A stretch of 64,000 bases of DNA from Bacteroidota bacterium (lineage in GTDB: Bacteria > Bacteroidota > Bacteroidia > Bacteroidales > Lentimicrobiaceae), in NCBI GenBank assembly GCA_009773515.1, contig WSXX01000012.1, forward strand, positions 1 to 64,000. Direction: 5' to 3'. The notes beneath the pieces were generated by a model that saw only the letters and a program-made list of their open reading frames with translations, searched no databases and was not told where the DNA came from. Shown here in pieces: positions 1 to 64,000 of this stretch. Both the position numbers and the translations under genes were made by a program. The first letter of the stretch is position 1. The number at the start of each line of letters is the position of its first letter.

Positions 1-151
1 GAACTATTTAGTCGAAGTTGTGCTCTCATTCTTTTTCACTTTATCTGCAAATCTATTTTAAATTTGCAAACATAGGAGTCGAAGTGTTTAAAGGCTTGAA
101 TTAATAGTCATAGCCGCATTATGCTCCATTTATTTTAGTTTCAATTCCGAA
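1..151. other. intergenic, degenerate repeat arm
   Basis: No gene is seen here. Bases about 75-133 (GAGTCGAAGTGTTTAAAGGC and on to CATTATGCTC) resemble the right end of the palindromic repeat at 34975-35030, so this looks like a decayed copy of the GACTCCGCTCAG repeat family. The left end of the window cuts the region. Confidence 0.4.
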
Positions 152-3106
152 TTACTTAATACTTTCCAGAAAAACCTCAACCGGATGCAATGCTTTACGC
201 CCGGTACCATCGGATATCTGATGCCGGCAACTTGTGCCCGGAGCTGCAATGGTAGTTTGCTCAGGTGTTTTTCTTACTTCAGGGAAAAGTACCAGCTCAC
301 CAACCTTCATCGAAACATCGTAGTGTTCAGCCTCATAGCCAAATGAGCCAGCCATTCCGCAGCAACCCGATTTGATTTCATCAACTTTATAATTGACCGG
401 CAGGCTTAGCATTTGCTTTGTGGATGCTGTGCCCGACAACGCTTTCTGATGGCAATGCCCGTGCAAACGAATGTTGCGTGATTCATCGGCAAAAACAGAT
501 TTATCAATGCGACCTGCATTCACTTCCTGCATAATAAAGTCATCGAATAAAATGCAGTTTTTAGAAAGACTGATTGCTTTTTCCTTTAATGAACCTCGCG
601 TCAGGTCGATGTATTCATCACGGAAAGTAAGGATAGCCGATGGTTCGATGCCAATTAGCGGAGTTTTCCCGCTGATAATTGGTTCAAGCAGGTTTATGTT
701 TTTCTCTGCCAGTTTTTTGGCTTTTCGCAACAAACCCTTACTCAGGAAAGTCCGCCCGCTTTCGTAATGCAAAGGTATTTCAACCCTGTAACCAAGTTTA
801 TTCAGCGCTTTGATGGCACTGATGCCAACTTCAACATCGTTGTAGTTTGTAAACTCATCGGCAAACAGATAGACCAACCTGCCATTTACCGGATTTTGTT
901 TGTTCCGCTTTTGCCATGCCCTTAGAGTGGTTTTGTAAAGCAGTGGAATTGAACGTTTTTGAGCAAAACCCAGCACCTTTTTCATCAATCCCGAAAAGAA
1001 AGGATTTTTCAGAAAGAAATTATAAAACGCCGGAAGCACACTTCCCAATTTATTGAAACTGGCGATGTGAGCGATCATCTTTGTGCGCAACGGCACTCCG
1101 TTGGCATCGTAATAATGTTGTAAAAATTCGGCTTTGTATTTGGCAATATCCACATTCGACGGGCATTCTGACTTGCAACCTTTGCACGACAGACAGAGAT
1201 CCATAATTTCGTAAATCTCCGGATGATCGAATGGATTTGCTTTTTTTGAGTGTGTGAGAAACTCTCTGAGTATATTTGCTCTGGCCCGGGTGGTTGTATT
1301 TTCATCGCGGGTGGCCTGATAACTCGGGCACATGGTTCCGGCAAATTCCTCCGATTTACGGCAATCACCCGATCCATTACATTGCTCCGCTGCCCTTACT
1401 ATTCCGAGGCTTTCTGAAAAGTCGAATACAGTATCAATTTCTTTGGTTATCTGTCCTGGTTCATAGCGCAGACTGCTGTTCATCCGGGGCGTATCGGTAA
1501 TCTTTCCTGGATTAAAAATACCTTCGGGATCCCATGATTTCTTTACCTCTTTAAGCAATTGATAGTTGTGCTCACCAAGCATCAAAGGAATAAATTCTCC
1601 GCGCAAACGGCCATCACCATGCTCACCACTGAGCGAACCCCGGTATTTCTTTACCAGTTTTGCTGTTTCAAGTGCCACAGTGTGAAAGAGTTCCACGTCT
1701 TTCGGGTCTTTCAGATCGAGAACTGGCCGCAGGTGTAATTCGCCGGTGGCAATATGTGCATAATACACACAATTCAGTCCCAGTCTTTCCAGCAATTCTT
1801 TAAAGTCAGCCATATAAGCAGGCAAAACCAACGGGTTAACGGCAGTATCTTCAATTACTGCCACTGGTTTTTTATCACCCGGGATGTTTGAAAGCAATCC
1901 AAGTCCGGCTTTACGCAGTGCCCAGACTTTACCGATATCACTTCCGTAAAGAACCGGGAAATGATATCCAAAACCTTCATTCCGCATATCAGCTTCAAGC
2001 TCATTGGCAAGTTTGTCAATGGCTTCGCGCGTTTCCATAGCCAATTCAACCACAAGAACAGCTGCAGGATCTCCTTTAATGAAAAAACGGTTTTTACGTT
2101 GTGAAATATTGTCTTTGGTGCGTTGAAGAATAAAATTGTCGATCAGCTCAACAGCAACCGGTTTGTGTTTCAGTGCAATCAGATTTCCTTTAAAGGCATC
2201 TTCAAGTGATGCACAGTGAATGCAGATCAGCGCCTTTTCTTTGGGTGGAAGGGGCACGAGATTGAGCTTTATTTCGGTGCTGAAAGCCAGGGTTCCTTCC
2301 GAACCAGCAAGCAATCTGCAGAAATTAAAATCAGGTTTTCCGGGAGTGAATGGTTTTGATTCAAGCAGAAGATCGAGGGCGTAACCGGTGTTCCGGCGTT
2401 CAATTTCGGGATCGGGATAATTGTTGCGGATTTCAAGCTGATTCCCGGTATTCCCTAAAATATTCTGTATGGAACGATAAATTTCGCCTTCAAGGTTTTT
2501 GAGGTTGCATTTCTGTTCAAATTCATGTGGACTCAGCATCCCGAATATTGCTTCCGAACCATCGCTCAGCAGCGCTTTTATTTCAAGGGTATGATCGCGT
2601 GTGCTGCCATAAACAAGCGAATGTGATCCGCAGGAATTATTGCCAACCATTCCACCAATCATACAACGGTTTGAAGTAGAGGTTTCCGGTCCGAAAAACA
2701 AGCCATGGGGTTCAAGCATATTGTTCAGCTCATCAAGCACAACGCCCGGCTGAACACGTATCCATCGTTCCGCAATATTCAACTCAAGAATCCGGGTCAT
2801 GTACTTCGAAACATCCACCACCAGGCCGCTTCCCACCACCTGACCGGCAAGCGAAGTGCCCGCTGTGCGAGGAATCAATGGCAGTTTCATCTTTCTGGCA
2901 AAATCAATCAGCACCTTTAAATCATCTTCGTCTTTAGGTCTGCAGACACCTGCCGGCAGTTCGCGATACGCAGATGCATCTGTAGCATACAAAAGACGCA
3001 TGCTGTCGCCGGTGTATAAATCGCCTTTGAGTCTGGCGCTGAGTTCATTCCATTTATTTATGGGGATCATACGGATGCCTTGGGATTGAGAATTGATGGT
3101 ACTCAT
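152..3106 (-). CDS. FAD/Fe-S dehydrogenase, D-2-hydroxyglutarate dehydrogenase-like
   Basis: This 984-residue flavoprotein probably oxidises a D-2-hydroxyacid and passes electrons to its own Fe-S centres. Domains in order: FAD-binding 4 (about 50-190, with a GTSLAGQVVG segment), FAD-oxidase C-terminal domain (about 250-545, SGEHGDGRLRGEF), a ferredoxin-like region with CNGSGDCRK and CLSCKGCKSECPS (about 580-660), and a C-terminal heterodisulfide-reductase-type cysteine domain (HGHCHQKAL, GCCGMAGSFGYE; about 880-940). Size and order match E. coli YdiJ-type proteins, a family that includes D-2-hydroxyglutarate and D-lactate dehydrogenases. The nearby DUF1338 gene (3312-4118), whose family makes D-2-hydroxyglutarate, favours that substrate. 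The start is uncertain: Met13 (about 3070) is possible, because the first codons overlap a transposase remnant. Confidence 0.85.
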   Translation of the reverse strand: MSTINSQSQGIRMIPINKWNELSARLKGDLYTGDSMRLLYATDASAYRELPAGVCRPKDEDDLKVLIDFARKMKLPLIPRTAGTSLAGQVVGSGLVVDVSKYMTRILELNIAERWIRVQPGVVLDELNNMLEPHGLFFGPETSTSNRCMIGGMVGNNSCGSHSLVYGSTRDHTLEIKALLSDGSEAIFGMLSPHEFEQKCNLKNLEGEIYRSIQNILGNTGNQLEIRNNYPDPEIERRNTGYALDLLLESKPFTPGKPDFNFCRLLAGSEGTLAFSTEIKLNLVPLPPKEKALICIHCASLEDAFKGNLIALKHKPVAVELIDNFILQRTKDNISQRKNRFFIKGDPAAVLVVELAMETREAIDKLANELEADMRNEGFGYHFPVLYGSDIGKVWALRKAGLGLLSNIPGDKKPVAVIEDTAVNPLVLPAYMADFKELLERLGLNCVYYAHIATGELHLRPVLDLKDPKDVELFHTVALETAKLVKKYRGSLSGEHGDGRLRGEFIPLMLGEHNYQLLKEVKKSWDPEGIFNPGKITDTPRMNSSLRYEPGQITKEIDTVFDFSESLGIVRAAEQCNGSGDCRKSEEFAGTMCPSYQATRDENTTTRARANILREFLTHSKKANPFDHPEIYEIMDLCLSCKGCKSECPSNVDIAKYKAEFLQHYYDANGVPLRTKMIAHIASFNKLGSVLPAFYNFFLKNPFFSGLMKKVLGFAQKRSIPLLYKTTLRAWQKRNKQNPVNGRLVYLFADEFTNYNDVEVGISAIKALNKLGYRVEIPLHYESGRTFLSKGLLRKAKKLAEKNINLLEPIISGKTPLIGIEPSAILTFRDEYIDLTRGSLKEKAISLSKNCILFDDFIMQEVNAGRIDKSVFADESRNIRLHGHCHQKALSGTASTKQMLSLPVNYKVDEIKSGCCGMAGSFGYEAEHYDVSMKVGELVLFPEVRKTPEQTTIAAPGTSCRHQISDGTGRKALHPVEVFLESIK

Positions 3107-3296
3107 TCATGTATGCCTGAAATTCCTCTTCAAAAGTATGAATTTTATGGTGTTCTGCCTGATTTAAAATGTAGGTGCAAACCTTATCGACATCTGACTT
3201 TGAGACTGAGAATGCTGAGCAACTTTGTTGCCAGGCGAAAAAATGAGAATTAAAAAATCCCGGCATCTCTACCAGGATTTTATGTTTCATCCACAT
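3054..3296 (-). pseudogene. C-terminal remnant of a Y1 (IS200-like/RAYT) transposase
   Basis: The 80-residue frame contains HFFAWQQSCSAFSVSKSDVD followed by YILNQAEHHKIHTFEEEFQ, the typical C-terminal end of IS200-like Y1 transposases (compare the family pattern W-Q-x-G-Y-x-A-F-S-V-S then YI-x-NQ-x-x-HH-x-x-x-TF-x-x-E). The HUH histidines and catalytic tyrosine region are absent, so it cannot be active. It runs 53 bases into the start of the downstream dehydrogenase, whose first codons may have been picked up from it. It is unlike the intact transposase at 24505-25074, so it came from a separate element. Confidence 0.7.
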
Positions 3297-3311
3297 TTCC
3301 AGAGTGCCTGA

Positions 3312-4118
3312 TTATTTCTTGTAAAAATCAGTACTCTCAAAAATCTTATCCGCCGATTTAGCGATAAAACCAGAGTACAGCTTCCCATCGGCATCCGGAT
3401 AACGTTTTGCAAACTCATAATAACATGACGGAATTTCAAAGGTTCCCTCTTTAAACTTCACCGGAAGTATGCCAGCCATAATACTTGATTGCTCAAGAAG
3501 TTCTTCAGGGGTTCCCTTAACTTCGCCGCCCGATGAGTTGATGGTAAATCCGCTGTCTTTCAGGAATTGATTCACTTTTTGAATGGTTTCATACTTTTTC
3601 AGTCCATTGATGGCCACGGTAAAATGGTTGGCTCTGAAACCATAAACATAAACCCAGGCTGCATATTCTGATTCTTTGCGTAGGGTTTCATAAACCTCAT
3701 AGGAGGGAGTTCCCCATAAATTACCGGCATAAATAAGATCGCTTTTTCCTGTCATTCCCGACGGGATTGCATCAATAATCCCTTTTATGGTTTCCTGAAG
3801 GAAAGGCGAAAACTCTTCAACGCGCAATTCACTGATAAAAACCCGTGGTGCATCTTTAAATGTTTTGTGCTCAAAGTGTTTGGCATTCAGCTTCTTCTGC
3901 TCAAAATTATATGAACCTTTATATTCATAACCTACTTTAAGAAACTCCTGTGAAAGCACTTCAACATCAATCCGTGGATCGTTAAATGTGCGGAATGCAA
4001 TGTGATCGTTGTAAACGGTTTCACCTTCAGAAGTGAATAAATCATAAACCCGCTTTGCTGCAGGATTCTGTGAAATGTAATCGGCCCAAAGCCTGTCAAA
4101 TACCTGTTGTGCTTCCAT
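3312..4118 (-). CDS. DUF1338 protein, 2-oxoadipate dioxygenase/decarboxylase (HglS)-like
   Basis: A 268-residue cytoplasmic protein of the DUF1338 family. Characterised members (HglS of Pseudomonas putida, plant FLO7) are iron enzymes that convert 2-oxoadipate to D-2-hydroxyglutarate with O2. Visible family residues are His39 and Arg43 in DHIAFRTF, His165 in RANHFTVAIN and Glu235 in CYYEFAKRY, which match the His/His/Glu metal site and substrate arginine described for HglS. The protein is clearly shorter than HglS, so substrate identity is inferred. It lies 205 bp upstream of the D-2-hydroxyglutarate dehydrogenase-like gene on the same strand, with only a transposase remnant between them, which fits consecutive steps of lysine/2-aminoadipate breakdown. 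Confidence 0.8.
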   Translation of the reverse strand: MEAQQVFDRLWADYISQNPAAKRVYDLFTSEGETVYNDHIAFRTFNDPRIDVEVLSQEFLKVGYEYKGSYNFEQKKLNAKHFEHKTFKDAPRVFISELRVEEFSPFLQETIKGIIDAIPSGMTGKSDLIYAGNLWGTPSYEVYETLRKESEYAAWVYVYGFRANHFTVAINGLKKYETIQKVNQFLKDSGFTINSSGGEVKGTPEELLEQSSIMAGILPVKFKEGTFEIPSCYYEFAKRYPDADGKLYSGFIAKSADKIFESTDFYKK

Positions 4119-4196
4119 TTAATTTGGTTGGTTTTTTATGTTAAGCCTGTGTTAAACAAACTGTGCTGCCTAATGTTCAGCAAACGATTGCAGCTT

Positions 4197-5177
4197 TCAG
4201 AAAAGTGTAATGAGTAGTTCTTCCTGACTTACATTCAAGAAATATTCCCTGATCCGGAAGCCATTGAGAACTTCACGCATAGCCTCCTCATTATGAGCTG
4301 TGCCGGCAAGCGCAGATTCAATTTCAGCAGGATCGAGTTTGTTGAAATAGTCACCGTAGAATTTTGCTTCTTTAATAATGCCATTTTCAACTTCCATTGT
4401 CACTTCAAGCTTTCCGCCATTGGTTTTTATGGTTTTCCTGAAGTTGTATTTTGGAGAATATCCATAATTCCATTCCCATGAAATATACTTTTCGTCGCGG
4501 AGTTTTGAAATGGCTTCAACATCTTCAGGCGTAAAACTGTAAAGTTCAGCTCCGGGGGTGCTTTCCATTATATGTTCAAGAATCAGATCTCTGAATTCCA
4601 GCACGGTGTATGGCTTTTTCAGGTGTTCGCTGATGTTGGTTACCCGGCTTCGCACAGATTTGACTGCTTTATCCTGAAACTTATCGGGATCAACTTTCAA
4701 CGCACTTGACAAATCAGCCATTTGCGATGAAAAGAGCAGTGTGCCATGGTGAAGCACACGATTCTTGAAAACATGCTCAGCATTTCCCGAAAATTTTTTG
4801 CCTTCAATTGTGAGGTCATTGCGGCCTTCAAACTTTGCTTCAATATCAAGCTTTTGAAGAACCTCAAGTATGGGAAGCGTGAATTTTCGGAAATCAACCA
4901 ATTGATGGTTTTCGCCCGAAGCTATGAATGTGAAATTAAGATTCCCCAGGTCATGAAAAACTGCACCACCTCCTGAAAGCCGCCGCACCACTTTGATCTG
5001 ATTCTCTTTTACGTAATCAGCATTTATTTCTGCAAGCGTATTCTGGTGCTTTCCAACGATGATTGAGGGTTCGTTGCGCCAGAGCATAAAGCAATCGCGC
5101 TCAAAATGTTTGAGCACATATTCCTCTGCTGCAAGGTTAAAGTAAGGGTCAGTTTCCTGTCGGATAATACAAAGCAT
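4197..5177 (-). CDS. lplA: lipoate-protein ligase
   Basis: Attaches lipoate, through lipoyl-AMP, to the lysine of 2-oxoacid dehydrogenase E2 subunits and the glycine-cleavage H protein. The N-terminal domain carries RRLSGGGAVFHDLGNLNF (the RRxSGGGAVFHD lipoate/ATP-binding motif) and KKFSGNAEH with the conserved lysine; the C-terminal accessory domain (about 240-326) contains the W-x-x-NYGYSPKYNF segment. I chose the Met at 5177 (MLCIIRQ): the open frame extends 16 codons further, but those residues do not resemble the family and MLCIIR is its usual beginning. It is on the same strand as the HglS-like gene downstream, 78 bp away. No regulatory site is evident. Confidence 0.88.
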   Translation of the reverse strand: MLCIIRQETDPYFNLAAEEYVLKHFERDCFMLWRNEPSIIVGKHQNTLAEINADYVKENQIKVVRRLSGGGAVFHDLGNLNFTFIASGENHQLVDFRKFTLPILEVLQKLDIEAKFEGRNDLTIEGKKFSGNAEHVFKNRVLHHGTLLFSSQMADLSSALKVDPDKFQDKAVKSVRSRVTNISEHLKKPYTVLEFRDLILEHIMESTPGAELYSFTPEDVEAISKLRDEKYISWEWNYGYSPKYNFRKTIKTNGGKLEVTMEVENGIIKEAKFYGDYFNKLDPAEIESALAGTAHNEEAMREVLNGFRIREYFLNVSQEELLITLF

Positions 5178-5343
5178 AAATTCAGATTTTGGGTTGCAAA
5201 AATAGAGTTTTGATTCTGATAACAAACCGGGATAATAAAGGTTTGTATAAAATCCTTTGAAAGCTTGATGACGCTGACTTTATGAAATCGGCAAGGATAA
5301 CCGATTATGTTACGAATTGACTATTCAGAAAAAACTCTCCGCT

Positions 5344-5394
5344 AAGCGGCATTTAGCTTCGTTGAGCTCCCTTCGGTCGGTTGCAATGCCGCTT
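5344..5394. repeat. hairpin with AAGCGGCATT arms
   Basis: AAGCGGCATT (5344-5353) and AATGCCGCTT (5385-5394) form a perfect 10-bp stem around a 31-base loop. It lies between lplA and nrfA. It has no T-tract like a terminator and its function is unknown. Confidence 0.5.
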
Positions 5395-5450
5395 TGAAAA
5401 TCATTGAATTTGCAATTCAATAAAAATTTGCTCCGAATCCAATCATAAAT

Positions 5451-5485
5451 AAAAAAACCTCCCCGAAAGAATCTGGGAGATTTTT
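5451..5485 (-). terminator. rho-independent terminator of nrfHA
   Basis: On the minus strand AAAAATCTCCC pairs with GGGAGGTTTTT (one G-T wobble) around a short loop and ends in a run of T. It lies about 170 bases past the nrfA stop, in the right orientation to end the nrfHA transcript. Confidence 0.65.
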
Positions 5486-5506
5486 AAGTGGAGACTGAAT
5501 CAAAAA

Positions 5507-5612
5507 CACTTCGACTCCGCTCAGTGTGACATTCGTCTTAAGTCTATATTGATACTCTTTAAATTACACGTTATCAACCATATACGATGTCATCCTGAGC
5601 GGAGTCGAAGGA
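5507..5612. repeat. GACTCCGCTCAG palindromic repeat, copy A
   Basis: The left arm CACTTCGACTCCGCTCAGTG and right arm CCTGAGCGGAGTCGAAGG are inverted repeats of about 20 bp. The core includes CATTCGT and ACACGTTATCAACC. The same arms and core occur at 22943-23073 and, inverted, at 34882-34988. It falls between nrfA and its terminator, so it would be transcribed as a long hairpin in the mRNA 3' end. Confidence 0.85.
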
Positions 5613-5658
5613 CTTTTAATCACTTTTTTAAACTTTACAAAACTGCACAAAATCAGAA

Positions 5659-7131
5659 TCACTGATTCATTTTTGATTCTCTTTCCGCTGCTTTCGCGAT
5701 CCACTCAGGAACAACGGTGGTCATAAATTCGCTTTTCTTTTTCATTAAAGCAGGCATTTCCAGACCAATATACTCCTGTGCTTTATCTTTGGTAGATATA
5801 TCGGGAAGTTCAATCGGGGTTTTAATGCCTTTTCCTGCAAAGAAAGCTGTCAAAAGTATTCTTGCATCCTGCGCTTTATGAATTGAAGTTCCGAGAATTC
5901 TCAGTGCTTCAGCCGGTGAGTGGAAACCAACGCCATTTGCAGCAGCCACATAATCCCAGCGCCATTGTGCATGACGGATAAGTTGAAGAATCGGTTTCAT
6001 TTCTTCTTCGGTTGCGCCGTTATCCCAGGCAGTTTTGGCTTCGATATGAACACGGGCGAGGTTAATTTCAACGATGCGCCTCAGTTCTTCTACCTTATGT
6101 TGGCGATCATAAACGTTTGCCATCAGTTTTGCTTCGCTTTCGCGATGACATACCTGACACGATCCTGAAATATTTGCCAGCGGGCTCTGAATTTTATGAT
6201 CGGTAAATTTCATTCCACCATCGCGTTTGTATGGCATATGGCAATCGGCACAGGCAACGCCACGATCGGCATGAACACCGGTCATGTAAAGTTCATAATC
6301 AGGATGCTGCGCTTTTAGCATGGGCGTTCTGCTAAGTTTATGCACCCAGTCAACATGCTGAACTTCATCGTAATAAGCTTCCATGTCTTCAGCATTAAAC
6401 CCTTTATCCCAGGGGAAAGTAAGGTATTTGCCATCGCCTTTAAAGTAATACTCAACATGGCACTGCGCACATACAAGAGATCTCATTTCCTGATGGGTAG
6501 CCTGGTTTATGTCTTTTCCCTGGCGTTCGAAAGCTTCAGCCAGTGCAGGACGGGTTATTCTCAGATTCATGGTTTTTGGATCGTGACAATCCTGACATCC
6601 GATGTTGTTTACCACTTCATGGCCGAGTTCAGCCCAGGTTGCCTTATAATAATTTTCAACGCCCATTTCATTCATAAGACGTGGCACATCTGTGCTTTTG
6701 CAGGTCCAGCAGGTAGCAGGCTGCGGCACATCGGTGCGGAGTGTTTCGCGGATATCCTTTACAGCGTAGTAGTGGCCACGACCTTGATTATAATCGCGCG
6801 AAAATGCATATCCGGCCCACATTACAACCAATTCAGGGTATTTCTCAAGATAATCAATCATGGCTGAACCTCCATGAGCACTCTGAAAACTTGTGTCTAA
6901 GGTCCCAAGATAGGTTTCATATTGCCGTGGAAAATTCTCTCCCCACACTTCATTACGGGGCTCCCATTCGGGAATTTCTTTTGCCATCTGAAAATATAAT
7001 TTGGCTTCGCTTCTGCGCTCAATTACTGAAGAAGCCAGCAAACCCAAAACGAATACTACAACTACTGTTGCAATGAACAATAACCAGTTTACCCAGGGTT
7101 TGCGATTTGATGTGTTTGTGTTTGTTTCCAT
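5659..7131 (-). CDS. nrfA: ammonia-forming cytochrome c nitrite reductase NrfA
   Basis: A 490-residue pentahaem cytochrome c that reduces nitrite to ammonium with six electrons in the periplasm, using electrons from NrfH. The diagnostic active-site haem motif CWTCK (141-145, lysine instead of histidine as ligand) is present, followed by four CxxCH motifs: CQDCH (179), CAQCH (221), CADCH (294) and CQVCH (325). CAQCHVEYYF contains the active-site tyrosine region and GVHADRGVACADCH a conserved histidine. Residues 14-34 form an uncleaved membrane anchor or signal segment. It is downstream of nrfH with a 16-bp gap, the usual nrfHA order. NrfA can also reduce nitric oxide and hydroxylamine, which ties it to Hcp further along. 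Confidence 0.97.
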   Translation of the reverse strand: METNTNTSNRKPWVNWLLFIATVVVVFVLGLLASSVIERRSEAKLYFQMAKEIPEWEPRNEVWGENFPRQYETYLGTLDTSFQSAHGGSAMIDYLEKYPELVVMWAGYAFSRDYNQGRGHYYAVKDIRETLRTDVPQPATCWTCKSTDVPRLMNEMGVENYYKATWAELGHEVVNNIGCQDCHDPKTMNLRITRPALAEAFERQGKDINQATHQEMRSLVCAQCHVEYYFKGDGKYLTFPWDKGFNAEDMEAYYDEVQHVDWVHKLSRTPMLKAQHPDYELYMTGVHADRGVACADCHMPYKRDGGMKFTDHKIQSPLANISGSCQVCHRESEAKLMANVYDRQHKVEELRRIVEINLARVHIEAKTAWDNGATEEEMKPILQLIRHAQWRWDYVAAANGVGFHSPAEALRILGTSIHKAQDARILLTAFFAGKGIKTPIELPDISTKDKAQEYIGLEMPALMKKKSEFMTTVVPEWIAKAAERESKMNQ

Positions 7132-7147
7132 ATGCTGTGTGTTTCTG

Positions 7148-7735
7148 TTATTTTTTTTCGTTCATAAACTTTTTAATCCAATCAGGTGTGGCCGAATTAA
7201 GCTGTGGTACCAGTGAATGAGGAAATGATGCAAGACTGCGCACAGTTCCGTGAGGAGTTTCGCGGTGGCAGTCCCAGCAACGAAAACCTTCGCCGGTTTT
7301 ATGGTTTTCGCCGGTAACCTCAACAATACTTACCATACCTACCAAGTCCTGATGGCAGCGAATGCAATTTTCCTGAACCACATTTATACCGGCCTGTTTT
7401 ATCCTTATTACCTGTGGTTCGGCTCTGGCTGTAAAGATGGTGGCATGCCGCATTCCGTCCATTGCTTTAAAGTAATAAGTGCGGAAAAAATTATCCTGTG
7501 GCACATGGCAGTCGTTGCAGGTGGCAACTTCACGGTGACTGCTGTGATTCCACGATGCATATTGCGAATTCATTACATGGCAATTGATGCAGGTCTCCGG
7601 ATCATCAGAAAGATAAGAGTGGGCATTTGAAGCGCGGAACAACAATAGAACTATTCCTGTCATAACCCCAAGAATTATTACCACCGGTAATTGCCATCGC
7701 GCAGGCGGAATCAGCTTTTTGATAATTCTTTTCAT
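7148..7735 (-). CDS. nrfH: NrfH, tetrahaem quinol dehydrogenase for nitrite reductase
   Basis: A membrane-anchored NapC/NirT-family cytochrome that oxidises menaquinol and feeds electrons to NrfA. It has one N-terminal transmembrane helix (about 15-34) and four CxxCH haem motifs: CINCH (49-53), CNDCH, CIRCH and CWDCH. The length of 195 residues is normal or slightly long for NrfH. It is the first gene of the nrfHA operon; a promoter-like sequence lies 64-94 bp upstream of the start (7799-7829). Confidence 0.95.
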   Translation of the reverse strand: MKRIIKKLIPPARWQLPVVIILGVMTGIVLLLFRASNAHSYLSDDPETCINCHVMNSQYASWNHSSHREVATCNDCHVPQDNFFRTYYFKAMDGMRHATIFTARAEPQVIRIKQAGINVVQENCIRCHQDLVGMVSIVEVTGENHKTGEGFRCWDCHRETPHGTVRSLASFPHSLVPQLNSATPDWIKKFMNEKK

Positions 7736-7798
7736 AGGTCTTAAAATATGTGAATACTATTAAAGCAGTAAACAAGTACTTGATTGTCGATAATAGAA

Positions 7799-7829
7799 CA
7801 AAAATACAAAGATTTCTTAATCTGTCAAA
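7799..7829 (-). promoter_or_regulatory. nrfHA promoter with a palindrome in its spacer
   Basis: On the minus strand TTTG (7826-7829) and TATTTTTG (7799-7806) are separated by 19 bases, an exact fit to the Bacteroidota consensus TTTG-N19-21-TAnnTTTG. The spacer holds a 14-bp inverted repeat, AGATT-N4-AATCT (7810-7823), a plausible operator position. The promoter assignment follows from the consensus; the operator is an inference. Confidence 0.6.
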
Positions 7830-7907
7830 AAAAAGTAAGGATTTAAGTAAATTAGAATGGTTCTGAATAAAGTGAATTGTATTAAGCAGATAGGCTGTAA
7901 ATCAACA

Positions 7908-10900
7908 CTATCTGGAAATAATCACCTTATGCTTCAGAATAGTAGCGTTGTTTAGTTTCAAAGTGAAAAGGTAAATTCCCTGTTTCAGATCATGCACATA
8001 CAACAGTTCTCTTCCAAAAGCGCCTGAAAGTTCAATTTCCTTAACCAGACTGCCATTTGATGAAATAACCGAAAGAACTGCACTTGTAACATCCTGTTCA
8101 GTGAAATAATCGATCAGAACAAAGTCTGATGCCGGAACCGGAAACACCCTGAAACCTGTGTTGCTGAAAACCACCGGAGGTAGAGCCGGAATGGTATCGG
8201 CTAACGATAAGCCCGGGAGAATATAGGGTTCGTAATATTGATTCATTTGGTTGTGAACCTGCATATTGCGTGCATAAACTGAAAGTGGAAAATACGCAGT
8301 AATATCAACAATACGCGCACTGTCTGCTCCATCAGGTCTGACTGAATTCTTTCCATGTGGGAAATATTTCCGGTTAAGCTCCAGAAGAATTTGCAGCTGA
8401 TCTGCCAATTCTATTTCTTCAGGAAAGTTGTCGCGCAAACCTGCAACTGTGCTGTTACTCTGATCAAAATCAACCAGACTGTTATACAATCCGGAAGCCA
8501 GCATTCTGCTTTCAGGCCGTATATCACTTGCCGCTTTTTGTGCTGCTTGATAAATGATGGTGCTGTTAACCTCATTTTCAAAACCCGCAGCAATATCCAT
8601 TTTGTAAAGCTGATCTCTGACCGATTCTATATATGATTTTACCGAAAGCAGAAGTTCAATTCCGGAATAGGTCTGGTAATGTTTCGAAAGATTTGCAACC
8701 ATGTATGAAGGCATTGCAGGTTGACGTTTACCCAATGAGTTAACAATGGCCTGGTTTCGGAAAAATTGCGGATTAGCAGCCAGAACCACAGCAAGCAGAT
8801 TGTCAGGAAAGTAGTAACTCTTTGTTAAGAGATGCAAAACAGTATCACTTAAATACGGTGAATTTTGCATGAGTTTACTGTGTAAGTCAGGCGCATCAAA
8901 ACCATTGCTTTGTCTTATTCTGCTTAACAATTCATTGGTGTTTCCGCCATCAGTCTTTGATTCAGTTTCTGATATTATCTCTTGCCTCCGATTTTCCCAT
9001 TTGAGCAGTGCAGTAGCCGGATCTGTCTGAAAATCGAGAAGATAGGCTGGCACATAAGCGCTGTCGCCGGGATGTTGCAAATTGTTTTTCACCGGGTAAA
9101 TTCCCGATGAACTTACCGGAGGCTGATTCAGATTTTTGCTATTGGTGTAGAAATGATAAAAAATCTTTTTCCCGGCATTGTGCAAGTCACCATCTCTTTG
9201 CAATTTCTTGTATGAAAAATGGTTGCCTGCAGGTTCATCTCCATATTCAGTATGTGCTCCCTGATGCAGCGCAATACCTCTGTTTAAATCAGTGCTGTCA
9301 TGGGTTACACTTATGTCGTATTCATTTCCTGCAAACCAGTTGTTTAAAATCCGTAATCCGCTGACACCATCAATGCTCCGGTTCTGATTTTGTGCAAGAA
9401 CACCATAATTAAGATTTTTGATTGTATTTCCGGATACAATATTGTTCGTGCGTCCGCTGTTGTGAATGACCAGTCCGGATGATTTCGACATCGGCATTAT
9501 GTTCCCTAAAGGACCGGTAAATTCATTTTCTGATATTTGAAAAAGGTTGCAGTGATCAAGATAAACACCTGCTGTAACAGGCTTAAGGCTGACAGGTGCA
9601 TTGGTTGTTGCCATTCTGAAACTTGATTCTGTTACTTTTAGCAAACCTGCACCGGAAATATATGCTCCGGTGAGATTACGGTCAAAATTTGCTTTGTTCA
9701 CAGTGATTATATTACCCGGCAAAGTATGAATGGCATGTATTCCGGTAGAAAGCTGTTTGAATAAGGGTTGTGAATTCAGCCCGAATGGAATGGAATCGGT
9801 ATTGAAACGGTTTACGGTGAATGATGAATTCACGCTCCTGATTCCGGCTCCCCGAAGATGTTGTGGCTGTGTGGTAGGGTTTAATGCGTTTTCAAACTGA
9901 CAACTTGTAAAAATAATTCCATTGTTGTTGTTGATTACAACCATATCTCCGGGCAATGATCCGTCCAGCAACACATCATTGGTTGTGAATCTGCATAGCT
10001 TGAATGAAGAAGGGTTTATGCCGGCAGAAGAGTTTATTTTTACTGATATGAGGTTGTTAACGAAATTGGCGTTCCGGGCTTCAATTATTCCTCCGCTTGT
10101 TCCTTCAATTGGATTTCCGGTGGAATCAATTCCAATACTTTCCAAAGCTACTGTTGCATTATTTATGGATGAACCATAACCTATAAATACATGTCCACGC
10201 GTTTCGTTTTTATTGAAGTCCGGATTCCCGTAAACTTTGATTCCTTTCCATAAATCGGCGCAATTGCTTGTAATTGAAGCACCTTCAATACTCAGGTATC
10301 CGCCTGGCATAACGCTGATACTTCTTCCTCTTCCCATTTCAATATTGCCCCTGATGGTAAGTTTGGCACCTGTATCTACAATTACACTTTGAAGAATATT
10401 CCTGTTATTGTTCCATTCAATGTTTTCTGTAACTCTCAGATCATTTTCTTCAAGCGGAAGGCAAAGGTCGGTTTCCCAGAGTCCGCGCCCAAAAGTTCCG
10501 GCAATAATTTTCTTTCTTTTGTAACTGATTTCAATGTCGGCAACTATCGTCTGCGGAAGACCAGTTCCAAATATAACCCATTCAGCAGTGGTAGAGTCGC
10601 GATAAAATATTCCGGCATCTGTAGCCGCCAGCAAAACATCATAGCCTGCCCCTTTTATGTATTTGATTTTGTTTACCGGAAGGTTCGGAAGCCCTTCAGA
10701 AAAGTTGGTCCATGTCATTCCTCCATCTGTTGAATGATAAACACGGCGGTTTGTCCAGTTATTGACGAGTGAAATCCATATTTTCTGAGGATTTTCAGGG
10801 TGAATGGCGATGTCGGAAATTCCGGCATAGTTCAGATTTATACTCGCACCCCTTGGGGTTACATCAAACCATCTGTTGCCTCCGTCAGGTGTAACAAAAA

Positions 10901-12761
10901 GTTTGGGCTGATCGGGCTGCCCCCAGTCAGGATTCTGAAAAGCAGCATAAATTACCTGTCTGTTTGATGGCGCAATTCTTATTGCCACCAGCTTTGGATC
11001 ATTTACATTCGGGAAATCACTGATTCTTACGAATGATTCTGCTCCATCTGTCGATTTCCACACATTTCTGACTCCGACATAAATTATATTTGGATCAACG
11101 GGGTCCATTTCTAAGGGTTTGTCCCATCGCCCGACTTCAGTGCTGTCTGGTATTCCTTTGTTTTCGAAGTTCTTACCGCCGTCAGTCGATTTCTTAATAA
11201 AAATATGCGGTTGGTCATAACGTGGAGGTACGCCAACCAGATAAACAATATCCGGATTCTGATGGTCAATTGCACCTTCATAAGCATCACTCACCTTTAT
11301 GTTGCGCGTCCATTCCTTTGTTTTGAAATTATAAAACGAAAGGTTGGCATCCTGAGGTCCACCGTACATCATATCGCTGTTGTCGCCGGTGTTGATGTTG
11401 TGGAGCTGAAGTATCTGCATTCCGTTTCGTGTGATGTCGTACCATGAAACAGCACCTGAATCAGAACGGCTGACTCCGCCATCGTTTGCCATGAATAATA
11501 TATCATTTTCTCCATTTGGAAATACATGCAGGTCGCGCACATCGATATGATATTTATGGTCACTGCTGTATATAAATTTTGCCGAATCTTCTTCAATCCG
11601 GTATTTAAACAACCATATTCCACCCAGATAAAATTCATTGTTGTTTGCCGGAGATATTGCCAGTTGCATCTTCCAGTATCCGGCGAGTGGCTCAAATCTC
11701 ATTTTGAGTTCTTCATAAGTCTGTCCCTGATCAAAAGATCTGAAAAGGTATTTCCGTGCACCAGGATAGGTATTCGTTGTGTCGTATGTTTCGCAATAAG
11801 CAAGCAACAGATCAGGGTTTTGCTCTGAGAAAGCCAGTTGAAGCCGCAAAGGAACAAAATTGGTGTCCATTGGCAACGAGGCGGTTATGTCAATCCATGA
11901 AGATCCGGCGTCTTCACTTTTCAGAAGTGCATTACCACAGGCATAAACCTTGTCAGGGTTTGTTGGATGATGGTTAATCGAAAACAGCTCAGCTTTATTA
12001 CGTTCGAATACTTTTTCCCAGGTTTGCGCACCATCGGTTGATCGGTAGATGAGCCCTTTGAGCTGGTATTCAGTATTTAAAAGGGCAAGCATGGTATCCG
12101 GCGACGCGGGGTTGATTTTCATTTTCTGAACCACAAATCCATTGGATATAATCTGATTATCCAATGCATTCTGATGCCAGGTTTCTCCGGCATCCCAACT
12201 TTCAAGCACTCCAACTCCGTATGACCTGTTGAAACTCAGATGTCCTGTTCCCAGAAAAATATGATTCTTATCCCGTGGATCAACCTGAATGGAAAGTACA
12301 CCTGTAGTAAAGAGGTCGCCGGTAATTGATTTCCAGTTATTCCCTCCATCATAGGTTGCCCAGGCGCCTCCTGTGTTGCTTCCTGCATAAATTGTTTGAT
12401 AATCTGTTGTGTCAACCCACAAGGAATATATCTGCCCCAACTGAGCAGTAACCGGATGTGTAACAACCGAAGGCCCAAGCGGGTACCATTGGGCATACTG
12501 TGAATTTTCGGGAATATTGCGTTCGTTCGAAGTTGCCTTGTATTCCGACATTGCATTGAGATAAGTTCTCATGCTGCCGTTTTGATCAGCGCGGGGACCG
12601 AAAAACCATTCAGCCCTGGCTTGTTGTTTGATGCTGTGCGGAAGTTTTCCATGGCCTCCATGCCCTGAAACAAAAGGCAACTGCCCGGATGTGTTGCCGG
12701 CCGTAATCCCCAGAATTAAGAAAATAAAAGTCTTACACAGAAATTTGTATCTCCCGATCAT
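7908..12761 (-). CDS. giant T9SS-secreted beta-propeller/beta-helix protein
   Basis: A 1617-residue exported protein of unknown function. Residues 1-27 form a signal peptide ending in SGQ. Residues about 100-780 form a sortilin/BNR-type propeller with many Asp-box repeats (STDGAQTW, STDGGKNF, TPDGGNRW, STDGGMTW). About 800-1250 is a right-handed beta-helix region (many LxIxxNxF-type turns, GVLAQNQNR, AGNHF), then an alpha-helical segment (about 1280-1500), then a T9SS type A sorting domain (about 1535-1617, with FRVFPVPASDFVLIDY and GIYLFTLKL). The beta-helix plus helical part is homologous to the C-terminal half of the subtilisin at 29213-33031. It stands alone, 172 bp downstream of nrfH's start side, on the same strand. 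The family often carries glycosidase-like propellers but no catalytic residues can be assigned. Confidence 0.8.
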   Translation of the reverse strand: MIGRYKFLCKTFIFLILGITAGNTSGQLPFVSGHGGHGKLPHSIKQQARAEWFFGPRADQNGSMRTYLNAMSEYKATSNERNIPENSQYAQWYPLGPSVVTHPVTAQLGQIYSLWVDTTDYQTIYAGSNTGGAWATYDGGNNWKSITGDLFTTGVLSIQVDPRDKNHIFLGTGHLSFNRSYGVGVLESWDAGETWHQNALDNQIISNGFVVQKMKINPASPDTMLALLNTEYQLKGLIYRSTDGAQTWEKVFERNKAELFSINHHPTNPDKVYACGNALLKSEDAGSSWIDITASLPMDTNFVPLRLQLAFSEQNPDLLLAYCETYDTTNTYPGARKYLFRSFDQGQTYEELKMRFEPLAGYWKMQLAISPANNNEFYLGGIWLFKYRIEEDSAKFIYSSDHKYHIDVRDLHVFPNGENDILFMANDGGVSRSDSGAVSWYDITRNGMQILQLHNINTGDNSDMMYGGPQDANLSFYNFKTKEWTRNIKVSDAYEGAIDHQNPDIVYLVGVPPRYDQPHIFIKKSTDGGKNFENKGIPDSTEVGRWDKPLEMDPVDPNIIYVGVRNVWKSTDGAESFVRISDFPNVNDPKLVAIRIAPSNRQVIYAAFQNPDWGQPDQPKLFVTPDGGNRWFDVTPRGASINLNYAGISDIAIHPENPQKIWISLVNNWTNRRVYHSTDGGMTWTNFSEGLPNLPVNKIKYIKGAGYDVLLAATDAGIFYRDSTTAEWVIFGTGLPQTIVADIEISYKRKKIIAGTFGRGLWETDLCLPLEENDLRVTENIEWNNNRNILQSVIVDTGAKLTIRGNIEMGRGRSISVMPGGYLSIEGASITSNCADLWKGIKVYGNPDFNKNETRGHVFIGYGSSINNATVALESIGIDSTGNPIEGTSGGIIEARNANFVNNLISVKINSSAGINPSSFKLCRFTTNDVLLDGSLPGDMVVINNNNGIIFTSCQFENALNPTTQPQHLRGAGIRSVNSSFTVNRFNTDSIPFGLNSQPLFKQLSTGIHAIHTLPGNIITVNKANFDRNLTGAYISGAGLLKVTESSFRMATTNAPVSLKPVTAGVYLDHCNLFQISENEFTGPLGNIMPMSKSSGLVIHNSGRTNNIVSGNTIKNLNYGVLAQNQNRSIDGVSGLRILNNWFAGNEYDISVTHDSTDLNRGIALHQGAHTEYGDEPAGNHFSYKKLQRDGDLHNAGKKIFYHFYTNSKNLNQPPVSSSGIYPVKNNLQHPGDSAYVPAYLLDFQTDPATALLKWENRRQEIISETESKTDGGNTNELLSRIRQSNGFDAPDLHSKLMQNSPYLSDTVLHLLTKSYYFPDNLLAVVLAANPQFFRNQAIVNSLGKRQPAMPSYMVANLSKHYQTYSGIELLLSVKSYIESVRDQLYKMDIAAGFENEVNSTIIYQAAQKAASDIRPESRMLASGLYNSLVDFDQSNSTVAGLRDNFPEEIELADQLQILLELNRKYFPHGKNSVRPDGADSARIVDITAYFPLSVYARNMQVHNQMNQYYEPYILPGLSLADTIPALPPVVFSNTGFRVFPVPASDFVLIDYFTEQDVTSAVLSVISSNGSLVKEIELSGAFGRELLYVHDLKQGIYLFTLKLNNATILKHKVIISR

Positions 12762-12953
12762 CGCAGTGATTTTTTAGTTTCAGGTAGTAATTAAGAAATC
12801 CGCTTCGATACTTCATAATGGCATTTTTCCGCATCAACAAGTGGTTTTCTTTCTGATAAAAGTTGTTTTTTCAAAGATAACTGAAAACTATTTAGTACGG
12901 GATATTGCCATTCTTTTTAACAAATAATTATGTGTCTTTTGTTCCGTAATAAA

Positions 12954-12993
12954 ATTGCCAGCCAATCAACCATTGAAGATTGTGGCTGGCAAT
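12954..12993 (-). terminator. terminator after the cupin/PepSY pair
   Basis: ATTGCCAGCC (12954-12963) and GGCTGGCAAT (12984-12993) form a perfect 10-bp stem. On the minus strand it is followed by TTTTATT. It lies 18 bases past the stop of the cupin gene at 13012. Confidence 0.7.
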
Positions 12994-13011
12994 GTCATTA
13001 TCTAAAATAAA

Positions 13012-13323
13012 CTATACAGGCTTGGTTTTAATTACCAAAACCTTAAACGGTGAAATTGAAATGTTGTCGAAACTACGGTTTTTGCCACCCTCAATATGTA
13101 TGCACTGATCTTTAAGAACAAGCACCCGTTCATCATCAGTTTCGAGCATAGCTTTCCCTTCGGTTACAAAAAACACGACATCATTTTCGTTGATGTGTTT
13201 TTCAATTTTTTCGCCCGGTTTCATGCTCAGGTGAACTACTTCCACCCCGGGAAGTTGGGCAAGTATGTGCCCGTCAACGTTATACGGTACTTTTGGTGCT
13301 TCGTTCAATCGCAGGATTTTCAT
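13012..13323 (-). CDS. small cupin-domain protein
   Basis: A 103-residue single-domain cupin. The barrel is seen in LSMKPGEKIEKHINENDVVF (first cupin motif, with histidine and glutamate-type metal ligands) and the later GGKNRSFDN segment. Its start overlaps the end of the PepSY gene by 44 bp, so the two are translationally coupled in one operon and the hairpin at 12954-12993 ends the transcript. Function is unknown. Similar small cupins act as metal-bound sensors or dioxygenase-like proteins; the neighbourhood suggests a redox or nitrogen-oxide link, which is only inference. Confidence 0.75.
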   Translation of the reverse strand: MKILRLNEAPKVPYNVDGHILAQLPGVEVVHLSMKPGEKIEKHINENDVVFFVTEGKAMLETDDERVLVLKDQCIHIEGGKNRSFDNISISPFKVLVIKTKPV

Positions 13324-14845
13324 ATAAGGCTTTGTTTTTTGGTTTTTTACTTCTCTTTCTCATTTTTAACCACATCCATAAGCCCGTGATGATAATGAGC
13401 AAAGTGGTGATACCCATCAATGGGACATACAGTATGTAAAAGTCGCTTAAAATTACGGAAAATATTCTTCCGGTATGCACCTCAAGTGAAAGATTCCAAA
13501 GTGAAACCGGTAGCCTGCGAATTTCCTCAGGCATTTGTGGTTTTATTTTGCTTTTGTTCAGCGGAATCCATCCCGCCTGATAATCAATCATTGCCAGAGC
13601 TTCTCCGTTTTCGGTTATCACCCCTGATAAAGCCAGCGCTCCGAAAGGATTTCCTCTTGCTCCGGTGCGGGCCGGCAAGCCGGTTACATAATCTGTAACA
13701 ATATCAAAATCAGGCTGCCACCTGTAAAGTCCACTGAATGAAGCTACCAGCAAACCACCTTCCGGCAGATGCTCAAAAGCTGTGATTCCCATCACACTTA
13801 CTTCAGGTTGAACCTGGAATGCTCGGCTGATTGTATCGCCTGGTGTGAATCTGTAAAACCCTTCGCTTGTTGAAACGATTATGCTGTTTGATGCTGAATC
13901 GGTGAGCATGTCGCGCAGTTTGTCGTGCCATGGATTTTTATGGTCGAGACTGGAGCCGGGAATCGGACTTACACGTGAATAAGCAATCGGAATAAGCAGG
14001 GGAGGTCGCAAAAACATCCCGGTAATGGTCGTAATCAGCAGAAATACAATACCATAGACCCCAAGCTTATTGTGCCAGTTGATCGAAAACCGATTGATTC
14101 GTTTCAGCTTCTTTTTTAGTTTTTCGCCTGATCTGCGTGCCATCGAAGGCATCAGGGTGTAATAAAATCCGCTGAGCGTGATAAAAATCAAACCCAAACC
14201 GACAAGGTCAACAAGGATTTTCCCGGGAAGCCCCATTAATTCACCGCTGTGTATAATCCAGAGTGTGCGGAAAAGACTGGCTTTGCCATCGTCATTTTCT
14301 GCCCTGGGGATGGGGATTTCTGAGATCATTTGAGCGTTCCCCTCTGGAAAAGTATAAAGATGAGATCGGGTGAGTACAAGTATCTGACTCCCATGTTGTT
14401 CCACCCTTACTACCCGCGGAGTTTTTTCAGGAAGAGTATATGATTCCCATTCTTTTGACTCCTGATTATATCGGAATAATCCGAAAAGTGTACCTGCATA
14501 TAAATCCCCGTTTTCAGAATGTAGCATGCTGAAAATTTTCCGCTTGTCCATGCCTTTGCCCAATCCATTATTGAAATCAGTAAAAGTGCTTAACTGCTTG
14601 TCGGTTCTATAAATTCCGATATTTCCATACACAAGGTAACTGCCATCTTTCAAAGCGATGTTGCCTTTTATGGCTGCAAGATTCCAGTTTTTATAGTGGT
14701 AATCAGGAGGCAGCAATTGCCTGGAAAAGTTAATGTTTGAGAACCAATCCCTGTGATTCATTACAATGCCGGAAGCCGCAAACAACAGCAGAAAGAATCC
14801 TATAATCAGAGAAGGCCATTTGTGGTATTTACGGAGCGTCTTCAT
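13280..14845 (-). CDS. PepSY-associated membrane protein
   Basis: A 521-residue inner-membrane protein of the PepSY-associated transmembrane family. Four hydrophobic segments are visible: about 11-32 (IIGFFLLLFAASGIVMNH, the family's first helix), about 205-230, about 262-285 and about 468-492. Between them lie two periplasmic regions with beta-propeller-like repeats (GDLYAGTLFGLFRY, GGLLVASFSGLYRW), unlike the simple PepSY loops of iron-reductase relatives. Members of this family commonly assist metal reduction or siderophore handling. It overlaps the downstream cupin gene by 44 bp. The spacer upstream is full of short repeats. Confidence 0.75.
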   Translation of the reverse strand: MKTLRKYHKWPSLIIGFFLLLFAASGIVMNHRDWFSNINFSRQLLPPDYHYKNWNLAAIKGNIALKDGSYLVYGNIGIYRTDKQLSTFTDFNNGLGKGMDKRKIFSMLHSENGDLYAGTLFGLFRYNQESKEWESYTLPEKTPRVVRVEQHGSQILVLTRSHLYTFPEGNAQMISEIPIPRAENDDGKASLFRTLWIIHSGELMGLPGKILVDLVGLGLIFITLSGFYYTLMPSMARRSGEKLKKKLKRINRFSINWHNKLGVYGIVFLLITTITGMFLRPPLLIPIAYSRVSPIPGSSLDHKNPWHDKLRDMLTDSASNSIIVSTSEGFYRFTPGDTISRAFQVQPEVSVMGITAFEHLPEGGLLVASFSGLYRWQPDFDIVTDYVTGLPARTGARGNPFGALALSGVITENGEALAMIDYQAGWIPLNKSKIKPQMPEEIRRLPVSLWNLSLEVHTGRIFSVILSDFYILYVPLMGITTLLIIITGLWMWLKMRKRSKKPKNKALYENPAIERSTKSTV

Positions 14846-14914
14846 TTATTTAATTTCGGATTTCGGATGTTGGATGTCGGATTTCGGATGTCTGATTTCG
14901 GATGTCAGCGGTCG

Positions 14915-14947
14915 CTTGTCTCGGGAGCGCGAAGCGATAACGAGAGA
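14915..14947. repeat. GGAGCGCGAAGCG palindromic repeat, copy 1
   Basis: CTTGTCTCGGGAGCGCGAAG followed by CGATAACGAGAG; the ends TCTCG and CGAGA are complementary. Near-identical copies are at 17518-17551, 58872-58906 and 58938-58972. Confidence 0.8.
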
Positions 14948-15016
14948 GATCAGATGTCGGAAGTCAGATGTCAGATGTCTCCTTTTTATTTTAGAAAATC
15001 CGCAATAGAAAAAGAA

Positions 15017-15069
15017 GACCTAACAAGTCGTAAGCATGTCCGCCTCGGGGTGGGAAGACTTGTTAGGTC
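15017..15069. repeat. isolated RAYT-type hairpin, long-loop form
   Basis: GACCTAACAAGTC at the left and GACTTGTTAGGTC at the right give a perfect 13-bp stem around a 27-base loop containing CCGCCTCG. The same long-loop form ends the array beside the transposase at 25358-25409, about 10 kb away. Confidence 0.8.
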
Positions 15070-15115
15070 AATCCGAAATCCATTTAGAAATTAGAAATTA
15101 GAAATTAGAAATTCG

Positions 15116-15445
15116 CTAGGCCTTAATCATCGTCAACACCATTTTAAACCGCGTAACCGCATTTACAGCATGCGGAATATTTGCAGGCATAATAATGGTT
15201 TCACCGGCAGTCATATGATTGGGCTCACCACCTATCACGATTTCAGCTTCGCCTTCCATTACCTGAATCATTGCATCAAATGGTGCTGTATGTTCGCTTA
15301 GTTTCTGGCCCTGATCAAATGCAAAAAGGCTGACATTTCCAACGCTTTTTTCTAGTACACGCTTACTTACAATCCCTCCGTCGGAGTAGCTGATTTCGTT
15401 GTTGAATGAAAAAGGTTTACGGTTGTTGAATTTATTGTTGTCCAT
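15116..15445 (-). CDS. cupin-domain protein
   Basis: A 109-residue cupin, probably cytoplasmic. The two cupin motifs are visible: GQKLSEHTAPFDAMIQVMEG (histidine and a late glutamate) and PANIPHAVNAVTRFKMVLTM (conserved histidine). I chose Met at 15445 (MDNNKFNNRK); the frame opens 14 codons earlier, but that ATG lies inside an inverted-repeat element (15485-15697) and gives an uncharacteristic sequence. It lies downstream of hcp on the same strand with that element between them. Cupins of this type are often found beside hcp in anaerobes; the function is unknown. Confidence 0.75.
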   Translation of the reverse strand: MDNNKFNNRKPFSFNNEISYSDGGIVSKRVLEKSVGNVSLFAFDQGQKLSEHTAPFDAMIQVMEGEAEIVIGGEPNHMTAGETIIMPANIPHAVNAVTRFKMVLTMIKA

Positions 15446-15484
15446 GGTTTTGATTTTTAGTTGTTGTTTGTGAAATTCAGAAAT

Positions 15485-15697
15485 CATTATTGTTCGGGGA
15501 AAGTTTTGAATATTATTACAAATAATTGATATTGAATCTCATAGACAAAAGCAGAGGAACAATACCTTACTTTATAAAATTTGCCACCAAAACACGAAAT
15601 CACCAAATTTCATCAATTTAATTCATTCATTTTGTGTAATTTGGAGTTTTGGAGATTTGGTGGCAAGGAAATTTTCGATTTTCACCGGACAATAGTG
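15485..15697. mobile_element. 213-bp element with terminal inverted repeats, copy M1
   Basis: The ends are CATTATTGTTCGGGGAAA (15485) and the complement of CACTATTGTCCGGTGAAA (to 15697): 18-bp terminal inverted repeats with 3 mismatches. Inside is a long imperfect palindrome with GCCACCAAA and TTTGGTGGC arms (about 15581-15665). It has no open frame. An inverted copy of the whole element lies at 63423-63649 and a diverged one at 36216-36424. This looks like a non-autonomous MITE-type element. Confidence 0.75.
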
Positions 15698-15706
15698 TTC
15701 AGAAAT

Positions 15707-17359
15707 CTAATTCAGGAAGAGCTTCATATCTTCGTCCACACTTCCAATGGGTGCAATCCCGAAAGTTTCAACCAGCACTTTGGCTACGTTGGGCGACAGG
15801 AAAGCCGGCAGGGTAGGGCCGAGGTGAATCTTCTTCACGCCAAGTGAAAGCAATGCAAGAAGCACAATTACTGCCTTTTGCTCATACCATGCAATGTTAT
15901 AGGCGATTGGCAGATCGTTGATGTCGTTGAGTTCAAATACTTCTTTCAGCTTCAGGGCAATTACAGCCAGTGAATATGAGTCGTTGCATTGTCCTGCATC
16001 AAGCACACGTGGAATTCCGCCAATATCCCCCAATGGCAGTTTGTTGTAACGGTATTTTGCACAACCGGCCGTGAGAATAACCGTGTCTTTTGGCAAAGCT
16101 TCAGCAAATTCGGTGTAATAGTTTCGGTCTTTCATACGGCCATCGCAGCCAGCCATAACAAAGAACTTACGAATGGCACCTGATTTTACAGCTTCAACCA
16201 CTTTATCGGCCAAAGCAAATACCTGTGCATGGGCAAATCCACCAACGATTTCACCTGTTTCAATTTCAGTGGGTGAAGCACATTTTTTAGCGTGTTCAAT
16301 TATTTCACTGAAATCTTTCATCTTTCCGTTTTCACGGTTGGGGATGTGTTTGAATCCTGCAAATCCTGACGCTCCTGTGGTGTAAACCTTGTCGCTGTAA
16401 GTTGATGTTGAAGTCGGAGGAACTATACAATTGGTGGTAAAAAGAACCGGTCCGTTGAAGGTTGCAAATTCTTCTTTCTGTTTCCACCATGAACTTCCAT
16501 AGTTTCCAATAAAATGACTGTATTTTTTGAACGCAGGATAGTAATTTGCCGGCAGCATCTCGCTATGCGTATAAACATCAACACCGGTTCCATCGGTCTG
16601 TTTCAGCAATTCTTCCATGTCTTTCAGGTCATGTCCGCTGATAAGAATACCAGGCTTGTTGCTTACGCCGATGTTTACTTTCGTGATTTCCGGATTTCCG
16701 TAATTGCTTGTGTTGGCTTTGTCGAGAAGTGCCATTGCTGTAACTCCGAATTTTCCACATTCCATAACCAGGCCAACAAGTTCATCGGCTGTGTGTTCTT
16801 CGGTGGTTGAAACCAGCGCCCTTTGCATAAAAGCATACAATTCAGGGTCTTCGAAACCAAGGTTGAAGGCGTGTTCAGTGTATGCTGCCATGCCTTTTAA
16901 GCCGTAAATAAGCAATTCGCGAAGCGAACGAACGTCTTCATTTTCAGTGGATAATACACCAACTTCAAGCGCTTTTTCGTCAAATACTGATTCGCTGTCG
17001 GCAAACCAGATAGCCGATTCATGCAATTTGGTTTCATCAAAAGTTACACCGGCTTTTTCGCAGGTACTTTTCATTTCTGCGCGTAATCTCAGTCCTTCAT
17101 GAATGCGTTTGATAAAAACTGCACGATCAAAATTGGCATTGGTGATGGTTGCAAACAGGCTGTCAGTCACAAATTTGTTGACTTCAGCTGATTCTATCCC
17201 TTTTTCACGGGCTTTTTCACTGTAGATGGATATCCCTTTCAGAACAAACATCAGCAAATCCTGCAGGTTGGCAACATCGTCGCTTTTTCCGCAAACTCCT
17301 TTAATGGTGCAACCGGTTCCTTTGGCTGCTTCCTGGCATTGAAAACAAAACATGCTCAT
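15707..17359 (-). CDS. hcp: hybrid cluster protein (hydroxylamine/NO reductase)
   Basis: A 550-residue cytoplasmic Fe-S enzyme that handles reactive nitrogen species: it reduces nitric oxide to N2O and, in vitro, hydroxylamine to ammonium. The N-terminal cysteines Cys5, Cys8, Cys17 and Cys23 (C-x2-C-x8-C-x5-C) match the [4Fe-4S] motif of the anaerobic class I form typified by Desulfovibrio, and the length agrees. Later ligands of the hybrid 4Fe-2S-2O cluster are visible in [23 protein letters not shown] and GQCNDSYS. The third codon (MFCFQC) could also be the start. It is part of a minus-strand cluster with a Fe-S protein and two Rrf2 regulators; the spacer upstream carries octamer tandem repeats. 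Confidence 0.96.
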
Positions 17360-17389
17360 TTTTTTAATTTTTTGTGATTTATATTAGAA

Positions 17390-17485
17390 ATTCAAAGATT
17401 CAAAGATTCAAAGATTCAATGATTCAAAGATTCAATGATTCAAAGATTCAAGGATTCAAGGATTCAAGGATTCAAAGATTCAAGG
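17390..17485. repeat. twelve ATTCAANG octamers
   Basis: Ninety-six bases are exactly twelve 8-bp units ATTCAA-A/T/G-G with no phase slip. They lie 31-126 bases upstream of the hcp start, probably in its leader or promoter. The variant seventh base (A, T or G) is arranged in blocks, as expected of expansion and contraction. Confidence 0.9.
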
Positions 17486-17490
17486 ATTTG

Positions 17491-17551
17491 GAAATTAGAA
17501 ATTAGAAATTAGAAATTACTTGTCTTGGGAGCGCGAAGCGATAACGAGAGA
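17491..17551. repeat. TTAGAAA heptamers joined to GGAGCGCGAAGCG palindrome, copy 2
   Basis: Three TTAGAAA units (17495-17515) run straight into CTTGTCTTGGGAGCGCGAAG and CGATAACGAGAG (17518-17551). The array ends two bases before the stop codon of the upstream porin gene. Confidence 0.85.
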
Positions 17552-17553
17552 AA

Positions 17554-18837
17554 TTAGTACTTTAAAAACTCCGGTTTAAACGTTAACGAAACCCACGCCC
17601 AATTGCTCGTTTCGTCTGTACTTCCGCCTTTCAGCGCAATGGTTGATTCGGTTGCAAAATATTGTGAATAGCCTGCATTCAGCATCACATTATCTGCAAG
17701 CTTATAACCAATGTATAAATCCAGTTCCTGGCCAAGATTTTTATCCATCAATTGTGAAGGATTCTCCTGATCAATGATGTCGGCTGCAGCACTGAAAAGA
17801 TGAAGATCTGCACCCGCACTGAATCGGTTTTTGCCATAATTCACTTTAAAGTAAATATTCTGCAATCCAACGCTATTGATGTGATTACCCACATAATAGT
17901 AGTCCATATGGCCATTAAATTTGTGATTGGTTCCGTAAAACGGATTGAAACTGTTGTTCTGATTGAAGCCGGGCTCAAGTACTTCGCGCTGACTGGTTCC
18001 GGTCAGATATTCAAAACCCGGGGTAAAGCTGAACTCTTGTGTAATTGACCATTTTGCATTGAAAGCGAGCATAAGCGCATCCATATCTTTGTTCCCGATT
18101 TCTTTGCCAAGCTGCTTGTAGATGCTTGCATTGAAAGTGATGGGCTTTAGCAGATATGTTGCTGTGCCTCCTATAGTCTGAGAGTAACGGGTAGGATAAC
18201 TTAAAATTTCTCCGTCTTCTTCTGTATCCTGCTTCCCATTGTTTAAAAACAGAAAGCTAGCATTCAAATTCTCTTTTTTATAATTTGCCCAGAACAATTG
18301 CATGGTTTTGTAATTTCCCGCAACGGTATAAACCCGGCCACTCATTTGCTCTTTGTCCTGATTGTATGCCATACCTGCATGAAATTTCCATGCATTATTC
18401 TCATATTTCAGCAATCCGATATCATGACTGCGACCTTGCTGCGCCCAGTCAACATTTCCGAGCATCCGCGCATCGTCATAAACAAGTTCCATGCGGCCGG
18501 CTTTCAGCGACAGGGCAGGAGTGATAAAATATTCTCCCCAGGCTTCATGCACCGAAAAGCTGTTGTCAGACAAGTTCAATTGTGCTACATCGCCCCAGAC
18601 CCTCACATCCTGAAGGCTGAAACCAATTCTCATTTTTTCATTTTTGTATGCCAGATTCAGCCTGCTGCGCTGTGAAATAAAAGCTGCAGCATCCATATCG
18701 GTGGTGGCTGGCGATTTAAATCCATGACGATACTCAGCCCGTGGCCTGAACTCTCCGCCAAGGATAAACTGCGCGGATGCAAAAACAGGCATAACAACTG
18801 CTAAAATCAATGCTGCAATCTGAAATTTTGCTTTCAT
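17554..18837 (-). CDS. outer-membrane beta-barrel channel (alginate-export/porin-like)
   Basis: A 427-residue exported barrel. Residues 1-22 form a signal peptide ending in ASAQ. The body alternates amphipathic strands rich in Tyr/Phe/Asn/Gly (for example RSRLNLAYKNEKMRIGFSLQ and LYIGYKLADNVMLNAGYSQY) and ends in a strand-like SLTFKPEFLKY, as expected of porins. FRPRAEYRHGF at the N-terminus is typical of the alginate_exp-type family. It lies between hcp and the Fe-S protein on the same strand, so uptake of a nitrogen oxyanion is conceivable but not shown. Substrate unknown. Confidence 0.75.
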   Translation of the reverse strand: MKAKFQIAALILAVVMPVFASAQFILGGEFRPRAEYRHGFKSPATTDMDAAAFISQRSRLNLAYKNEKMRIGFSLQDVRVWGDVAQLNLSDNSFSVHEAWGEYFITPALSLKAGRMELVYDDARMLGNVDWAQQGRSHDIGLLKYENNAWKFHAGMAYNQDKEQMSGRVYTVAGNYKTMQLFWANYKKENLNASFLFLNNGKQDTEEDGEILSYPTRYSQTIGGTATYLLKPITFNASIYKQLGKEIGNKDMDALMLAFNAKWSITQEFSFTPGFEYLTGTSQREVLEPGFNQNNSFNPFYGTNHKFNGHMDYYYVGNHINSVGLQNIYFKVNYGKNRFSAGADLHLFSAAADIIDQENPSQLMDKNLGQELDLYIGYKLADNVMLNAGYSQYFATESTIALKGGSTDETSNWAWVSLTFKPEFLKY

Positions 18838-18843
18838 ACTTTT

Positions 18844-18927
18844 TTAAGGTTAAGGTTAAGGTTAAGGTTGAGGTTGAGGTTAAGGTTGAGGTTTAGAAAT
18901 TAGAAATTAGAAATTAGAAATTAGAAA
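18844..18927. repeat. TTAAGG/TTGAGG hexamers joined to TTAGAAA heptamers
   Basis: Eight hexamers TTAAGG or TTGAGG (18844-18891) are followed at once by five TTAGAAA heptamers (18893-18927). The block begins 6 bases upstream of the porin start codon and fills almost the whole spacer to the Fe-S gene. Confidence 0.9.
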
Positions 18928-18931
18928 TTCC

Positions 18932-19888
18932 CTACACCCATTCCTCACTCAACACCTCTCCCTGCAAACTGATCACCGATTTTTTTATCGGAATGTTTTT
19001 CCCCGATTGCTGTCTGGCAATAGTAGCCATTTGAACAAGTCCGCCGCAGCATGGCACTTCCATCATTACTACGCTGAGGGTGTTGATGTTGCTTTGAGTG
19101 ATCATTGAAGTTAGTTTTTCAACGTAAGATTCCTTATTCGAATCAAGTTTTGGACAGGCAATTGCAAGTGTTTTTCCTTTCAGATACTGATTGTGGAAGT
19201 TTCCCATCGAAAAAGCCACACAATCGGCGGCAAGCACAACGTCGGCATTTTTGAAATATCCGGCCTGAGGATTCAAAAGATGCAACTGAACCGGCCATTG
19301 CCTGAGTTCGGAAGGCGCATTTGTTGAAGCAACAGTTTCAGGATTAACTTTTGCCTGGGTGGCAGCTTCATTCACCTTGTTCAGGTCGATGTTGAAATCG
19401 ATGGGCTTTGAACCCGGGCAACCACCTCCGCAACCTGATGATGGCGGGGCAACAGCTGACCTTGCTTCGTTCAGGTTTCCAAAAACCTGAGGCTGGGCAT
19501 GCGTGTGCGTATGTTTGTGCACATGGTCTTCATTTTTCGGACTCATGTCAACATTATTTTCTTTTATATAATTGATTGCCTGTTTCAGCAACTCTGTTTC
19601 GTTGTGATCGCGCAGATGTTCCAGATGTGCCAGTATGGTGTTGCGTCCTTTCGGAACCATCAGTTCCATAACTTTTACTTCATCATAAGGCTCAGCTTCC
19701 CGCTCTTCCATAGTGATTGCGCCTTCGGGGCAGTGTCCGATACAGGCTCCAAGTCCGTCACAAAACAGATCGCTGATCAGCCTTGCTTTGCCGTCAATAA
19801 TCTGCAGGGCGCCTTCATGGCAATTCGGTACACAATTACCGCATCCATTGCACAATGCTTCATCAATTTTAATAATGGTTCTTTTCAT
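18932..19888 (-). CDS. 4Fe-4S protein with a cysteine-rich C-terminal domain
   Basis: A 318-residue cytoplasmic protein. The N-terminus has a full [4Fe-4S] motif (Cys13, 16, 19, 23 in CNGCGNCVPNC) and a second, CDGLGACIGHC (Cys43, 49, 53), which lacks the second of the usual four cysteines. A histidine-rich linker (HVHKHTHTHA, about 122-131) precedes GCGGGCPGS. The C-terminal half (about 210-318) has ADCVAFSMGNFHNQYL, IACPKLD and VPCCGGLVQMA, with conserved cysteines that could bind another cofactor. Such proteins often sit beside hcp in anaerobes and may be its electron donor; that is inference. The stop lies 4 bases before an array of heptamers, and an Rrf2 gene is 14 bp upstream, so the two probably share a transcript. 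Confidence 0.8.
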   Translation of the reverse strand: MKRTIIKIDEALCNGCGNCVPNCHEGALQIIDGKARLISDLFCDGLGACIGHCPEGAITMEEREAEPYDEVKVMELMVPKGRNTILAHLEHLRDHNETELLKQAINYIKENNVDMSPKNEDHVHKHTHTHAQPQVFGNLNEARSAVAPPSSGCGGGCPGSKPIDFNIDLNKVNEAATQAKVNPETVASTNAPSELRQWPVQLHLLNPQAGYFKNADVVLAADCVAFSMGNFHNQYLKGKTLAIACPKLDSNKESYVEKLTSMITQSNINTLSVVMMEVPCCGGLVQMATIARQQSGKNIPIKKSVISLQGEVLSEEWV

Positions 19889-19902
19889 GGTAAATTCAGT
19901 AA

Positions 19903-20301
19903 TTAAATCAGTTGCGACAAAGTGGTTGTTTTGAGATAATTAACAAACTCTCTTGAAAATTTATCGGCCAAACCACCAAAAACACAAGTCCGGAAAGGGC
20001 ATTTTTGTTCACCTATTCCGCAATAATGATGCTCCAGTGATCCTTCGATAAGTTCGTAAATTTCAAGAAGATTTATTTTGGCAGGATCACCTTTTAGGGT
20101 AAACCCACCTTTTGGACCACGCACCGAATCAAGATAATTATTCTTGACGAGCATTTGCATCACCTTGGCCAGGTGATTGCGCGATGAATTGGTCAGATCT
20201 GCTATCTGATTGACATTCAGCATTTCTTTACTGCCGGCTACCAATGCCATGCTGTGCACTGCCAATGATGCTGCTTCAGAAATATGAACGACTTTTGCCA
20301 T
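19903..20301 (-). CDS. Rrf2-family regulator, Fe-S type
   Basis: A 132-residue winged-helix repressor of the Rrf2 family (IscR, NsrR, RirA). The DNA-binding domain is at the N-terminus (NVNQIADLTNSSRNHLAKVM) with the family's RGPKGGFTL wing. Three cysteines, in CGIGEQKCPFRTC (C-x6-C-x4-C), are placed like the Fe-S ligands of NsrR, a nitric oxide sensor. I chose Met at 20301 (MAKVVHISEA); the preceding 17 codons are not family-like. It lies 14 bp upstream of the Fe-S gene and 138 bp downstream of a paralogue, and it likely controls this cluster. Confidence 0.85.
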   Translation of the reverse strand: MAKVVHISEAASLAVHSMALVAGSKEMLNVNQIADLTNSSRNHLAKVMQMLVKNNYLDSVRGPKGGFTLKGDPAKINLLEIYELIEGSLEHHYCGIGEQKCPFRTCVFGGLADKFSREFVNYLKTTTLSQLI

Positions 20302-20326
20302 CAGAGTTTTATTAATGCGTAATTCG

Positions 20327-20372
20327 GTATTTGAATACGCAAATGTACACACAATTTTTATTCTGGTGCAAA
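20327..20372 (-). promoter_or_regulatory. promoter and probable Rrf2 operator of the first Rrf2 gene
   Basis: On the minus strand TTTG (20369-20372) and TACATTTG (20340-20347) are 21 bases apart, a good Bacteroidota promoter. The sequence GTATTTGAATACGCAAAT (20327-20344, plus strand) covers the -7 box and start site, includes the palindrome GTATTTGAATAC, and is shared with the promoter of the next Rrf2 gene, which suggests autoregulation. Confidence 0.5.
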
Positions 20373-20439
20373 AATTTTGAAAAAAAGTGAAAATATTTTT
20401 TAACTAAATGATAATCAGGGAGTGGCGGTTCTACAATTT

Positions 20440-20841
20440 CTATTTTACATAGTCTGAAAGCTTCTGTTCCGCCATGTATTTTTTAAATTCCCGGGTCATT
20501 TTAGTTACAATTCCACCCATAAGGCATTTGTCGAAAGGGCAAACAGGGTGTTCGAGGGGGCAACTTGTTTCGCTGAGTTTACCTTCGATTGTTTCATAAA
20601 CATCGAGTAAACTGATATCTTCAGGCAGCAGTCTGAGGGCAAATCCTCCTGCCGGGCCACGGTTGCTGTTGAGATAACCTTCCTTTACCAGCCTTTGTAA
20701 TATCTTGGCAACGTGGTGTTTGGATGAACCCGTGCGTTCAGCAATTTTAACGACATTCAGATTTTCTTTGGCTGCAGCGATCAAAACCATGCTGTGAATC
20801 GCTATTGATGATGCTTCGGAAATGGTTATAATTCTCGACAT
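20440..20841 (-). CDS. Rrf2-family regulator, Fe-S type (paralogue)
   Basis: A 133-residue Rrf2 winged-helix protein similar along its length to its downstream neighbour. Domain features are the helix-turn-helix NVVKIAERTGSSKHHVAKIL, the wing RGPAGGFAL, and cysteines CPLEHPVCPFDKC (C-x6-C-x4-C), again suited to a redox- or NO-sensitive Fe-S cluster. It has its own leader with the shared GTATTT-A-TA-GCAAAT sequence. The two may be a duplicated pair with different targets or signals. It is transcribed away from typA. Confidence 0.85.
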   Translation of the reverse strand: MSRIITISEASSIAIHSMVLIAAAKENLNVVKIAERTGSSKHHVAKILQRLVKEGYLNSNRGPAGGFALRLLPEDISLLDVYETIEGKLSETSCPLEHPVCPFDKCLMGGIVTKMTREFKKYMAEQKLSDYVK

Positions 20842-20853
20842 TTTATCAATTAT

Positions 20854-20874
20854 GTATTTCAGTATGCAAATATC
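20854..20874 (-). promoter_or_regulatory. probable operator of the second Rrf2 gene
   Basis: GTATTTCAGTATGCAAAT (20854-20871) matches the element at 20327-20344 at 15 of 18 positions and lies at the same distance before a start codon. Its minus-strand GATATTTG (20867-20874) is close to the TAnnTTTG box. Confidence 0.45.
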
Positions 20875-21072
20875 GTATAATATGCTTTTGTTTGATTATT
20901 TTTCTGAATAAATCGACAATGTTATGTTTAAGCAAATTAATATAATTGGTGATGACAATTTTATCAGTGGTTCAAAATATCATAATGCACATAAAATCAA
21001 CAACATCCAAAGCTTCAATGTGAAATAGCTGTTAAGTTTACTTACATAATAAGTATGCGTCGCTAAATAGTG

Positions 21073-21080
21073 TAATTTTG
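21073..21080 (+). promoter_or_regulatory. likely -7 box of typA
   Basis: TAATTTTG matches TAnnTTTG and lies 35 bases before the typA start. No clear TTTG -33 box is seen at the usual spacing. Confidence 0.4.
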
Positions 21081-21115
21081 CACTTCCTTAAAAAATTTCA
21101 CACAAACAGAATAAA

Positions 21116-22915
21116 ATGCACAATATCAGGAATATAGCAATTATTGCTCACGTTGACCACGGCAAAACTACCTTAGTTGACAGAATTTTACATCAGGTTA
21201 ACCTCTTCAGAGAAAATCAGGAAATGGGGGAGCTTATCCTCGACAGCAATGATCTGGAACGTGAAAGGGGAATTACAATCCTTTCAAAAAATGTTTCTGT
21301 TCGATACAAAGGATTTAAAATCAACATTATAGATACTCCTGGTCACAGTGACTTCGGAGGAGAAGTTGAGCGTGTACTTAACATGGCCGATGGTGTTCTG
21401 CTACTGGTTGATGCATTTGAAGGGCCTATGCCTCAGACAAGGTTTGTGCTTCAGAAAGCATTAAGTCTGAACCTGAAACCAATTGTAGTTATCAATAAAG
21501 TTGACAAACCCAATTGCGATCCTGAAGGCGTTCAGGAATCGGTTTTTGACCTGATGTTCAACCTTGATGCAACTGAAGATCAGTTGAATTTTCCTACAGT
21601 TTTCGGGTCTTCAAAAGAAGGCTGGATGTCAGCTGACTGGAAAACCCCTGCTGCTGATATTACTTACTTGCTCGATACCATTATTGAAACCATTCCTGCT
21701 CCTGTTTTCCAGGAAGGAAATACACAGCTTCAGATTACATCACTTGATTATTCATCATATGTCGGGCGTATTGCAGTAGGAAGACTTTCAAGAGGTGTAT
21801 TGCGCGGCGGCATGAATGTTTCGCTGATCAAGCAGGATGGCCGGATTTTCAGGTCAAAAGTGAAAGAGCTTTACACTTTTGAAGGACTTGGTAAAGAAAA
21901 GATAAAAACCGATGTTTTGCCCGGTGAAATATGCGCAGTTCTTGGTATTGATGATTTTGAAATTGGTGATACCATTGCCGATTTTGAAACACCTGAAGCC
22001 CTGAAACCTATGCACATTGATGAGCCCACGATGAGTATGTTGTTCACCATAAACAACTCTCCGTTTTATGGTCGTGAAGGTAAATTTGTGACTTCGCGCC
22101 ATTTGCGTGAAAGGCTATTTAAGGAAATCGAAAAAAACCTGGCAATGCGCCTTGTTGAAACTGATTCGCCGGAATCGCTTATGGTTTATGGGCGCGGAAT
22201 TCTTCACCTTTCTATTCTTGTTGAAACCATGCGCCGCGAAGGTTATGAGCTTCAGCTCGGACAACCACAGGTAATTGTAAAGGAAATTGATGGTAAAAAT
22301 CACGAACCTGTTGAAATGCTCACTGTTCACGTTCCGGAAGCATTTTCGGGTAAGGTGATTGAGCTGGTAACTCAGCGTCGTGGCGAAATTGTTACCATTG
22401 AAACCAAAGGAGACCGGATACACCTGGAATTCAGTATCCCTTCAAGGGGAATTATCGGACTTCGGAATAATGTTCTTACTGCCACTGAGGGTGAAGCAAT
22501 TATGGCACATCGTTTTCTGGCTTACGAACCCTGGCGTGGTGATATTGCCGGAAGACGAAATGGAGCTCTTATTTCGATGGAAACCGGTCTGGCTATTGCT
22601 TATTCAATTGATAAATTGCAGGACAGAGGCAGCTTCTTCATTCATCCCAATGAAGAAATTTATGCAGGACAGGTAATCGGTGAGCAGATCAGGCCCGATG
22701 ATATGCTGGTAAATGTTACCAAAACAAAGAAACTTACCAATGTGCGTGCATCTGGAACCGATGATAAGATCTTTATCGTTCCGGCAATTAAGCACTCACT
22801 TGAAGAAGCTATGGAATATATCGGCAAAGACGAATACCTTGAGGTTACGCCGCGTTCGCTGCGTTTGCGTAAGATAATACTTGATGAGCATGACAGAAAA
22901 CGTGCGAGCAAGTAA
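21116..22915 (+). CDS. typA: ribosome-associated GTPase TypA/BipA
   Basis: A 599-residue translational GTPase that binds the 70S ribosome and helps growth under stress and 50S assembly. GTPase motifs are at the N-terminus: AHVDHGKTTL (P-loop), RGITI (switch), DTPGHSDFGG and NKVDKPN. EF-G-like domains III and V follow, and the C-terminal domain specific to BipA ends in RSLRLRK. Length and start are normal for the family. It is transcribed away from the Rrf2 genes and ends at the hairpin at 23139-23167. Confidence 0.97.
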   Translation: MHNIRNIAIIAHVDHGKTTLVDRILHQVNLFRENQEMGELILDSNDLERERGITILSKNVSVRYKGFKINIIDTPGHSDFGGEVERVLNMADGVLLLVDAFEGPMPQTRFVLQKALSLNLKPIVVINKVDKPNCDPEGVQESVFDLMFNLDATEDQLNFPTVFGSSKEGWMSADWKTPAADITYLLDTIIETIPAPVFQEGNTQLQITSLDYSSYVGRIAVGRLSRGVLRGGMNVSLIKQDGRIFRSKVKELYTFEGLGKEKIKTDVLPGEICAVLGIDDFEIGDTIADFETPEALKPMHIDEPTMSMLFTINNSPFYGREGKFVTSRHLRERLFKEIEKNLAMRLVETDSPESLMVYGRGILHLSILVETMRREGYELQLGQPQVIVKEIDGKNHEPVEMLTVHVPEAFSGKVIELVTQRRGEIVTIETKGDRIHLEFSIPSRGIIGLRNNVLTATEGEAIMAHRFLAYEPWRGDIAGRRNGALISMETGLAIAYSIDKLQDRGSFFIHPNEEIYAGQVIGEQIRPDDMLVNVTKTKKLTNVRASGTDDKIFIVPAIKHSLEEAMEYIGKDEYLEVTPRSLRLRKIILDEHDRKRASK

Positions 22916-22942
22916 GGCGTATTAAAAGGATAAACGTCAAGA

Positions 22943-23073
22943 CACTTCGACTCCGCCTGCCTGACTGCGCGGCAGGCAGGCTCAGTGTGACATTCGTTTA
23001 TAGTATACACTGCATCATTTTAATGCACTAATTATCAACTCTATACAATGTCCTCCTGAGCGGAGTCGAAGGA
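22943..23073. repeat. GACTCCGCTCAG palindromic repeat, copy B, with inserted palindrome
   Basis: It has the same arms and core as copy A (CACTTCGACTCCG ... CTGAGCGGAGTCGAAGGA). The left arm is split after CTCCG by a 25-base palindrome with CCTGCCTG and GGCAGGCAGG arms (about 22957-22980). Apart from that it is close to copies A and C. Confidence 0.85.
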
Positions 23074-23138
23074 TCGGACGAACAATCTGTCACTGATAGC
23101 GGTGTCAATGGCATCTATTCAATTTATTTTCATTAATG

Positions 23139-23167
23139 AAAGCCGTTGCTCCTTGTGACGGCTTTTT
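23139..23167 (+). terminator. rho-independent terminator downstream of typA
   Basis: AAAGCCGT and ACGGCTTT form an 8-bp stem with an 11-base loop followed by TT. It lies about 220 bases past the typA stop, after the repeat copy B. Confidence 0.65.
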
Positions 23168-23274
23168 GATTGATAATCAAACGCAGAAACAATTGCCTGC
23201 GAACATTAGCATTCGGCCTGATGTTTGATAAGCAAACCGGATCAACTTAATTTTATCTCTCAAATCAGATTTTT

Positions 23275-23877
23275 ATGAAAAAACTATTTTCCTTTTCAGG
23301 ATTACTGCTCACGATGATGCTTCTTAGCAGTTGCGAAATTTTAGAACAGGCCCAGCAGATGGCCAATCTTACAAAATGTGAATTTCGCCTGAATAGTGTT
23401 GACCAGTTGCGCCTGGCAGGGGTAAATATTCAGAATGTAAGGCAGTTCTCAGACCTGAATTTTATGGATGCAGCAAAAATTACAGCTGCTGCCGCTTCGG
23501 GTGGAAACCTGCCACTCAATTTTACACTGAATGTGGAAGTAAAAAATCCCAATTCAGCCACTGCAGGACTTAACAAGCTGGATTGGATTTTACTGATTGA
23601 TGATATTGAAATGACCTCAGGTGTCAACAATCAGCGGGTGCAGGTTGCTGCCAATGGCGGAACTTCTATAATCCCGCTCACCATTGGAATTGATCTCCGG
23701 CAGGCACTTCAGGGAAAAAGTGCGGATGCCATTGCCAACTTCGGACTTAATCTGGCAGGCGCAGGTAACCGCCCGACCCGAATTACCCTAAAAGCAAAAC
23801 CCACCATTATGGTAGGCTCGCAAACTATAGCTTATCCTGGATATTTAACGGTGGAGAATGAGTTTACTTCGAGGTAA
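23275..23877 (+). CDS. lipoprotein, LEA-like fold
   Basis: A 200-residue exported lipoprotein. The signal peptide ends in the lipobox LLSSC with the modified cysteine at residue 20. The body (about 85-190) has strand-rich sequence with NPNSATAGLNKLDWILLIDD, which resembles the LEA type 2 / WHy domain pattern (NPN followed by a short strand); this is a weak similarity. It has its own upstream region and lies ahead of the RAYT repeat array. Function unknown. Confidence 0.65.
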   Translation: MKKLFSFSGLLLTMMLLSSCEILEQAQQMANLTKCEFRLNSVDQLRLAGVNIQNVRQFSDLNFMDAAKITAAAASGGNLPLNFTLNVEVKNPNSATAGLNKLDWILLIDDIEMTSGVNNQRVQVAANGGTSIIPLTIGIDLRQALQGKSADAIANFGLNLAGAGNRPTRITLKAKPTIMVGSQTIAYPGYLTVENEFTSR

Positions 23878-23930
23878 ACAAATGGACATTTTGATTACAT
23901 GTATTTAGTAAGATGAGGCGCCAGAGGAAA

Positions 23931-24058
23931 GACCTACCAAGTCTTCTTCCGACTTGTGAGGTCTAAAAATCAAATCCAGATAGTGCCGAGTACATGTTTA
24001 TAGTAAGCCGGGACATCAGAAAGAAGACCTACCAAGTCTTCTTCCAACTTGTGAGGTC
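23931..24058. repeat. RAYT-type hairpins in inverted orientation (2 units)
   Basis: Units at 23931-23963 and 24026-24058 read GACCTACCAAGTC ... CTTGTGAGGTC. Taken as the reverse complement they match the units closer to the transposase, so this pair points the other way. Each is 33 bases and the starts are 95 bp apart. Confidence 0.8.
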
Positions 24059-24177
24059 TAAAAATCAAATCCAGATTGTTGGCCTGTTTACTCAATGAAG
24101 GGAGATTAGCAATTATTTCAGCATGAGGCGTATAGTTTTAAAACAGACAATCCGGATTTCGGTATAATCGACAAGAA

Positions 24178-24487
24178 GACCTAACAAGTTGGAAGAAAAC
24201 TTGTTAGGTCATGTCAATATCTGATAGGAGGAATTCAGCATATTCGGCAAGAAGACCTCACAAGTTGGAAGAAAACTTGTTAGGTCATGTCAATATCTGG
24301 TAGGCGGAAATACAGTATAATCGACAAGAAGACCTTACAAGTTGAAAGAAAACTTGTTAGGTCAGCACCATGACCTGTCAGGCCAGATTCCTTACCATCG
24401 ACAAGAAGACCTCACAAGTTGAAAGAAAACTTGTTAGGTCACATCCTGCAAGAAGACTCCACAAGTTGAAAGAAAACCTGTTAGGTC
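24178..24487. repeat. RAYT-type hairpin array, left block (5 units)
   Basis: Five 33-base units start at 24178, 24254, 24331, 24408 and 24455. Each is GACCT-N-ACAAGTT, a short loop, then AACTTGTTAGGTC (a variant in the last unit). Starts are 76, 77, 77 and 47 bp apart. The first unit is a perfect 13-bp stem; two others carry one fixed C-T mismatch at stem position 6. The linkers also repeat: AGTATAATCGACAAGAA or CAAGAA precedes most units. The array ends 17 bases before the transposase stop codon. Confidence 0.9.
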
Positions 24488-24504
24488 AGTGGTTCTTTCG
24501 TGAA

Positions 24505-25074
24505 TTAAAACTCTAAATCCAATATGGTATTTTTCTGAGCGTTAATCAGATATTCTGCTGTTTCAATTCCATCGAATATCTGAATTGGGTATTCCATCTT
24601 TAGGAAGTTTGAATCCTTTTTCAGGTATTCATTCCATGAACTCCACAGGTAATCTTTTGCATCCGTTACAAATCCATGATGTACCGGATTATTTTGAATA
24701 TAGATGAATATATTCCTGAAATATTCTTCGGTTGCAACTCGTTCGCGATGGAAATGCTCCTGAAATAAGCTTCCTGTTCGTGTGTAGTACTTGTTGTAAC
24801 TTTTTGTATAAGAATTAAATAGATTAGATAATGCTTGGGCTGGTAATCGGGGTTCCGGAACTTTTAACTCGGAGGTTTCTTTAACTCTCAATAAGAAATG
24901 AAAATGGTTAGGCATTAGACAGTATGCGTAAATGTCATAGTAAGGAGTTAGAAAAAAGGAAGCTCTGTTTAAAAAATACCGATAGTTTTCTTCAGCTTTG
25001 AAGATGTTTTCTTTGTTGTTTCCACGATTATAAATATGATAAACAGCCCCAGGTTCTATGATGTCTTTTTTCAT
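24505..25074 (-). CDS. REP-associated tyrosine transposase (RAYT, Y1/TnpA_REP type)
   Basis: A 189-residue Y1 HUH nuclease related to IS200/IS605 TnpA. The HUH motif is His57-Phe-His59 in MPNHFHFLLRV, the N-terminus is the family's PGAVYHIYNRGNNKENIF, and Tyr125 in NIFIYIQNNPVHHGF is the likely catalytic tyrosine. Known RAYTs bind and cut short REP hairpins and are thought to spread them. Here hairpin arrays lie on both sides (23931-24487 and 25140-25409), which is the REPtron arrangement. It is full length and looks intact. No accessory genes are present. Confidence 0.9.
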   Translation of the reverse strand: MKKDIIEPGAVYHIYNRGNNKENIFKAEENYRYFLNRASFFLTPYYDIYAYCLMPNHFHFLLRVKETSELKVPEPRLPAQALSNLFNSYTKSYNKYYTRTGSLFQEHFHRERVATEEYFRNIFIYIQNNPVHHGFVTDAKDYLWSSWNEYLKKDSNFLKMEYPIQIFDGIETAEYLINAQKNTILDLEF

Positions 25075-25139
25075 ATTTGAAAAGTTTGATTTTTTTTATT
25101 TTGATCTAATAAGTTGGAATTCAGTATAATCGACAAGAA

Positions 25140-25409
25140 GATCTCACAAGTTGAAAGAAAACTTGTTAGGTCACATCCTACAAGAAGACCTCACAAGTTG
25201 AAAGAAAACTTGTTAGGTCACATCCTACAAGAGGACCTCACAAGTCGGAAGACGACTTGTTAGGTCACATCCTGATCTGGCAAACCGGAATTCAGTATAA
25301 TCGACAAGAAGACCTCACAAGTTGAAAGAAAACTTGTTAGGTCATATCCTACAAGAAGACCTCACAATTTTAAAGCCTGTTCGCCTCGAGCGGAAAGACT
25401 TGTTAGGTC
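25140..25409. repeat. RAYT-type hairpin array, right block (5 units)
   Basis: Units start at 25140, 25187, 25234, 25311 and 25358: spacings of 47, 47, 77 and 47 bp. The first four are 33 bases; the last is a 52-base long-loop form with CGCCTCGAGCG. Linkers are either 14 bases (ACATCCTACAAGAA) or 44 bases (the same start plus an AGTATAATCGACAAGAA end). All are in the same orientation as the left block. The array ends 4 bases before the stop codon of the next gene. Confidence 0.9.
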
Positions 25410-25413
25410 ACAT

Positions 25414-27519
25414 TTACTTCACCACCAATTTCCCCGTTCTTACTTCATTACCATTTATCAATGTCAGCACATATACGCCTTTGGAAAGGTTGGCTGAGGA
25501 TATTGTCATAACCTGATTTCCATTTACTGTGGAAGCTGTCGTTTTTTTCAAAACCACACGACCAGTAAGATCACTTATGGTGAGTTTGCCATTTGCTGAA
25601 AGTGATTCATATTCAACAGAAAAACTTTCACCTGCTGGATTGGGATATACCTTCAATGAATTTTTTGTATCCGAACCCGGGAAATATGAATTTGCAACCG
25701 GCAGCTTTTCGCTTGTACAAAGCATTGCACCTTCATTTCCGCCGATAAACCCAAGGGTATTATCATAAAATGAAACAACGTTCAGGTCGTAGATGGCATC
25801 GTTTTCGTAAACCGACCATGTGCCACCAATGCACTGAAGAATGGTGCCGTTTCGGCCTACTGCCCACCCATACATATATTCATCCAGATGCACCGATAGC
25901 AATTCTTCAGTGGTAAGCGGAGGTACTTCGGTCCAGTTGGTGCCATCAAATACCGCAATCAAACCATTGGTTCCAACAGCAACTACCTGATAGTGGCCGA
26001 AAATGCACAGATCGTTGAAGCTGCCGTTGCTGGTTTCATAAACTTCCTGCCAGGTGTTGGTAAAGTATTTGTAAAAGATTGCCCCACTATCTGCGTCGTT
26101 GTGACGCTTAACACTCATCCAGGCAGCTTCCCATTCGCTATTCCTTTTGTTTGAATTAATGGGAATTGACATCATAAACTTTAAGTCCGAAATGCTGTCC
26201 TGAAATGCTAATTCTTCAACTGTAAACTGGCCATTTGTATAGGTAAATATGGTGTTTCGCTGCGTAAATACCACATCTGCTCCAATATTGTTTATTGAAG
26301 AAATAAATGAAGATTCATCAGGAAACAAGATTTCTGTAATTATTCCATTATTGTAAGAGAAAAGTTTTGTTTCAGGCCAGAAAGGAAAGATTGCTTCATG
26401 GTGATACGCACCAAAGTAACCCAAATCCTCACTTTGGAAATCAATAACATTAATGGTGTAATCCGTTAGATTAAAGATGTTGCTCCATTCTCCAGCGTCA
26501 TATTTCCATAAGCCACTGTTGTGTGCTGCCAAAAAACCAAGGTTTGGCTTTACAAATTGCAGATCAAGGATGCTGTCGTACATAAATCCATTGGCAAGCA
26601 TATGGCTGCCATCTTCTATCTTATGGATGTATCCCAGCGCATCAGATGCCATACATTTTGTATTGCTAAGTGCTTCAACAGAAGTGAAAATCTGTTCGCG
26701 TTTTTCATGAACAAAAGCGGGCTGCCAGACACCATCACTGTATTGATGAATAGTTGGGTAGAGGTCGTAAAACATGGGCCCGGCATTCTGAAGGCCGAAG
26801 CCATTTTGCCTGTTGGTAAATGAAATTCCGCTGTTGCAGCTTCCTGATGGAACCTGCACCCATCCACTGCCATCGTTTTCAAAAAGTAAACCTTCCTCAG
26901 GAATGGTTTTTCCATTCATCAACATATACTCACCAGCTTTTTCAAGTGTGTGAAAAGTATAATAATTGTCGTAAACAAAACTATTGTCGTTTGACCAAAC
27001 ACCATTTTCAAATTTGAACAGGTGGGATGAATCGCTGCCGGCCCAGCCTAAGTTTTCATTAAGAAATCCAATTGTTTCGTTGCCACTCAGGTTGGCATCA
27101 ACCAGCCATTCGTTGCCGTTATATCTTAATATGGCATCACCTGCTGCCCAGCAGTGGTTTTCGTTTATGCAGCAAACGTCTTTCAGCACACCGGTTATGG
27201 GCGAAGTTACTTGTGTCCAGGAGCCATATTGATATCGTAAAATGTTACCCTCTGCACCAACTGCCCATCCCATATCAGGATTGACAAAAGAAACGCCAAA
27301 TAAATCTGTATTTACCGGGCTGTCCATTATTGACCATTCTCCGTTAATGTAATGCAATATTTTTCCTTGGTTGCCTACCGCATAGCCTTCATTGGCTGAT
27401 ATAAAATGTATATCGTTGATTTGGTTTTGCCCAGTGGTTGGATTAACCCAATGCCAGGACTGCGCGAGACTTCCGTAGCCAATGATCAGGGCTGAAATGA
27501 GAAGTGTAATTTTTTTCAT
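25414..27519 (-). CDS. T9SS-secreted beta-propeller protein (YCF48-like)
   Basis: A 701-residue exported protein. Residues 1-19 form a signal peptide ending in SLAQ. Many repeats of the form F-x-x-x-x-x-G-(Y/W)-(A/F)-(V/A)-G and a following I-L-x-Y/F strand (NEGYAVGNQGKILHY, DMGWAVGAEGNILRY, YGWAVGRNGTILQ) indicate a propeller like plant YCF48/HCF136. The C-terminal T9SS type A sorting domain (about 620-701, SLKVYPNPAGESFSVEY and KGVYVLTLINGNEVRTG) marks it for secretion through the type IX system. Its stop lies 4 bases from the hairpin array. Substrate or partner unknown. Confidence 0.8.
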   Translation of the reverse strand: MKKITLLISALIIGYGSLAQSWHWVNPTTGQNQINDIHFISANEGYAVGNQGKILHYINGEWSIMDSPVNTDLFGVSFVNPDMGWAVGAEGNILRYQYGSWTQVTSPITGVLKDVCCINENHCWAAGDAILRYNGNEWLVDANLSGNETIGFLNENLGWAGSDSSHLFKFENGVWSNDNSFVYDNYYTFHTLEKAGEYMLMNGKTIPEEGLLFENDGSGWVQVPSGSCNSGISFTNRQNGFGLQNAGPMFYDLYPTIHQYSDGVWQPAFVHEKREQIFTSVEALSNTKCMASDALGYIHKIEDGSHMLANGFMYDSILDLQFVKPNLGFLAAHNSGLWKYDAGEWSNIFNLTDYTINVIDFQSEDLGYFGAYHHEAIFPFWPETKLFSYNNGIITEILFPDESSFISSINNIGADVVFTQRNTIFTYTNGQFTVEELAFQDSISDLKFMMSIPINSNKRNSEWEAAWMSVKRHNDADSGAIFYKYFTNTWQEVYETSNGSFNDLCIFGHYQVVAVGTNGLIAVFDGTNWTEVPPLTTEELLSVHLDEYMYGWAVGRNGTILQCIGGTWSVYENDAIYDLNVVSFYDNTLGFIGGNEGAMLCTSEKLPVANSYFPGSDTKNSLKVYPNPAGESFSVEYESLSANGKLTISDLTGRVVLKKTTASTVNGNQVMTISSANLSKGVYVLTLINGNEVRTGKLVVK

Positions 27520-27536
27520 AGTGAGTTTGTTAAGGT

Positions 27537-29093
27537 TTAACGCATTATTAAAAGTTTGTTGCTGCCTATTATGCAGTTACGGTCAATCAGTTGAACAAAA
27601 TATATGCCTGGTTTAAGGGCTTGGGTATTACAAATGTATGAAAATCCCTGATAATCAGGAATTGATTCCTGAACAAGTTTACCATTTAAATCGTAAAACC
27701 TTACAATAGGATTCGAGATATTGCCGGATATATACTCTTCCGGAATTGCAATTTCAATATATTGATTGGCCGGGTTTGGAAATAACCTGATGTTCCCCTC
27801 TTTCATTATCCCTGGTTTCTTTACTCCTACAAATGGGTTGCATTCAGGGGTGTCGCAGCCAAGACTGTCTAAGCGCATGATCCACGTGGATTGTGATGCT
27901 GTTGGATTAAAAAAATTATGACTACTTCCTATCATCAATATGCTTTCTTCTGGCCCAGAATTTGCATGGCTGAAAAGGTTCGTTTGAGTGCCATATTCGT
28001 CTTCATATATGTAATGTCGCATCCAAAGACTATCACCGTTTTCATTTATTTTAAGTAAAAAGGCTCTTGTATATCCCCATCCATATGCACTCGTATCAGT
28101 GATCCATGCGTCACCCCCTATCAGATAAGTACTGTCAGGTAAATGAGTAATTGTCCATACCTGATTTCCCATATATGATCCACCATAATCTCTGGTCCAT
28201 ACTACATTTCCGTTGTTATCCATTTTTACTACCCTTATTTGAGTTAATGAACTTGGCACCGGATAGGGCGGTGCTTGATAAGTAGCATGGCCATATGCTA
28301 CCAGAATATTGCCATCTTTGGAAATGGATGTAATTGCCTGAAGATCATCATAATTTGAGCCATCTTGCCATATCCATTTCTGATTGCCAAGACTATCGGT
28401 TTTAATCACCAAAGGTTGGCCCGAATAATCGGTTTTTGAATTGGTGTAGCCGCTAATTACATATCCATTGTCTGTAGTTTTTGAAATTGAATATCCATAA
28501 TTAATTTCATCAGGTTTGAAAATACGATACCATTGCAAATTGAAAAGTGAATCTGTCTTATAAAGAAATACCCCATCGCTTTTACTCAGATAAGGCTCAT
28601 AAGTGTAATGTGCTATATCGCCACAAATTATGTATCCATCATTTGGTAAAATATTAACAGATCTGGCTATAGTCAGAAATGTATCAACTTTAAAGAACAA
28701 TGTACAAATTGTATCAAAATAGTTGTCTAATTTTAAAAGCATTCCCTCGTATCCCTTTGAACCGACTATAATAAACGAAGTATCACTAATCGGGTAAAAT
28801 CCACCAATACCAGGGTAGTATTGTGTGTAAGATTCCTGATAGGTTTTTTGATAGGTAATTTCCCCACCATTCTCCAAAATTCCAACCAACATTGCTTTAT
28901 CGGTAAAAGAGTTGTTGCCTCCTCCTAAAGCAGTAAAATAGGTAATTCCATTTATGTTAAATATGGCGGTACCTCCTGACCAATTATTTAATGGGTTGAG
29001 TAGATAATTGGAATATAGGCTTTGGCCTATAGAATGTGAGATATTACAAATAATAAGTATTAGCAGGAATAAAAAAACTTTCGGAAGTTTCAT
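27537..29093 (-). CDS. T9SS-secreted protein with quinoprotein-like repeats
   Basis: A 518-residue exported protein. I start at 29093 (MKLPKVFLFLLILI, a signal peptide to about GQS); the 11 codons before it are charged and unlike a signal peptide. The body has repeats with K-x-D-S-x-G-N-x-x-W and TTDNGYVISGYT, of the kind seen in delta-60/PQQ-like propellers of Bacteroidota. The C-terminus is a T9SS sorting domain (NIRLFPNPANQYIEIAIP and KPGIYFVQLID). It lies 17 bp upstream of the propeller gene and follows the subtilisin gene, on one strand. No enzymatic residues are seen. Confidence 0.75.
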   Translation of the reverse strand: MKLPKVFLFLLILIICNISHSIGQSLYSNYLLNPLNNWSGGTAIFNINGITYFTALGGGNNSFTDKAMLVGILENGGEITYQKTYQESYTQYYPGIGGFYPISDTSFIIVGSKGYEGMLLKLDNYFDTICTLFFKVDTFLTIARSVNILPNDGYIICGDIAHYTYEPYLSKSDGVFLYKTDSLFNLQWYRIFKPDEINYGYSISKTTDNGYVISGYTNSKTDYSGQPLVIKTDSLGNQKWIWQDGSNYDDLQAITSISKDGNILVAYGHATYQAPPYPVPSSLTQIRVVKMDNNGNVVWTRDYGGSYMGNQVWTITHLPDSTYLIGGDAWITDTSAYGWGYTRAFLLKINENGDSLWMRHYIYEDEYGTQTNLFSHANSGPEESILMIGSSHNFFNPTASQSTWIMRLDSLGCDTPECNPFVGVKKPGIMKEGNIRLFPNPANQYIEIAIPEEYISGNISNPIVRFYDLNGKLVQESIPDYQGFSYICNTQALKPGIYFVQLIDRNCIIGSNKLLIMR

Positions 29094-29135
29094 CTTATGT
29101 TTGTTTTTGCAATGCTTGTTTAACAAAAGTTTAGC

Positions 29136-29170
29136 AATATACCCTGCCCACTTTGCGAGCAGGGTATATT
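29136..29170 (-). terminator. hairpin between S8 peptidase and next cargo gene
   Basis: AATATACCCTGC (29136-29147) and GCAGGGTATATT (29159-29170) form a perfect 12-bp stem with an 11-base loop. A weak T-rich stretch follows on the minus strand. It lies 43 bases past the peptidase stop and may end or process its transcript. Confidence 0.5.
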
Positions 29171-29212
29171 AGGAATCAATTACTTTTGGGTAGAATCAGA
29201 AATTATTTCTGT

Positions 29213-32200
29213 CTATTGCTTTGTAAACTTTTTACTGGAAATCCTATTTTTGTCAGTTAGTAGGTTGCAAAAATAAAATCCCCTTTGAAGTGAAGTAAGA
29301 TCAACAACTAAACTGTTCTTATTTCCTTTAAGTCTAATTGTTTTGACAACTCTTCCAGTTGCATCAACAATTTCCAGAACAGCAAAAGTGCTTCCAGATA
29401 CTTGTAAATCGTAATCAACCGTAACCCATTCTGATGCCGGGTTGGGATAGATATTTAGTTGACCATTATTTACTAAATCATTATTACGGGTAACTTTTGT
29501 CGATTTAAACATCTCATTTGGAAGCAGAATCGGTTCACTGTATTCTAATAAACCATTGGCTATAAGAATACTCCGAGAACAGGACGCTACAAGATCATTG
29601 CCTTCAGCAAGAAATTCAAGTTCAGCTATTTCTGAACTCATAAGTTCTGTTGTGGTTCGTCCTCCGTTGATCAACACACTATGGAATTGCAGGTAATCAA
29701 GCATTTTATTCCTTAGCTCTGTTTCTGGTTCACCGAGATAAGAAATATTTATAGCGTTAATTGAATTCAGCGCTTCCTGTATTTGGTTTGTTTTAAGATA
29801 TTCAAAAGCTAGCTGAATAAATGCATCCGGTCTGTTTCTGCTGCTTAAGAAAACCAATAAACTATCAATAGGTGCAGTTGTGTCTGTTTTGTATAGGTAA
29901 ATCAGTTCATTTTCCCCTATTGAAGCTTCTAATCTCTGTATAGACATCTGCTGCTCCAATAACTCTTTAGCTGATAAGGTATTAAATCCATCCTCGATCT
30001 GAACCATCATATACTCGGGCAACGGATTTTGCCTGTTACCAAGTAGTTCCATGAGCTCAGGGCTTTTTGCTGCATGGGGATTTGCGACAAGTAAATCCCT
30101 GATCATCGTTTCATTCAGCACATCTTCCTTTTGAATTGCCGCAGACAGGACGCTTTTAGAAACATAAGAGCCAGTTTGCATCAATTCCTGATAAATATAA
30201 TATGATTCATCAGGAGTGCTGGAAATTACTGTATTTTCTAATTGTAATGTGTTGCCTTGATCAATTGATTCCGAGAGAACTTGACTTAAAATATTTGCAG
30301 ATAACTCTTTTTCTTCCACAAAAGCCTTAAGCTCTTCTTTTTCAGTAGGCACTGATAATGAGCATGATATTCCCGGACTATAGTGCTGCATTGAATTAGC
30401 AAGAGAGACAGTTGATGTAGTATAATACCACGGAATTAGTTCAGGAAAACTCTGATTGGGCTGATGATGAACGTAAACAATATTTTGCAATTCATTATGG
30501 TAGTCACTGGTAGTATTTGGAAAGGCATGGCCAAACAAATTACCTGCAGGAGAACGCTCATTTTGATTGGTTCCCTGGTAATAGCCAATACCATATCCCT
30601 GGCCATTTTGGCCACCTGTAACTGCTATATCATTTTTGTTATGGCTGAAATAGTTACACTTAATGACTAAGCCAGTTTCAGGTGTTAAGCTTCCTCTATT
30701 CTGATTCTGAGCTAAAACCCCAACTTTTAAATTGCTGAAAGAGTTGTCGTTAATCAGGTTATAGGCTGAGCCGGAGTTATTGACAATAATACCAACAATC
30801 TTCCTGATAGAAGTGGTACTATTAGTATTCCTGAAATAGTTATTATTAATAGTGTACCCAGTGCAATTATTCATATAAAGCCCAAAACATGAAGGAAGTT
30901 GGGTTGGAATATCAGGGTAGTTTAATGGTTCAAAAATGTTGTTGACAATCCTTAAACCATTTGAACCATTTGTGTAGATGCCATTGAAAACATTATTAAA
31001 TGTGGTGTTTTCAACTTTGAATGTTTGTGTTGGACTTGAAGCTTCAGATTTTATTCCGTAATGCAGATGATAGAAATATGAGTCAACTTGTCCATTTGGT
31101 GATTGGTAACTGGTTATTGCAAAGTTTGCTGAATAACTCTGTATCCCGATTCCGTTAGTTTCATTTGGAACACTTGTAACCGCATTATTATTCAAGAATC
31201 GATTACCAGCTATTTCGTTCAGATTAACATCATTTAAAGTCAGGAAAACCATTCCATTTATGTTTGCTATATTCCAGATAAATTCAGTATTCCGGATATA
31301 ACTTTTATTGTATAGTTCAAATTGTTGACTTGTTCTGCGATAAGGAGCAAATACGACACTCAGTTTATTATTTAAAAGAGTAGAGGATTCTAATTCTAAA
31401 ATACCTCCGCCATAATTATAAACAAATACTCCATCCATCCCTTTCCCAACTTGAATTGCTCTGTTAGCATTGGATATGAGTGTTCCATTCTTTACACTGA
31501 GAAACCCCTGGTTAGTTGATGGTATCTGATCAAGTAGCCTGTTCCCCCATACCTGGATTCCTTCCCAGTTTGAGGAATTGTAACTAGACAAAGTAGCACC
31601 ATCTAATGTTAATTTACCTCCTCTATCGATGGTAATTATAGCGTTTTCTTTGAGATAAACCTCTCCCTCTATTGTTAAAGTTCCTCCGGGATGTATTTTA
31701 ATGTAGTTGTTTACTACTTTTAAGTCACCTGCATTCCATACTAGGTTTTGACCATTAAATACCTCATAATCAGCACCAATTGTGCTTATCTCTTGCGCCT
31801 TCAACAGAGCCGCGTGCGCATCAATAAGACCAGTTCCGAGCAGTCCGGTATATTGAGGGTTAACAGAATAAATATCCTGAGTGGTTGACTTAACAATATG
31901 AGTAACTATATCAGGATGGAGGTTTGGGTTTACAGTCAAAATCAAACCAATAAGACCAGTAACATATGGTGCAGCAAAAGAAGTCCCACTAGATTTGAAA
32001 TAAATAGGCTGATTGTCATATTTGCCAATCGAAATTACTCCATATCCGGCAGCACATACATCTACACGGTCATTATGAGTATGTATTCCGCAGCATGTGC
32101 TTGCGTGTTTTAAGTCTTCTCCTACACTTGTCACAGAGATTGTCTTTTGATAAGAAGCAGGATATGTATAGTTGGTTGTATTTTCATTACCTGCAGAAGC

Positions 32201-33031
32201 AACTACAATAGTGCCATTGTCATACGCAAGATTAATGATATTCTCATGTACTGTACTGGAACCATTCGAACCAAGGCTAAAGTTGATAACTCTGATACCC
32301 TGCGTTGATAATACCAGAATATCTGACATTGGATCCCAACCTCCTTGTCCTCGGAGTGCAAGTTTACAATCATATCCAATACTGCTGATTCCCAATCCAT
32401 TATTTGTGTTAGCTCCGACTATACCTGCTACAAAAGTTCCATGAGTTTTATTAGTTGAAGTGTTATTTGAAACACTGAAAGCTTTTCCAACAAGTTCAGG
32501 AAGATCTATCTCAAAGCCAGTATCAATAATACCGATAACTGTATTTGAACTTCCGGTAGAAATATCCCACGCATCTTTAGCATTAATTATGTCTAAAGCA
32601 TAATTTGGACCCAATGTATTATCCAGTAAATGATAGTCATTTGGGGTTGCTAACGTTTCAAAATGAGGAACAGATTCAGTATAATCGTATTGAGTTGAGA
32701 AGTTTTCATTTAGTTGTGAGGATAAAGCAGTTTCATCTCCGTCACACTTAAGTAGATAGACTCTTTCAAGGTTATACTTCTCTATTTGCCGAAAATCTTC
32801 AACAATAGGAAAGGCTTTCTCAAATGAATACACCTTATATTGAGAGAGAATAGATTGTAGTTCCTGATTACTACATTGAACAATGATTTTCTCTCCATCT
32901 TTGACAAAAGTTGGAATAGATGTGGGATTTAGGACATAAACATAGAGTTGTCCTTTTTCAAATGATTGAGCAAATAGGTGCAGTATGGAAATTAGCACAA
33001 AAAAAACTGTTAAAAAAAAATACTTTTTCAT
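29213..33031 (-). CDS. T9SS-secreted subtilisin-family (S8) peptidase with beta-helix
   Basis: A 1272-residue secreted serine peptidase. The signal peptide ends near residue 21 (LFAQ). The catalytic triad is visible: Asp170 (GIIDTG), His197 (KTHGTFVAGI) and Ser351 (SGTSFAAPYV), with the oxyanion asparagine in ASAGNENTT (282). After residue about 420 the chain becomes a right-handed beta-helix, then a helical region (about 930-1170), and ends in a T9SS sorting domain (about 1195-1272, LNIYPNPASEWVTVDY). The region from about 420 onward is homologous to that of the 1617-residue protein at 7908-12761. It heads a run of three cargo genes. The (CT)16 tract lies about 215 bp upstream. Confidence 0.88.
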   Translation of the reverse strand: MKKYFFLTVFFVLISILHLFAQSFEKGQLYVYVLNPTSIPTFVKDGEKIIVQCSNQELQSILSQYKVYSFEKAFPIVEDFRQIEKYNLERVYLLKCDGDETALSSQLNENFSTQYDYTESVPHFETLATPNDYHLLDNTLGPNYALDIINAKDAWDISTGSSNTVIGIIDTGFEIDLPELVGKAFSVSNNTSTNKTHGTFVAGIVGANTNNGLGISSIGYDCKLALRGQGGWDPMSDILVLSTQGIRVINFSLGSNGSSTVHENIINLAYDNGTIVVASAGNENTTNYTYPASYQKTISVTSVGEDLKHASTCCGIHTHNDRVDVCAAGYGVISIGKYDNQPIYFKSSGTSFAAPYVTGLIGLILTVNPNLHPDIVTHIVKSTTQDIYSVNPQYTGLLGTGLIDAHAALLKAQEISTIGADYEVFNGQNLVWNAGDLKVVNNYIKIHPGGTLTIEGEVYLKENAIITIDRGGKLTLDGATLSSYNSSNWEGIQVWGNRLLDQIPSTNQGFLSVKNGTLISNANRAIQVGKGMDGVFVYNYGGGILELESSTLLNNKLSVVFAPYRRTSQQFELYNKSYIRNTEFIWNIANINGMVFLTLNDVNLNEIAGNRFLNNNAVTSVPNETNGIGIQSYSANFAITSYQSPNGQVDSYFYHLHYGIKSEASSPTQTFKVENTTFNNVFNGIYTNGSNGLRIVNNIFEPLNYPDIPTQLPSCFGLYMNNCTGYTINNNYFRNTNSTTSIRKIVGIIVNNSGSAYNLINDNSFSNLKVGVLAQNQNRGSLTPETGLVIKCNYFSHNKNDIAVTGGQNGQGYGIGYYQGTNQNERSPAGNLFGHAFPNTTSDYHNELQNIVYVHHQPNQSFPELIPWYYTTSTVSLANSMQHYSPGISCSLSVPTEKEELKAFVEEKELSANILSQVLSESIDQGNTLQLENTVISSTPDESYYIYQELMQTGSYVSKSVLSAAIQKEDVLNETMIRDLLVANPHAAKSPELMELLGNRQNPLPEYMMVQIEDGFNTLSAKELLEQQMSIQRLEASIGENELIYLYKTDTTAPIDSLLVFLSSRNRPDAFIQLAFEYLKTNQIQEALNSINAINISYLGEPETELRNKMLDYLQFHSVLINGGRTTTELMSSEIAELEFLAEGNDLVASCSRSILIANGLLEYSEPILLPNEMFKSTKVTRNNDLVNNGQLNIYPNPASEWVTVDYDLQVSGSTFAVLEIVDATGRVVKTIRLKGNKNSLVVDLTSLQRGFYFCNLLTDKNRISSKKFTKQ

Positions 33032-33498
<467 letters not shown>

Positions 33499-34002
33499 AT
33501 GAAAAAGATTCTATCCTTTGTGCACAACGATTTTGAAGATCTCGAACTTTGGTATCCCATACTCAGGCTGAGGGGCGAAGGTTTTACCGTGCATCTTGCA
33601 GGCGATATTGGCAATCATATTTATGTAGGCAAATATGGTGTGCCAGCCAAAAGCGATTACGCATTTGATGAGATAAATCCAAGTGAATATGATGGATTGC
33701 TGATTCCAGGAGGATGGGCACCCGATAAACTCAGGCGTTATGCTGAAGTGCTTAGCATTACCAGAGATATGATGGCTGCCGGAAAACCGGTTGCACAAAT
33801 CTGTCATGCAGGATGGGTGCTGGTTTCCGCACAGGTGCTGAAGGGGCGAAGGGTTACCAGTACACCTGGAATTAAGGATGATCTGATCAATGCCGGTGCA
33901 ACCTGGGTTGATGAATCTGTGGTGGTTGACGGAAATCTTGTTTCTTCTCAAAAACCTGCTGATCTGCCATTTTATATGAACGAGTTTTTGAAACTGCTGT
34001 AA
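33499..34002 (+). CDS. DJ-1/PfpI-family protein
   Basis: A 167-residue cytoplasmic protein of the class I glutamine amidotransferase-like superfamily, close to PfpI/YhbO. The nucleophile elbow has Cys102-His103 in AQICHAGWVL, and Glu13 (DFEDLEL) lies at the family's conserved acidic position. PfpI relatives act as proteases, glyoxalases or deglycases of protein adducts; the exact activity cannot be told. Length is standard. Its neighbours are unrelated, so it is probably a single gene. Confidence 0.88.
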   Translation: MKKILSFVHNDFEDLELWYPILRLRGEGFTVHLAGDIGNHIYVGKYGVPAKSDYAFDEINPSEYDGLLIPGGWAPDKLRRYAEVLSITRDMMAAGKPVAQICHAGWVLVSAQVLKGRRVTSTPGIKDDLINAGATWVDESVVVDGNLVSSQKPADLPFYMNEFLKLL

Positions 34003-34068
34003 CAGTTTCTACGATCTCGCACCTATCTAAAGGATCTTAGCGAAGTATTATCATTCTGAAGTCAGGTA

Positions 34069-34518
34069 TTATTCTTCCTGACTTAGATCAGTAATGATTC
34101 TGTTTTCAGAAGGGAACAATGTTATAAAGTAAAAGAGTATCATGCCGACAAATCCCAGAAACAGTCTTTCTCCGGTAAAAAGGTAGGCGATAATTGCAAA
34201 AAAGGAAGGTGTTTCAAGCAATCCGAGGCGGATAATAAGCGCGGATCTGTAATGGTTGAACTTTTCTTCAATGTCATTTGATGTGCGGGCTCTTTCAAGC
34301 AGCTTCGCAGGTACCATGCGACTGGCAATAAAACCCGCCATCACCAGAACAGGCACAATGATTAAACCATAGGTTCTGAACTCGGGATTCGCGATTTCAA
34401 GGCCTGAACTTATAAGCCCGAGAGAAACCAGTGCAAAAATTATCTGACCGCTGAGTAGTGCAAAAAAGACAATGGCCAGTGATTTCTGAAAATCTTTGAA
34501 TTGAGGATGATTTTGCAT
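34069..34518 (-). CDS. small four-helix membrane protein, unknown
   Basis: A 149-residue protein. I start at 34518 (MQNHPQFKDF); the eight codons before it are charged. Four hydrophobic helices are visible: SLAIVFFALLSGQIIFALVS, GLIIVPVLVMAGFIASRMV, a third around LGLLETPSFFAIIAYLF, and LFLGFVGMILFYFITLF. I recognise no family motif. It is convergent with the DJ-1 gene and is transcribed alone. Confidence 0.6.
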   Translation of the reverse strand: MQNHPQFKDFQKSLAIVFFALLSGQIIFALVSLGLISSGLEIANPEFRTYGLIIVPVLVMAGFIASRMVPAKLLERARTSNDIEEKFNHYRSALIIRLGLLETPSFFAIIAYLFTGERLFLGFVGMILFYFITLFPSENRIITDLSQEE

Positions 34519-35055
34519 AATTCTTTTTGTTTTATCCCGCAAAGGTAATGAAGTGGTGGTGTATAAATGAAAAGTTAAAAATTACATCTTCAAATAATAC
34601 ACATTTTATTATCCGCCTCGTCTCTCCCTTTCGTGCTTCGACTCCGCTCAGCATGACAGGGGGACGATTACTTTCGTTTTTTTTGATACATCTGTTTAAA
34701 GAAATCCTTATCAGTTTTCATGAGGGAATACGCAAACCATCAAACTCTTCCACAAATCAAAGGGTCATATCAATCACGAATTTTCGGGAGGGAAATCGGC
34801 CAATTGTAGATTTCCCTCGGTCATCTCCTGTTCATGCTCAATTTTTTTGAGTTTCAACTACCAATGACAGATGTTCGTCTGATCCTTCGACTCCGCTCAG
34901 GAGGACATCGTATAGCGCTGATAACGTGTGTATTAAAGAGAATCATTACTGACCTAACACGAATGTCACACTGAGCGGAGTCGAAGTGTCTGAACGCTTG
35001 ATATACTGTCATTTATGCATTATGCTCAAATTTTTTGAGTTCCAACTCAGGATGA
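34519..35055. repeat. gene-free spacer with palindromic repeats and flanking direct repeats
   Basis: It contains a half-copy of the GACTCCGCTCAG arm (34634-34658), a complete copy C (34882-34988), and two 26-bp direct repeats with two mismatches (34834-34859 and 35022-35047, ATGCTCAA-T/A-TTTTTTGAGTT) on either side of copy C. No coding sequence is seen. Confidence 0.75.
34882..34988. repeat. GACTCCGCTCAG palindromic repeat, copy C (inverted)
   Basis: CCTTCGACTCCGCTCAGGAG at the left and CACTGAGCGGAGTCGAAGTG at the right, with a core (GATAACGTGTGTATTAAAGAG) that is the reverse complement of copy A's core. It is about 107 bp, in opposite orientation to copies A and B. Confidence 0.85.
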
Positions 35056-36042
35056 CTAATCATCCATCCTATATTTCAGTCCAATATTCTTCCTGATATT
35101 ATCAAGGGTTTTTATCAAATCAAGGCTCATCGAATGCGACATCTTGTCACTTTCGGTTTTGCCTTGCTGCAGACAATCCATTACCTCAATAATTTCGTGA
35201 TAATAGCCGTTGCCGATGTATGGGAGATGAAAAGTCTCAGTAGTGTTGTCGTTTAATTGGAGTGTTAATCTTTCGGTGTGATGGAATCGGGAGTGCATTT
35301 TTATGGAGCCTTTTTCTCCATAAATAAATGCTTCAATGGGTGTGTTTGACAGTATGCTTGACTCCGAAAATGCTTTTTCGCCCGATAAATAGTCAAATAA
35401 TATCGCGCAAAAGTTATCCACACCGGTATCGGTAAAAGTTGCGACTGCTTTTATCTGATTGGGGATTCCCAGAAGAAGAAGGCTGAGATAAACGGGATAA
35501 ATTCCTATATCCAGCAGAGTTCCGGCGCCAAGATCGGGATTATAAACCCGGCTTGATTTATTGCCATCACCAAGAAAACCAAAATCGGCTTTGACATAAT
35601 GAATTTTTCCAATGGCATCCTGCCTGATAAGTTCGAGAAGTTTTTCAGTTCCGGGGATGAATCGGGTCCAGAGGGCTTCCATCAGAAACAGATTTCTTGC
35701 TTTGGCTTCTTCGGTCATGATTTTTACCTCCCGTGAATTCATCCCAAAAGGTTTTTCACAAAGGACTGCTTTTCCTGATCTTAAGCATAACATGGTTTGC
35801 TCAAAATGGAAAACATGGGGAGTTGCCACATAAATGATATCTATTTCGGGATCAGCGGCAAGTGCTTCGTAATTCTCAAAAACGTGAACTGCATTGTATT
35901 TTTCGGCAAAAGCTGCCGATCTGCCTGCATCACGCGAAGCGACTCCTTGCAGAACAGCATTTTCGACCAGCTGCAGATCCTGAGCAAACTTTCCGGCAAT
36001 TTTTCCCGGGCCAATGATTCCCCATTTGATTTTTTCAGGCAT
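35056..36042 (-). CDS. Gfo/Idh/MocA-family NAD(P)-dependent oxidoreductase
   Basis: A 328-residue cytoplasmic dehydrogenase, probably on a sugar or related hydroxy compound. The Rossmann fold is at the N-terminus (GIIGPGKIAGKFAQ), followed by YVATPHVFHFEQ and the conserved EKPFGMN, whose lysine is catalytic. The C-terminal domain has the DLGAGTLLDIGIYP motif typical of dihydrodiol-dehydrogenase-like members. The substrate cannot be deduced. It is convergent with no near partner; the region upstream holds repeats and the ffh promoter. Confidence 0.88.
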   Translation of the reverse strand: MPEKIKWGIIGPGKIAGKFAQDLQLVENAVLQGVASRDAGRSAAFAEKYNAVHVFENYEALAADPEIDIIYVATPHVFHFEQTMLCLRSGKAVLCEKPFGMNSREVKIMTEEAKARNLFLMEALWTRFIPGTEKLLELIRQDAIGKIHYVKADFGFLGDGNKSSRVYNPDLGAGTLLDIGIYPVYLSLLLLGIPNQIKAVATFTDTGVDNFCAILFDYLSGEKAFSESSILSNTPIEAFIYGEKGSIKMHSRFHHTERLTLQLNDNTTETFHLPYIGNGYYHEIIEVMDCLQQGKTESDKMSHSMSLDLIKTLDNIRKNIGLKYRMDD

Positions 36043-36215
36043 CTTGAAATTAATTTTATAGTGTGAGCAAAAATATTGTGAGGTTCAAAAAAAGAATTTA
36101 CCACGAATACACGAATATGCAACGCGATTTTGTGGTTCAGTGCTTTGGTGGCAAAAATAAAACTTCTGATCTGAATGTCAGCGGAGTTATTGTTATTCAA
36201 ATCTACAATATGTTC

Positions 36216-36424
36216 CACTATTGTTCGGCTAAAAAAAAGTGATTGCCACTAAGTCACGAAGACACTAAGTCTCACTAAATGAGATAAATAACTTTGTGCA
36301 ACTTTGTGCTTTTGAGCCTTTGTGGCAAAAATATGAAGCCAGTTGCACATTAATGAAACCGTTGGGTACAGTCAGTAATAAAGCAAACCACGCCAATTGA
36401 ATGATTTTCCCCGGACAACAATTA
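36216..36424. mobile_element. 209-bp element with terminal inverted repeats, copy M3 (diverged)
   Basis: It begins CACTATTGTTCGG and ends CCCCGGACAACAATTA, the same ends as M1 and M2. Inside, arms GCCACTAAGTCACGAAGACA and CTTTGTGGCAA replace the GCCACCAAA palindrome of the other copies, so the layout is conserved while the sequence has changed. It lies directly upstream of ffh. Confidence 0.55.
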
Positions 36425-36495
36425 ATATGTTTCCGAGAAAACGTAGGCAATATCCCAAAATGCTCAATTTATTTAATATCAATAAGCTATTTTAT

Positions 36496-36503
36496 TAATT
36501 TTG
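36496..36503 (+). promoter_or_regulatory. likely -7 box of ffh
   Basis: TAATTTTG, matching TAnnTTTG, is 36 bases before the chosen start codon of ffh. The same TAATTTTGCA sequence precedes typA at a similar distance. Confidence 0.4.
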
Positions 36504-36538
36504 CACCTCTAAAAATTTGTTCTCAGTTTTTTGCAGAT

Positions 36539-37891
36539 ATGTTCGAAAATTTAAGTGATAAGCTCGAAAGAGCCTTTAAAACCCTGAAAGGTCAGGGTCA
36601 TATTACCGAAATCAATGTTGCTGAAACCCTCAAGGATGTGCGCAAGGCACTGCTTGATGCTGACGTTAGTTACAAGGTTGCCAAGACTTTTACCGATACT
36701 GTAAAAGAAAAAGCGCTTGGACAACAGGTACTTACAGCGGTTTCTCCCGGTCAACTGATGGTTAAGATCGTTCATGACGAACTTGCCGCATTGATGGGCG
36801 CAGAGCAGGTTGAAATTAATCTCAAAGGAAATCCCGCGGTTATTCTGATCGCTGGTTTGCAGGGATCTGGTAAAACTACTTTTTCAGCAAAACTTGCCAA
36901 TTATCTCAAAACCAAAAAGAACCGCAAAGTGCTGTTGGTTGCCGGCGACGTTTACCGTCCTGCTGCCATCGAGCAGTTAAAGGTACTTGGCGAACAGATT
37001 GGCGTTAAGGTTTTTACGATTGATGATGATAAAAGTCCGGTCAACATTGCCCGCAAAGCGATCGCACATGCCAAAGAATACGACATCAACACTGTAATTA
37101 TCGATACTGCTGGTCGTCTGGCTATTGATGAACAGATGATGAATGAAATTGCTGCCGTTAAACAGGCTGTGAACCCCCACGAAACTCTTTTTGTGGTGGA
37201 TTCCATGACTGGTCAGGATGCAGTGAATACCGCCAAAGCCTTCAACGACAGGCTTAACTATGATGGCGTGGTGCTCACAAAACTTGACGGCGATACACGC
37301 GGCGGTGCTGCACTTACCATTCGTTCAGTGGTTGATAAGCCGGTGAAATTTGTCGGTTTAGGTGAAAAAATGGATGCCATAGATGTATTCTATCCTTCAC
37401 GTATGGCCGACCGTATTCTGGGAATGGGTGATATAGTTTCGCTGGTGGAACGCGCTCAGGAACAGTTTGATGAGGAAGATGCCAAAAGACTTCAGCAAAA
37501 GCTTGCCAAAGATCAGTTTAACTTCAACGATTTTATTTCTCAGATCAAGCAGATCAAAAAGATGGGAAATGTGAAGGATTTGCTGGGAATGATTCCAGGA
37601 ATGGGCAAAGCGTTGAAAGATGTGGATATTGATGAAAATGCATTCAAAGGAATTGAGGCGATCATTTCATCAATGACGCCTTATGAAAGAGAAAACCCTG
37701 CTGTGCTGAACGGAAACCGCCGCAAACGCATTGCATTGGGCAGCGGAACTGAAATAGCCGAAGTTAATCGTCTGATCAAACAGTTTGAAGATACCCGCAA
37801 AATGATGAAACTTGTTTCCGGCGGTGGTGGCAAAAATGCCATGAACGCCATGAGAAACATGAAAAAAATGTCATCAGGAAGGAAACGCTAA
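36539..37891 (+). CDS. ffh: signal recognition particle GTPase Ffh
   Basis: A 450-residue SRP protein that binds 4.5S RNA and signal sequences of nascent membrane proteins. It has an N domain (about 1-90), a G domain with GLQGSGKTTF, DTAGR, TKLDGDTRGG and GLGEKMDAID, and a methionine-rich M domain (about 320-450, MGNVKDLLGMIPGMGKAL). The open frame extends 46 codons upstream, but those residues read into the promoter and repeat; the start MFENLSDKLERAF is the family's normal beginning. It is followed by folD 50 bp downstream. Confidence 0.97.
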   Translation: MFENLSDKLERAFKTLKGQGHITEINVAETLKDVRKALLDADVSYKVAKTFTDTVKEKALGQQVLTAVSPGQLMVKIVHDELAALMGAEQVEINLKGNPAVILIAGLQGSGKTTFSAKLANYLKTKKNRKVLLVAGDVYRPAAIEQLKVLGEQIGVKVFTIDDDKSPVNIARKAIAHAKEYDINTVIIDTAGRLAIDEQMMNEIAAVKQAVNPHETLFVVDSMTGQDAVNTAKAFNDRLNYDGVVLTKLDGDTRGGAALTIRSVVDKPVKFVGLGEKMDAIDVFYPSRMADRILGMGDIVSLVERAQEQFDEEDAKRLQQKLAKDQFNFNDFISQIKQIKKMGNVKDLLGMIPGMGKALKDVDIDENAFKGIEAIISSMTPYERENPAVLNGNRRKRIALGSGTEIAEVNRLIKQFEDTRKMMKLVSGGGGKNAMNAMRNMKKMSSGRKR

Positions 37892-37941
37892 ACCATTTTC
37901 TTTTTTAAACCCTTCAGCATCAGACAGTAATCTGGAATATT

Positions 37942-38820
37942 ATGGAATTAATTGACGGCAAACAAATCAGTGAAGAAATAAAAAAGGAAATCGCGGTAAA
38001 AACCTCTGCAATTATTGATGCAGGTGGTGAACCTCCGCATCTGGCAGCCATACTTGTGGGCGAAGATCCTGCAAGTCAGACATACGTCGCCAGTAAAGAG
38101 CGTTCATGCAAAGCGGTTGGCATTACTTCCAGCATTTACAGGTATCCGGCAAATATTTCGGAAGAACTCCTGCTTGAAGCCGTCGATTTTCTGAACAATG
38201 ACGAAGAAGTCAATGGATTTATTGTTCAGCTTCCTTTGCCAAAACACATCAACGCCGACAAAGTATTGCAAAGGATCAGCCCCGCCAAAGATGTTGATGG
38301 ATTCCATCCGGTAAATATGGGAAGGCTGGCTTTGGGTTTGCCATCTTATCTTCCGGCAACTCCTGCAGGAATTATGCTCTTGCTTGAAAAATCAGGCATT
38401 GAAACCGAAGGCAAACATTGTGTGATTCTGGGTCGCAGCAACATTGTTGGTACACCCATGAGTTTGCTGATGTCCAGAAAATCAAATCCCGGAAACAGCA
38501 CTGTTACCCTTTGTCACAGCAAAACAAAAAATCTTTCAGAGATTACCCGTCAGGCTGATATTTTGATTGCAGCCATTGGACAGCCGGAGTTTGTTAAAGC
38601 CGATATGGTTAAAGCCGGAGCTGTGGTGATTGATGTTGGAATTCATCGCATTGAAGATTCAAGTGAAAAAGGTTACCACATTACCGGTGATGTGGATTTT
38701 GATGCCGTTGCACCGAAATGCAGTTACATTACGCCGGTTCCCGGAGGTGTAGGTCCAATGACAATTGTAAGTTTGCTGCTGAATACTTTTAAATCCTTCA
38801 ATAAGGAAATCTACTTCTGA
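37942..38820 (+). CDS. folD: methylenetetrahydrofolate dehydrogenase/cyclohydrolase
   Basis: A 292-residue bifunctional enzyme interconverting 5,10-methylene-, methenyl- and 10-formyl-tetrahydrofolate, supplying one-carbon units. Visible motifs are the substrate loop YVASKERSCKAVGI (Tyr/Lys catalytic pair), VQLPLPKHI, the NADP motif GRSNIVGTPMSLLM, and the C-terminal TPVPGGVGPMT. The length and start are standard. It lies 50 bp downstream of ffh on the same strand, probably co-transcribed. Confidence 0.97.
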   Translation: MELIDGKQISEEIKKEIAVKTSAIIDAGGEPPHLAAILVGEDPASQTYVASKERSCKAVGITSSIYRYPANISEELLLEAVDFLNNDEEVNGFIVQLPLPKHINADKVLQRISPAKDVDGFHPVNMGRLALGLPSYLPATPAGIMLLLEKSGIETEGKHCVILGRSNIVGTPMSLLMSRKSNPGNSTVTLCHSKTKNLSEITRQADILIAAIGQPEFVKADMVKAGAVVIDVGIHRIEDSSEKGYHITGDVDFDAVAPKCSYITPVPGGVGPMTIVSLLLNTFKSFNKEIYF

Positions 38821-38879
38821 TCTGCAACAAGCCCACTTGAAATCTGTTTACTCTTTTTGAATTCAGAACCATCTTTCAA

Positions 38880-40139
38880 ATGAAAAACAGATTCAGCGTT
38901 TTTATTATCATTTTTCCGGCGCTAATATTCCTGCCATTTCATTTGAGTGCACAAATTTCCGGCTGCACCGATCCTCAGGCTACCAATTATAATCCGGATG
39001 CAACCCAAAATGACGGAAGCTGTGTTTATCCACCCACCAGCGTTCCTTTGTCAGTTGTAGTAAATGCTTTGCCCCAGGCTGTAAATGAAACTTCCGGGCT
39101 GATTTACTGGAATGGCGGATTGTGGACCCACAACGACAGCGGCAATCCTCCGGAACTTTATAAACTGGATACCCTCAGTGGTCAGATTTTACAGACGATT
39201 ATTATTTCGGGTGTGCAAAATATTGATTGGGAAGATATTGCACAGGATGAAACTCACATTTACATCGGTGATTTTGGCAACAATGCCGGCAACCGCTCCG
39301 ATCTCAAAGTGCTGAAAATTTCAAAAACCGACATACCCGCCAGTGGAAATGCATCGGTTGAACCAGAGATCATCAATTTCAGCTATGGTGATCAGAACTC
39401 ATTTGTCAGCGCCAACCGCAACAACGATTATGATTGCGAATCCATGGTAACCTATGGCGACAGCCTTTACCTGTTTACCAAAAACTGGGTGAATCAGCAA
39501 ACACGGTTATATGCACTTTCGAAAACACCCGGAAATTATGAGATTTTCCCGAAAGACAATCTAAATGCCGACGGATTGATTACTGGAGCCGATATACAAG
39601 ACGGAGGTGAAATTGTGCTGATCGGCTACAAGAACTACAACCCGTTTATGTGGCTGCTCTTCGATTTTCAGGGAAGCGATTTTTTTGGCGGTAACAAGCG
39701 ACGCATTAATTTTACCGGTGTACTTGGCATTCAATCAGAAGGTATTGGTTATACTTTTGGGAGCAATGTTTTTATTTCTTCTGAAAAAACTGCAGTGAAC
39801 CCTGCCAAGTTATTTAAGCTCAACACGCTTCAATGGACTTATTCAGCCACCACCGGAATTGAAAATATGATTCCATTGCGCGATAGCACACAGGGTATGT
39901 TGATTTACCCGAATCCGAACAATGGCAATTTCTTTCTGGAATTTGATAAACCCTGTTCCAAATCTACATTTTCAACCGAATTATATTCCGTTACCGGAAG
40001 TCTTTTACGCCGAAACGCTTACCAATCAGTCAATTGCACAACTGAAATAAGTTTTGCCGGCTTGAGCGATGGTTTGTACCTGTTGCGCTGTTATTCAGCC
40101 GAAAAGGTTTTCAGTGCCCGGTTTATGGTTTGCAATTGA
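38880..40139 (+). CDS. T9SS-secreted protein of unknown function
   Basis: A 419-residue exported protein. The signal peptide ends near residue 25 (HLSAQ). It is followed by the recurring Bacteroidota motif CTDPQATNYNPDATQNDGSC (about 29-48), then a propeller-like body (LNADGLITGADIQDGGEIVL, IDWEDIAQDETHIYIGDFG) and a T9SS sorting domain at the C-terminus (about 340-419, LIYPNPNNGNFFLEF and GLYLLRCYSAEKVFSAR). It lies 59 bp downstream of folD but has a separate function. Confidence 0.75.
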   Translation: MKNRFSVFIIIFPALIFLPFHLSAQISGCTDPQATNYNPDATQNDGSCVYPPTSVPLSVVVNALPQAVNETSGLIYWNGGLWTHNDSGNPPELYKLDTLSGQILQTIIISGVQNIDWEDIAQDETHIYIGDFGNNAGNRSDLKVLKISKTDIPASGNASVEPEIINFSYGDQNSFVSANRNNDYDCESMVTYGDSLYLFTKNWVNQQTRLYALSKTPGNYEIFPKDNLNADGLITGADIQDGGEIVLIGYKNYNPFMWLLFDFQGSDFFGGNKRRINFTGVLGIQSEGIGYTFGSNVFISSEKTAVNPAKLFKLNTLQWTYSATTGIENMIPLRDSTQGMLIYPNPNNGNFFLEFDKPCSKSTFSTELYSVTGSLLRRNAYQSVNCTTEISFAGLSDGLYLLRCYSAEKVFSARFMVCN

Positions 40140-40202
40140 TGACTTCCACAGTCAGCCAAACCACGCAATTTGTCTTTCACATTTCCTCACGTCACTTTTA
40201 AC

Positions 40203-40210
40203 TACCTTTG
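40203..40210 (+). promoter_or_regulatory. likely -7 box of the PorE-like gene
   Basis: TACCTTTG matches TAnnTTTG and lies 71 bases before the start at 40282. The -33 element is not clear. Confidence 0.35.
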
Positions 40211-40281
40211 TATAATAGAATCCTGACGGAATATTCTGAGCGATACTTTTGACCGGATTTCTGCGTTTTTGTTAAAACTAC

Positions 40282-42213
40282 TTGTTAATGTTTTTCTTCA
40301 GGATATTTTTCTTATTTCTTTTGCTATTGCCATCGATGCTAATGGCGCAATCAAATCCTGATGGAAGGGAAATGAAACATCACCGCAAAGCTTTGCAGTA
40401 TTATAATGCATCGGCTTTTGAGGAAGCCCTGAAAGAACTTGATAAAGCGCTCAGAATCAATCCGTCGAATATTGAATCCCTATTATTGTCGGGCGATATT
40501 CACAGCCTTAGAGGTGATGTGCTTACCGCAATTGAAAGCTACAATAAAGCAGTTGCGACAGACGAATCCTTTTTTCCTCCTGCACTTTATATTCTGGCAA
40601 ATCTTCAGTTCAACAGCGGTCTTTACCGCGATTGTCTTCCGAATTATAAAAAGTACCTTACTTACGCAAAGGTAAAGCCAATCGAACAAACCCGCGCACT
40701 AAAAAACATTGAACTTGCGGAATTCCGCATTTATGCAACGGAAAATCCTGTGCCGTTTGAACCTGTAAATCTGGGATCAGATGTGAATGGTGAGGGATAC
40801 GAATTTGTGAATTACATCAGTGCAGATGGGGAACGATTGTACTTTACACGTCGTACACCCAAAGGTGCGCGAAAAGACGAAGATTTTTTCATTGCATCAA
40901 AACTGAATGATACCATTTGGGGAAGTGTGAAAGAGCTGGGTCATCCGATAAATACACCCGGCGATGAAGGCGCAATGTGTCTTTCACCCGATGGGCAATT
41001 CCTGTTTTATGCGGCCTGCAACCGGCCTGATTCCTACGGCAGTTGCGATTTGTATGCTTCGCGAAAAACCGGTGACGGCTGGAGTGAACCCCAGAATCTG
41101 GGGCCTGCAGTAAATACTTCCTTCTGGGAATCACAACCTTCGTTTTCGCCTGATGGAAGAACTTTGTATTTCGTCAGCAACCGCCCGGGTGGCTGGGGCG
41201 GAAGCGATATCTGGATTGCCCGGTTGAATGATAACGGCACCTGGACAAAACCTGAAAATGCAGGTCAGGTGATCAATACCCCCGAAGCTGAGCGCGGTCC
41301 GTTTATACATCCCGATGGGCAAACACTCTATTTTTCTTCAAAAGGCCATCCCGGAATGGGGGAGGGGGATATTTTTATGAGCCGCCTCAATATTACAGGC
41401 GAATGGTCAAAACCTGCGAATTTGGGTTATCCTGTAAATACTGCAGCCGATGAAGTTACAATGGTGGTGGATATTCAGGGAAGATTTGCCTACATTTCAT
41501 CAGCCATTGACGGTGGTTTCGGATTGACAGATATTTACAGATTCAGCTTGCCCGAAACAGCCAAACCACTGGCAGTTACTTACATGAAAGGAGTTGTTTC
41601 CGACAGCATAAGCAATGCAAAACTGGCTGCTGATTTTGTGCTTACTGATCTGGAAACAGGAAATGAGATAGCCCGTTCGCGCTCAAATGCCGCAAATGGC
41701 GAATTTTTGGTTTGTATTCCGACTGACCGCATGTATGCCTTAACAGTCGAAAAAAGAGGCTATCTTTTTTATTCAGCCCATTTTGCCATTGAAGGGGAGG
41801 CCGGAATTGAAAAACCACATCTTCGGAATATTCTGCTGAAGCCGGTAATGAAAGACGAAATTACCATACTGCGCAACGTATTTTTTGAAACCGATAGTTC
41901 GCGACTGCTGCCGGTTTCAAGAATTGAACTTGATAAATTATTTGATTTCCTGAAAGTAAATCCACAGATTACCATCGAGATCAGCGGTCATACAGACAAT
42001 TCAGGTTCAATACCTTACAATCTTGAGTTGAGCAAAATGCGCGCAGAATCTGTTTATAATTATCTGGCAGGTAAGGGAATAAGTAAATCGAGGCTGACTT
42101 TCAAAGGTTATGGCGCAACAAAGCCGGTTGCAGACAATAATACCCCCGAAGGCAAAGCAGCCAACCGCCGTACCGAGTTCAGGATTATAAGTCTGACCGT
42201 GCCTGATAATTAA
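40282..42213 (+). CDS. PorE-like protein: TPR, PD40 propeller, CRD, OmpA domain
   Basis: A 643-residue envelope protein. Domains in order: signal peptide (1-23, PSMLMAQ), TPR-like helices (about 30-140), a five-to-six-bladed WD40-like PD40 propeller (about 150-420; LSPDGQFLFYAA, FSPDGRTLYFVSNRPGGWGG, IHPDGQTLYFSSKGHPGMGE), a carboxypeptidase-regulatory-like domain (about 440-510) and a C-terminal OmpA peptidoglycan-binding domain (about 530-640; VFFETDSSRLL, ISGHTDNSGS). This order matches PorE (PG1058) of the Porphyromonas type IX system, which anchors the machinery to peptidoglycan. Unlike PorE it has no lipobox cysteine. Paralogues of this architecture are common in Bacteroidota, so the role is tentative. 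Confidence 0.8.
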   Translation: MLMFFFRIFFLFLLLLPSMLMAQSNPDGREMKHHRKALQYYNASAFEEALKELDKALRINPSNIESLLLSGDIHSLRGDVLTAIESYNKAVATDESFFPPALYILANLQFNSGLYRDCLPNYKKYLTYAKVKPIEQTRALKNIELAEFRIYATENPVPFEPVNLGSDVNGEGYEFVNYISADGERLYFTRRTPKGARKDEDFFIASKLNDTIWGSVKELGHPINTPGDEGAMCLSPDGQFLFYAACNRPDSYGSCDLYASRKTGDGWSEPQNLGPAVNTSFWESQPSFSPDGRTLYFVSNRPGGWGGSDIWIARLNDNGTWTKPENAGQVINTPEAERGPFIHPDGQTLYFSSKGHPGMGEGDIFMSRLNITGEWSKPANLGYPVNTAADEVTMVVDIQGRFAYISSAIDGGFGLTDIYRFSLPETAKPLAVTYMKGVVSDSISNAKLAADFVLTDLETGNEIARSRSNAANGEFLVCIPTDRMYALTVEKRGYLFYSAHFAIEGEAGIEKPHLRNILLKPVMKDEITILRNVFFETDSSRLLPVSRIELDKLFDFLKVNPQITIEISGHTDNSGSIPYNLELSKMRAESVYNYLAGKGISKSRLTFKGYGATKPVADNNTPEGKAANRRTEFRIISLTVPDN

Positions 42214-42262
42214 AGCATCATCTTTCTGAGCGAATTTCATCCCGGGTTTAAATAATTCAATC

Positions 42263-42270
42263 TATTTTTG
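42263..42270 (+). promoter_or_regulatory. possible -7 box of the 887-residue protein gene
   Basis: TATTTTTG fits TAnnTTTG and lies 12-27 bases before the two possible start codons. No good -33 element is seen. Confidence 0.3.
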
Positions 42271-42281
42271 CAGCAAACGCT

Positions 42282-44945
42282 GTGGTGAATTTTAATATGC
42301 TCCGAATTTTCTTTTGTTTTTTCTTAATCATTGTATTTCAGTTTCATGCCTCAGCACAGGAGATCTATTCTGTTGACCGGGAAGGCAGCTGGGAGTTCAC
42401 CTGGTCATCTTCGCGACAAGCCAATCGTGCCGATAATCAGATCATAAATCAGCTTGCACTTGCTCATCGGAAAATTCCTGAAAAAACTTCCTTCAATTTT
42501 CATTTTTCGTATTCCCTGTCATTGAATTACGGGGATGATAGCAGACTTCACCTGATGATGAAGCTTATGCCTTCGGTTAGTACCGGCGATGTGAAAATGA
42601 ATGGTTTTAACTTATCTGAAGTCCTGGTTCCGGGAAAATGCTCATTTATAGCTTCATTGACCGATGTTTACGGAGAAGTTACCTATATATCGCCTTTGCA
42701 GGAGATTCTTCTTGAAGATATCAGGGAAATGACTTTGATTTCCAATATTCCGGATAGCTTATGGAGTAAAGGAAGTTCGCTTAAGGTTGATTTCCGGTCG
42801 TTCAGTTTTACTCCTGAAACATATGCAAAGGCAGAACGCGAACTTGTTGCTGTGATGAATTACATTGCAGCGGTTTCTTTGTCAGATACCCTTGAAACCA
42901 GAATCCGCAAAAACAGGGTAAAAGTTCTATCGCCCGGCGATGCTTTTGGCGTTCTGACATTCAGCAGTAAATCAATCAGGTTGTTAAGTGAATCTGTAAA
43001 CACCAGAACACTATTGGTTCCCGGCAGTGACCACGGGCAATTACAGCAAGGTTTTTCGGTGAATCAGTTTCGAAACAGTGAACTGAAAAAACATTTAACA
43101 AACAAGGGAAGTCTCTCCGCAAATACCGGCAATACCTATCTTACACTTGCCGATGCCTATGGCGATGTGATGCGCGATGTCATTACAATTACCCGAAAAA
43201 CCGACCACCAGAGCAGTCCGTTCTATTACCGCTTGTTTTCAAACTGTCTGAGTCTTTCGCAGATCAGAGAAATGGATGTAATTCTCGGGACTTATGCACA
43301 GCATAAAAAAATATCCGGCTACAACCCTTATTTGCTTTCCATGAGGATTTTACGGGAAATTGAACTTTTCTCAGATGAGTTAATGGAAGAAGGAAGATAT
43401 GCTGAAGCCGTTGATCTTCTGGCTTCAGGCGAGAAATTTGCAAAAGCCAATCCTGCTGTTTTTGTGCCTCTCTCGCTTACCGCAAAGCTGAAACAATCTC
43501 GCAGCGGACTCACTTTGGGATATACCCGCATTGTGCAGAAAGCTTTGGCCGGCAAATTACCCGATCTGGCGCAAAAGTACCTTACAGAAGCAGAGCAGTA
43601 TGCGATAAAGTATGACATTGCAGAGCTTGAAGCGACAGGACTTTCCGCACTTTATCAGCAAATGGCTGGGCAGCATATTGCCAAAGGCAATGAGAAGCTA
43701 ATGCAAAATGAGTTTATTGCTGCTCTTTCTGAATTTGATAAAGCACTCGATATCAGCATATCAAAACACGGTGTTAAGTTAGAGTCTGGTTTTAATTCAG
43801 CACACATCAAAGCGGTAAACGGGGTAGTCAGTGCAATGCTGTTCAAAGCAAATCAATTTGTTCAGTCAGGAGTTACCGGAATGGCATCTGCCTTGATTGA
43901 TGAAGCCCTTTCATTTTCAGCAGTATATCCTCAATATCAAATAAATCTCAGCCTGATCGACAGCCTGAGAACTGAGGTGGCAAATCTTAAATTTGTTGAA
44001 AATGTCAATAATGCCCTCGCTGCAAAACGCGATTTCGAAACCAAAAATGCTGTTGAGCAAATGATTGAAGCGGCATTGCTGAAAAAAGATTTCAGGATAA
44101 GAAATTCTGCTGATTACGATACCTTGCTTTTAAAAGTGATTATTCCTCACATTAACAGCATTTATTCAAATGGTCGTTTGAAATTATGGGCCGGCGAGCC
44201 GGATGAAGCACTTACCATTGCCGGTGAAGCTGATTATCTTGCAGAGTTATTTGGTTTATCAGGCATTGAATCCATTGCCAGACAGAGGATTGACCTTCAG
44301 ATATCGGCAGGAGAATCGCTTTGCAGCAGGATAACCGGAGAACTTGAATCGCTTATTAATCAGGTAGATGATCTTCTGAAAAATAACCGTTTTTCAGCTG
44401 CTGAGCCTGTAATTTCCGAAGCCAGAGAGTTGATATTCAACCGATCATATTGCGGGCTGAACACCACTAAACTCAATGAAGTCATTGGAAGGCACCGAAA
44501 TTCCATACGATGGAATAAAATCCATCTGGAATCTCTTTCATTGATTGATGCCGGCGATTTTACCAACGGAATTGCAAAATTACAGGAAGCTGAAGCTCTT
44601 TTTACTCATTACCGGCTCGATACAATAGGCCTGATGAACAGCGGACTGTTTGAGCTTGCTTATAACAGCAGTGAATTGTCTTTGCTTCAATATTCAACCG
44701 AATATTTCATTGCCCGGAACAAACCCGATCATGCACTTGTATTGCTCGAAAAGATAAGACAAACCGGGGCAACAGCAGAATCTGCAAGGAAATATCAGGA
44801 AAGTCTGGCAAGAGTAATTGCCAAACGTGATCTTGAAGAAAGTGAAACACCTGAAATAAAAAATATGCTCAGAATCTATACCAATGGCGACAAATGGTAT
44901 AAACGGTTTTCGGAATCATATACATTTCACATCACTAACCGGTAA
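42282..44945 (+). CDS. large secreted or periplasmic helical protein, unknown
   Basis: An 887-residue protein (or 882, if Met6 at 42297 is the start) with a clear signal peptide (MLRIFFCFFLIIVFQFHASAQ). The N-terminal part (about 30-330) is mixed alpha/beta. The rest (about 350-870) is a long run of TPR-like helices (AEAVDLLASGEKFAKANPA, EFIAALSEFDKALDI, LALVLLEKI). There is no sorting domain and no lipobox. I do not recognise the family. It is 68 bp downstream of the PorE-like gene on the same strand, so a shared envelope role is plausible. TPR proteins often scaffold complexes. Confidence 0.6.
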   Translation: MVNFNMLRIFFCFFLIIVFQFHASAQEIYSVDREGSWEFTWSSSRQANRADNQIINQLALAHRKIPEKTSFNFHFSYSLSLNYGDDSRLHLMMKLMPSVSTGDVKMNGFNLSEVLVPGKCSFIASLTDVYGEVTYISPLQEILLEDIREMTLISNIPDSLWSKGSSLKVDFRSFSFTPETYAKAERELVAVMNYIAAVSLSDTLETRIRKNRVKVLSPGDAFGVLTFSSKSIRLLSESVNTRTLLVPGSDHGQLQQGFSVNQFRNSELKKHLTNKGSLSANTGNTYLTLADAYGDVMRDVITITRKTDHQSSPFYYRLFSNCLSLSQIREMDVILGTYAQHKKISGYNPYLLSMRILREIELFSDELMEEGRYAEAVDLLASGEKFAKANPAVFVPLSLTAKLKQSRSGLTLGYTRIVQKALAGKLPDLAQKYLTEAEQYAIKYDIAELEATGLSALYQQMAGQHIAKGNEKLMQNEFIAALSEFDKALDISISKHGVKLESGFNSAHIKAVNGVVSAMLFKANQFVQSGVTGMASALIDEALSFSAVYPQYQINLSLIDSLRTEVANLKFVENVNNALAAKRDFETKNAVEQMIEAALLKKDFRIRNSADYDTLLLKVIIPHINSIYSNGRLKLWAGEPDEALTIAGEADYLAELFGLSGIESIARQRIDLQISAGESLCSRITGELESLINQVDDLLKNNRFSAAEPVISEARELIFNRSYCGLNTTKLNEVIGRHRNSIRWNKIHLESLSLIDAGDFTNGIAKLQEAEALFTHYRLDTIGLMNSGLFELAYNSSELSLLQYSTEYFIARNKPDHALVLLEKIRQTGATAESARKYQESLARVIAKRDLEESETPEIKNMLRIYTNGDKWYKRFSESYTFHITNR

Positions 44946-45065
44946 ACCTTGACTGCTTTATTTTGCCAGTCCCGATTTTTTTTATATGTTTGATAAATTA
45001 ATCCCGGATTTACGGTTTCGGGTTATTGCCGGTATATTGAACTGAAAATTTCACCAAATAAATAA

Positions 45066-45785
45066 ATGAACATGAAACTATTGTTAATCAGCAACTCCAC
45101 AAACCCGGGTGAAGAATACCTGGGTTGGCCAAGGCAGGACATTACCAATTTCTTGAAAGATACAGGCGTCAAGCGGATATTATTTATTCCTTATGCCGGT
45201 GTTACAGTGAGTTGGGATAATTATGAGGCTAAAGTAAAATCGGTTTTTCAATTGCTTGGATATGAGATTTACTCTATTCATCATGAAAAAGATCCGATAA
45301 AAGCTGTTGTTGAAGCCGAAGCCATTGCTGTAGGTGGTGGTAATACTTTCAGCCTGGTAAGGGAAATGCAACGCACAGGAATAATGCAGGCCATCAAAGG
45401 ACGTGCGCTTGCCGGCGTTCCATATATGGGCTGGAGCGCAGGTTCAAATGTCGCTTGCCCTACGCTGAGAACAACCAACGATATGCCTATTGTGCAACCT
45501 GATAGTTTTGACTGTATGGGATTAATGCCATTTCAGATCAATCCGCATTATCTGGATGCACATCCTGCAGGACATGGTGGAGAAACACGTGAGCAACGGA
45601 TCGAAGAGTTTCTGGCAGCTAATCCTGGTGTATATGTTGCAGGATTGCGGGAAGCTACTTCTTTACAATATGACAACGGAAATCTGAAACTGATCGGACG
45701 CCATCCGATGAGGGTTTTCAGATATGGTTTAAGTCCACGTGAAATTCAGCCCGGCTCTGATGTTGATTTTCTGATGATTGAGTAA
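45066..45785 (+). CDS. pepE: alpha-aspartyl dipeptidase (peptidase E)
   Basis: A 239-residue cytoplasmic serine peptidase (family S51) that hydrolyses Asp-X dipeptides. The family motifs are GGGNTFSLVREM, the nucleophile elbow YMGWSAGSNVACPTLRTTNDM with Ser124, Asp139 and His161 (FQINPHY), and HGGETREQRI. These correspond to Ser120, Asp135 and His157 of E. coli PepE. The start could also be Met3. The terminator at 45836-45873 follows. Confidence 0.95.
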   Translation: MNMKLLLISNSTNPGEEYLGWPRQDITNFLKDTGVKRILFIPYAGVTVSWDNYEAKVKSVFQLLGYEIYSIHHEKDPIKAVVEAEAIAVGGGNTFSLVREMQRTGIMQAIKGRALAGVPYMGWSAGSNVACPTLRTTNDMPIVQPDSFDCMGLMPFQINPHYLDAHPAGHGGETREQRIEEFLAANPGVYVAGLREATSLQYDNGNLKLIGRHPMRVFRYGLSPREIQPGSDVDFLMIE

Positions 45786-45835
45786 GTCAAAGCCTGAAGC
45801 GTCTGTTTTATTTTTTATATTGAACATATGACCAC

Positions 45836-45873
45836 AACCCGGAACGTTTTATGACTTTCCGGGTTCTTTTTTT
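45836..45873 (+). terminator. rho-independent terminator of pepE
   Basis: AACCCGGAA (45836-45844) and TTCCGGGTT (45857-45865) form a perfect 9-bp stem followed by C and seven T. The loop contains an ATG that opens a false N-terminal extension of the next gene. Confidence 0.9.
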
Positions 45874-45934
45874 GATTACATTTGTTTCACTCATATCGAT
45901 AAAAACTTATACTTTAACCATAAAACCCAAAATT

Positions 45935-46510
45935 ATGAAATTTGAACTGCCCGCGCTTCCATACGCACCGGAAGCACTTGAACCAGTGATCAGTGCAAAC
46001 ACCATTAGTTTCCATTACGGGAAACACCATCAGGCTTACGTGAATAACCTCAATAATTTGATTGTGGGAACACGTTTTGAAAATGCAGATCTTGATGAGA
46101 TTGTAATGAAAGCAGATGGAGGAATCTTCAACAACGGAGCTCAGGTATGGAACCACACTTTTTACTGGGAAGGACTGGGAGCGAAAAATTCAGTTCCAAC
46201 CGGAAAACTACTGGAGAAGATCAACACATCTTTCGGGACATTTGAAAACTTCAAAGAAGTGTTTGCCGATTCAGCTGTAAAAGTTTTTGGCTCAGGCTGG
46301 GCCTGGCTTGTTGAAGACAATGAAGGCAATCTGAAAATTGTTCAAACCTCAAACGCAGGAAACCCAATGCGTGATGGTTTGAAACCTCTGTTTACCTGCG
46401 ATGTTTGGGAACATGCCTACTATCTGGATTTCCAGAATCGCCGCCCTGATTATGTAAAAGCTTTTTGGGGAATTGTAAACTGGAAAAAAGTAGAGGAAAG
46501 GCTGGGATAA
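45935..46510 (+). CDS. sodB: superoxide dismutase, Fe type
   Basis: A 191-residue cytoplasmic enzyme disproportionating superoxide. Metal ligands are His27 (FHYGKHHQAY), the histidine in AQVWNHTFYW, and the Asp and His of CDVWEHAYYLDFQ. The glutamine just before VWNHTFYW is characteristic of iron-type enzymes. I chose Met at 45935 (MKFELPALPY), the normal family start; the frame opens 28 codons earlier but inside the pepE terminator. It has its own terminator shared with the opposite gene (46540-46578). Confidence 0.95.
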   Translation: MKFELPALPYAPEALEPVISANTISFHYGKHHQAYVNNLNNLIVGTRFENADLDEIVMKADGGIFNNGAQVWNHTFYWEGLGAKNSVPTGKLLEKINTSFGTFENFKEVFADSAVKVFGSGWAWLVEDNEGNLKIVQTSNAGNPMRDGLKPLFTCDVWEHAYYLDFQNRRPDYVKAFWGIVNWKKVEERLG

Positions 46511-46539
46511 CTATTTTGTAATTCCTGCAGCGTAATCAG

Positions 46540-46578
46540 GCTGTCGCAAAAGTCATTCAGGCTTTTGCGACAGCTTTT
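46540..46578. terminator. bidirectional terminator between sodB and the HMA gene
   Basis: GCTGTCGCAAAAG (46540-46552) and CTTTTGCGACAGC (46562-46574) form a perfect 13-bp stem, followed by TTTTAATTTTAA on the plus strand. It lies 29 bases past sodB and 4 bases before the stop of the convergent HMA gene. Confidence 0.85.
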
Positions 46579-46582
46579 AATT

Positions 46583-46792
46583 TTAAGTCCAACCTTTAAA
46601 TCCGGATTTTTCAAGCACCTGTATTATTCTTGCTTCAACATCATCTGATTCAACTTCAGCTTTTAGCGGTCTGTCAGGATCGGTTATGTCGATTTCCCAT
46701 GATGAAAGGCCTTCAACCGTGTCAAGTCCAGGTCTTACAGAAGCAATGCAGCCATTGCATTTGAGGTTGGTTTTGAAAATTATAGTTTTCAT
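46583..46792 (-). CDS. heavy-metal-associated domain protein (copper chaperone-like)
   Basis: A 69-residue single HMA domain with Cys12 and Cys15 (KCNGCIAS) in the usual first loop, followed by the ferredoxin-like fold ending in VLEKSGFKGW. It resembles CopZ-type chaperones that hand copper(I) to a P-type ATPase. The first loop, LKCNGC, differs from the M-x-C-x-x-C of the CopA domain. It lies 118 bp downstream of copA on the same strand, which supports the copper role. Confidence 0.85.
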   Translation of the reverse strand: MKTIIFKTNLKCNGCIASVRPGLDTVEGLSSWEIDITDPDRPLKAEVESDDVEARIIQVLEKSGFKGWT

Positions 46793-46910
46793 TGTTAATT
46801 GTTTATTTGTTCAACTGTTACCAAGGCCACAATGTTCATCATTGCCGTTTATTTCAATGGTAATTAAATTTTATACTAAGGTCATCCGGAGTTCGGATAC
46901 TAACTGTTTT

Positions 46911-49112
46911 TTACCTGAGTCTTAAACTGTTTATCACCACCGAAACTGAGCTGAAAGCCATTGCTGCACTGGCAATCATTGGATTCAGAAGTAATCCGGT
47001 AAACGGATACAACAAGCCGGCAGCTACAGGAATTGCAATTATATTGTACCCAAAAGCCCAGACCAGGTTTTCACGGATGATACGGTTGGTTTTGCGCGAA
47101 AGTTTAATTGTTTCCACCACTTGCATTAACCTATGACCGGTGAGTGTGATGGCGGCAGCTTCGCGGCTTGCATCTGAACCTCCGCCCATTGCCATTCCCA
47201 CATCGGCGCGGGCAATGGCAATGGTGTCGTTAATGCCATCGCCGGCCATTGCTACTATTTTTCCTTTTTTCTTCAGCAAATCTACAAATGCAGCTTTTTC
47301 TTCGGGGGAAACGCCTGCCTTTACATTCGAAATTCCAGCTTTTTCAGCAATAATATGTGCACTTTTTTCATTATCGCCGGTGAGCATATGAATATCTATG
47401 CCCATGCTTTTAAGTGTCTTAACAGCATCCTGGGCATCGTCTCGCAGCTTATCGCTTAAAGCTGCAATTGCCAGTAACTTCTCTTCAGATGCGAGTATAA
47501 CAATCGAATCGCCATCTGAGGTCATTTTATCTATATGCTTAAGGCTGACTTCATCAGGTTCAATGCCGGCCTCTTTGAGCACAGCCGGACTTCCGGCAAA
47601 GTATAAACTGCCATCAATTTTTCCTGAAATTCCTTTGCCCGGAAAGTCAGTAAACTCTGAAACAGTCATTAATTCAGCATTAAGTTTGTCTGAAACAGTT
47701 ACCGACAAGGGATGCCGCGATAAGGCCGTAAGACTGGCAAAAATGTTATTGACAAAAGGTTGGTTATCATGATCGGTATAAACTACCTTATTCAGCAAAG
47801 GTTTCCCAATGGTTAAGGTGCCTGTTTTGTCTATTACAAGTGTATCTGTTTTGCCGGCAGATTCAATTCCACCTGCATCCCTGAAAAGAATTCCTTCTCT
47901 GGCTCCATGCCCAATGGCAGCAATCAAAGCTGTTGGAGTGGCAAGACCCAAAGCACATGGGCAGGCAATGATCAGTACGCTGATTGAAGTAACCAAAGCA
48001 TAGGCAATGGGTTGTTGAGGGAACAAAAACGCCCATACAGCAAAGGTTAAAATGCTGATAATGATAACAACAGGCACAAAAACAGATGAAATTCTGTCAA
48101 CAAGCAACTGAACCGGAGGCTTTGAGTTCTGCGCTTCATTTACCATTGTAATAATCCTTGATAATGTTGTTTCATTACCGGTTTTAATCACTTTCACTTC
48201 AAGCACACCTTCTTTATTCAAGGTGCCGGCAAGTACCATATCGCCACGCTGCCTGAAAACAGGAACAGGTTCTCCGCTCATCATGCTTTCTTCGATCCAT
48301 GAATTTCCTGAATCAATAATTCCATCAACCGGAATGTAATCGCCTAGTCTTATCAGCACAGAATCGCCGGGTAAAAGCGCGGAGATTGACACGACCTCAC
48401 GTTCGCCAGCTCTGATGCGGGTTGCTGTGTCTGGCTGCAGTTTCATCAGATTTTTTATAGCCGCCGAAGCTTTGTTCCGGCTGCGGTCTTCAAGGTATCT
48501 GCCAAGCAGAATCAGCGTGATAATTACCACAGCTGATTCATAGTAAACGTAACTGGTAATTCCGGTTTCAGACAAAACTCCGGGTGCAAGGGTATTGAGA
48601 ATGCTCAGAATGAAGGCAGCAGCGGTTCCCAGCGAAACCAGGGTATCCATGTTTGTTTTGCCGAAACGGGCAAGTCTGAATGCAGTTAAATAAAAACCAC
48701 TTCCTGAATAGAAAATCACCGGCAGACTCAATGCAAGAAGAATTATCTGCTGAACAGACGAAGCATGATGCCAGATCATGGAAATGACAAAAACCGGAAG
48801 AGAAAAGATGATCGCAACAATAAGTTTTATTTTCAATTTGTGATGACGACTCTCTTCAAGTTTATCAAATTCTTTGGAGTTGTCTTCTGTTGCGGTTACC
48901 AGGTCGTAACCAATGGGTTTCAGGGCGAGCTGCAAATCAAGAAGGCTGACAGCAACTGGGTTGAACTTGATTTTTACCGATGAAGTTGAATAATTCACCA
49001 CCGCATTATCGACTCCATTTTGCGATTTCAGTATGCTTTCGACACTTGAAGCACAAGCGGTACAACTCATACCGCTCACCGGAAGCGTGAGTTCTGTAAA
49101 GTAAGTTTTCAT
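46911..49112 (-). CDS. copA: copper-translocating P-type ATPase
   Basis: A 733-residue P1B-type ATPase that exports Cu(I) across the inner membrane. It has one N-terminal HMA domain (GMSCTACASSVES, Cys17 and Cys20), about eight transmembrane helices, the ion-binding CPC in IIACPCALGLATPTAL, the phosphorylation site DKTGTLT, the HP motif (LTALSRHPLSVTV) and the hinge GDGINDTIAIARADVG. C-terminal helices carry the NPMIASAAMAFSSVSVVINSLRLR segment with the usual conserved Asn and Met/Ser residues of copper pumps. The single HMA domain is a short form. The HMA chaperone follows. Confidence 0.95.
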   Translation of the reverse strand: MKTYFTELTLPVSGMSCTACASSVESILKSQNGVDNAVVNYSTSSVKIKFNPVAVSLLDLQLALKPIGYDLVTATEDNSKEFDKLEESRHHKLKIKLIVAIIFSLPVFVISMIWHHASSVQQIILLALSLPVIFYSGSGFYLTAFRLARFGKTNMDTLVSLGTAAAFILSILNTLAPGVLSETGITSYVYYESAVVIITLILLGRYLEDRSRNKASAAIKNLMKLQPDTATRIRAGEREVVSISALLPGDSVLIRLGDYIPVDGIIDSGNSWIEESMMSGEPVPVFRQRGDMVLAGTLNKEGVLEVKVIKTGNETTLSRIITMVNEAQNSKPPVQLLVDRISSVFVPVVIIISILTFAVWAFLFPQQPIAYALVTSISVLIIACPCALGLATPTALIAAIGHGAREGILFRDAGGIESAGKTDTLVIDKTGTLTIGKPLLNKVVYTDHDNQPFVNNIFASLTALSRHPLSVTVSDKLNAELMTVSEFTDFPGKGISGKIDGSLYFAGSPAVLKEAGIEPDEVSLKHIDKMTSDGDSIVILASEEKLLAIAALSDKLRDDAQDAVKTLKSMGIDIHMLTGDNEKSAHIIAEKAGISNVKAGVSPEEKAAFVDLLKKKGKIVAMAGDGINDTIAIARADVGMAMGGGSDASREAAAITLTGHRLMQVVETIKLSRKTNRIIRENLVWAFGYNIIAIPVAAGLLYPFTGLLLNPMIASAAMAFSSVSVVINSLRLR

Positions 49113-49355
49113 ATAATTTGTTCGTGACTGCTAATTTAGACCTTTTCTAAATACTAACTGGTCTTTATTCAGACAGGTGTCCGTTTTCTTTGTTATTGAT
49201 AAAAAAATGCGTTCGACCGAATAAAAGAATAACACCTCAAAAAAGTTTTTACTTTTTTTAGTTCTTAATGTTTTTTAATAAGCAATTATCTATATATTTA
49301 AAACCGAAAAACGACATTTTTCCATCTTTCTTAAAGTTCACAAAATCAACACACT

Positions 49356-51473
49356 ATGAAAAAAACATTACTTTTTCTTGTCGGGATACTAATGAGTACC
49401 CTGCTTTCTGCACAGGTTTTATTTGAAGAATCGTTCAGCGGTCCAACTTTTCCTCCTTCAGGCTGGATGGTTTTTGGAAATATGCAAAACTGGGCTTCAA
49501 GTGCAACCAATAATGCCAGTGGAGTAGCGCCTGAAATGCATGTTAAAGGCACACCTTCCTTTACAGGAACTCAACGTATTATTTCACCTCAGATCAACAC
49601 TACCGGAAATACTATGGTGATAATCCGTCTGAAACATATGTTTGATCATACCGATGGTAACTCATCTCCTATTACCCTTGGAGTTGATACCCGCTCAAAC
49701 AATGGCGCCTGGAACTCAGTGTGGTCAGTAGCTGCGACTACAGATATTGCTGCTCAAACCCTGACCATTGCAGTAAGCAATGCCAATGTTGGTGCTTCAA
49801 ACTTTCAGTTCAGCATTTATGTAAATGGTTCAAGTGCGAATATGAAGGAATGGTTTATTGATGATGTACAGGTCGTTGTTCCTTTAGAAAGGGATGCTGC
49901 TTTGTCGATGATTGATGTTCCTGCGCTTTTTGTTGGCAACAAAGCTGTTAAAGGTAGTTTCTCAAATCTCGGTGAAGTTGCCATTAACTCAGCTGATGTA
50001 AGCTGGCAGGCAAATGATGGTGACATCTTTACAACCTCATTTTCAGGGCTGAATATTACCACCGGAAACGCATATAATTTTGAATGTGCTGATTCACTTG
50101 TACTTCCATCTGGTATTTATGACCTCAAAGTAACGGTATCAAACGTTAACGGACTGGGTGAAGATCTTGATCCATCGAACGATTTAATGATTAAATCGAT
50201 TTCAATTCCAACAGCACTTATTGCTTATCGTCCGCTTATAGAATCATTCTCAAGTTCCACTTGCCCTCCATGCGAACCATTTAATACAAATTCGCTTAAT
50301 CCGTTTGTTCAGCAGAACGGCGACAATCTGACCATGATCAAATATTCTATGAACTGGCCTGGTTCTGGCGATCCATACTACACTGCTGATGGAGGTGTAC
50401 GTCGTACATATTACGGAGTTAACTCAGTGCCTGATCTTTATGTTGACGGAAAAAAGACTGCAACCAATGCAGCAGCGCTAAATGCTGCTTATAATTTAAC
50501 ATACGGAACATACACTTATGTTGATGTTGTTTCAACCCACGAAATTCAGGGTAACAATGTTATTATTGATGCCAATATTGTTCCTTATGCCAACTACCCG
50601 AATGTGAAGGTGCATATCGCAATTCTCGAAGAGTTAACAACAGGGAATGTTGGAACCAACGGAGAAACTTCTTTCCATCATGTTATGATGAAAATGGTGC
50701 CTGATGCAAATGGAACTACTGCAAACCTTGTTTCCGGCGAAACGCTTAACCTGAAGCATACCGTAAACATGTCAACAACTTTTGTTGAAGAAATGGATGA
50801 TCTGCTTGTTGCTATATTTATTCAGGACAACTCAACAAAAGGAATTTATCAATCAGATTATTCTTTGGAAGTTGGTGCTGCAACCTCAATCAATATTGAT
50901 AACAATGCGGTGAATGTTCCTATCAACCAGACTTTCATTATTGATTACAGCCAGCCGGTAAGAATGATTGGTGGTGCAGCTATTACCAACAGTAATGTAG
51001 CCCAATTGATTAATTTCCGTGAGGATGGATCAACCGGACCGCTGGTTGGATTTACAGCTACCATCAATGCTGCCAAAACTCAGATTGTTGTTACTCCAAA
51101 CCCAAGCCTTAAGTATGACCAGAGGTATTACTTCCAGTCATTGGCTGTTGAAAATGTTACAGGTGTTCCGACACTTCCGTTATCACGCACATTTTCTACC
51201 TTACTGAATACAGGCGTTCCGGTTAAACCCGTAAGTGCAACAAAGATTTATCCGAATCCTGCAAATAATATGCTTTACATCAACGACATTACCGGCATCG
51301 ATCGCGCTGATATCATCAGTGTTGTTGGAAATGTTGTGATGCGCATCAATAACTTCAGCACAAGCCGCGGCGAAGCTGGTATCGATATCAGCAGCCTGCC
51401 TTCAGGGATGTATTTTATCCGTTTGAGCGGAAGTGAAAAAGAAACAACCACAAGGTTTATTATTTCGAGATAA
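49356..51473 (+). CDS. T9SS-secreted Omp28-like protein with thioredoxin-like site
   Basis: A 705-residue secreted protein. After the signal peptide (1-20, TLLSAQ) comes an adhesin-like jelly-roll domain of the choice-of-anchor J type (about 22-180, EESFSGPTFPPSGWMVFG), then a CARDB-like stretch, a thioredoxin-like domain with CPPC (Cys303 and Cys306 in SSTCPPCEPFN), followed by an Omp28-type region (about 310-510), a Big_5/SbsA Ig-like domain (about 520-610, INIDNNAVNVPINQTFIIDY), and a T9SS sorting domain at the end (about 625-705, TKIYPNPANNMLYIND). The CPPC pair may form or reduce disulfides at the surface, but this is inferred. Confidence 0.85.
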   Translation: MKKTLLFLVGILMSTLLSAQVLFEESFSGPTFPPSGWMVFGNMQNWASSATNNASGVAPEMHVKGTPSFTGTQRIISPQINTTGNTMVIIRLKHMFDHTDGNSSPITLGVDTRSNNGAWNSVWSVAATTDIAAQTLTIAVSNANVGASNFQFSIYVNGSSANMKEWFIDDVQVVVPLERDAALSMIDVPALFVGNKAVKGSFSNLGEVAINSADVSWQANDGDIFTTSFSGLNITTGNAYNFECADSLVLPSGIYDLKVTVSNVNGLGEDLDPSNDLMIKSISIPTALIAYRPLIESFSSSTCPPCEPFNTNSLNPFVQQNGDNLTMIKYSMNWPGSGDPYYTADGGVRRTYYGVNSVPDLYVDGKKTATNAAALNAAYNLTYGTYTYVDVVSTHEIQGNNVIIDANIVPYANYPNVKVHIAILEELTTGNVGTNGETSFHHVMMKMVPDANGTTANLVSGETLNLKHTVNMSTTFVEEMDDLLVAIFIQDNSTKGIYQSDYSLEVGAATSINIDNNAVNVPINQTFIIDYSQPVRMIGGAAITNSNVAQLINFREDGSTGPLVGFTATINAAKTQIVVTPNPSLKYDQRYYFQSLAVENVTGVPTLPLSRTFSTLLNTGVPVKPVSATKIYPNPANNMLYINDITGIDRADIISVVGNVVMRINNFSTSRGEAGIDISSLPSGMYFIRLSGSEKETTTRFIISR

Positions 51474-51494
51474 CCTCAGGTTATTGTTCTGACT

Positions 51495-51532
51495 AAAGCC
51501 CGGCAAAGCTGTAATGCGCTGCCGGGCTTTTT
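51495..51532. terminator. bidirectional terminator
   Basis: AAAGCCCGGCA (51495-51505) and TGCCGGGCTTT (51520-51530) form an 11-bp stem with T on both sides. It serves the T9SS gene ending at 51473 and, on the other strand, the MFS gene ending at 51576. Confidence 0.88.
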
Positions 51533-51575
51533 AATTGTTGTTGAAAATGAATTTATCCTGATTTTTTGTCTCAAT

Positions 51576-52841
51576 TCATGAAAAACTCTTACTCATGGCG
51601 TTTTTAATCTGAGGGATTTTTCGCATAAATATAAGGGCAGCTATCATACATAAACCACCAGCTACCAGAAGCGTATTCTGCACACCGGCAGTCTCTGCTA
51701 TACTGCCCAGGGCAAGGCTTCCCAATGGAGTTATTCCCATAAATGACATGCTGTATAATGCCACCACACGGCCACGCATATGATCGTCAACCATTGTTTG
51801 TAAAAGGGTGTTGCTTGATGCAAATTCTACAACCATTCCAAAGCCGGTAATCAGCAGCATAATCAGTGAAAACCAGAAGTTTGAGGATATGGCAAATGTC
51901 ATTAAACCTGCACTGAACATAGCGGCTGAAATAAAAACTATGCGTGGTATGCTGTTAATTCCTTTTAACGACGCCAGATAGAATGCCCCGATAAGTGCAC
52001 CGGCACCAATTGCACCAGTCAGAAAACCAAGTGTCTGAGCATCGCCCCCCAAAACTTCACGGGCAAAAACCGGCATAAACACCTGATACGGAAGTCCGAT
52101 AAAACTTGTAATCATTACCATTAGTAAAAGATACCTGATATGAAGTTTCTGCCAGGAATATCTGAATCCGGAAATAAGATCAGTAAATACCGATTTCCCG
52201 CTGTTTAAAGTTAATGTTGGTTTGACATTCATAGCGATAAGTGTTCCTATAACAGCCATAAAGCTTAATCCATTAACCAGAAAACAAATTGCCTCTCCAC
52301 CAAGCGCAATCAGCAGGCCACCGATTGGAGGACCAATAAACCGCGCAGAATTAAAGAGCGTGGAATTTAATGCTATGGCATTCGGAAGGTCTTTTTTATT
52401 GGTGACCAGTTCTACAAGAAAAGCATGACGAAATGGTGTATCGAAAGCATTGGAGATTCCATTCAATATAGCCGCAACTATGATGTGCCAGACTTCAATC
52501 TTGCCTGAAAAGATCAGGAAAGCCATGCTGAGGGCAATTGCCATGGATGCCGATTGAGTAGCGATAAGAACTTTACGGCGAACAGTGCGGTCAGCAAATA
52601 CACCTGCCAGCGGCGTAAGAATCAGTGCAGGAATCTGACCTGCAAAACCAACAATCCCCAGCATAAGTGCTGAGTCAGTAAGCCTGTAAACAAGCCATCC
52701 CAAAGCAATGTTCTGAATCCATGTGCCTGGTAACGAGATCAGTTGCCCGATAAAATAATATCGGTAATTTCTGTATTTCAACGACCGGAATGCGAAGCCA
52801 GGCCTGTTTAAATAACTGCTGATGTCGATAAAACGATTCAA
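51576..52841 (-). CDS. MFS transporter (MFS_3/enterobactin-exporter-like)
   Basis: A 421-residue inner-membrane transporter with about twelve hydrophobic helices. The loop between helices 2 and 3 has GVFADRTVRRKVLIATQ, the MFS A-motif, and the equivalent in the second half is GMVVEFASSNTLLQTMVDDHMRGRV, the MFS_3 signature. This family includes EntS and macrolide or siderophore exporters; the substrate here is unknown. It stands alone between a terminator and the next promoter. Confidence 0.85.
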   Translation of the reverse strand: MNRFIDISSYLNRPGFAFRSLKYRNYRYYFIGQLISLPGTWIQNIALGWLVYRLTDSALMLGIVGFAGQIPALILTPLAGVFADRTVRRKVLIATQSASMAIALSMAFLIFSGKIEVWHIIVAAILNGISNAFDTPFRHAFLVELVTNKKDLPNAIALNSTLFNSARFIGPPIGGLLIALGGEAICFLVNGLSFMAVIGTLIAMNVKPTLTLNSGKSVFTDLISGFRYSWQKLHIRYLLLMVMITSFIGLPYQVFMPVFAREVLGGDAQTLGFLTGAIGAGALIGAFYLASLKGINSIPRIVFISAAMFSAGLMTFAISSNFWFSLIMLLITGFGMVVEFASSNTLLQTMVDDHMRGRVVALYSMSFMGITPLGSLALGSIAETAGVQNTLLVAGGLCMIAALIFMRKIPQIKNAMSKSFS

Positions 52842-53015
52842 AACTTCTCAATTTTTTACAAAGCTAAGCATTGCATTTTAAAGCTGACGTTATTCCGGCT
52901 GACATTGAAATGAAATATGGAAGGTAAAAACTCCGTTCATCGTATAAATCTTACTGTTGGTAGGACAAAATCCGCCATTCACCTGAAATTAATTTCTACT
53001 TCGCATACGCTGGTA

Positions 53016-53023
53016 TAATTTTG
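53016..53023 (+). promoter_or_regulatory. likely -7 box of the outer-membrane/methyltransferase operon
   Basis: TAATTTTG, the same -7 sequence as typA and ffh, lies 22 bases before the start at 53046. Confidence 0.4.
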
Positions 53024-53045
53024 CCCGTTACAAACACTATCTACT

Positions 53046-53708
53046 ATGAAAACTATTGTTGCTTCTTTACTACTAATGCTGACTTTGATTCCGGGTGTAT
53101 TCGCACAGGAAAGTCAGCCTGACGGAAATACTGAATTCCGTACTTTAATTGGAAATTCACCATCGTCGCTCGGCGGATACATTTCATTTGCGATGGGCAA
53201 CACCTCGCTCAACGGGCACAATGCACTGATGGGGCAGATGAGATTGGCTGCACGCATTGACCATTCATTGTCAATCGGTGTAATCGGAACCGGATTTTCA
53301 GATTTTTTTCACGGACTCAATTATGACCGCAAAGCCAACATCCCCGAGGGTTATTATATTGAAGGAGGCTATGGAGGTATTTTCATCGAGCCTGTATTTG
53401 CCCCCCATTTCCCGGTTCATTTTTCATTTCCATTGATGGTAGGCGCAGGTGCTGTAATGCTTACAGAAGATACTTACGGATACGACTGGAATGATTGGGA
53501 ATATCAATCAGATCGTCAGATTATTGAAATTGCACCTTTCGTGATTATTGAACCCGGTGTTGAACTCGAAATTAATCTGGCACGTTATGTGCGTTTATCG
53601 GCAGGTGTCAGTTATAAATTTACAAACTCCATTCAGCTTGATGCAGGCAAAGAACATCTGATGAATGGACTCTCGGTAAACGGAGGAATAAAGCTCGGCG
53701 TATTTTAA
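53046..53708 (+). CDS. outer-membrane beta-barrel protein, unknown
   Basis: A 220-residue exported protein with a signal peptide (1-20, GVFAQE). The rest alternates hydrophobic and polar residues in strands (GGYISFAMGNTSLNGHNALM, VSYKFTNSIQLDAGKEHLM) and ends in phenylalanine (GGIKLGVF), the C-terminal residue typical of outer-membrane barrels. I recognise no named family. It is 19 bp upstream of two methyltransferase genes, an unusual pairing. Confidence 0.65.
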   Translation: MKTIVASLLLMLTLIPGVFAQESQPDGNTEFRTLIGNSPSSLGGYISFAMGNTSLNGHNALMGQMRLAARIDHSLSIGVIGTGFSDFFHGLNYDRKANIPEGYYIEGGYGGIFIEPVFAPHFPVHFSFPLMVGAGAVMLTEDTYGYDWNDWEYQSDRQIIEIAPFVIIEPGVELEINLARYVRLSAGVSYKFTNSIQLDAGKEHLMNGLSVNGGIKLGVF

Positions 53709-53727
53709 TATTCAAAGTCAGAACATT

Positions 53728-54330
53728 ATGTTGAATTACACAGAAACCAAGCCTGAAATCAGGTATCACGAAACATACTCATTTGAGGCTCAGGTATGCA
53801 GCCGCAGAAGAAGTTCTCTTTACCGGCAGGTTTTACGCAGGGCAGGAAAAATGGAAAACGGAGTACTGCTTGAGATTGCACCGGGCGAAAAAAGCACAAA
53901 ATCGGTGGTTGCATCTGTTAATATCTGCAATTCAGCAGAGCAGGATCTTCTGCCACGTCTGCTTCCGCTTATTCAGGTTGAGAGTAGTTTTGGAACTGCT
54001 GATGATGTTTCTCAGCTCCCCTGGGAAAACAGTTCGTTTGAAACCATTATCTGTGTTGATGCTTTCAGCCTTTTTCGGAATCATGAGAAGGCTCTTGCTG
54101 AAATCAGAAGGGTTTTGCATAACAATGGCCGCTTGATTCTGGCCGATCAATGGTTCAGACACAGCAATCCGCTGACCGTAAACCTGATCAGCAGATACCC
54201 CAAAGTAAACGGAACCCGCATTTATTCTTCATCCAGAATTGCAAAAGTACTTGGCAATGCCGGTTTTGGAGAAATTGAATTTGAGGTTACCGGTTCAAAC
54301 AACTATATTTGCACCGCAACTGCCGTTTGA
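53728..54330 (+). CDS. class I SAM-dependent methyltransferase, degenerate
   Basis: A 200-residue putative methyltransferase of the Methyltransf_11 type. The motif I region is LLEIAPGEKST, without the usual G-x-G-x-G glycines. Motif IV-like SFETIICVDAFSLFRNHEKALAEIRRVL and the following NNGRLILAD are well kept. It may have lost cofactor binding or be a partner of the next gene, which begins 9 bp downstream. Substrate unknown. Confidence 0.65.
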   Translation: MLNYTETKPEIRYHETYSFEAQVCSRRRSSLYRQVLRRAGKMENGVLLEIAPGEKSTKSVVASVNICNSAEQDLLPRLLPLIQVESSFGTADDVSQLPWENSSFETIICVDAFSLFRNHEKALAEIRRVLHNNGRLILADQWFRHSNPLTVNLISRYPKVNGTRIYSSSRIAKVLGNAGFGEIEFEVTGSNNYICTATAV

Positions 54331-54339
54331 TTCACTGAA

Positions 54340-55152
54340 ATGCTTGAACCAGCCTATAATCCCGTTTTAGTTGATCCCTTTGATCACCATCCCCTCGAAT
54401 TAGGGAAAGGTTTTTGGTTTAATCCAGGCAATGGTGAGCGATATTTTGTAAATAATGGCATTCCGGTTTTTTTGCCTGAACATCAAATGAGTGGTAACAA
54501 CCTCAAATATTCAAGGTTTTACGACCGCATCAGCAGGTTTTACCGGATTTCATCGGTTGTTTACAGCCGTATGAAAGGTTCATCTGATCGTGCGATAAAA
54601 ACAAAATATCTTGACTTGCTGGGCATAAAGCCAAACGATAATGTGCTTGAAGTTGCGGTTGGCTCTGCTGATAATTTTCTTTATCTGCCCGATACCGCAA
54701 CATATTCAGGCCTGGATATATCTTATGGAATGCTCACTATGGCACGCAGGCATCTGAAAAAGTGGAAAATTCCAGCCGGACTTTATCAGGGCGAAGCAGA
54801 GCATCTTCCCTTCAAATCAGAATCATTTGATGTGGTTTTTCATGTTGGTGGAATTTCATTGTTTAATGATAGCAGAAAAGCCATTGCTGAGATGATCAGG
54901 GTTGCTAAACCCGGAGCCAGACTCATGATAGTTGACGACAACGAAGCCAGCCCGGGTAAGTCAGGTCATAAAAATCCTTTTTCACCTTTGCCCGGTTTGA
55001 CAGGAACTTCTGAAAATGACTCGCCGGTTAAAATGCTCCCTTCAGGAATGCAAAATATTGAGGTCAGACGATTGTTCGATGATATGCTGTATTGTATTAC
55101 TTTTCAAAAGCCTGAAAAAATCTCAGTATTGGAAATATCTCCGACCAGCTGA
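54340..55152 (+). CDS. class I SAM-dependent methyltransferase with Trm112-like N-terminus
   Basis: A 270-residue protein. The N-terminal 50 residues (LVDPFDHHPLEL, GERYFVNNGIPVFLP) follow the Trm112 domain pattern, but the zinc cysteines are replaced. The methyltransferase domain (about 95-210) has VLEVAVGSADNFLYLP (motif I), YSGLDISYGMLTMARRHL, LPFKSESFDVVFHVGGISLF and RVAKPGARLMIVDD. It resembles UbiE/ubiquinone-type enzymes. It lies 9 bp after the previous methyltransferase and 147 bp before the sensor kinase. Confidence 0.8.
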   Translation: MLEPAYNPVLVDPFDHHPLELGKGFWFNPGNGERYFVNNGIPVFLPEHQMSGNNLKYSRFYDRISRFYRISSVVYSRMKGSSDRAIKTKYLDLLGIKPNDNVLEVAVGSADNFLYLPDTATYSGLDISYGMLTMARRHLKKWKIPAGLYQGEAEHLPFKSESFDVVFHVGGISLFNDSRKAIAEMIRVAKPGARLMIVDDNEASPGKSGHKNPFSPLPGLTGTSENDSPVKMLPSGMQNIEVRRLFDDMLYCITFQKPEKISVLEISPTS

Positions 55153-55242
55153 TCTGATTCCCACGTATAGATTCATTGTTTTGAAACATATTTTCATGGA
55201 CTTTCAGGTTTAAAGAATCCTGATTTTGCATCTATAATATTT

Positions 55243-55273
55243 TTTGCTGGTTTTCAGGTCTTTTTTATATTTG
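55243..55273 (+). promoter_or_regulatory. promoter of the sensor kinase gene
   Basis: TTTG (55243-55246) and TATATTTG (55266-55273) are separated by 19 bases, an exact fit to the Bacteroidota consensus. The start codon follows 26 bases later. Confidence 0.6.
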
Positions 55274-55299
55274 GTAACTTTTCCACAAAAGTCAATTCT

Positions 55300-58200
55300 A
55301 TGGTACTCAATCCGATTCTGAAGATAATCCGCGACCTGGAAGCCATGAACCAGGACAGGGATTTCCTGAAATACAGGGAATTCAGAATCAGAAATATTCT
55401 GGTTACCACTTCTTTGATTGCTGTTTTTCTGCTGATTGCAGGAATTTTTCTTGATATTCTTACAGCGCAACCGCATTTTGATAAGCTTTTATGGATAAGG
55501 TTTTCAGCTGCATCATTAATCGTTTTTAATCTAGTACTGGGTTTGAGTACAAAATATTTGTACAAACTCAGAATTCTGACTTTTCTTTCATTTTATCTCT
55601 GGGCGCTGAGCGCGACAGCCATTTCGCTGCAATCAGAAGGATTTACCTCAATCTGGTGGGGTGCAATGGCTTTACAGCTGATTATATGGCTGGCATTTAT
55701 CCCATTCCGATATAACCGGTTGATTTTACATGCCTTTATTTTTTTAGTGCAGTATGTTCTGATTCTTTGGTTTTTTGCACCTGACCCGGTTCTGAATCAG
55801 GCAATTGAAACTGCAGTATATCTTTTAGGTGCACTTTTGATTGGAGTGGTTATCTCTTTTGAAAATAACAGAATGGCTGCCGCATATTATACAGCATCTA
55901 AATCGTTGAGGTTGAGCGATGAGCGATATCGCATACTGACCGAAAATATGCAGGATGTAATCTGGACACTCGACCTGAAAAAAATGCGTTTTTCATGGAT
56001 CAGTCCTTCTGTTGAAAAACTGATGGGTTTTACCCCTGAAGAAATAATCCGGATGCGAATGGATGAACCTTTTATGCCTGAAAGTGCTGTTAAAATCAAG
56101 AATCTTGTCGATCAGGCCATAAATGATTTCATTGCCGGAAACAGTGATCTATCGTTTGCTGTTGATGAACTTGAACAGAAATGCAGAGACGGATCTTCGG
56201 TGTGGATTGAAATTGCAGCAATGCTAATTACGGATGACACCGGTCAATTGATTGAAATGCTTGGCGTTTCAAGGAATATTACTGCCCGCCGGAAAGCAGA
56301 AATGGCCATGCGCGAATCTGAAGAAAAGTACCGGAAATTGGTAAGTCAGGCAAAAGATGGCATTTTTATTACCCAGGATGGCGTATTTAAGTTTGTAAAT
56401 CAGGCGTTTTGCGATATTACTGAATACTCAATGCAGGAGTTGATCAATAAAAGTTTTGCAGAAATTATTGCTCCGGAAGAACAAAAATACCTCGTCGAAA
56501 TTCATAAACGCCGGATGGCAGGGGAGGAGGTGCCTTCTATGTATTCAACTGTTGGTATTTCAAAATCCGGACAACGGATAAATCTTGAGTTTAACACCAG
56601 CACCATTGAACTTGGCGGAAAACCTGCTTCATACGTTATTATGCGCGATACCACCAGTCAGGTGGAAACCGCTAAACGTGTTCAGGAAAGTGAAGAAAAA
56701 TACCGCTCGCTCGTTGAGCAGGCCAATGACGGTATTGTAATACTGCAGAAAGGGCGGGTAATGTTTATTAACAAGATGATGGCAAACATTCTCGGTTATT
56801 CTGTTGATGAAATAATTGATAACTCATTCTTAACCTATATCGCTGAAAGTGAACGGGAAAGAATAAGCGATCTGTATCGTCGCCGGCAGGCAGGTGAGGA
56901 TATCCCCTCTATTTATGAATCAGTGCTTGTTCAAAAGGATGGAACCTTGAAACCTGTTGAGTTTAACAACGGGATAATAACCTATAACGGAGAAATTGCT
57001 ACTCAAACCTATATCCGTGATATAACCGAGCGAAAAGCTGCCCAGCAGGCTCTTATTGAAAGTGAGCAACGATACGCGCTTGCTGTGGAAGGCGTTAATG
57101 AAGGTATTTTCGACTGGAACCTTGAAACAGGTAATGTTTATTTCTCTAACCATTACAAAGCTATTTTAGGACTCGATCCTGCTGAGATGCCGAACGAACT
57201 TTCGGAGTGGGAGAAACGTATTCATCCCGATGATAAAACGAAAGTGCTTCAGGCAAACCGTGATTTTATTTCGGGAAAAACATCCGTTTATAATCCGGAA
57301 TACCGTTTATTGCACAGCAGCGGAGAATATCGCTGGATACTGGCTCGTGGTGTTTGCTTGCGCGATGATAATGGAAAAGCATACAGAATGGCGGGTTCGC
57401 ATATGGATATCACTGATCGCCGTAAAGCCGAAGAAATGTTGCGCGAAAGCGAAGCCCGCTACAGAAGCATTTTCAATACTGCTGCTGATGCCATTTTCCT
57501 GATTGATCAGCAGAGCGGTACAATTGTGGATGTCAATCAATCGGCTGTAAGGATTTACGGCTATTCAACCAGTGAATTGCTGGGAATGAACATCAAGCAA
57601 TTGGCTTCAGAAGCAGATAACACCATCGAAGCCATCGATAATGTAAACCGTTTTCATTTTGTGCCTTTACGACGTTCGATCAGAAAAGACGGGCAAGCAG
57701 TGCTGGTGGAAATTTCTGCCAGTTACTTTGAAATGGAATCGAAGCCATATGTGATTGCTATTGTTCATGATATTACCCAGCGAAAAAAATCGGAAGAGGA
57801 ACTTCGAAGGGTAAATGAAAGGCTTACACTTCACTTCCGGGAAACTCCGCTCGCGTATATTGAATGGAACGAAAACCTGGAAGTTTCTGACTGGAATCCT
57901 GCCGCTGAGAAAATATTTGGTTATAAAAGTGATGAAGTTATAGGTAAACATGCTTTTAATCTGATTGTTCCACCCTCAATTCAATCAGAAATCAAAGAAC
58001 TCTCAGAAACCATTCTTCAGCAAACCGGCGGACAGCGAAGCACAAATGAGAACATGACCAAAGAAGGACATACCATCATTTGTAACTGGTATAATACTCC
58101 GCTCAAAGATGAAACAGGAAAAGTAATCGGTCTTGCATCTCTGGTTCAGGATATTACCGAGCAAAAGAAACTTGAAGCCGAACTTGAAAAATACGTCACT

Positions 58201-58854
58201 GTGCTGGAGAAAAGTTATTCTGAGTCGCGCAGTAAAGTTCAGTCTTATTCTCTTGAACTTGAGACCCGTAAGAATGAATTGCTGCAACTACAGAAGGAGA
58301 ACCTGCAATCGCAGTTCGAAACGCTTCGCAGTCAGGTGAATCCGCATTTTCTTTTCAATAGTTTGAATGTTCTCACTTCTCTCATAAAAATAGAACCTGA
58401 TCTTGCTGAGCAATTTACCATTCGCTTGTCGATGGTTTATCGCTATGTGCTTGAAAACAAGGAGAAAGATCTGGTTTCACTTGAAACTGAGCTGGACTTT
58501 CTGAAAGCTTACACATTCCTTCTTGATATTCGTTTTTCGGGAAAAATGAAGGTTGAAATAAATCTTTCGGAAGATAAACTGCAACTAAAAGTGGTGCCGC
58601 TGGCTTTACAACTCCTGATTGAAAATGCCATAAAGCACAATACTTTCTCGCGGAAGCAGCCCTTGCTGGTGAATATCTGCAGCGAAGGCGATTACCTGAT
58701 TGTAGAAAATAATCTTCAAATGCGCGAAGCTCACGTTCAATCTACAGGCGTTGGTTTGAACAACATTGGCAGCCGCTATGCTTATTTTACTGAACGGAAG
58801 GTAATTTCCGGCGAAGTTGATAATAAATTTGTGGTGAAAATTCCTTTGCTTTAG
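55300..58854 (+). CDS. membrane sensor histidine kinase, multi-PAS, LytS-type
   Basis: A 1184-residue two-component sensor. About five or six membrane helices (27-195) are followed by six PAS domains (starting near 215, 340, 465, 590, 715 and 840; each opens with an ERYR/EEKYR/SEARYR motif), a coiled coil (about 965-1010) and a His_kinase domain (PF06580 type). The phosphorylated histidine is His1016 in QVNPHFLFNSLN; the ATP-binding N box is LLIENAIKHNTFS and GVGLNNIGSRYAYF forms the G box. The PAS count is high for this family and suggests several inputs. The partner is the LytTR regulator 175 bp downstream. Confidence 0.9.
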   Translation: MVLNPILKIIRDLEAMNQDRDFLKYREFRIRNILVTTSLIAVFLLIAGIFLDILTAQPHFDKLLWIRFSAASLIVFNLVLGLSTKYLYKLRILTFLSFYLWALSATAISLQSEGFTSIWWGAMALQLIIWLAFIPFRYNRLILHAFIFLVQYVLILWFFAPDPVLNQAIETAVYLLGALLIGVVISFENNRMAAAYYTASKSLRLSDERYRILTENMQDVIWTLDLKKMRFSWISPSVEKLMGFTPEEIIRMRMDEPFMPESAVKIKNLVDQAINDFIAGNSDLSFAVDELEQKCRDGSSVWIEIAAMLITDDTGQLIEMLGVSRNITARRKAEMAMRESEEKYRKLVSQAKDGIFITQDGVFKFVNQAFCDITEYSMQELINKSFAEIIAPEEQKYLVEIHKRRMAGEEVPSMYSTVGISKSGQRINLEFNTSTIELGGKPASYVIMRDTTSQVETAKRVQESEEKYRSLVEQANDGIVILQKGRVMFINKMMANILGYSVDEIIDNSFLTYIAESERERISDLYRRRQAGEDIPSIYESVLVQKDGTLKPVEFNNGIITYNGEIATQTYIRDITERKAAQQALIESEQRYALAVEGVNEGIFDWNLETGNVYFSNHYKAILGLDPAEMPNELSEWEKRIHPDDKTKVLQANRDFISGKTSVYNPEYRLLHSSGEYRWILARGVCLRDDNGKAYRMAGSHMDITDRRKAEEMLRESEARYRSIFNTAADAIFLIDQQSGTIVDVNQSAVRIYGYSTSELLGMNIKQLASEADNTIEAIDNVNRFHFVPLRRSIRKDGQAVLVEISASYFEMESKPYVIAIVHDITQRKKSEEELRRVNERLTLHFRETPLAYIEWNENLEVSDWNPAAEKIFGYKSDEVIGKHAFNLIVPPSIQSEIKELSETILQQTGGQRSTNENMTKEGHTIICNWYNTPLKDETGKVIGLASLVQDITEQKKLEAELEKYVTVLEKSYSESRSKVQSYSLELETRKNELLQLQKENLQSQFETLRSQVNPHFLFNSLNVLTSLIKIEPDLAEQFTIRLSMVYRYVLENKEKDLVSLETELDFLKAYTFLLDIRFSGKMKVEINLSEDKLQLKVVPLALQLLIENAIKHNTFSRKQPLLVNICSEGDYLIVENNLQMREAHVQSTGVGLNNIGSRYAYFTERKVISGEVDNKFVVKIPLL

Positions 58855-58871
58855 CTTGGTGGTTGGAGGTC

Positions 58872-58972
58872 ACTTGTCTCGGGAGCGCGAAGCGATAACG
58901 AGAGAGGTCAGAGATCAGAAGTCAGAGATCAGAGGTCGCTTGTCTCGGGAGCGCGAAGCGATAACGAGAGAG
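58872..58972. repeat. GGAGCGCGAAGCG palindromic repeats, copies 3 and 4
   Basis: Two copies of CTTGTCTCGGGAGCGCGAAG ... CGATAACGAGAG (58872-58906 and 58938-58972) are in direct orientation, joined by GGTCAGAGATCAGAAGTCAG-type units. They sit between kinase and regulator, so they would be in the mRNA of the operon if the two genes are co-transcribed. Confidence 0.85.
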
Positions 58973-58973
58973 G

Positions 58974-59007
58974 TTAGAAATTAGAAATTAGAAATTAGAA
59001 ATTAGAA
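58974..59007. repeat. TTAGAAA heptamers upstream of the LytTR gene
   Basis: Four exact TTAGAAA units plus TTAGAA follow the last palindrome and end 22 bases before the LytTR start codon. The same heptamer array occurs at 15084, 17495 and 18893, and always in the same strand orientation. Confidence 0.85.
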
Positions 59008-59029
59008 TTTGTTTACTAAAACTTAAACC

Positions 59030-59785
59030 ATGAAAATAGTAATCATCGAAGATGAAGAACTGGCAGCCCGCAGGCTCGAAGGCATGATAAAGGAGTGCGA
59101 TAGTTCAATTGAAGTTATTGCAAGGCTTGAATCTGTTGAGGATTCGGTGGAGTGGTTTCGCAACCATCCATCTCCTGACCTTATTTTTCTTGACATTCAC
59201 CTTGAAGATGACCTGAGTTTCGCCATTTTTGAGAAAGTGAAAGTGGATGCTCCTGTTATTTTTACCACTGCTTATGATGAGTACGCAATCAGGGCATTTA
59301 AAATGAAAAGCATTGACTATCTGCTGAAACCAATTGTGCAGGAAGAACTGGCGCGAAGCCTCGATAAATTTCATGAGTTCAGCAGCCCCAAGCCACAGCA
59401 GGATATGGAAACCCTGTTCCGGATGTTTGTAAAACCAGGTCAGCCGGATTATAAAGAAAGGTTTTCGGTTACCATCGGGCAAAAGATCAAAACATTCCCC
59501 ATCAATGAAATTTCATGGTTTTACTCCGAAGAGGGCATAACTTTTATGGTTACAAACGATAACCATCAGTACCCCATCGACTTCAGTCTTGATGATTTGA
59601 CCGATATGCTTGATCCCAAACTCTTCTTCCGCATAAACCGTCAGTTTATCATAAAAATGGAAGCCATCGGCAATATCCACATTTATCCGAAAAGCCGTTT
59701 GAAGCTGGAATTAAAACCTGTTTCCAATAAAGAAGTATTTGTCAGCCGCGATAAAGTTACGCGGTTCAAACAATGGCTGGGTTAG
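59030..59785 (+). CDS. LytTR-family response regulator
   Basis: A 251-residue DNA-binding response regulator. The receiver domain (1-120) has IIEDEE acidic residues, the phospho-acceptor Asp55 (FLDIHL), and KSIDYLLKP with the conserved lysine. The C-terminal LytTR domain (about 150-251) has the FRINRQFIIKMEAI segment. It follows the LytS-type kinase and would bind promoters as a dimer. Its stop is only 4 bases from the stop of the convergent acyltransferase fusion. Confidence 0.93.
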   Translation: MKIVIIEDEELAARRLEGMIKECDSSIEVIARLESVEDSVEWFRNHPSPDLIFLDIHLEDDLSFAIFEKVKVDAPVIFTTAYDEYAIRAFKMKSIDYLLKPIVQEELARSLDKFHEFSSPKPQQDMETLFRMFVKPGQPDYKERFSVTIGQKIKTFPINEISWFYSEEGITFMVTNDNHQYPIDFSLDDLTDMLDPKLFFRINRQFIIKMEAIGNIHIYPKSRLKLELKPVSNKEVFVSRDKVTRFKQWLG

Positions 59786-59789
59786 CAAT

Positions 59790-62255
59790 CTAAGCTTTTA
59801 ATCCTTCCTGAATGCGCTCTCTTACTTCATCAGTAAGGGTTTCGTAGGTATGTCCTTCCGGATGAACCGGTTTCAGAAAGTCGATCTTCACCTTGGTCCA
59901 CAATCGTGGGAAACGGCTGCCTTTTGGCAAGGCTTTGAATGCACCTGAAATTGCAACCGGAACAATCGGAATATCCAACTCACTGGATAGAATAGCAAAG
60001 GTTTTTTTGAACTCACCCAGCTCTCCGGTTACGGTGCGGGTTCCTTCCGGGAAAATAATCAGACTCCGGTTTTGCTTCAGTACTTCTGCCATTTTCTGGA
60101 TCGATTCTTTCAGATCCTTATTAAGATCAACAATAATAATATTGTTTCGGCTGGCCAGAAATTTCAACCAGCGTTGTCTGATGTGTTTTTCCTTGGCATA
60201 GAAGTAGGTGCGCTTCATTTGCTGATTGGTGAGATAAGCAGCAACAAACATTCCGTCGAATGAACTCTGATGGTTGGGTGCAAGGATAAACGGTCCTTCA
60301 GGAATGTTTTCCTGACCTTTTACGCGATAGCGGAAGAACAAATGGAAAAATATCCTGAATGAATACAGCAGCCAGCGTCCTGCAGCCCAGTTGCCTGGCA
60401 ACTTTAGGTTTACTTTCTCCAGTATAATATCGGTCCAGTTGATGCGTGCATCTTCAATGCGGGTTTTATGTGCGGCAACATATTCCGACAGGTTCAGCAC
60501 ATCTCCAAACCCGGGCATTGCAACCGGTTCAATGCTTACGCCGAAGTTTTGCTGCAGCCATGCCTGAAAACCAACTTTGTCAAGTGAATCCATACCCAGA
60601 TCCATTTCCAGGTGATGATGAGGTCTGACTTTGCGTCCTTTTTCTGATTCAAGATATGCCGCTATCAACTTAAATTCAGGGCTTTCCGGCAATTGAATAT
60701 CTGTGTCTTCTACCTGTTCAACCGCCAGATCGCTCAGGCGAAAACGTTGTAATTTACCAAGTCTTGTGCGCGGCAGATCTTTGTCAGTAAGATAAAACCG
60801 CATAATTTTTTTGTAAGGCGAAACGCTGTTGTTGAAAGGTTCAATCACCTGACTGCGGATTTTGGCTTCTGCTTCCTGAGAAATTCCTTCAGTTACCATA
60901 TCAGGATCAGGAACAATCATTACCTGAAGCATATCTTCTCTGAAGAATACCCCGCAATCTTTTACATAGGGTGATTCCAAAAGCTTTATTTCCAGCTCGG
61001 TAGGATTTACATTTTTTCCGTTCGAGAGAATAATGATCTCCTTCTTTCGTCCTGTAATATAAAGGAATCCATCTTTGTCGAAATAACCAAGATCTCCGGT
61101 ATAAAGCCATCCATCCTGCAAAACTTCGGCTGTTTCTTCGGGGCGGTTGTAATAACCCTTCATAATATTTGGCCCTGAAGCCAGAATCTCGCCATCATCA
61201 ATACGAACATTGGTGTCCTTCATCAGTTCTCCGGGAGAACCGATTTTTACCCTGCCCGGTCGTGTAAAAGTGATCATTGGCGCTGCTTCGGTCATGCCAT
61301 AACCTTCGAGCACTTCAAAGCCAAGCACCTGAAAGTCATTTCCAACATCAGGGTCCAGTGCAGCACCGCCTGAAACAAGCACTTCAACAGATCCGCCAAG
61401 CTTCTGGTGAACTGTATTGAATATCTTTCTCGAAAACTTTTTAGATTTCAGTTTCGAAGCGACACCAAATAACATTCTTGCCACACCGCTTTTATTCACT
61501 TTGTCCATAATGCCTTTGCGGATGGCCGCATAAAGCCTTGGAACACCAATGATTACAGTGATGGAGTTATTTCTGAGTGTTGCCATAATATCCTCAGAAG
61601 CCATGGATGGACTGATTGCGATTGTGGCGCCCAGAAAAAGAGGAATTACCATTGTTCCCATCAATGGAAAAATGTGATGCAGCGGCAGCAGCACCATTAC
61701 TCTGGAATCGTGACGGTAAATGGGTATATGCTCAGAAACCGCACTCACATTGGTGATAAGGTTCTGGTATGATAACATAACGCCTTTGGGACTTCCGGTG
61801 GTGCCTGAAGTGTATATGATAACCGCAGTATCTCCATCCGGATGTTCAGGCTGCTCAATGCTTACGTTCTCTGTTGATGAGAGTTTCTCCAGATCGTTAA
61901 TAACAAGAAGTGTTGTTTGAATTCCTGACTGCTGAATGGCATCTTTAATCTGATCCAGCTTGTCGGCTGAGCAGAAAACCACTTTTGGGGTTGAATCTTT
62001 CAGAATGTATGCAACTTCAGATGTTGAAGCCATAAAATCAACCGGAATGTTTACGCCAAGTTTGCTCCACACGGCATAAAAGGCATAAACCCAGCCTGGC
62101 CGGTTCTCTGAAAATACTACAACATGATCGCCTGCATTTATGCTGAACTTTTCCGCAAAGGCATTGATTTTATTGTGAAATAGTGCGTAGGAGATTTTCT
62201 CTTCTCCAAAGGAAATGGCAGTTTTTTCGCCATTAAATTTTAGCATGTTGTACAA
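59790..62255 (-). CDS. AMP-ligase / acyl-carrier / PlsC-type acyltransferase fusion
   Basis: An 821-residue fusion. Residues 1-510 are an AMP-binding acyl-activating enzyme (P-loop YTSGTTGSPKG at 148-158, GYGMTEAAPM, DGWLYTGDLGYFD and the C-terminal GRKKEIIILSNGKNVNP). About 540-615 is an acyl-carrier domain with the phosphopantetheine serine in DLGMDSLDKVGF. About 645-821 is a 1-acyl-glycerol-3-phosphate acyltransferase (NHQSSFD, the H-x4-D motif; FPEGTRTVTGELG). It probably loads a fatty acid on its own carrier and transfers it to a lysophospholipid, so it may recycle or build membrane lipid. E. coli Aas has the same two activities in the opposite order and without the carrier. Confidence 0.85.
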   Translation of the reverse strand: MYNMLKFNGEKTAISFGEEKISYALFHNKINAFAEKFSINAGDHVVVFSENRPGWVYAFYAVWSKLGVNIPVDFMASTSEVAYILKDSTPKVVFCSADKLDQIKDAIQQSGIQTTLLVINDLEKLSSTENVSIEQPEHPDGDTAVIIYTSGTTGSPKGVMLSYQNLITNVSAVSEHIPIYRHDSRVMVLLPLHHIFPLMGTMVIPLFLGATIAISPSMASEDIMATLRNNSITVIIGVPRLYAAIRKGIMDKVNKSGVARMLFGVASKLKSKKFSRKIFNTVHQKLGGSVEVLVSGGAALDPDVGNDFQVLGFEVLEGYGMTEAAPMITFTRPGRVKIGSPGELMKDTNVRIDDGEILASGPNIMKGYYNRPEETAEVLQDGWLYTGDLGYFDKDGFLYITGRKKEIIILSNGKNVNPTELEIKLLESPYVKDCGVFFREDMLQVMIVPDPDMVTEGISQEAEAKIRSQVIEPFNNSVSPYKKIMRFYLTDKDLPRTRLGKLQRFRLSDLAVEQVEDTDIQLPESPEFKLIAAYLESEKGRKVRPHHHLEMDLGMDSLDKVGFQAWLQQNFGVSIEPVAMPGFGDVLNLSEYVAAHKTRIEDARINWTDIILEKVNLKLPGNWAAGRWLLYSFRIFFHLFFRYRVKGQENIPEGPFILAPNHQSSFDGMFVAAYLTNQQMKRTYFYAKEKHIRQRWLKFLASRNNIIIVDLNKDLKESIQKMAEVLKQNRSLIIFPEGTRTVTGELGEFKKTFAILSSELDIPIVPVAISGAFKALPKGSRFPRLWTKVKIDFLKPVHPEGHTYETLTDEVRERIQEGLKA

Positions 62256-62506
62256 TTCTGATCGCTTTAGTGTGTGACAATATTTGTGAAATTGTTATTT
62301 AGCAGTTTGTTTTTCACTTTACTGCTTCAACATATTCATCTTTTGGTCGTTAAAAGGATGATTCATGTCAGAAAATCCCTTTTGCAAAGATAATAAATTT
62401 ATAGCCGGATTTATAAAACAGAACAAATAACTTGCAATCAATGAGTGTGTTATATAATTCATCCATATATTAATATGAATATTTTTACAAAACGCCTGAT
62501 TGTCAA
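62256..62506. other. spacer, nothing seen
   Basis: This 251-bp gap separates two minus-strand genes. I see no gene, repeat or clear terminator. Confidence 0.4.
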
Positions 62507-63340
62507 TTATAACAATTCTTCAATTTCGGTTTTCAGCGCTTTTAACTGGCGGGGAGGAAGATTAAGCAGATCAAGCGCTTTGGGATTGACAGACAGGTCG
62601 GAGCACAAAATAAAGTTGTTGTCGATGAGAATTTGTTTGTGCTTTTTATTCAATCCGGAAATGGCCGTTACCGGAAATAGCCGGGTGGTTTCTACAAGTT
62701 CCTTAAGACTTCCCCGGCGGGGATAATCCCAGCCAATCAGGTGCAATCCAGCACATTTCCCGTAAGCAGCAGCATCATCCGAAAACCGGGTATTTGTAAC
62801 CACCCATCCCTGGTAGTTCATGCTCCGGTTTTCAGGTAAACGTTCCCATGCTGCTTTTACATCAAGAAACCTTGATTGTATGTAAAGTGGTACCTGCACA
62901 CTGCATATTTTGCCGGGCAGGTTGTGATATTTGCATTCAATAAGGATTTTATGATCGTTTTTCCAGGCAATCACATCCACTTCATGGGTAACACATTTAC
63001 CCTGAACAATTTGCCCGACGAGGGTTTCATATCCAAGTCGATTCATAAGTGCACCAATAAACTTCTCAAAAGGATAACCGGTTGGACCCAACTCCATAAT
63101 GGCAAGTTTGAGGCTATATCGCGAAGCTGTTGACCTTACCTGATTCCTTAGAAGTTTAAATGCTTTGCGGTAAATGCTTCTGGTGGGAATGCCTTCGAAA
63201 AGATACTTCCTTATTTCAATGATGATGGAATGAATAATTTCGTCGGAAGCGCCTGAATTTCTGAGTGAATTATAAAGTTTCTCTTCGGAAAACTCCTGCT
63301 TTTCACCAGATGATTTTCTGACGGATATATTATTAGCCAT
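62507..63340 (-). CDS. ATP-cone plus PD-(D/E)XK (Mrr-like) nuclease
   Basis: A 277-residue protein. The N-terminus (about 5-85) is an ATP-cone nucleotide-sensing domain of the kind seen in class I ribonucleotide reductases and NrdR (VRKSSGEKQEFSEEKLYNSL). It is followed by a PD-(D/E)XK nuclease domain (about 92-190) with HEVDVIAW and KILIECKYHN, the D...ExK catalytic set, like Mrr restriction enzymes. The C-terminal 45 residues have helix-hairpin-like helices. I chose the start MANNISVRK (63340) over the upstream Met. The combination may be a DNA nuclease controlled by nucleotide level; this is inferred. Confidence 0.8.
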   Translation of the reverse strand: MANNISVRKSSGEKQEFSEEKLYNSLRNSGASDEIIHSIIIEIRKYLFEGIPTRSIYRKAFKLLRNQVRSTASRYSLKLAIMELGPTGYPFEKFIGALMNRLGYETLVGQIVQGKCVTHEVDVIAWKNDHKILIECKYHNLPGKICSVQVPLYIQSRFLDVKAAWERLPENRSMNYQGWVVTNTRFSDDAAAYGKCAGLHLIGWDYPRRGSLKELVETTRLFPVTAISGLNKKHKQILIDNNFILCSDLSVNPKALDLLNLPPRQLKALKTEIEELL

Positions 63341-63422
63341 TGCGATTCTCTTTATTGGCGATAAATATATGCAAGAAGTGTGAACCGGCAAGCAGGTATT
63401 TTCTGAGAATGAGTTTTTATAT

Positions 63423-63649
63423 CACTATTCTCCGGTGAAAATCGAAAATTTCCTTGCCACCAAATCTCCAAAACTCCAAATTACACAAAATGAATGAATT
63501 AAATTGATGAATTTTGGTGTCCCGATAGCTATCGGGATCGTGTTTTAGTAGCAAATTTTATAAAGTAAGGTATTGTTCTGCAACTTTTGTCAAAGAGAGT
63601 CAATATTAATCAGTTGTAATAAATTCGAAACTTTCCCCGGACAACAATG
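63423..63649. mobile_element. 227-bp element with terminal inverted repeats, copy M2 (inverted)
   Basis: It begins CACTATTCTCCGGTGAAA and ends CTTTCCCCGGACAACAATG. It is the reverse complement of M1 over the whole length, about 48 kb away. It differs chiefly by an inserted perfect palindrome, TCCCGATAGCTATCGGGA (63520-63537), in the GCCACCAAA arm. Confidence 0.8.
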
Positions 63650-63708
63650 TTTTTATATCATTGTCCGGTTGAAATAAAAGCAGTTTTTATTGTTATGGTA
63701 AAAATAAA

Positions 63709-63753
63709 GCCGCTGAATAAAGAAAACACCTGAGTTTTCTCCGATTCAGCGGC
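63709..63753 (-). terminator. rho-independent terminator of the OsmC-family gene
   Basis: GCCGCTGAAT (63709-63718) and ATTCAGCGGC (63744-63753) form a 10-bp stem with a second paired region (AGAAAAC and GTTTTCT) inside. On the minus strand TTTATTTTTA follows. Confidence 0.75.
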
Positions 63754-63850
63754 ATTGAATGGCTTTTTAAAAGCCAATTAAACTTTTCATCAGTTCAACA
63801 AAGGATAATTCTCCAATGTTTGTAACTGGTTTTAGGACGTGAAAATCTGC

Positions 63851-64000
63851 TTATTCGTTCAAACTCCATTCAGAAGTTATGGTTGTGTTGAGCAGCTTTG
63901 AAATCGGACAATTTTCTTCGGCTGATTTAACCAATTCGGCGAATTTTTCTTTGCTTACATCATTTACATTTGCCTTTAAGATCAGATGTGAGCCGATAAC
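63851..64000 (-). CDS. OsmC/Ohr-family protein, C-terminal part only
   Basis: The last 49 codons of a minus-strand gene that continues beyond the window. The protein end reads VIGSHLILKANVNDVSKEKF, then AELVKSAEENCPISKLLN, then a short tail. The ENCPISKLL segment, with its conserved cysteine, is the hallmark of OsmC/YhfA peroxiredoxin-like thiol enzymes that reduce organic hydroperoxides. The terminator at 63709-63753 lies downstream. The 5' end and start are not visible. Confidence 0.8.
   Translation of the reverse strand, partial: VIGSHLILKANVNDVSKEKFAELVKSAEENCPISKLLNTTITSEWSLNE

Follow-up and report, generated by a model that had tools for sequence, protein, structure and literature searches.

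What brought a dozen hairpins to both sides of a single transposase gene, at spacings that keep returning to 47 and 77 bp, in a genome of the Bacteroidota? The locus lies within a 64,000-nt stretch of contig WSXX01000012.1 (assembly GCA_009773515.1, Lentimicrobiaceae), here called the window, and the initial annotation described it as a REP-associated tyrosine transposase (RAYT) bracketed by REP-type hairpins at quantised distances. We read it, with a probability of about 85%, as a REPtron in which a RAYT sits among its cognate REPs, the arrays arose by local tandem duplication, and the spacing simply follows from how long the units are.

Results

Hairpin arrays on both sides of the transposase gene

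The RAYT gene is intact as annotated, an open reading frame without internal stops, and the hairpins around it number twelve (33-52 bp each), with seven to its left (23931-24487) and five to its right (25140-25409). A loose hairpin pattern finds 13 hairpins in the whole window, the twelve at the RAYT and one lone copy (Table 1), whereas 30 simulated 64-kb sequences of the window's nearest-neighbour composition, scanned with the same pattern, gave no hairpin in 22 cases and one in 8. The bracketing is confirmed. Hairpins 1 and 2 together form a 92-nt direct repeat, 85% identical at 95-bp spacing. These two outermost left units had been called inverted, and their loop indeed is (TTCTTCC), but the A-rich foot still lies on the left, and it therefore looks as if the hairpin core, not the whole unit, was inverted.

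Of the two border genes, the LEA_2-domain gene is matched in 17 of the 19 genomes searched, its own included, and the T9SS-tail domain on the other side agrees with the Bacteroidota relatives in placing the system in this phylum, as the annotation had it. Farther to the left, positions 17390-17488 of the window hold an 8-bp tandem repeat, ATTCAAAG, in 12.4 copies.

Table 1. Features of the RAYT site, its borders and the lone hairpin, in window coordinates.
Feature	Position	Strand	Remarks
Lone REP hairpin	15017..15069	+	long-loop variant, outside the RAYT site
LEA_2-domain gene	23275..23877	+	left border of RAYT site
REP hairpin 1	23931..23963	-	loop inverted
REP hairpin 2	24026..24058	-	loop inverted; duplicates hairpin 1 at 95-bp spacing
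Tandem array, period 77	24153..24441	+	3.8 copies, 84% matches, downstream of RAYT; TRF
REP hairpin 3	24178..24210	+	perfect stem
REP hairpin 4	24254..24286	+	
REP hairpin 5	24331..24363	+	
REP hairpin 6	24408..24440	+	
REP hairpin 7	24455..24487	+	degenerate
RAYT (Y1/HUH transposase)	24505..25074	-	189 aa; PF01797; H57, H59, Y125, N129 (protein numbering)
Tandem array, period 47	25133..25273	+	3.0 copies, 93% matches, upstream of RAYT; TRF
REP hairpin 8	25140..25172	+	
REP hairpin 9	25187..25219	+	
REP hairpin 10	25234..25266	+	
44-base linker	25267..25310	+	14-base linker ACATCCTACAAGAA is the same minus 30 internal bases
REP hairpin 11	25311..25343	+	
REP hairpin 12	25358..25409	+	long-loop variant, 26-base loop
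YCF48-like/T9SS-tail protein gene	25414..27519	-	right border of RAYT site

A RAYT with the active site of the Y1/HUH family

The protein matches Pfam PF01797 (Y1_Tnp; E 5.4e-6) and, at 68.3 bits and thus below the curated cut-off of 80, NCBIfam NF047646 (REP-associated tyrosine transposase), which is the sole NCBIfam match in all eight RAYT members scanned. His57, His59, Tyr125 and Asn129 are invariant among 49 aligned sequences, namely the window protein and 48 of 78 stop-free translations. An AlphaFold model built with this alignment (pLDDT 92.8) has as its best PDB match 4er8 (E 3.3e-8), a structure of E. coli TnpA-REP in complex with a REP hairpin, with IS200/IS605 transposases next, and a profile search of PDB sequences returned 4er8 as the only match at E 0.001. 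A Y1/HUH fold with HUH motif and catalytic tyrosine, together with flanking hairpins of which the genome holds further copies, thus upholds the annotated pairing of a RAYT with REP-type hairpins. Since dN is 0.07 and dS 0.91 between the RAYT genes of this genome (G000) and of a relative (G012; 86% identical), the gene is, judged by these rates, under purifying selection.

In the same pair of genomes, the dS of the RAYT lies below that of LEA and TypA (1.7). In the YCF48-like/T9SS-tail gene, the 3' third (window 25414-26170 approx.; L100 5300-6063 approx.) is 81-86% identical with dS of about 0.5-0.7, and the 5' part is 45-59% identical and mostly saturated. The REPtron block may have been exchanged through homologous recombination.

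A repeat unit dispersed between genes

Matches to the 13-nt hairpin arm with at most one mismatch number 115 in the 5.03-Mb genome, 100 of them recorded individually, against 11 for a reversed control. Stretches fetched from six genomes gave a sample of 151 hairpins in 86 clusters (G000 62, G001 30, G012 22, G007 16, G004 13 and G015 8); the scan behind it misses degenerate units, such as most of an 87-bp array in G012, and two array members on contig C96 of that genome were hence scored as solitary. The shared unit spans 39 nt and consists of AAGAA, the 13-nt arm, a loop that usually reads G(A/G)AAGAA (7 nt), the second 13-nt arm and an A. Conservation in the 22 solitary copies of G000 is 91-100% at each position of the foot AAGAA and 91% at the following A, with only A-richness farther out; over the 51 solitary copies of all six genomes the values are 90-98% and 88%, and in the relatives' 29 the foot is kept at 90-97%, but many of these copies share a longer repeat. 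In G001, G004 and G007 (L120-L135), the hairpin often lies inside an interspersed repeat of greater length (about 150-400 bp), which, together with orthologous sites in close relatives, makes the orientation and flank counts given below partly dependent.

Like canonical REPs, the unit is a palindrome of 20-40 nt found in many copies and mainly between genes (145 of the 151 hairpins lie outside ORFs of at least 100 aa, and 6 overlap such ORFs); the canonical foot GT[AG]G is absent, AAGAA being found instead in solitary copies. As 51 of the 86 clusters consist of a single hairpin, the repeat does not behave as a REPIN, whose mobile unit is an inverted pair; inverted pairs do occur at the G004 and G007 site. 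The stem mismatch described as fixed sits at position 6 in 11 of the 13 window hairpins, and this is the most often mismatched pair throughout, but it is not constant (30 of 62 hairpins in the genome sample, 13 of 51 solitary copies from six genomes). Long-loop variants (loop of 26-27 nt) account for 9 of the 151 hairpins, among them the lone copy and hairpin 12 of the window, and their loops hold sequence resembling a nested CCGCC...GGCGG hairpin.

Two other kinds of repeat were rejected on features of the hairpin, the linkers and the RAYT pairing. The arm fits what we take to be the R-box pattern of integron attC sites, but the 33-nt hairpin lacks extrahelical bases, no Rfam match was obtained within positions 23000-26500 at E up to 1, and the pairing with a RAYT explains the hairpin; in a CRISPR-like array the linkers would not themselves be repeats, as they are here.

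Pairing of RAYTs with hairpins across species

From a profile of eight RAYTs we took the best 80 of at least 566 relatives, which by record title are mainly Bacteroidota; a few are MAGs whose titles name Chlorobiota or Chloroflexota/Chloroflexi. Within 300-bp flanks, 36 of the 75 testable RAYT genes at these loci have related hairpins on both sides, and none of 81 control genes taken from the same contigs does (Fisher p 1e-14); for hairpins of any sort the counts are 60 of the 75 RAYTs and 20 of the 81 control genes. This gene-flank control supersedes a comparison of hairpin density near and far from RAYTs (2.31 vs 0.17 per kb), which is biased because the far windows are probably mostly coding. 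Arm similarity rises weakly with RAYT identity (rho 0.23, with 0 of 999 permutations as high) over the 66 of 83 loci (the 80, the window and two genus loci) that have a hairpin with a loop of 3-12.

Two individual cases illustrate the pairing. The best-scoring outside RAYT among the best 80 relatives (L157), 48% identical to that of the window, carries on one side a hairpin that includes the exact 13-nt arm, GACCTAACAAGTT, and on the other a one-base variant. Within the same genome as the window, a 44% identical paralogue on contig C4 is flanked by a related hairpin of its own, AACCTTCCAGGTT, the loop of which is also found in the window REP; this arm has 74 exact copies in its own genome and 0-4 in each of the other 18. 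A further paralogous RAYT (L139/L055, G000:C61:109375-110037) contains, between HUH and Tyr, an in-frame insert with a REP-like inverted pair, ACCCCTGACAGGGTT ... AACCCTGTCAGGGGT.

The arm has an inverted repeat of its own, 4 bp or longer, at 50 of the 66 loci (mean 4.6 vs 2.6 in shuffled arms) and in 16 of 24 collapsed arm families (mean 3.96 vs 2.48, none of 2000 shuffles exceeding 3.0), while for hairpins far from RAYTs the count is 8 of 29; the arm of the window REP is palindromic only in part (3 of 4 pairs, judged by eye). Overall, Bacteroidota-type RAYTs commonly come paired with such hairpins, which are built as twin palindromes and, in the present system, have a foot of another kind.

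Orientation at gene ends

In 49 one-orientation clusters of tandem or convergent context, the T-rich tail (TTCTT) lies downstream of the gene 3' end by 38:11 (p 1.4e-4; convergent 18:6, tandem 20:5), four mixed clusters having been set aside and convergent pairs scored by the nearest gene end. The own genome alone gives 20:5 (p 0.004), and the count for solitary copies no farther than 200 bp from a gene end is 19:2; these p values are optimistic, given mechanical ORF calling and the orthology of some sites. That the bias holds in convergent context argues against a pure replication-strand effect, and an insertion preference for A-rich target strands at gene ends is an alternative source of it.

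The same bias speaks for taking the hairpins primarily as elements that terminate transcription or stabilise mRNA ends and that selection has spread and maintained, with the RAYT as a coincidental neighbour, and so does the abundance of the hairpins in relatives without an orthologous RAYT. We nonetheless consider this improbable, since RAYT genes of other species have matching hairpins on both sides far more often than control genes, paralogous RAYTs bear different matching hairpins, and 12 of the 65 clusters stand between divergently oriented genes. A simple terminator scan passed 1 of the 12 window hairpins, with 1.0 expected by chance. With a REPtron as the preferred reading, some copies behind genes may still serve, or be tolerated, as transcript-end hairpins, and the orientation bias offers a testable reason for the persistence of the repeat where a matching transposase is undetected.

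The same site in relatives

At orthologous sites that lack the RAYT, the hairpins number 0 in G015, 1 in G001, 2 in G004 (an inverted pair) and 6 in G007, the last with spacings of 47, 113, 47, 113 and 46 bp and, in those of 46-47 bp, dissimilar linkers of 13-14 bases; G012, which has a RAYT at the site, carries about 19. A single orthologous site with 0 to about 19 units provides a comparative case of REP array growth beside a RAYT. The G012 RAYT is an orthologue accompanied by the same 14- and 44-base linkers, differently ordered, its upstream array passing from a long-loop unit through four 14-base linkers to linkers of 44, 50 and 93 bases and its downstream array consisting of a different repeat (87/88 bp, 9.3 copies). 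The LEA_2 side and the RAYT side are on separate contigs in G012, with the LEA_2 gene near a contig end, and just beyond the outermost hairpin on C96 (L100 8296-9840) there is an ORF resembling an IS21-type transposase. In 11 further relatives, where the locus was fetched around the LEA_2 gene, no complete hairpin was found near that gene, and the right neighbour differs in some.

Exact arms are numerous in the hairpin-rich relatives (G015 43, G007 22, G001 21 and G004 16), in none of which a RAYT orthologue was found: G015 and G007 gave no match at E 0.001, and the closest match in G001 and G004 is 47% identical and carries another hairpin. Other Y1 genes are present in all four, and as the G001 assembly comprises two contigs (96% complete), an assembly gap is an unlikely cause of the missing RAYT. 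The suspicion that, apart from this genome, the hairpin might be confined to genomes without the transposase is half borne out, in that it abounds in these four. The simplest reading is that the hairpin-rich relatives lost the RAYT and the repeats persisted, and another mobiliser instead of a lost RAYT is possible; for E. coli strains, loss of the RAYT has been documented (PMC3733652). We rejected the hairpin-rich genomes as one clade, with which a two-gene tree disagrees and against which an AU test speaks (p 0.013), 7 of the 13 inner branches being weak. Excision, clean empty-site junctions and recent transposition were not seen, including in a non-systematic blastn comparison of the G001, G004 and G007 stretches.

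Array periods as probable local history

From left to right, the start-to-start spacings are 95, 152, 76, 77, 77 and 47 bp, then 685 bp, then 47, 47, 77 and 47 bp, so that the annotated series of 76/77/77/47 and 47/47/77/47 are exact, with 95 and 152 standing before them. The two linker lengths are equally real, at 14 and 43/44 bases. The extra segment said to be fixed in the longer linker, AGTATAATCGACAAGAA, is exact in two of the four long linkers and inexact in the other two, and the terminal CAAGAA is common to most short linkers. In the right array, the 14-base linker equals the 44-base linker without exactly 30 internal bases, and the arrays of 77 and 47 bp recovered by Tandem Repeats Finder indicate that linkers were copied together with the hairpins.

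Such regularity could in principle be functional, an enzyme or a nucleoid protein needing hairpins 47 or 77 bp apart and selection keeping them there. Spacings of 46-47 bp recur at the site in G000, G012 and G007, in the last with linkers that are dissimilar, and make up 10 of the 23 spacings at the RAYT site and its orthologues (77 bp, 4 of 23); the paralogous REP AACCTTCCAGGTT of the own genome also forms a two-period tandem array, of 93/94 and 129/130 bp (L136, G000:C30, 2870-4003). We hold a functional spacing to be very unlikely, since the linkers within G000, and likewise within G012, are almost copies of one another, which is what duplication would produce, none of 39 spacings outside the site and its orthologues is 47 or 77 bp (range 62-429 bp, all stretches fetched), and 11 of the 80 RAYT loci from other species bear tandem hairpin arrays, with basic periods of 41-144 bp (control stretches, 0 of 146). 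Spacing thus varies freely elsewhere, and the proposal that it is quantised by rule gives way to tandem repetition with one 30-bp length difference. Given the copying of linkers, the variable counts in relatives and the free spacing at other loci, the array periods are best read as local history.

Discussion

A model for the REPtron

By analogy with E. coli TnpA-REP (PMC8266576), the RAYT would bind the single-stranded hairpin through stem, loop and AAGAA foot, nick beside it through Tyr125 and re-join it elsewhere. The REP unit is dispersed over intergenic positions, singly or in small groups, and the RAYT is the presumed cause of this dispersal. Units at the RAYT site would have multiplied by ordinary tandem duplication, as the identity of unit plus linker and the differences in copy number among relatives suggest; one loss or gain of 30 bp in a linker would have given rise to the 47- and 77-bp units, both copied by later duplications, and the spacing would follow from unit length and carry no signal. 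That the locus is instead an IS200-like insertion sequence that continues to transpose as a whole, with the hairpins as its ends, would suit an HUH/Y1 enzyme between hairpins with IS200/IS605 transposases as next structural matches, but is hardly credible for a gene that is single-copy at such identity in its genome (next relative 44%), is far outnumbered by the hairpins and shows low dN relative to dS.

More tentatively, and with clear doubt on our side, the system could represent a large and poorly described GTAG-less Bacteroidota branch in which each arm, a small palindrome in its own right, consists of two mini-REPs fused in inverted orientation that could fold into a single long hairpin or two short ones, AAGAA is here recognised before both arms, and the host keeps oriented copies at transcript ends even after loss of the RAYT. 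A natural system without GTAG also makes the guide role of GTAG directly testable.

Comparison with known systems

The E. coli REPtron (TnpA-REP, PDB 4ER8, REP/BIME) shares with the present locus the HUH/Y1 fold and active site, hairpins flanking both sides, dispersed intergenic palindromes and one stem position that is often mismatched. It differs in its foot, GTAG there and AAGAA here, and in its WQ motif, the W of which is replaced by F here (F104-Q105); the present system has a 13-bp stem, a 7-base purine loop and clusters that mostly consist of single hairpins.

Within the Bacteroidetes, Quentin 2018 (PMC6006769) distinguishes TnpA-REP subclasses, one of them with atypical GTAG-less structures. 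This subclass, 2.6, resembles our system in phylum and in having GTAG-less atypical structures with copies elsewhere, and differs in its motifs (NH[LIV]H, WQ and YIH[QN]NP, compared with NHFH, FQ and YIQNNP in the window RAYT). Subclass 2.4 (NH[IFV]H, WQ, YIxNNP) agrees in the first and third motif but not in WQ, and has long or double-foot REPs with GT[AG]G, a foot that is not found here; its REPs are inserted in frame in the gene, which here holds only for the paralogue on C61. The motif set of the window RAYT agrees fully with neither subclass. The same source suggests that double-foot REPs could stem from a central deletion in an inverted pair, and another (PMC3733652) describes TIRYTs/TIRtrons, in which GTAG-less repeats, some of them "double palindromic", flank Y1 transposases; twin-palindrome arms are therefore not unheard of, the named TIRtron examples being from other taxa and likened here by description.

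For the arrays, the closest parallel is Pseudomonas fluorescens SBW25, where Bertels & Rainey 2011 (PMC3116915) describe ordered REP arrays in which two distances alternate (112/72 bp; 12 REPs in the largest array) and, as a separate finding, clusters of REPINs next to the three RAYTs. Phylum, hairpin and foot differ, and two REP types alternate there, whereas one type with two linker lengths is found here. To call a Bacteroidota array with two periods little described was accordingly an overstatement, kin cases being covered by these accounts and by Quentin 2018. No publication on the present hairpin or on AAGAA-footed REPs was found among the open-access papers searched, and as far as these searches show, the AAGAA-footed system is new in detail and known in kind.
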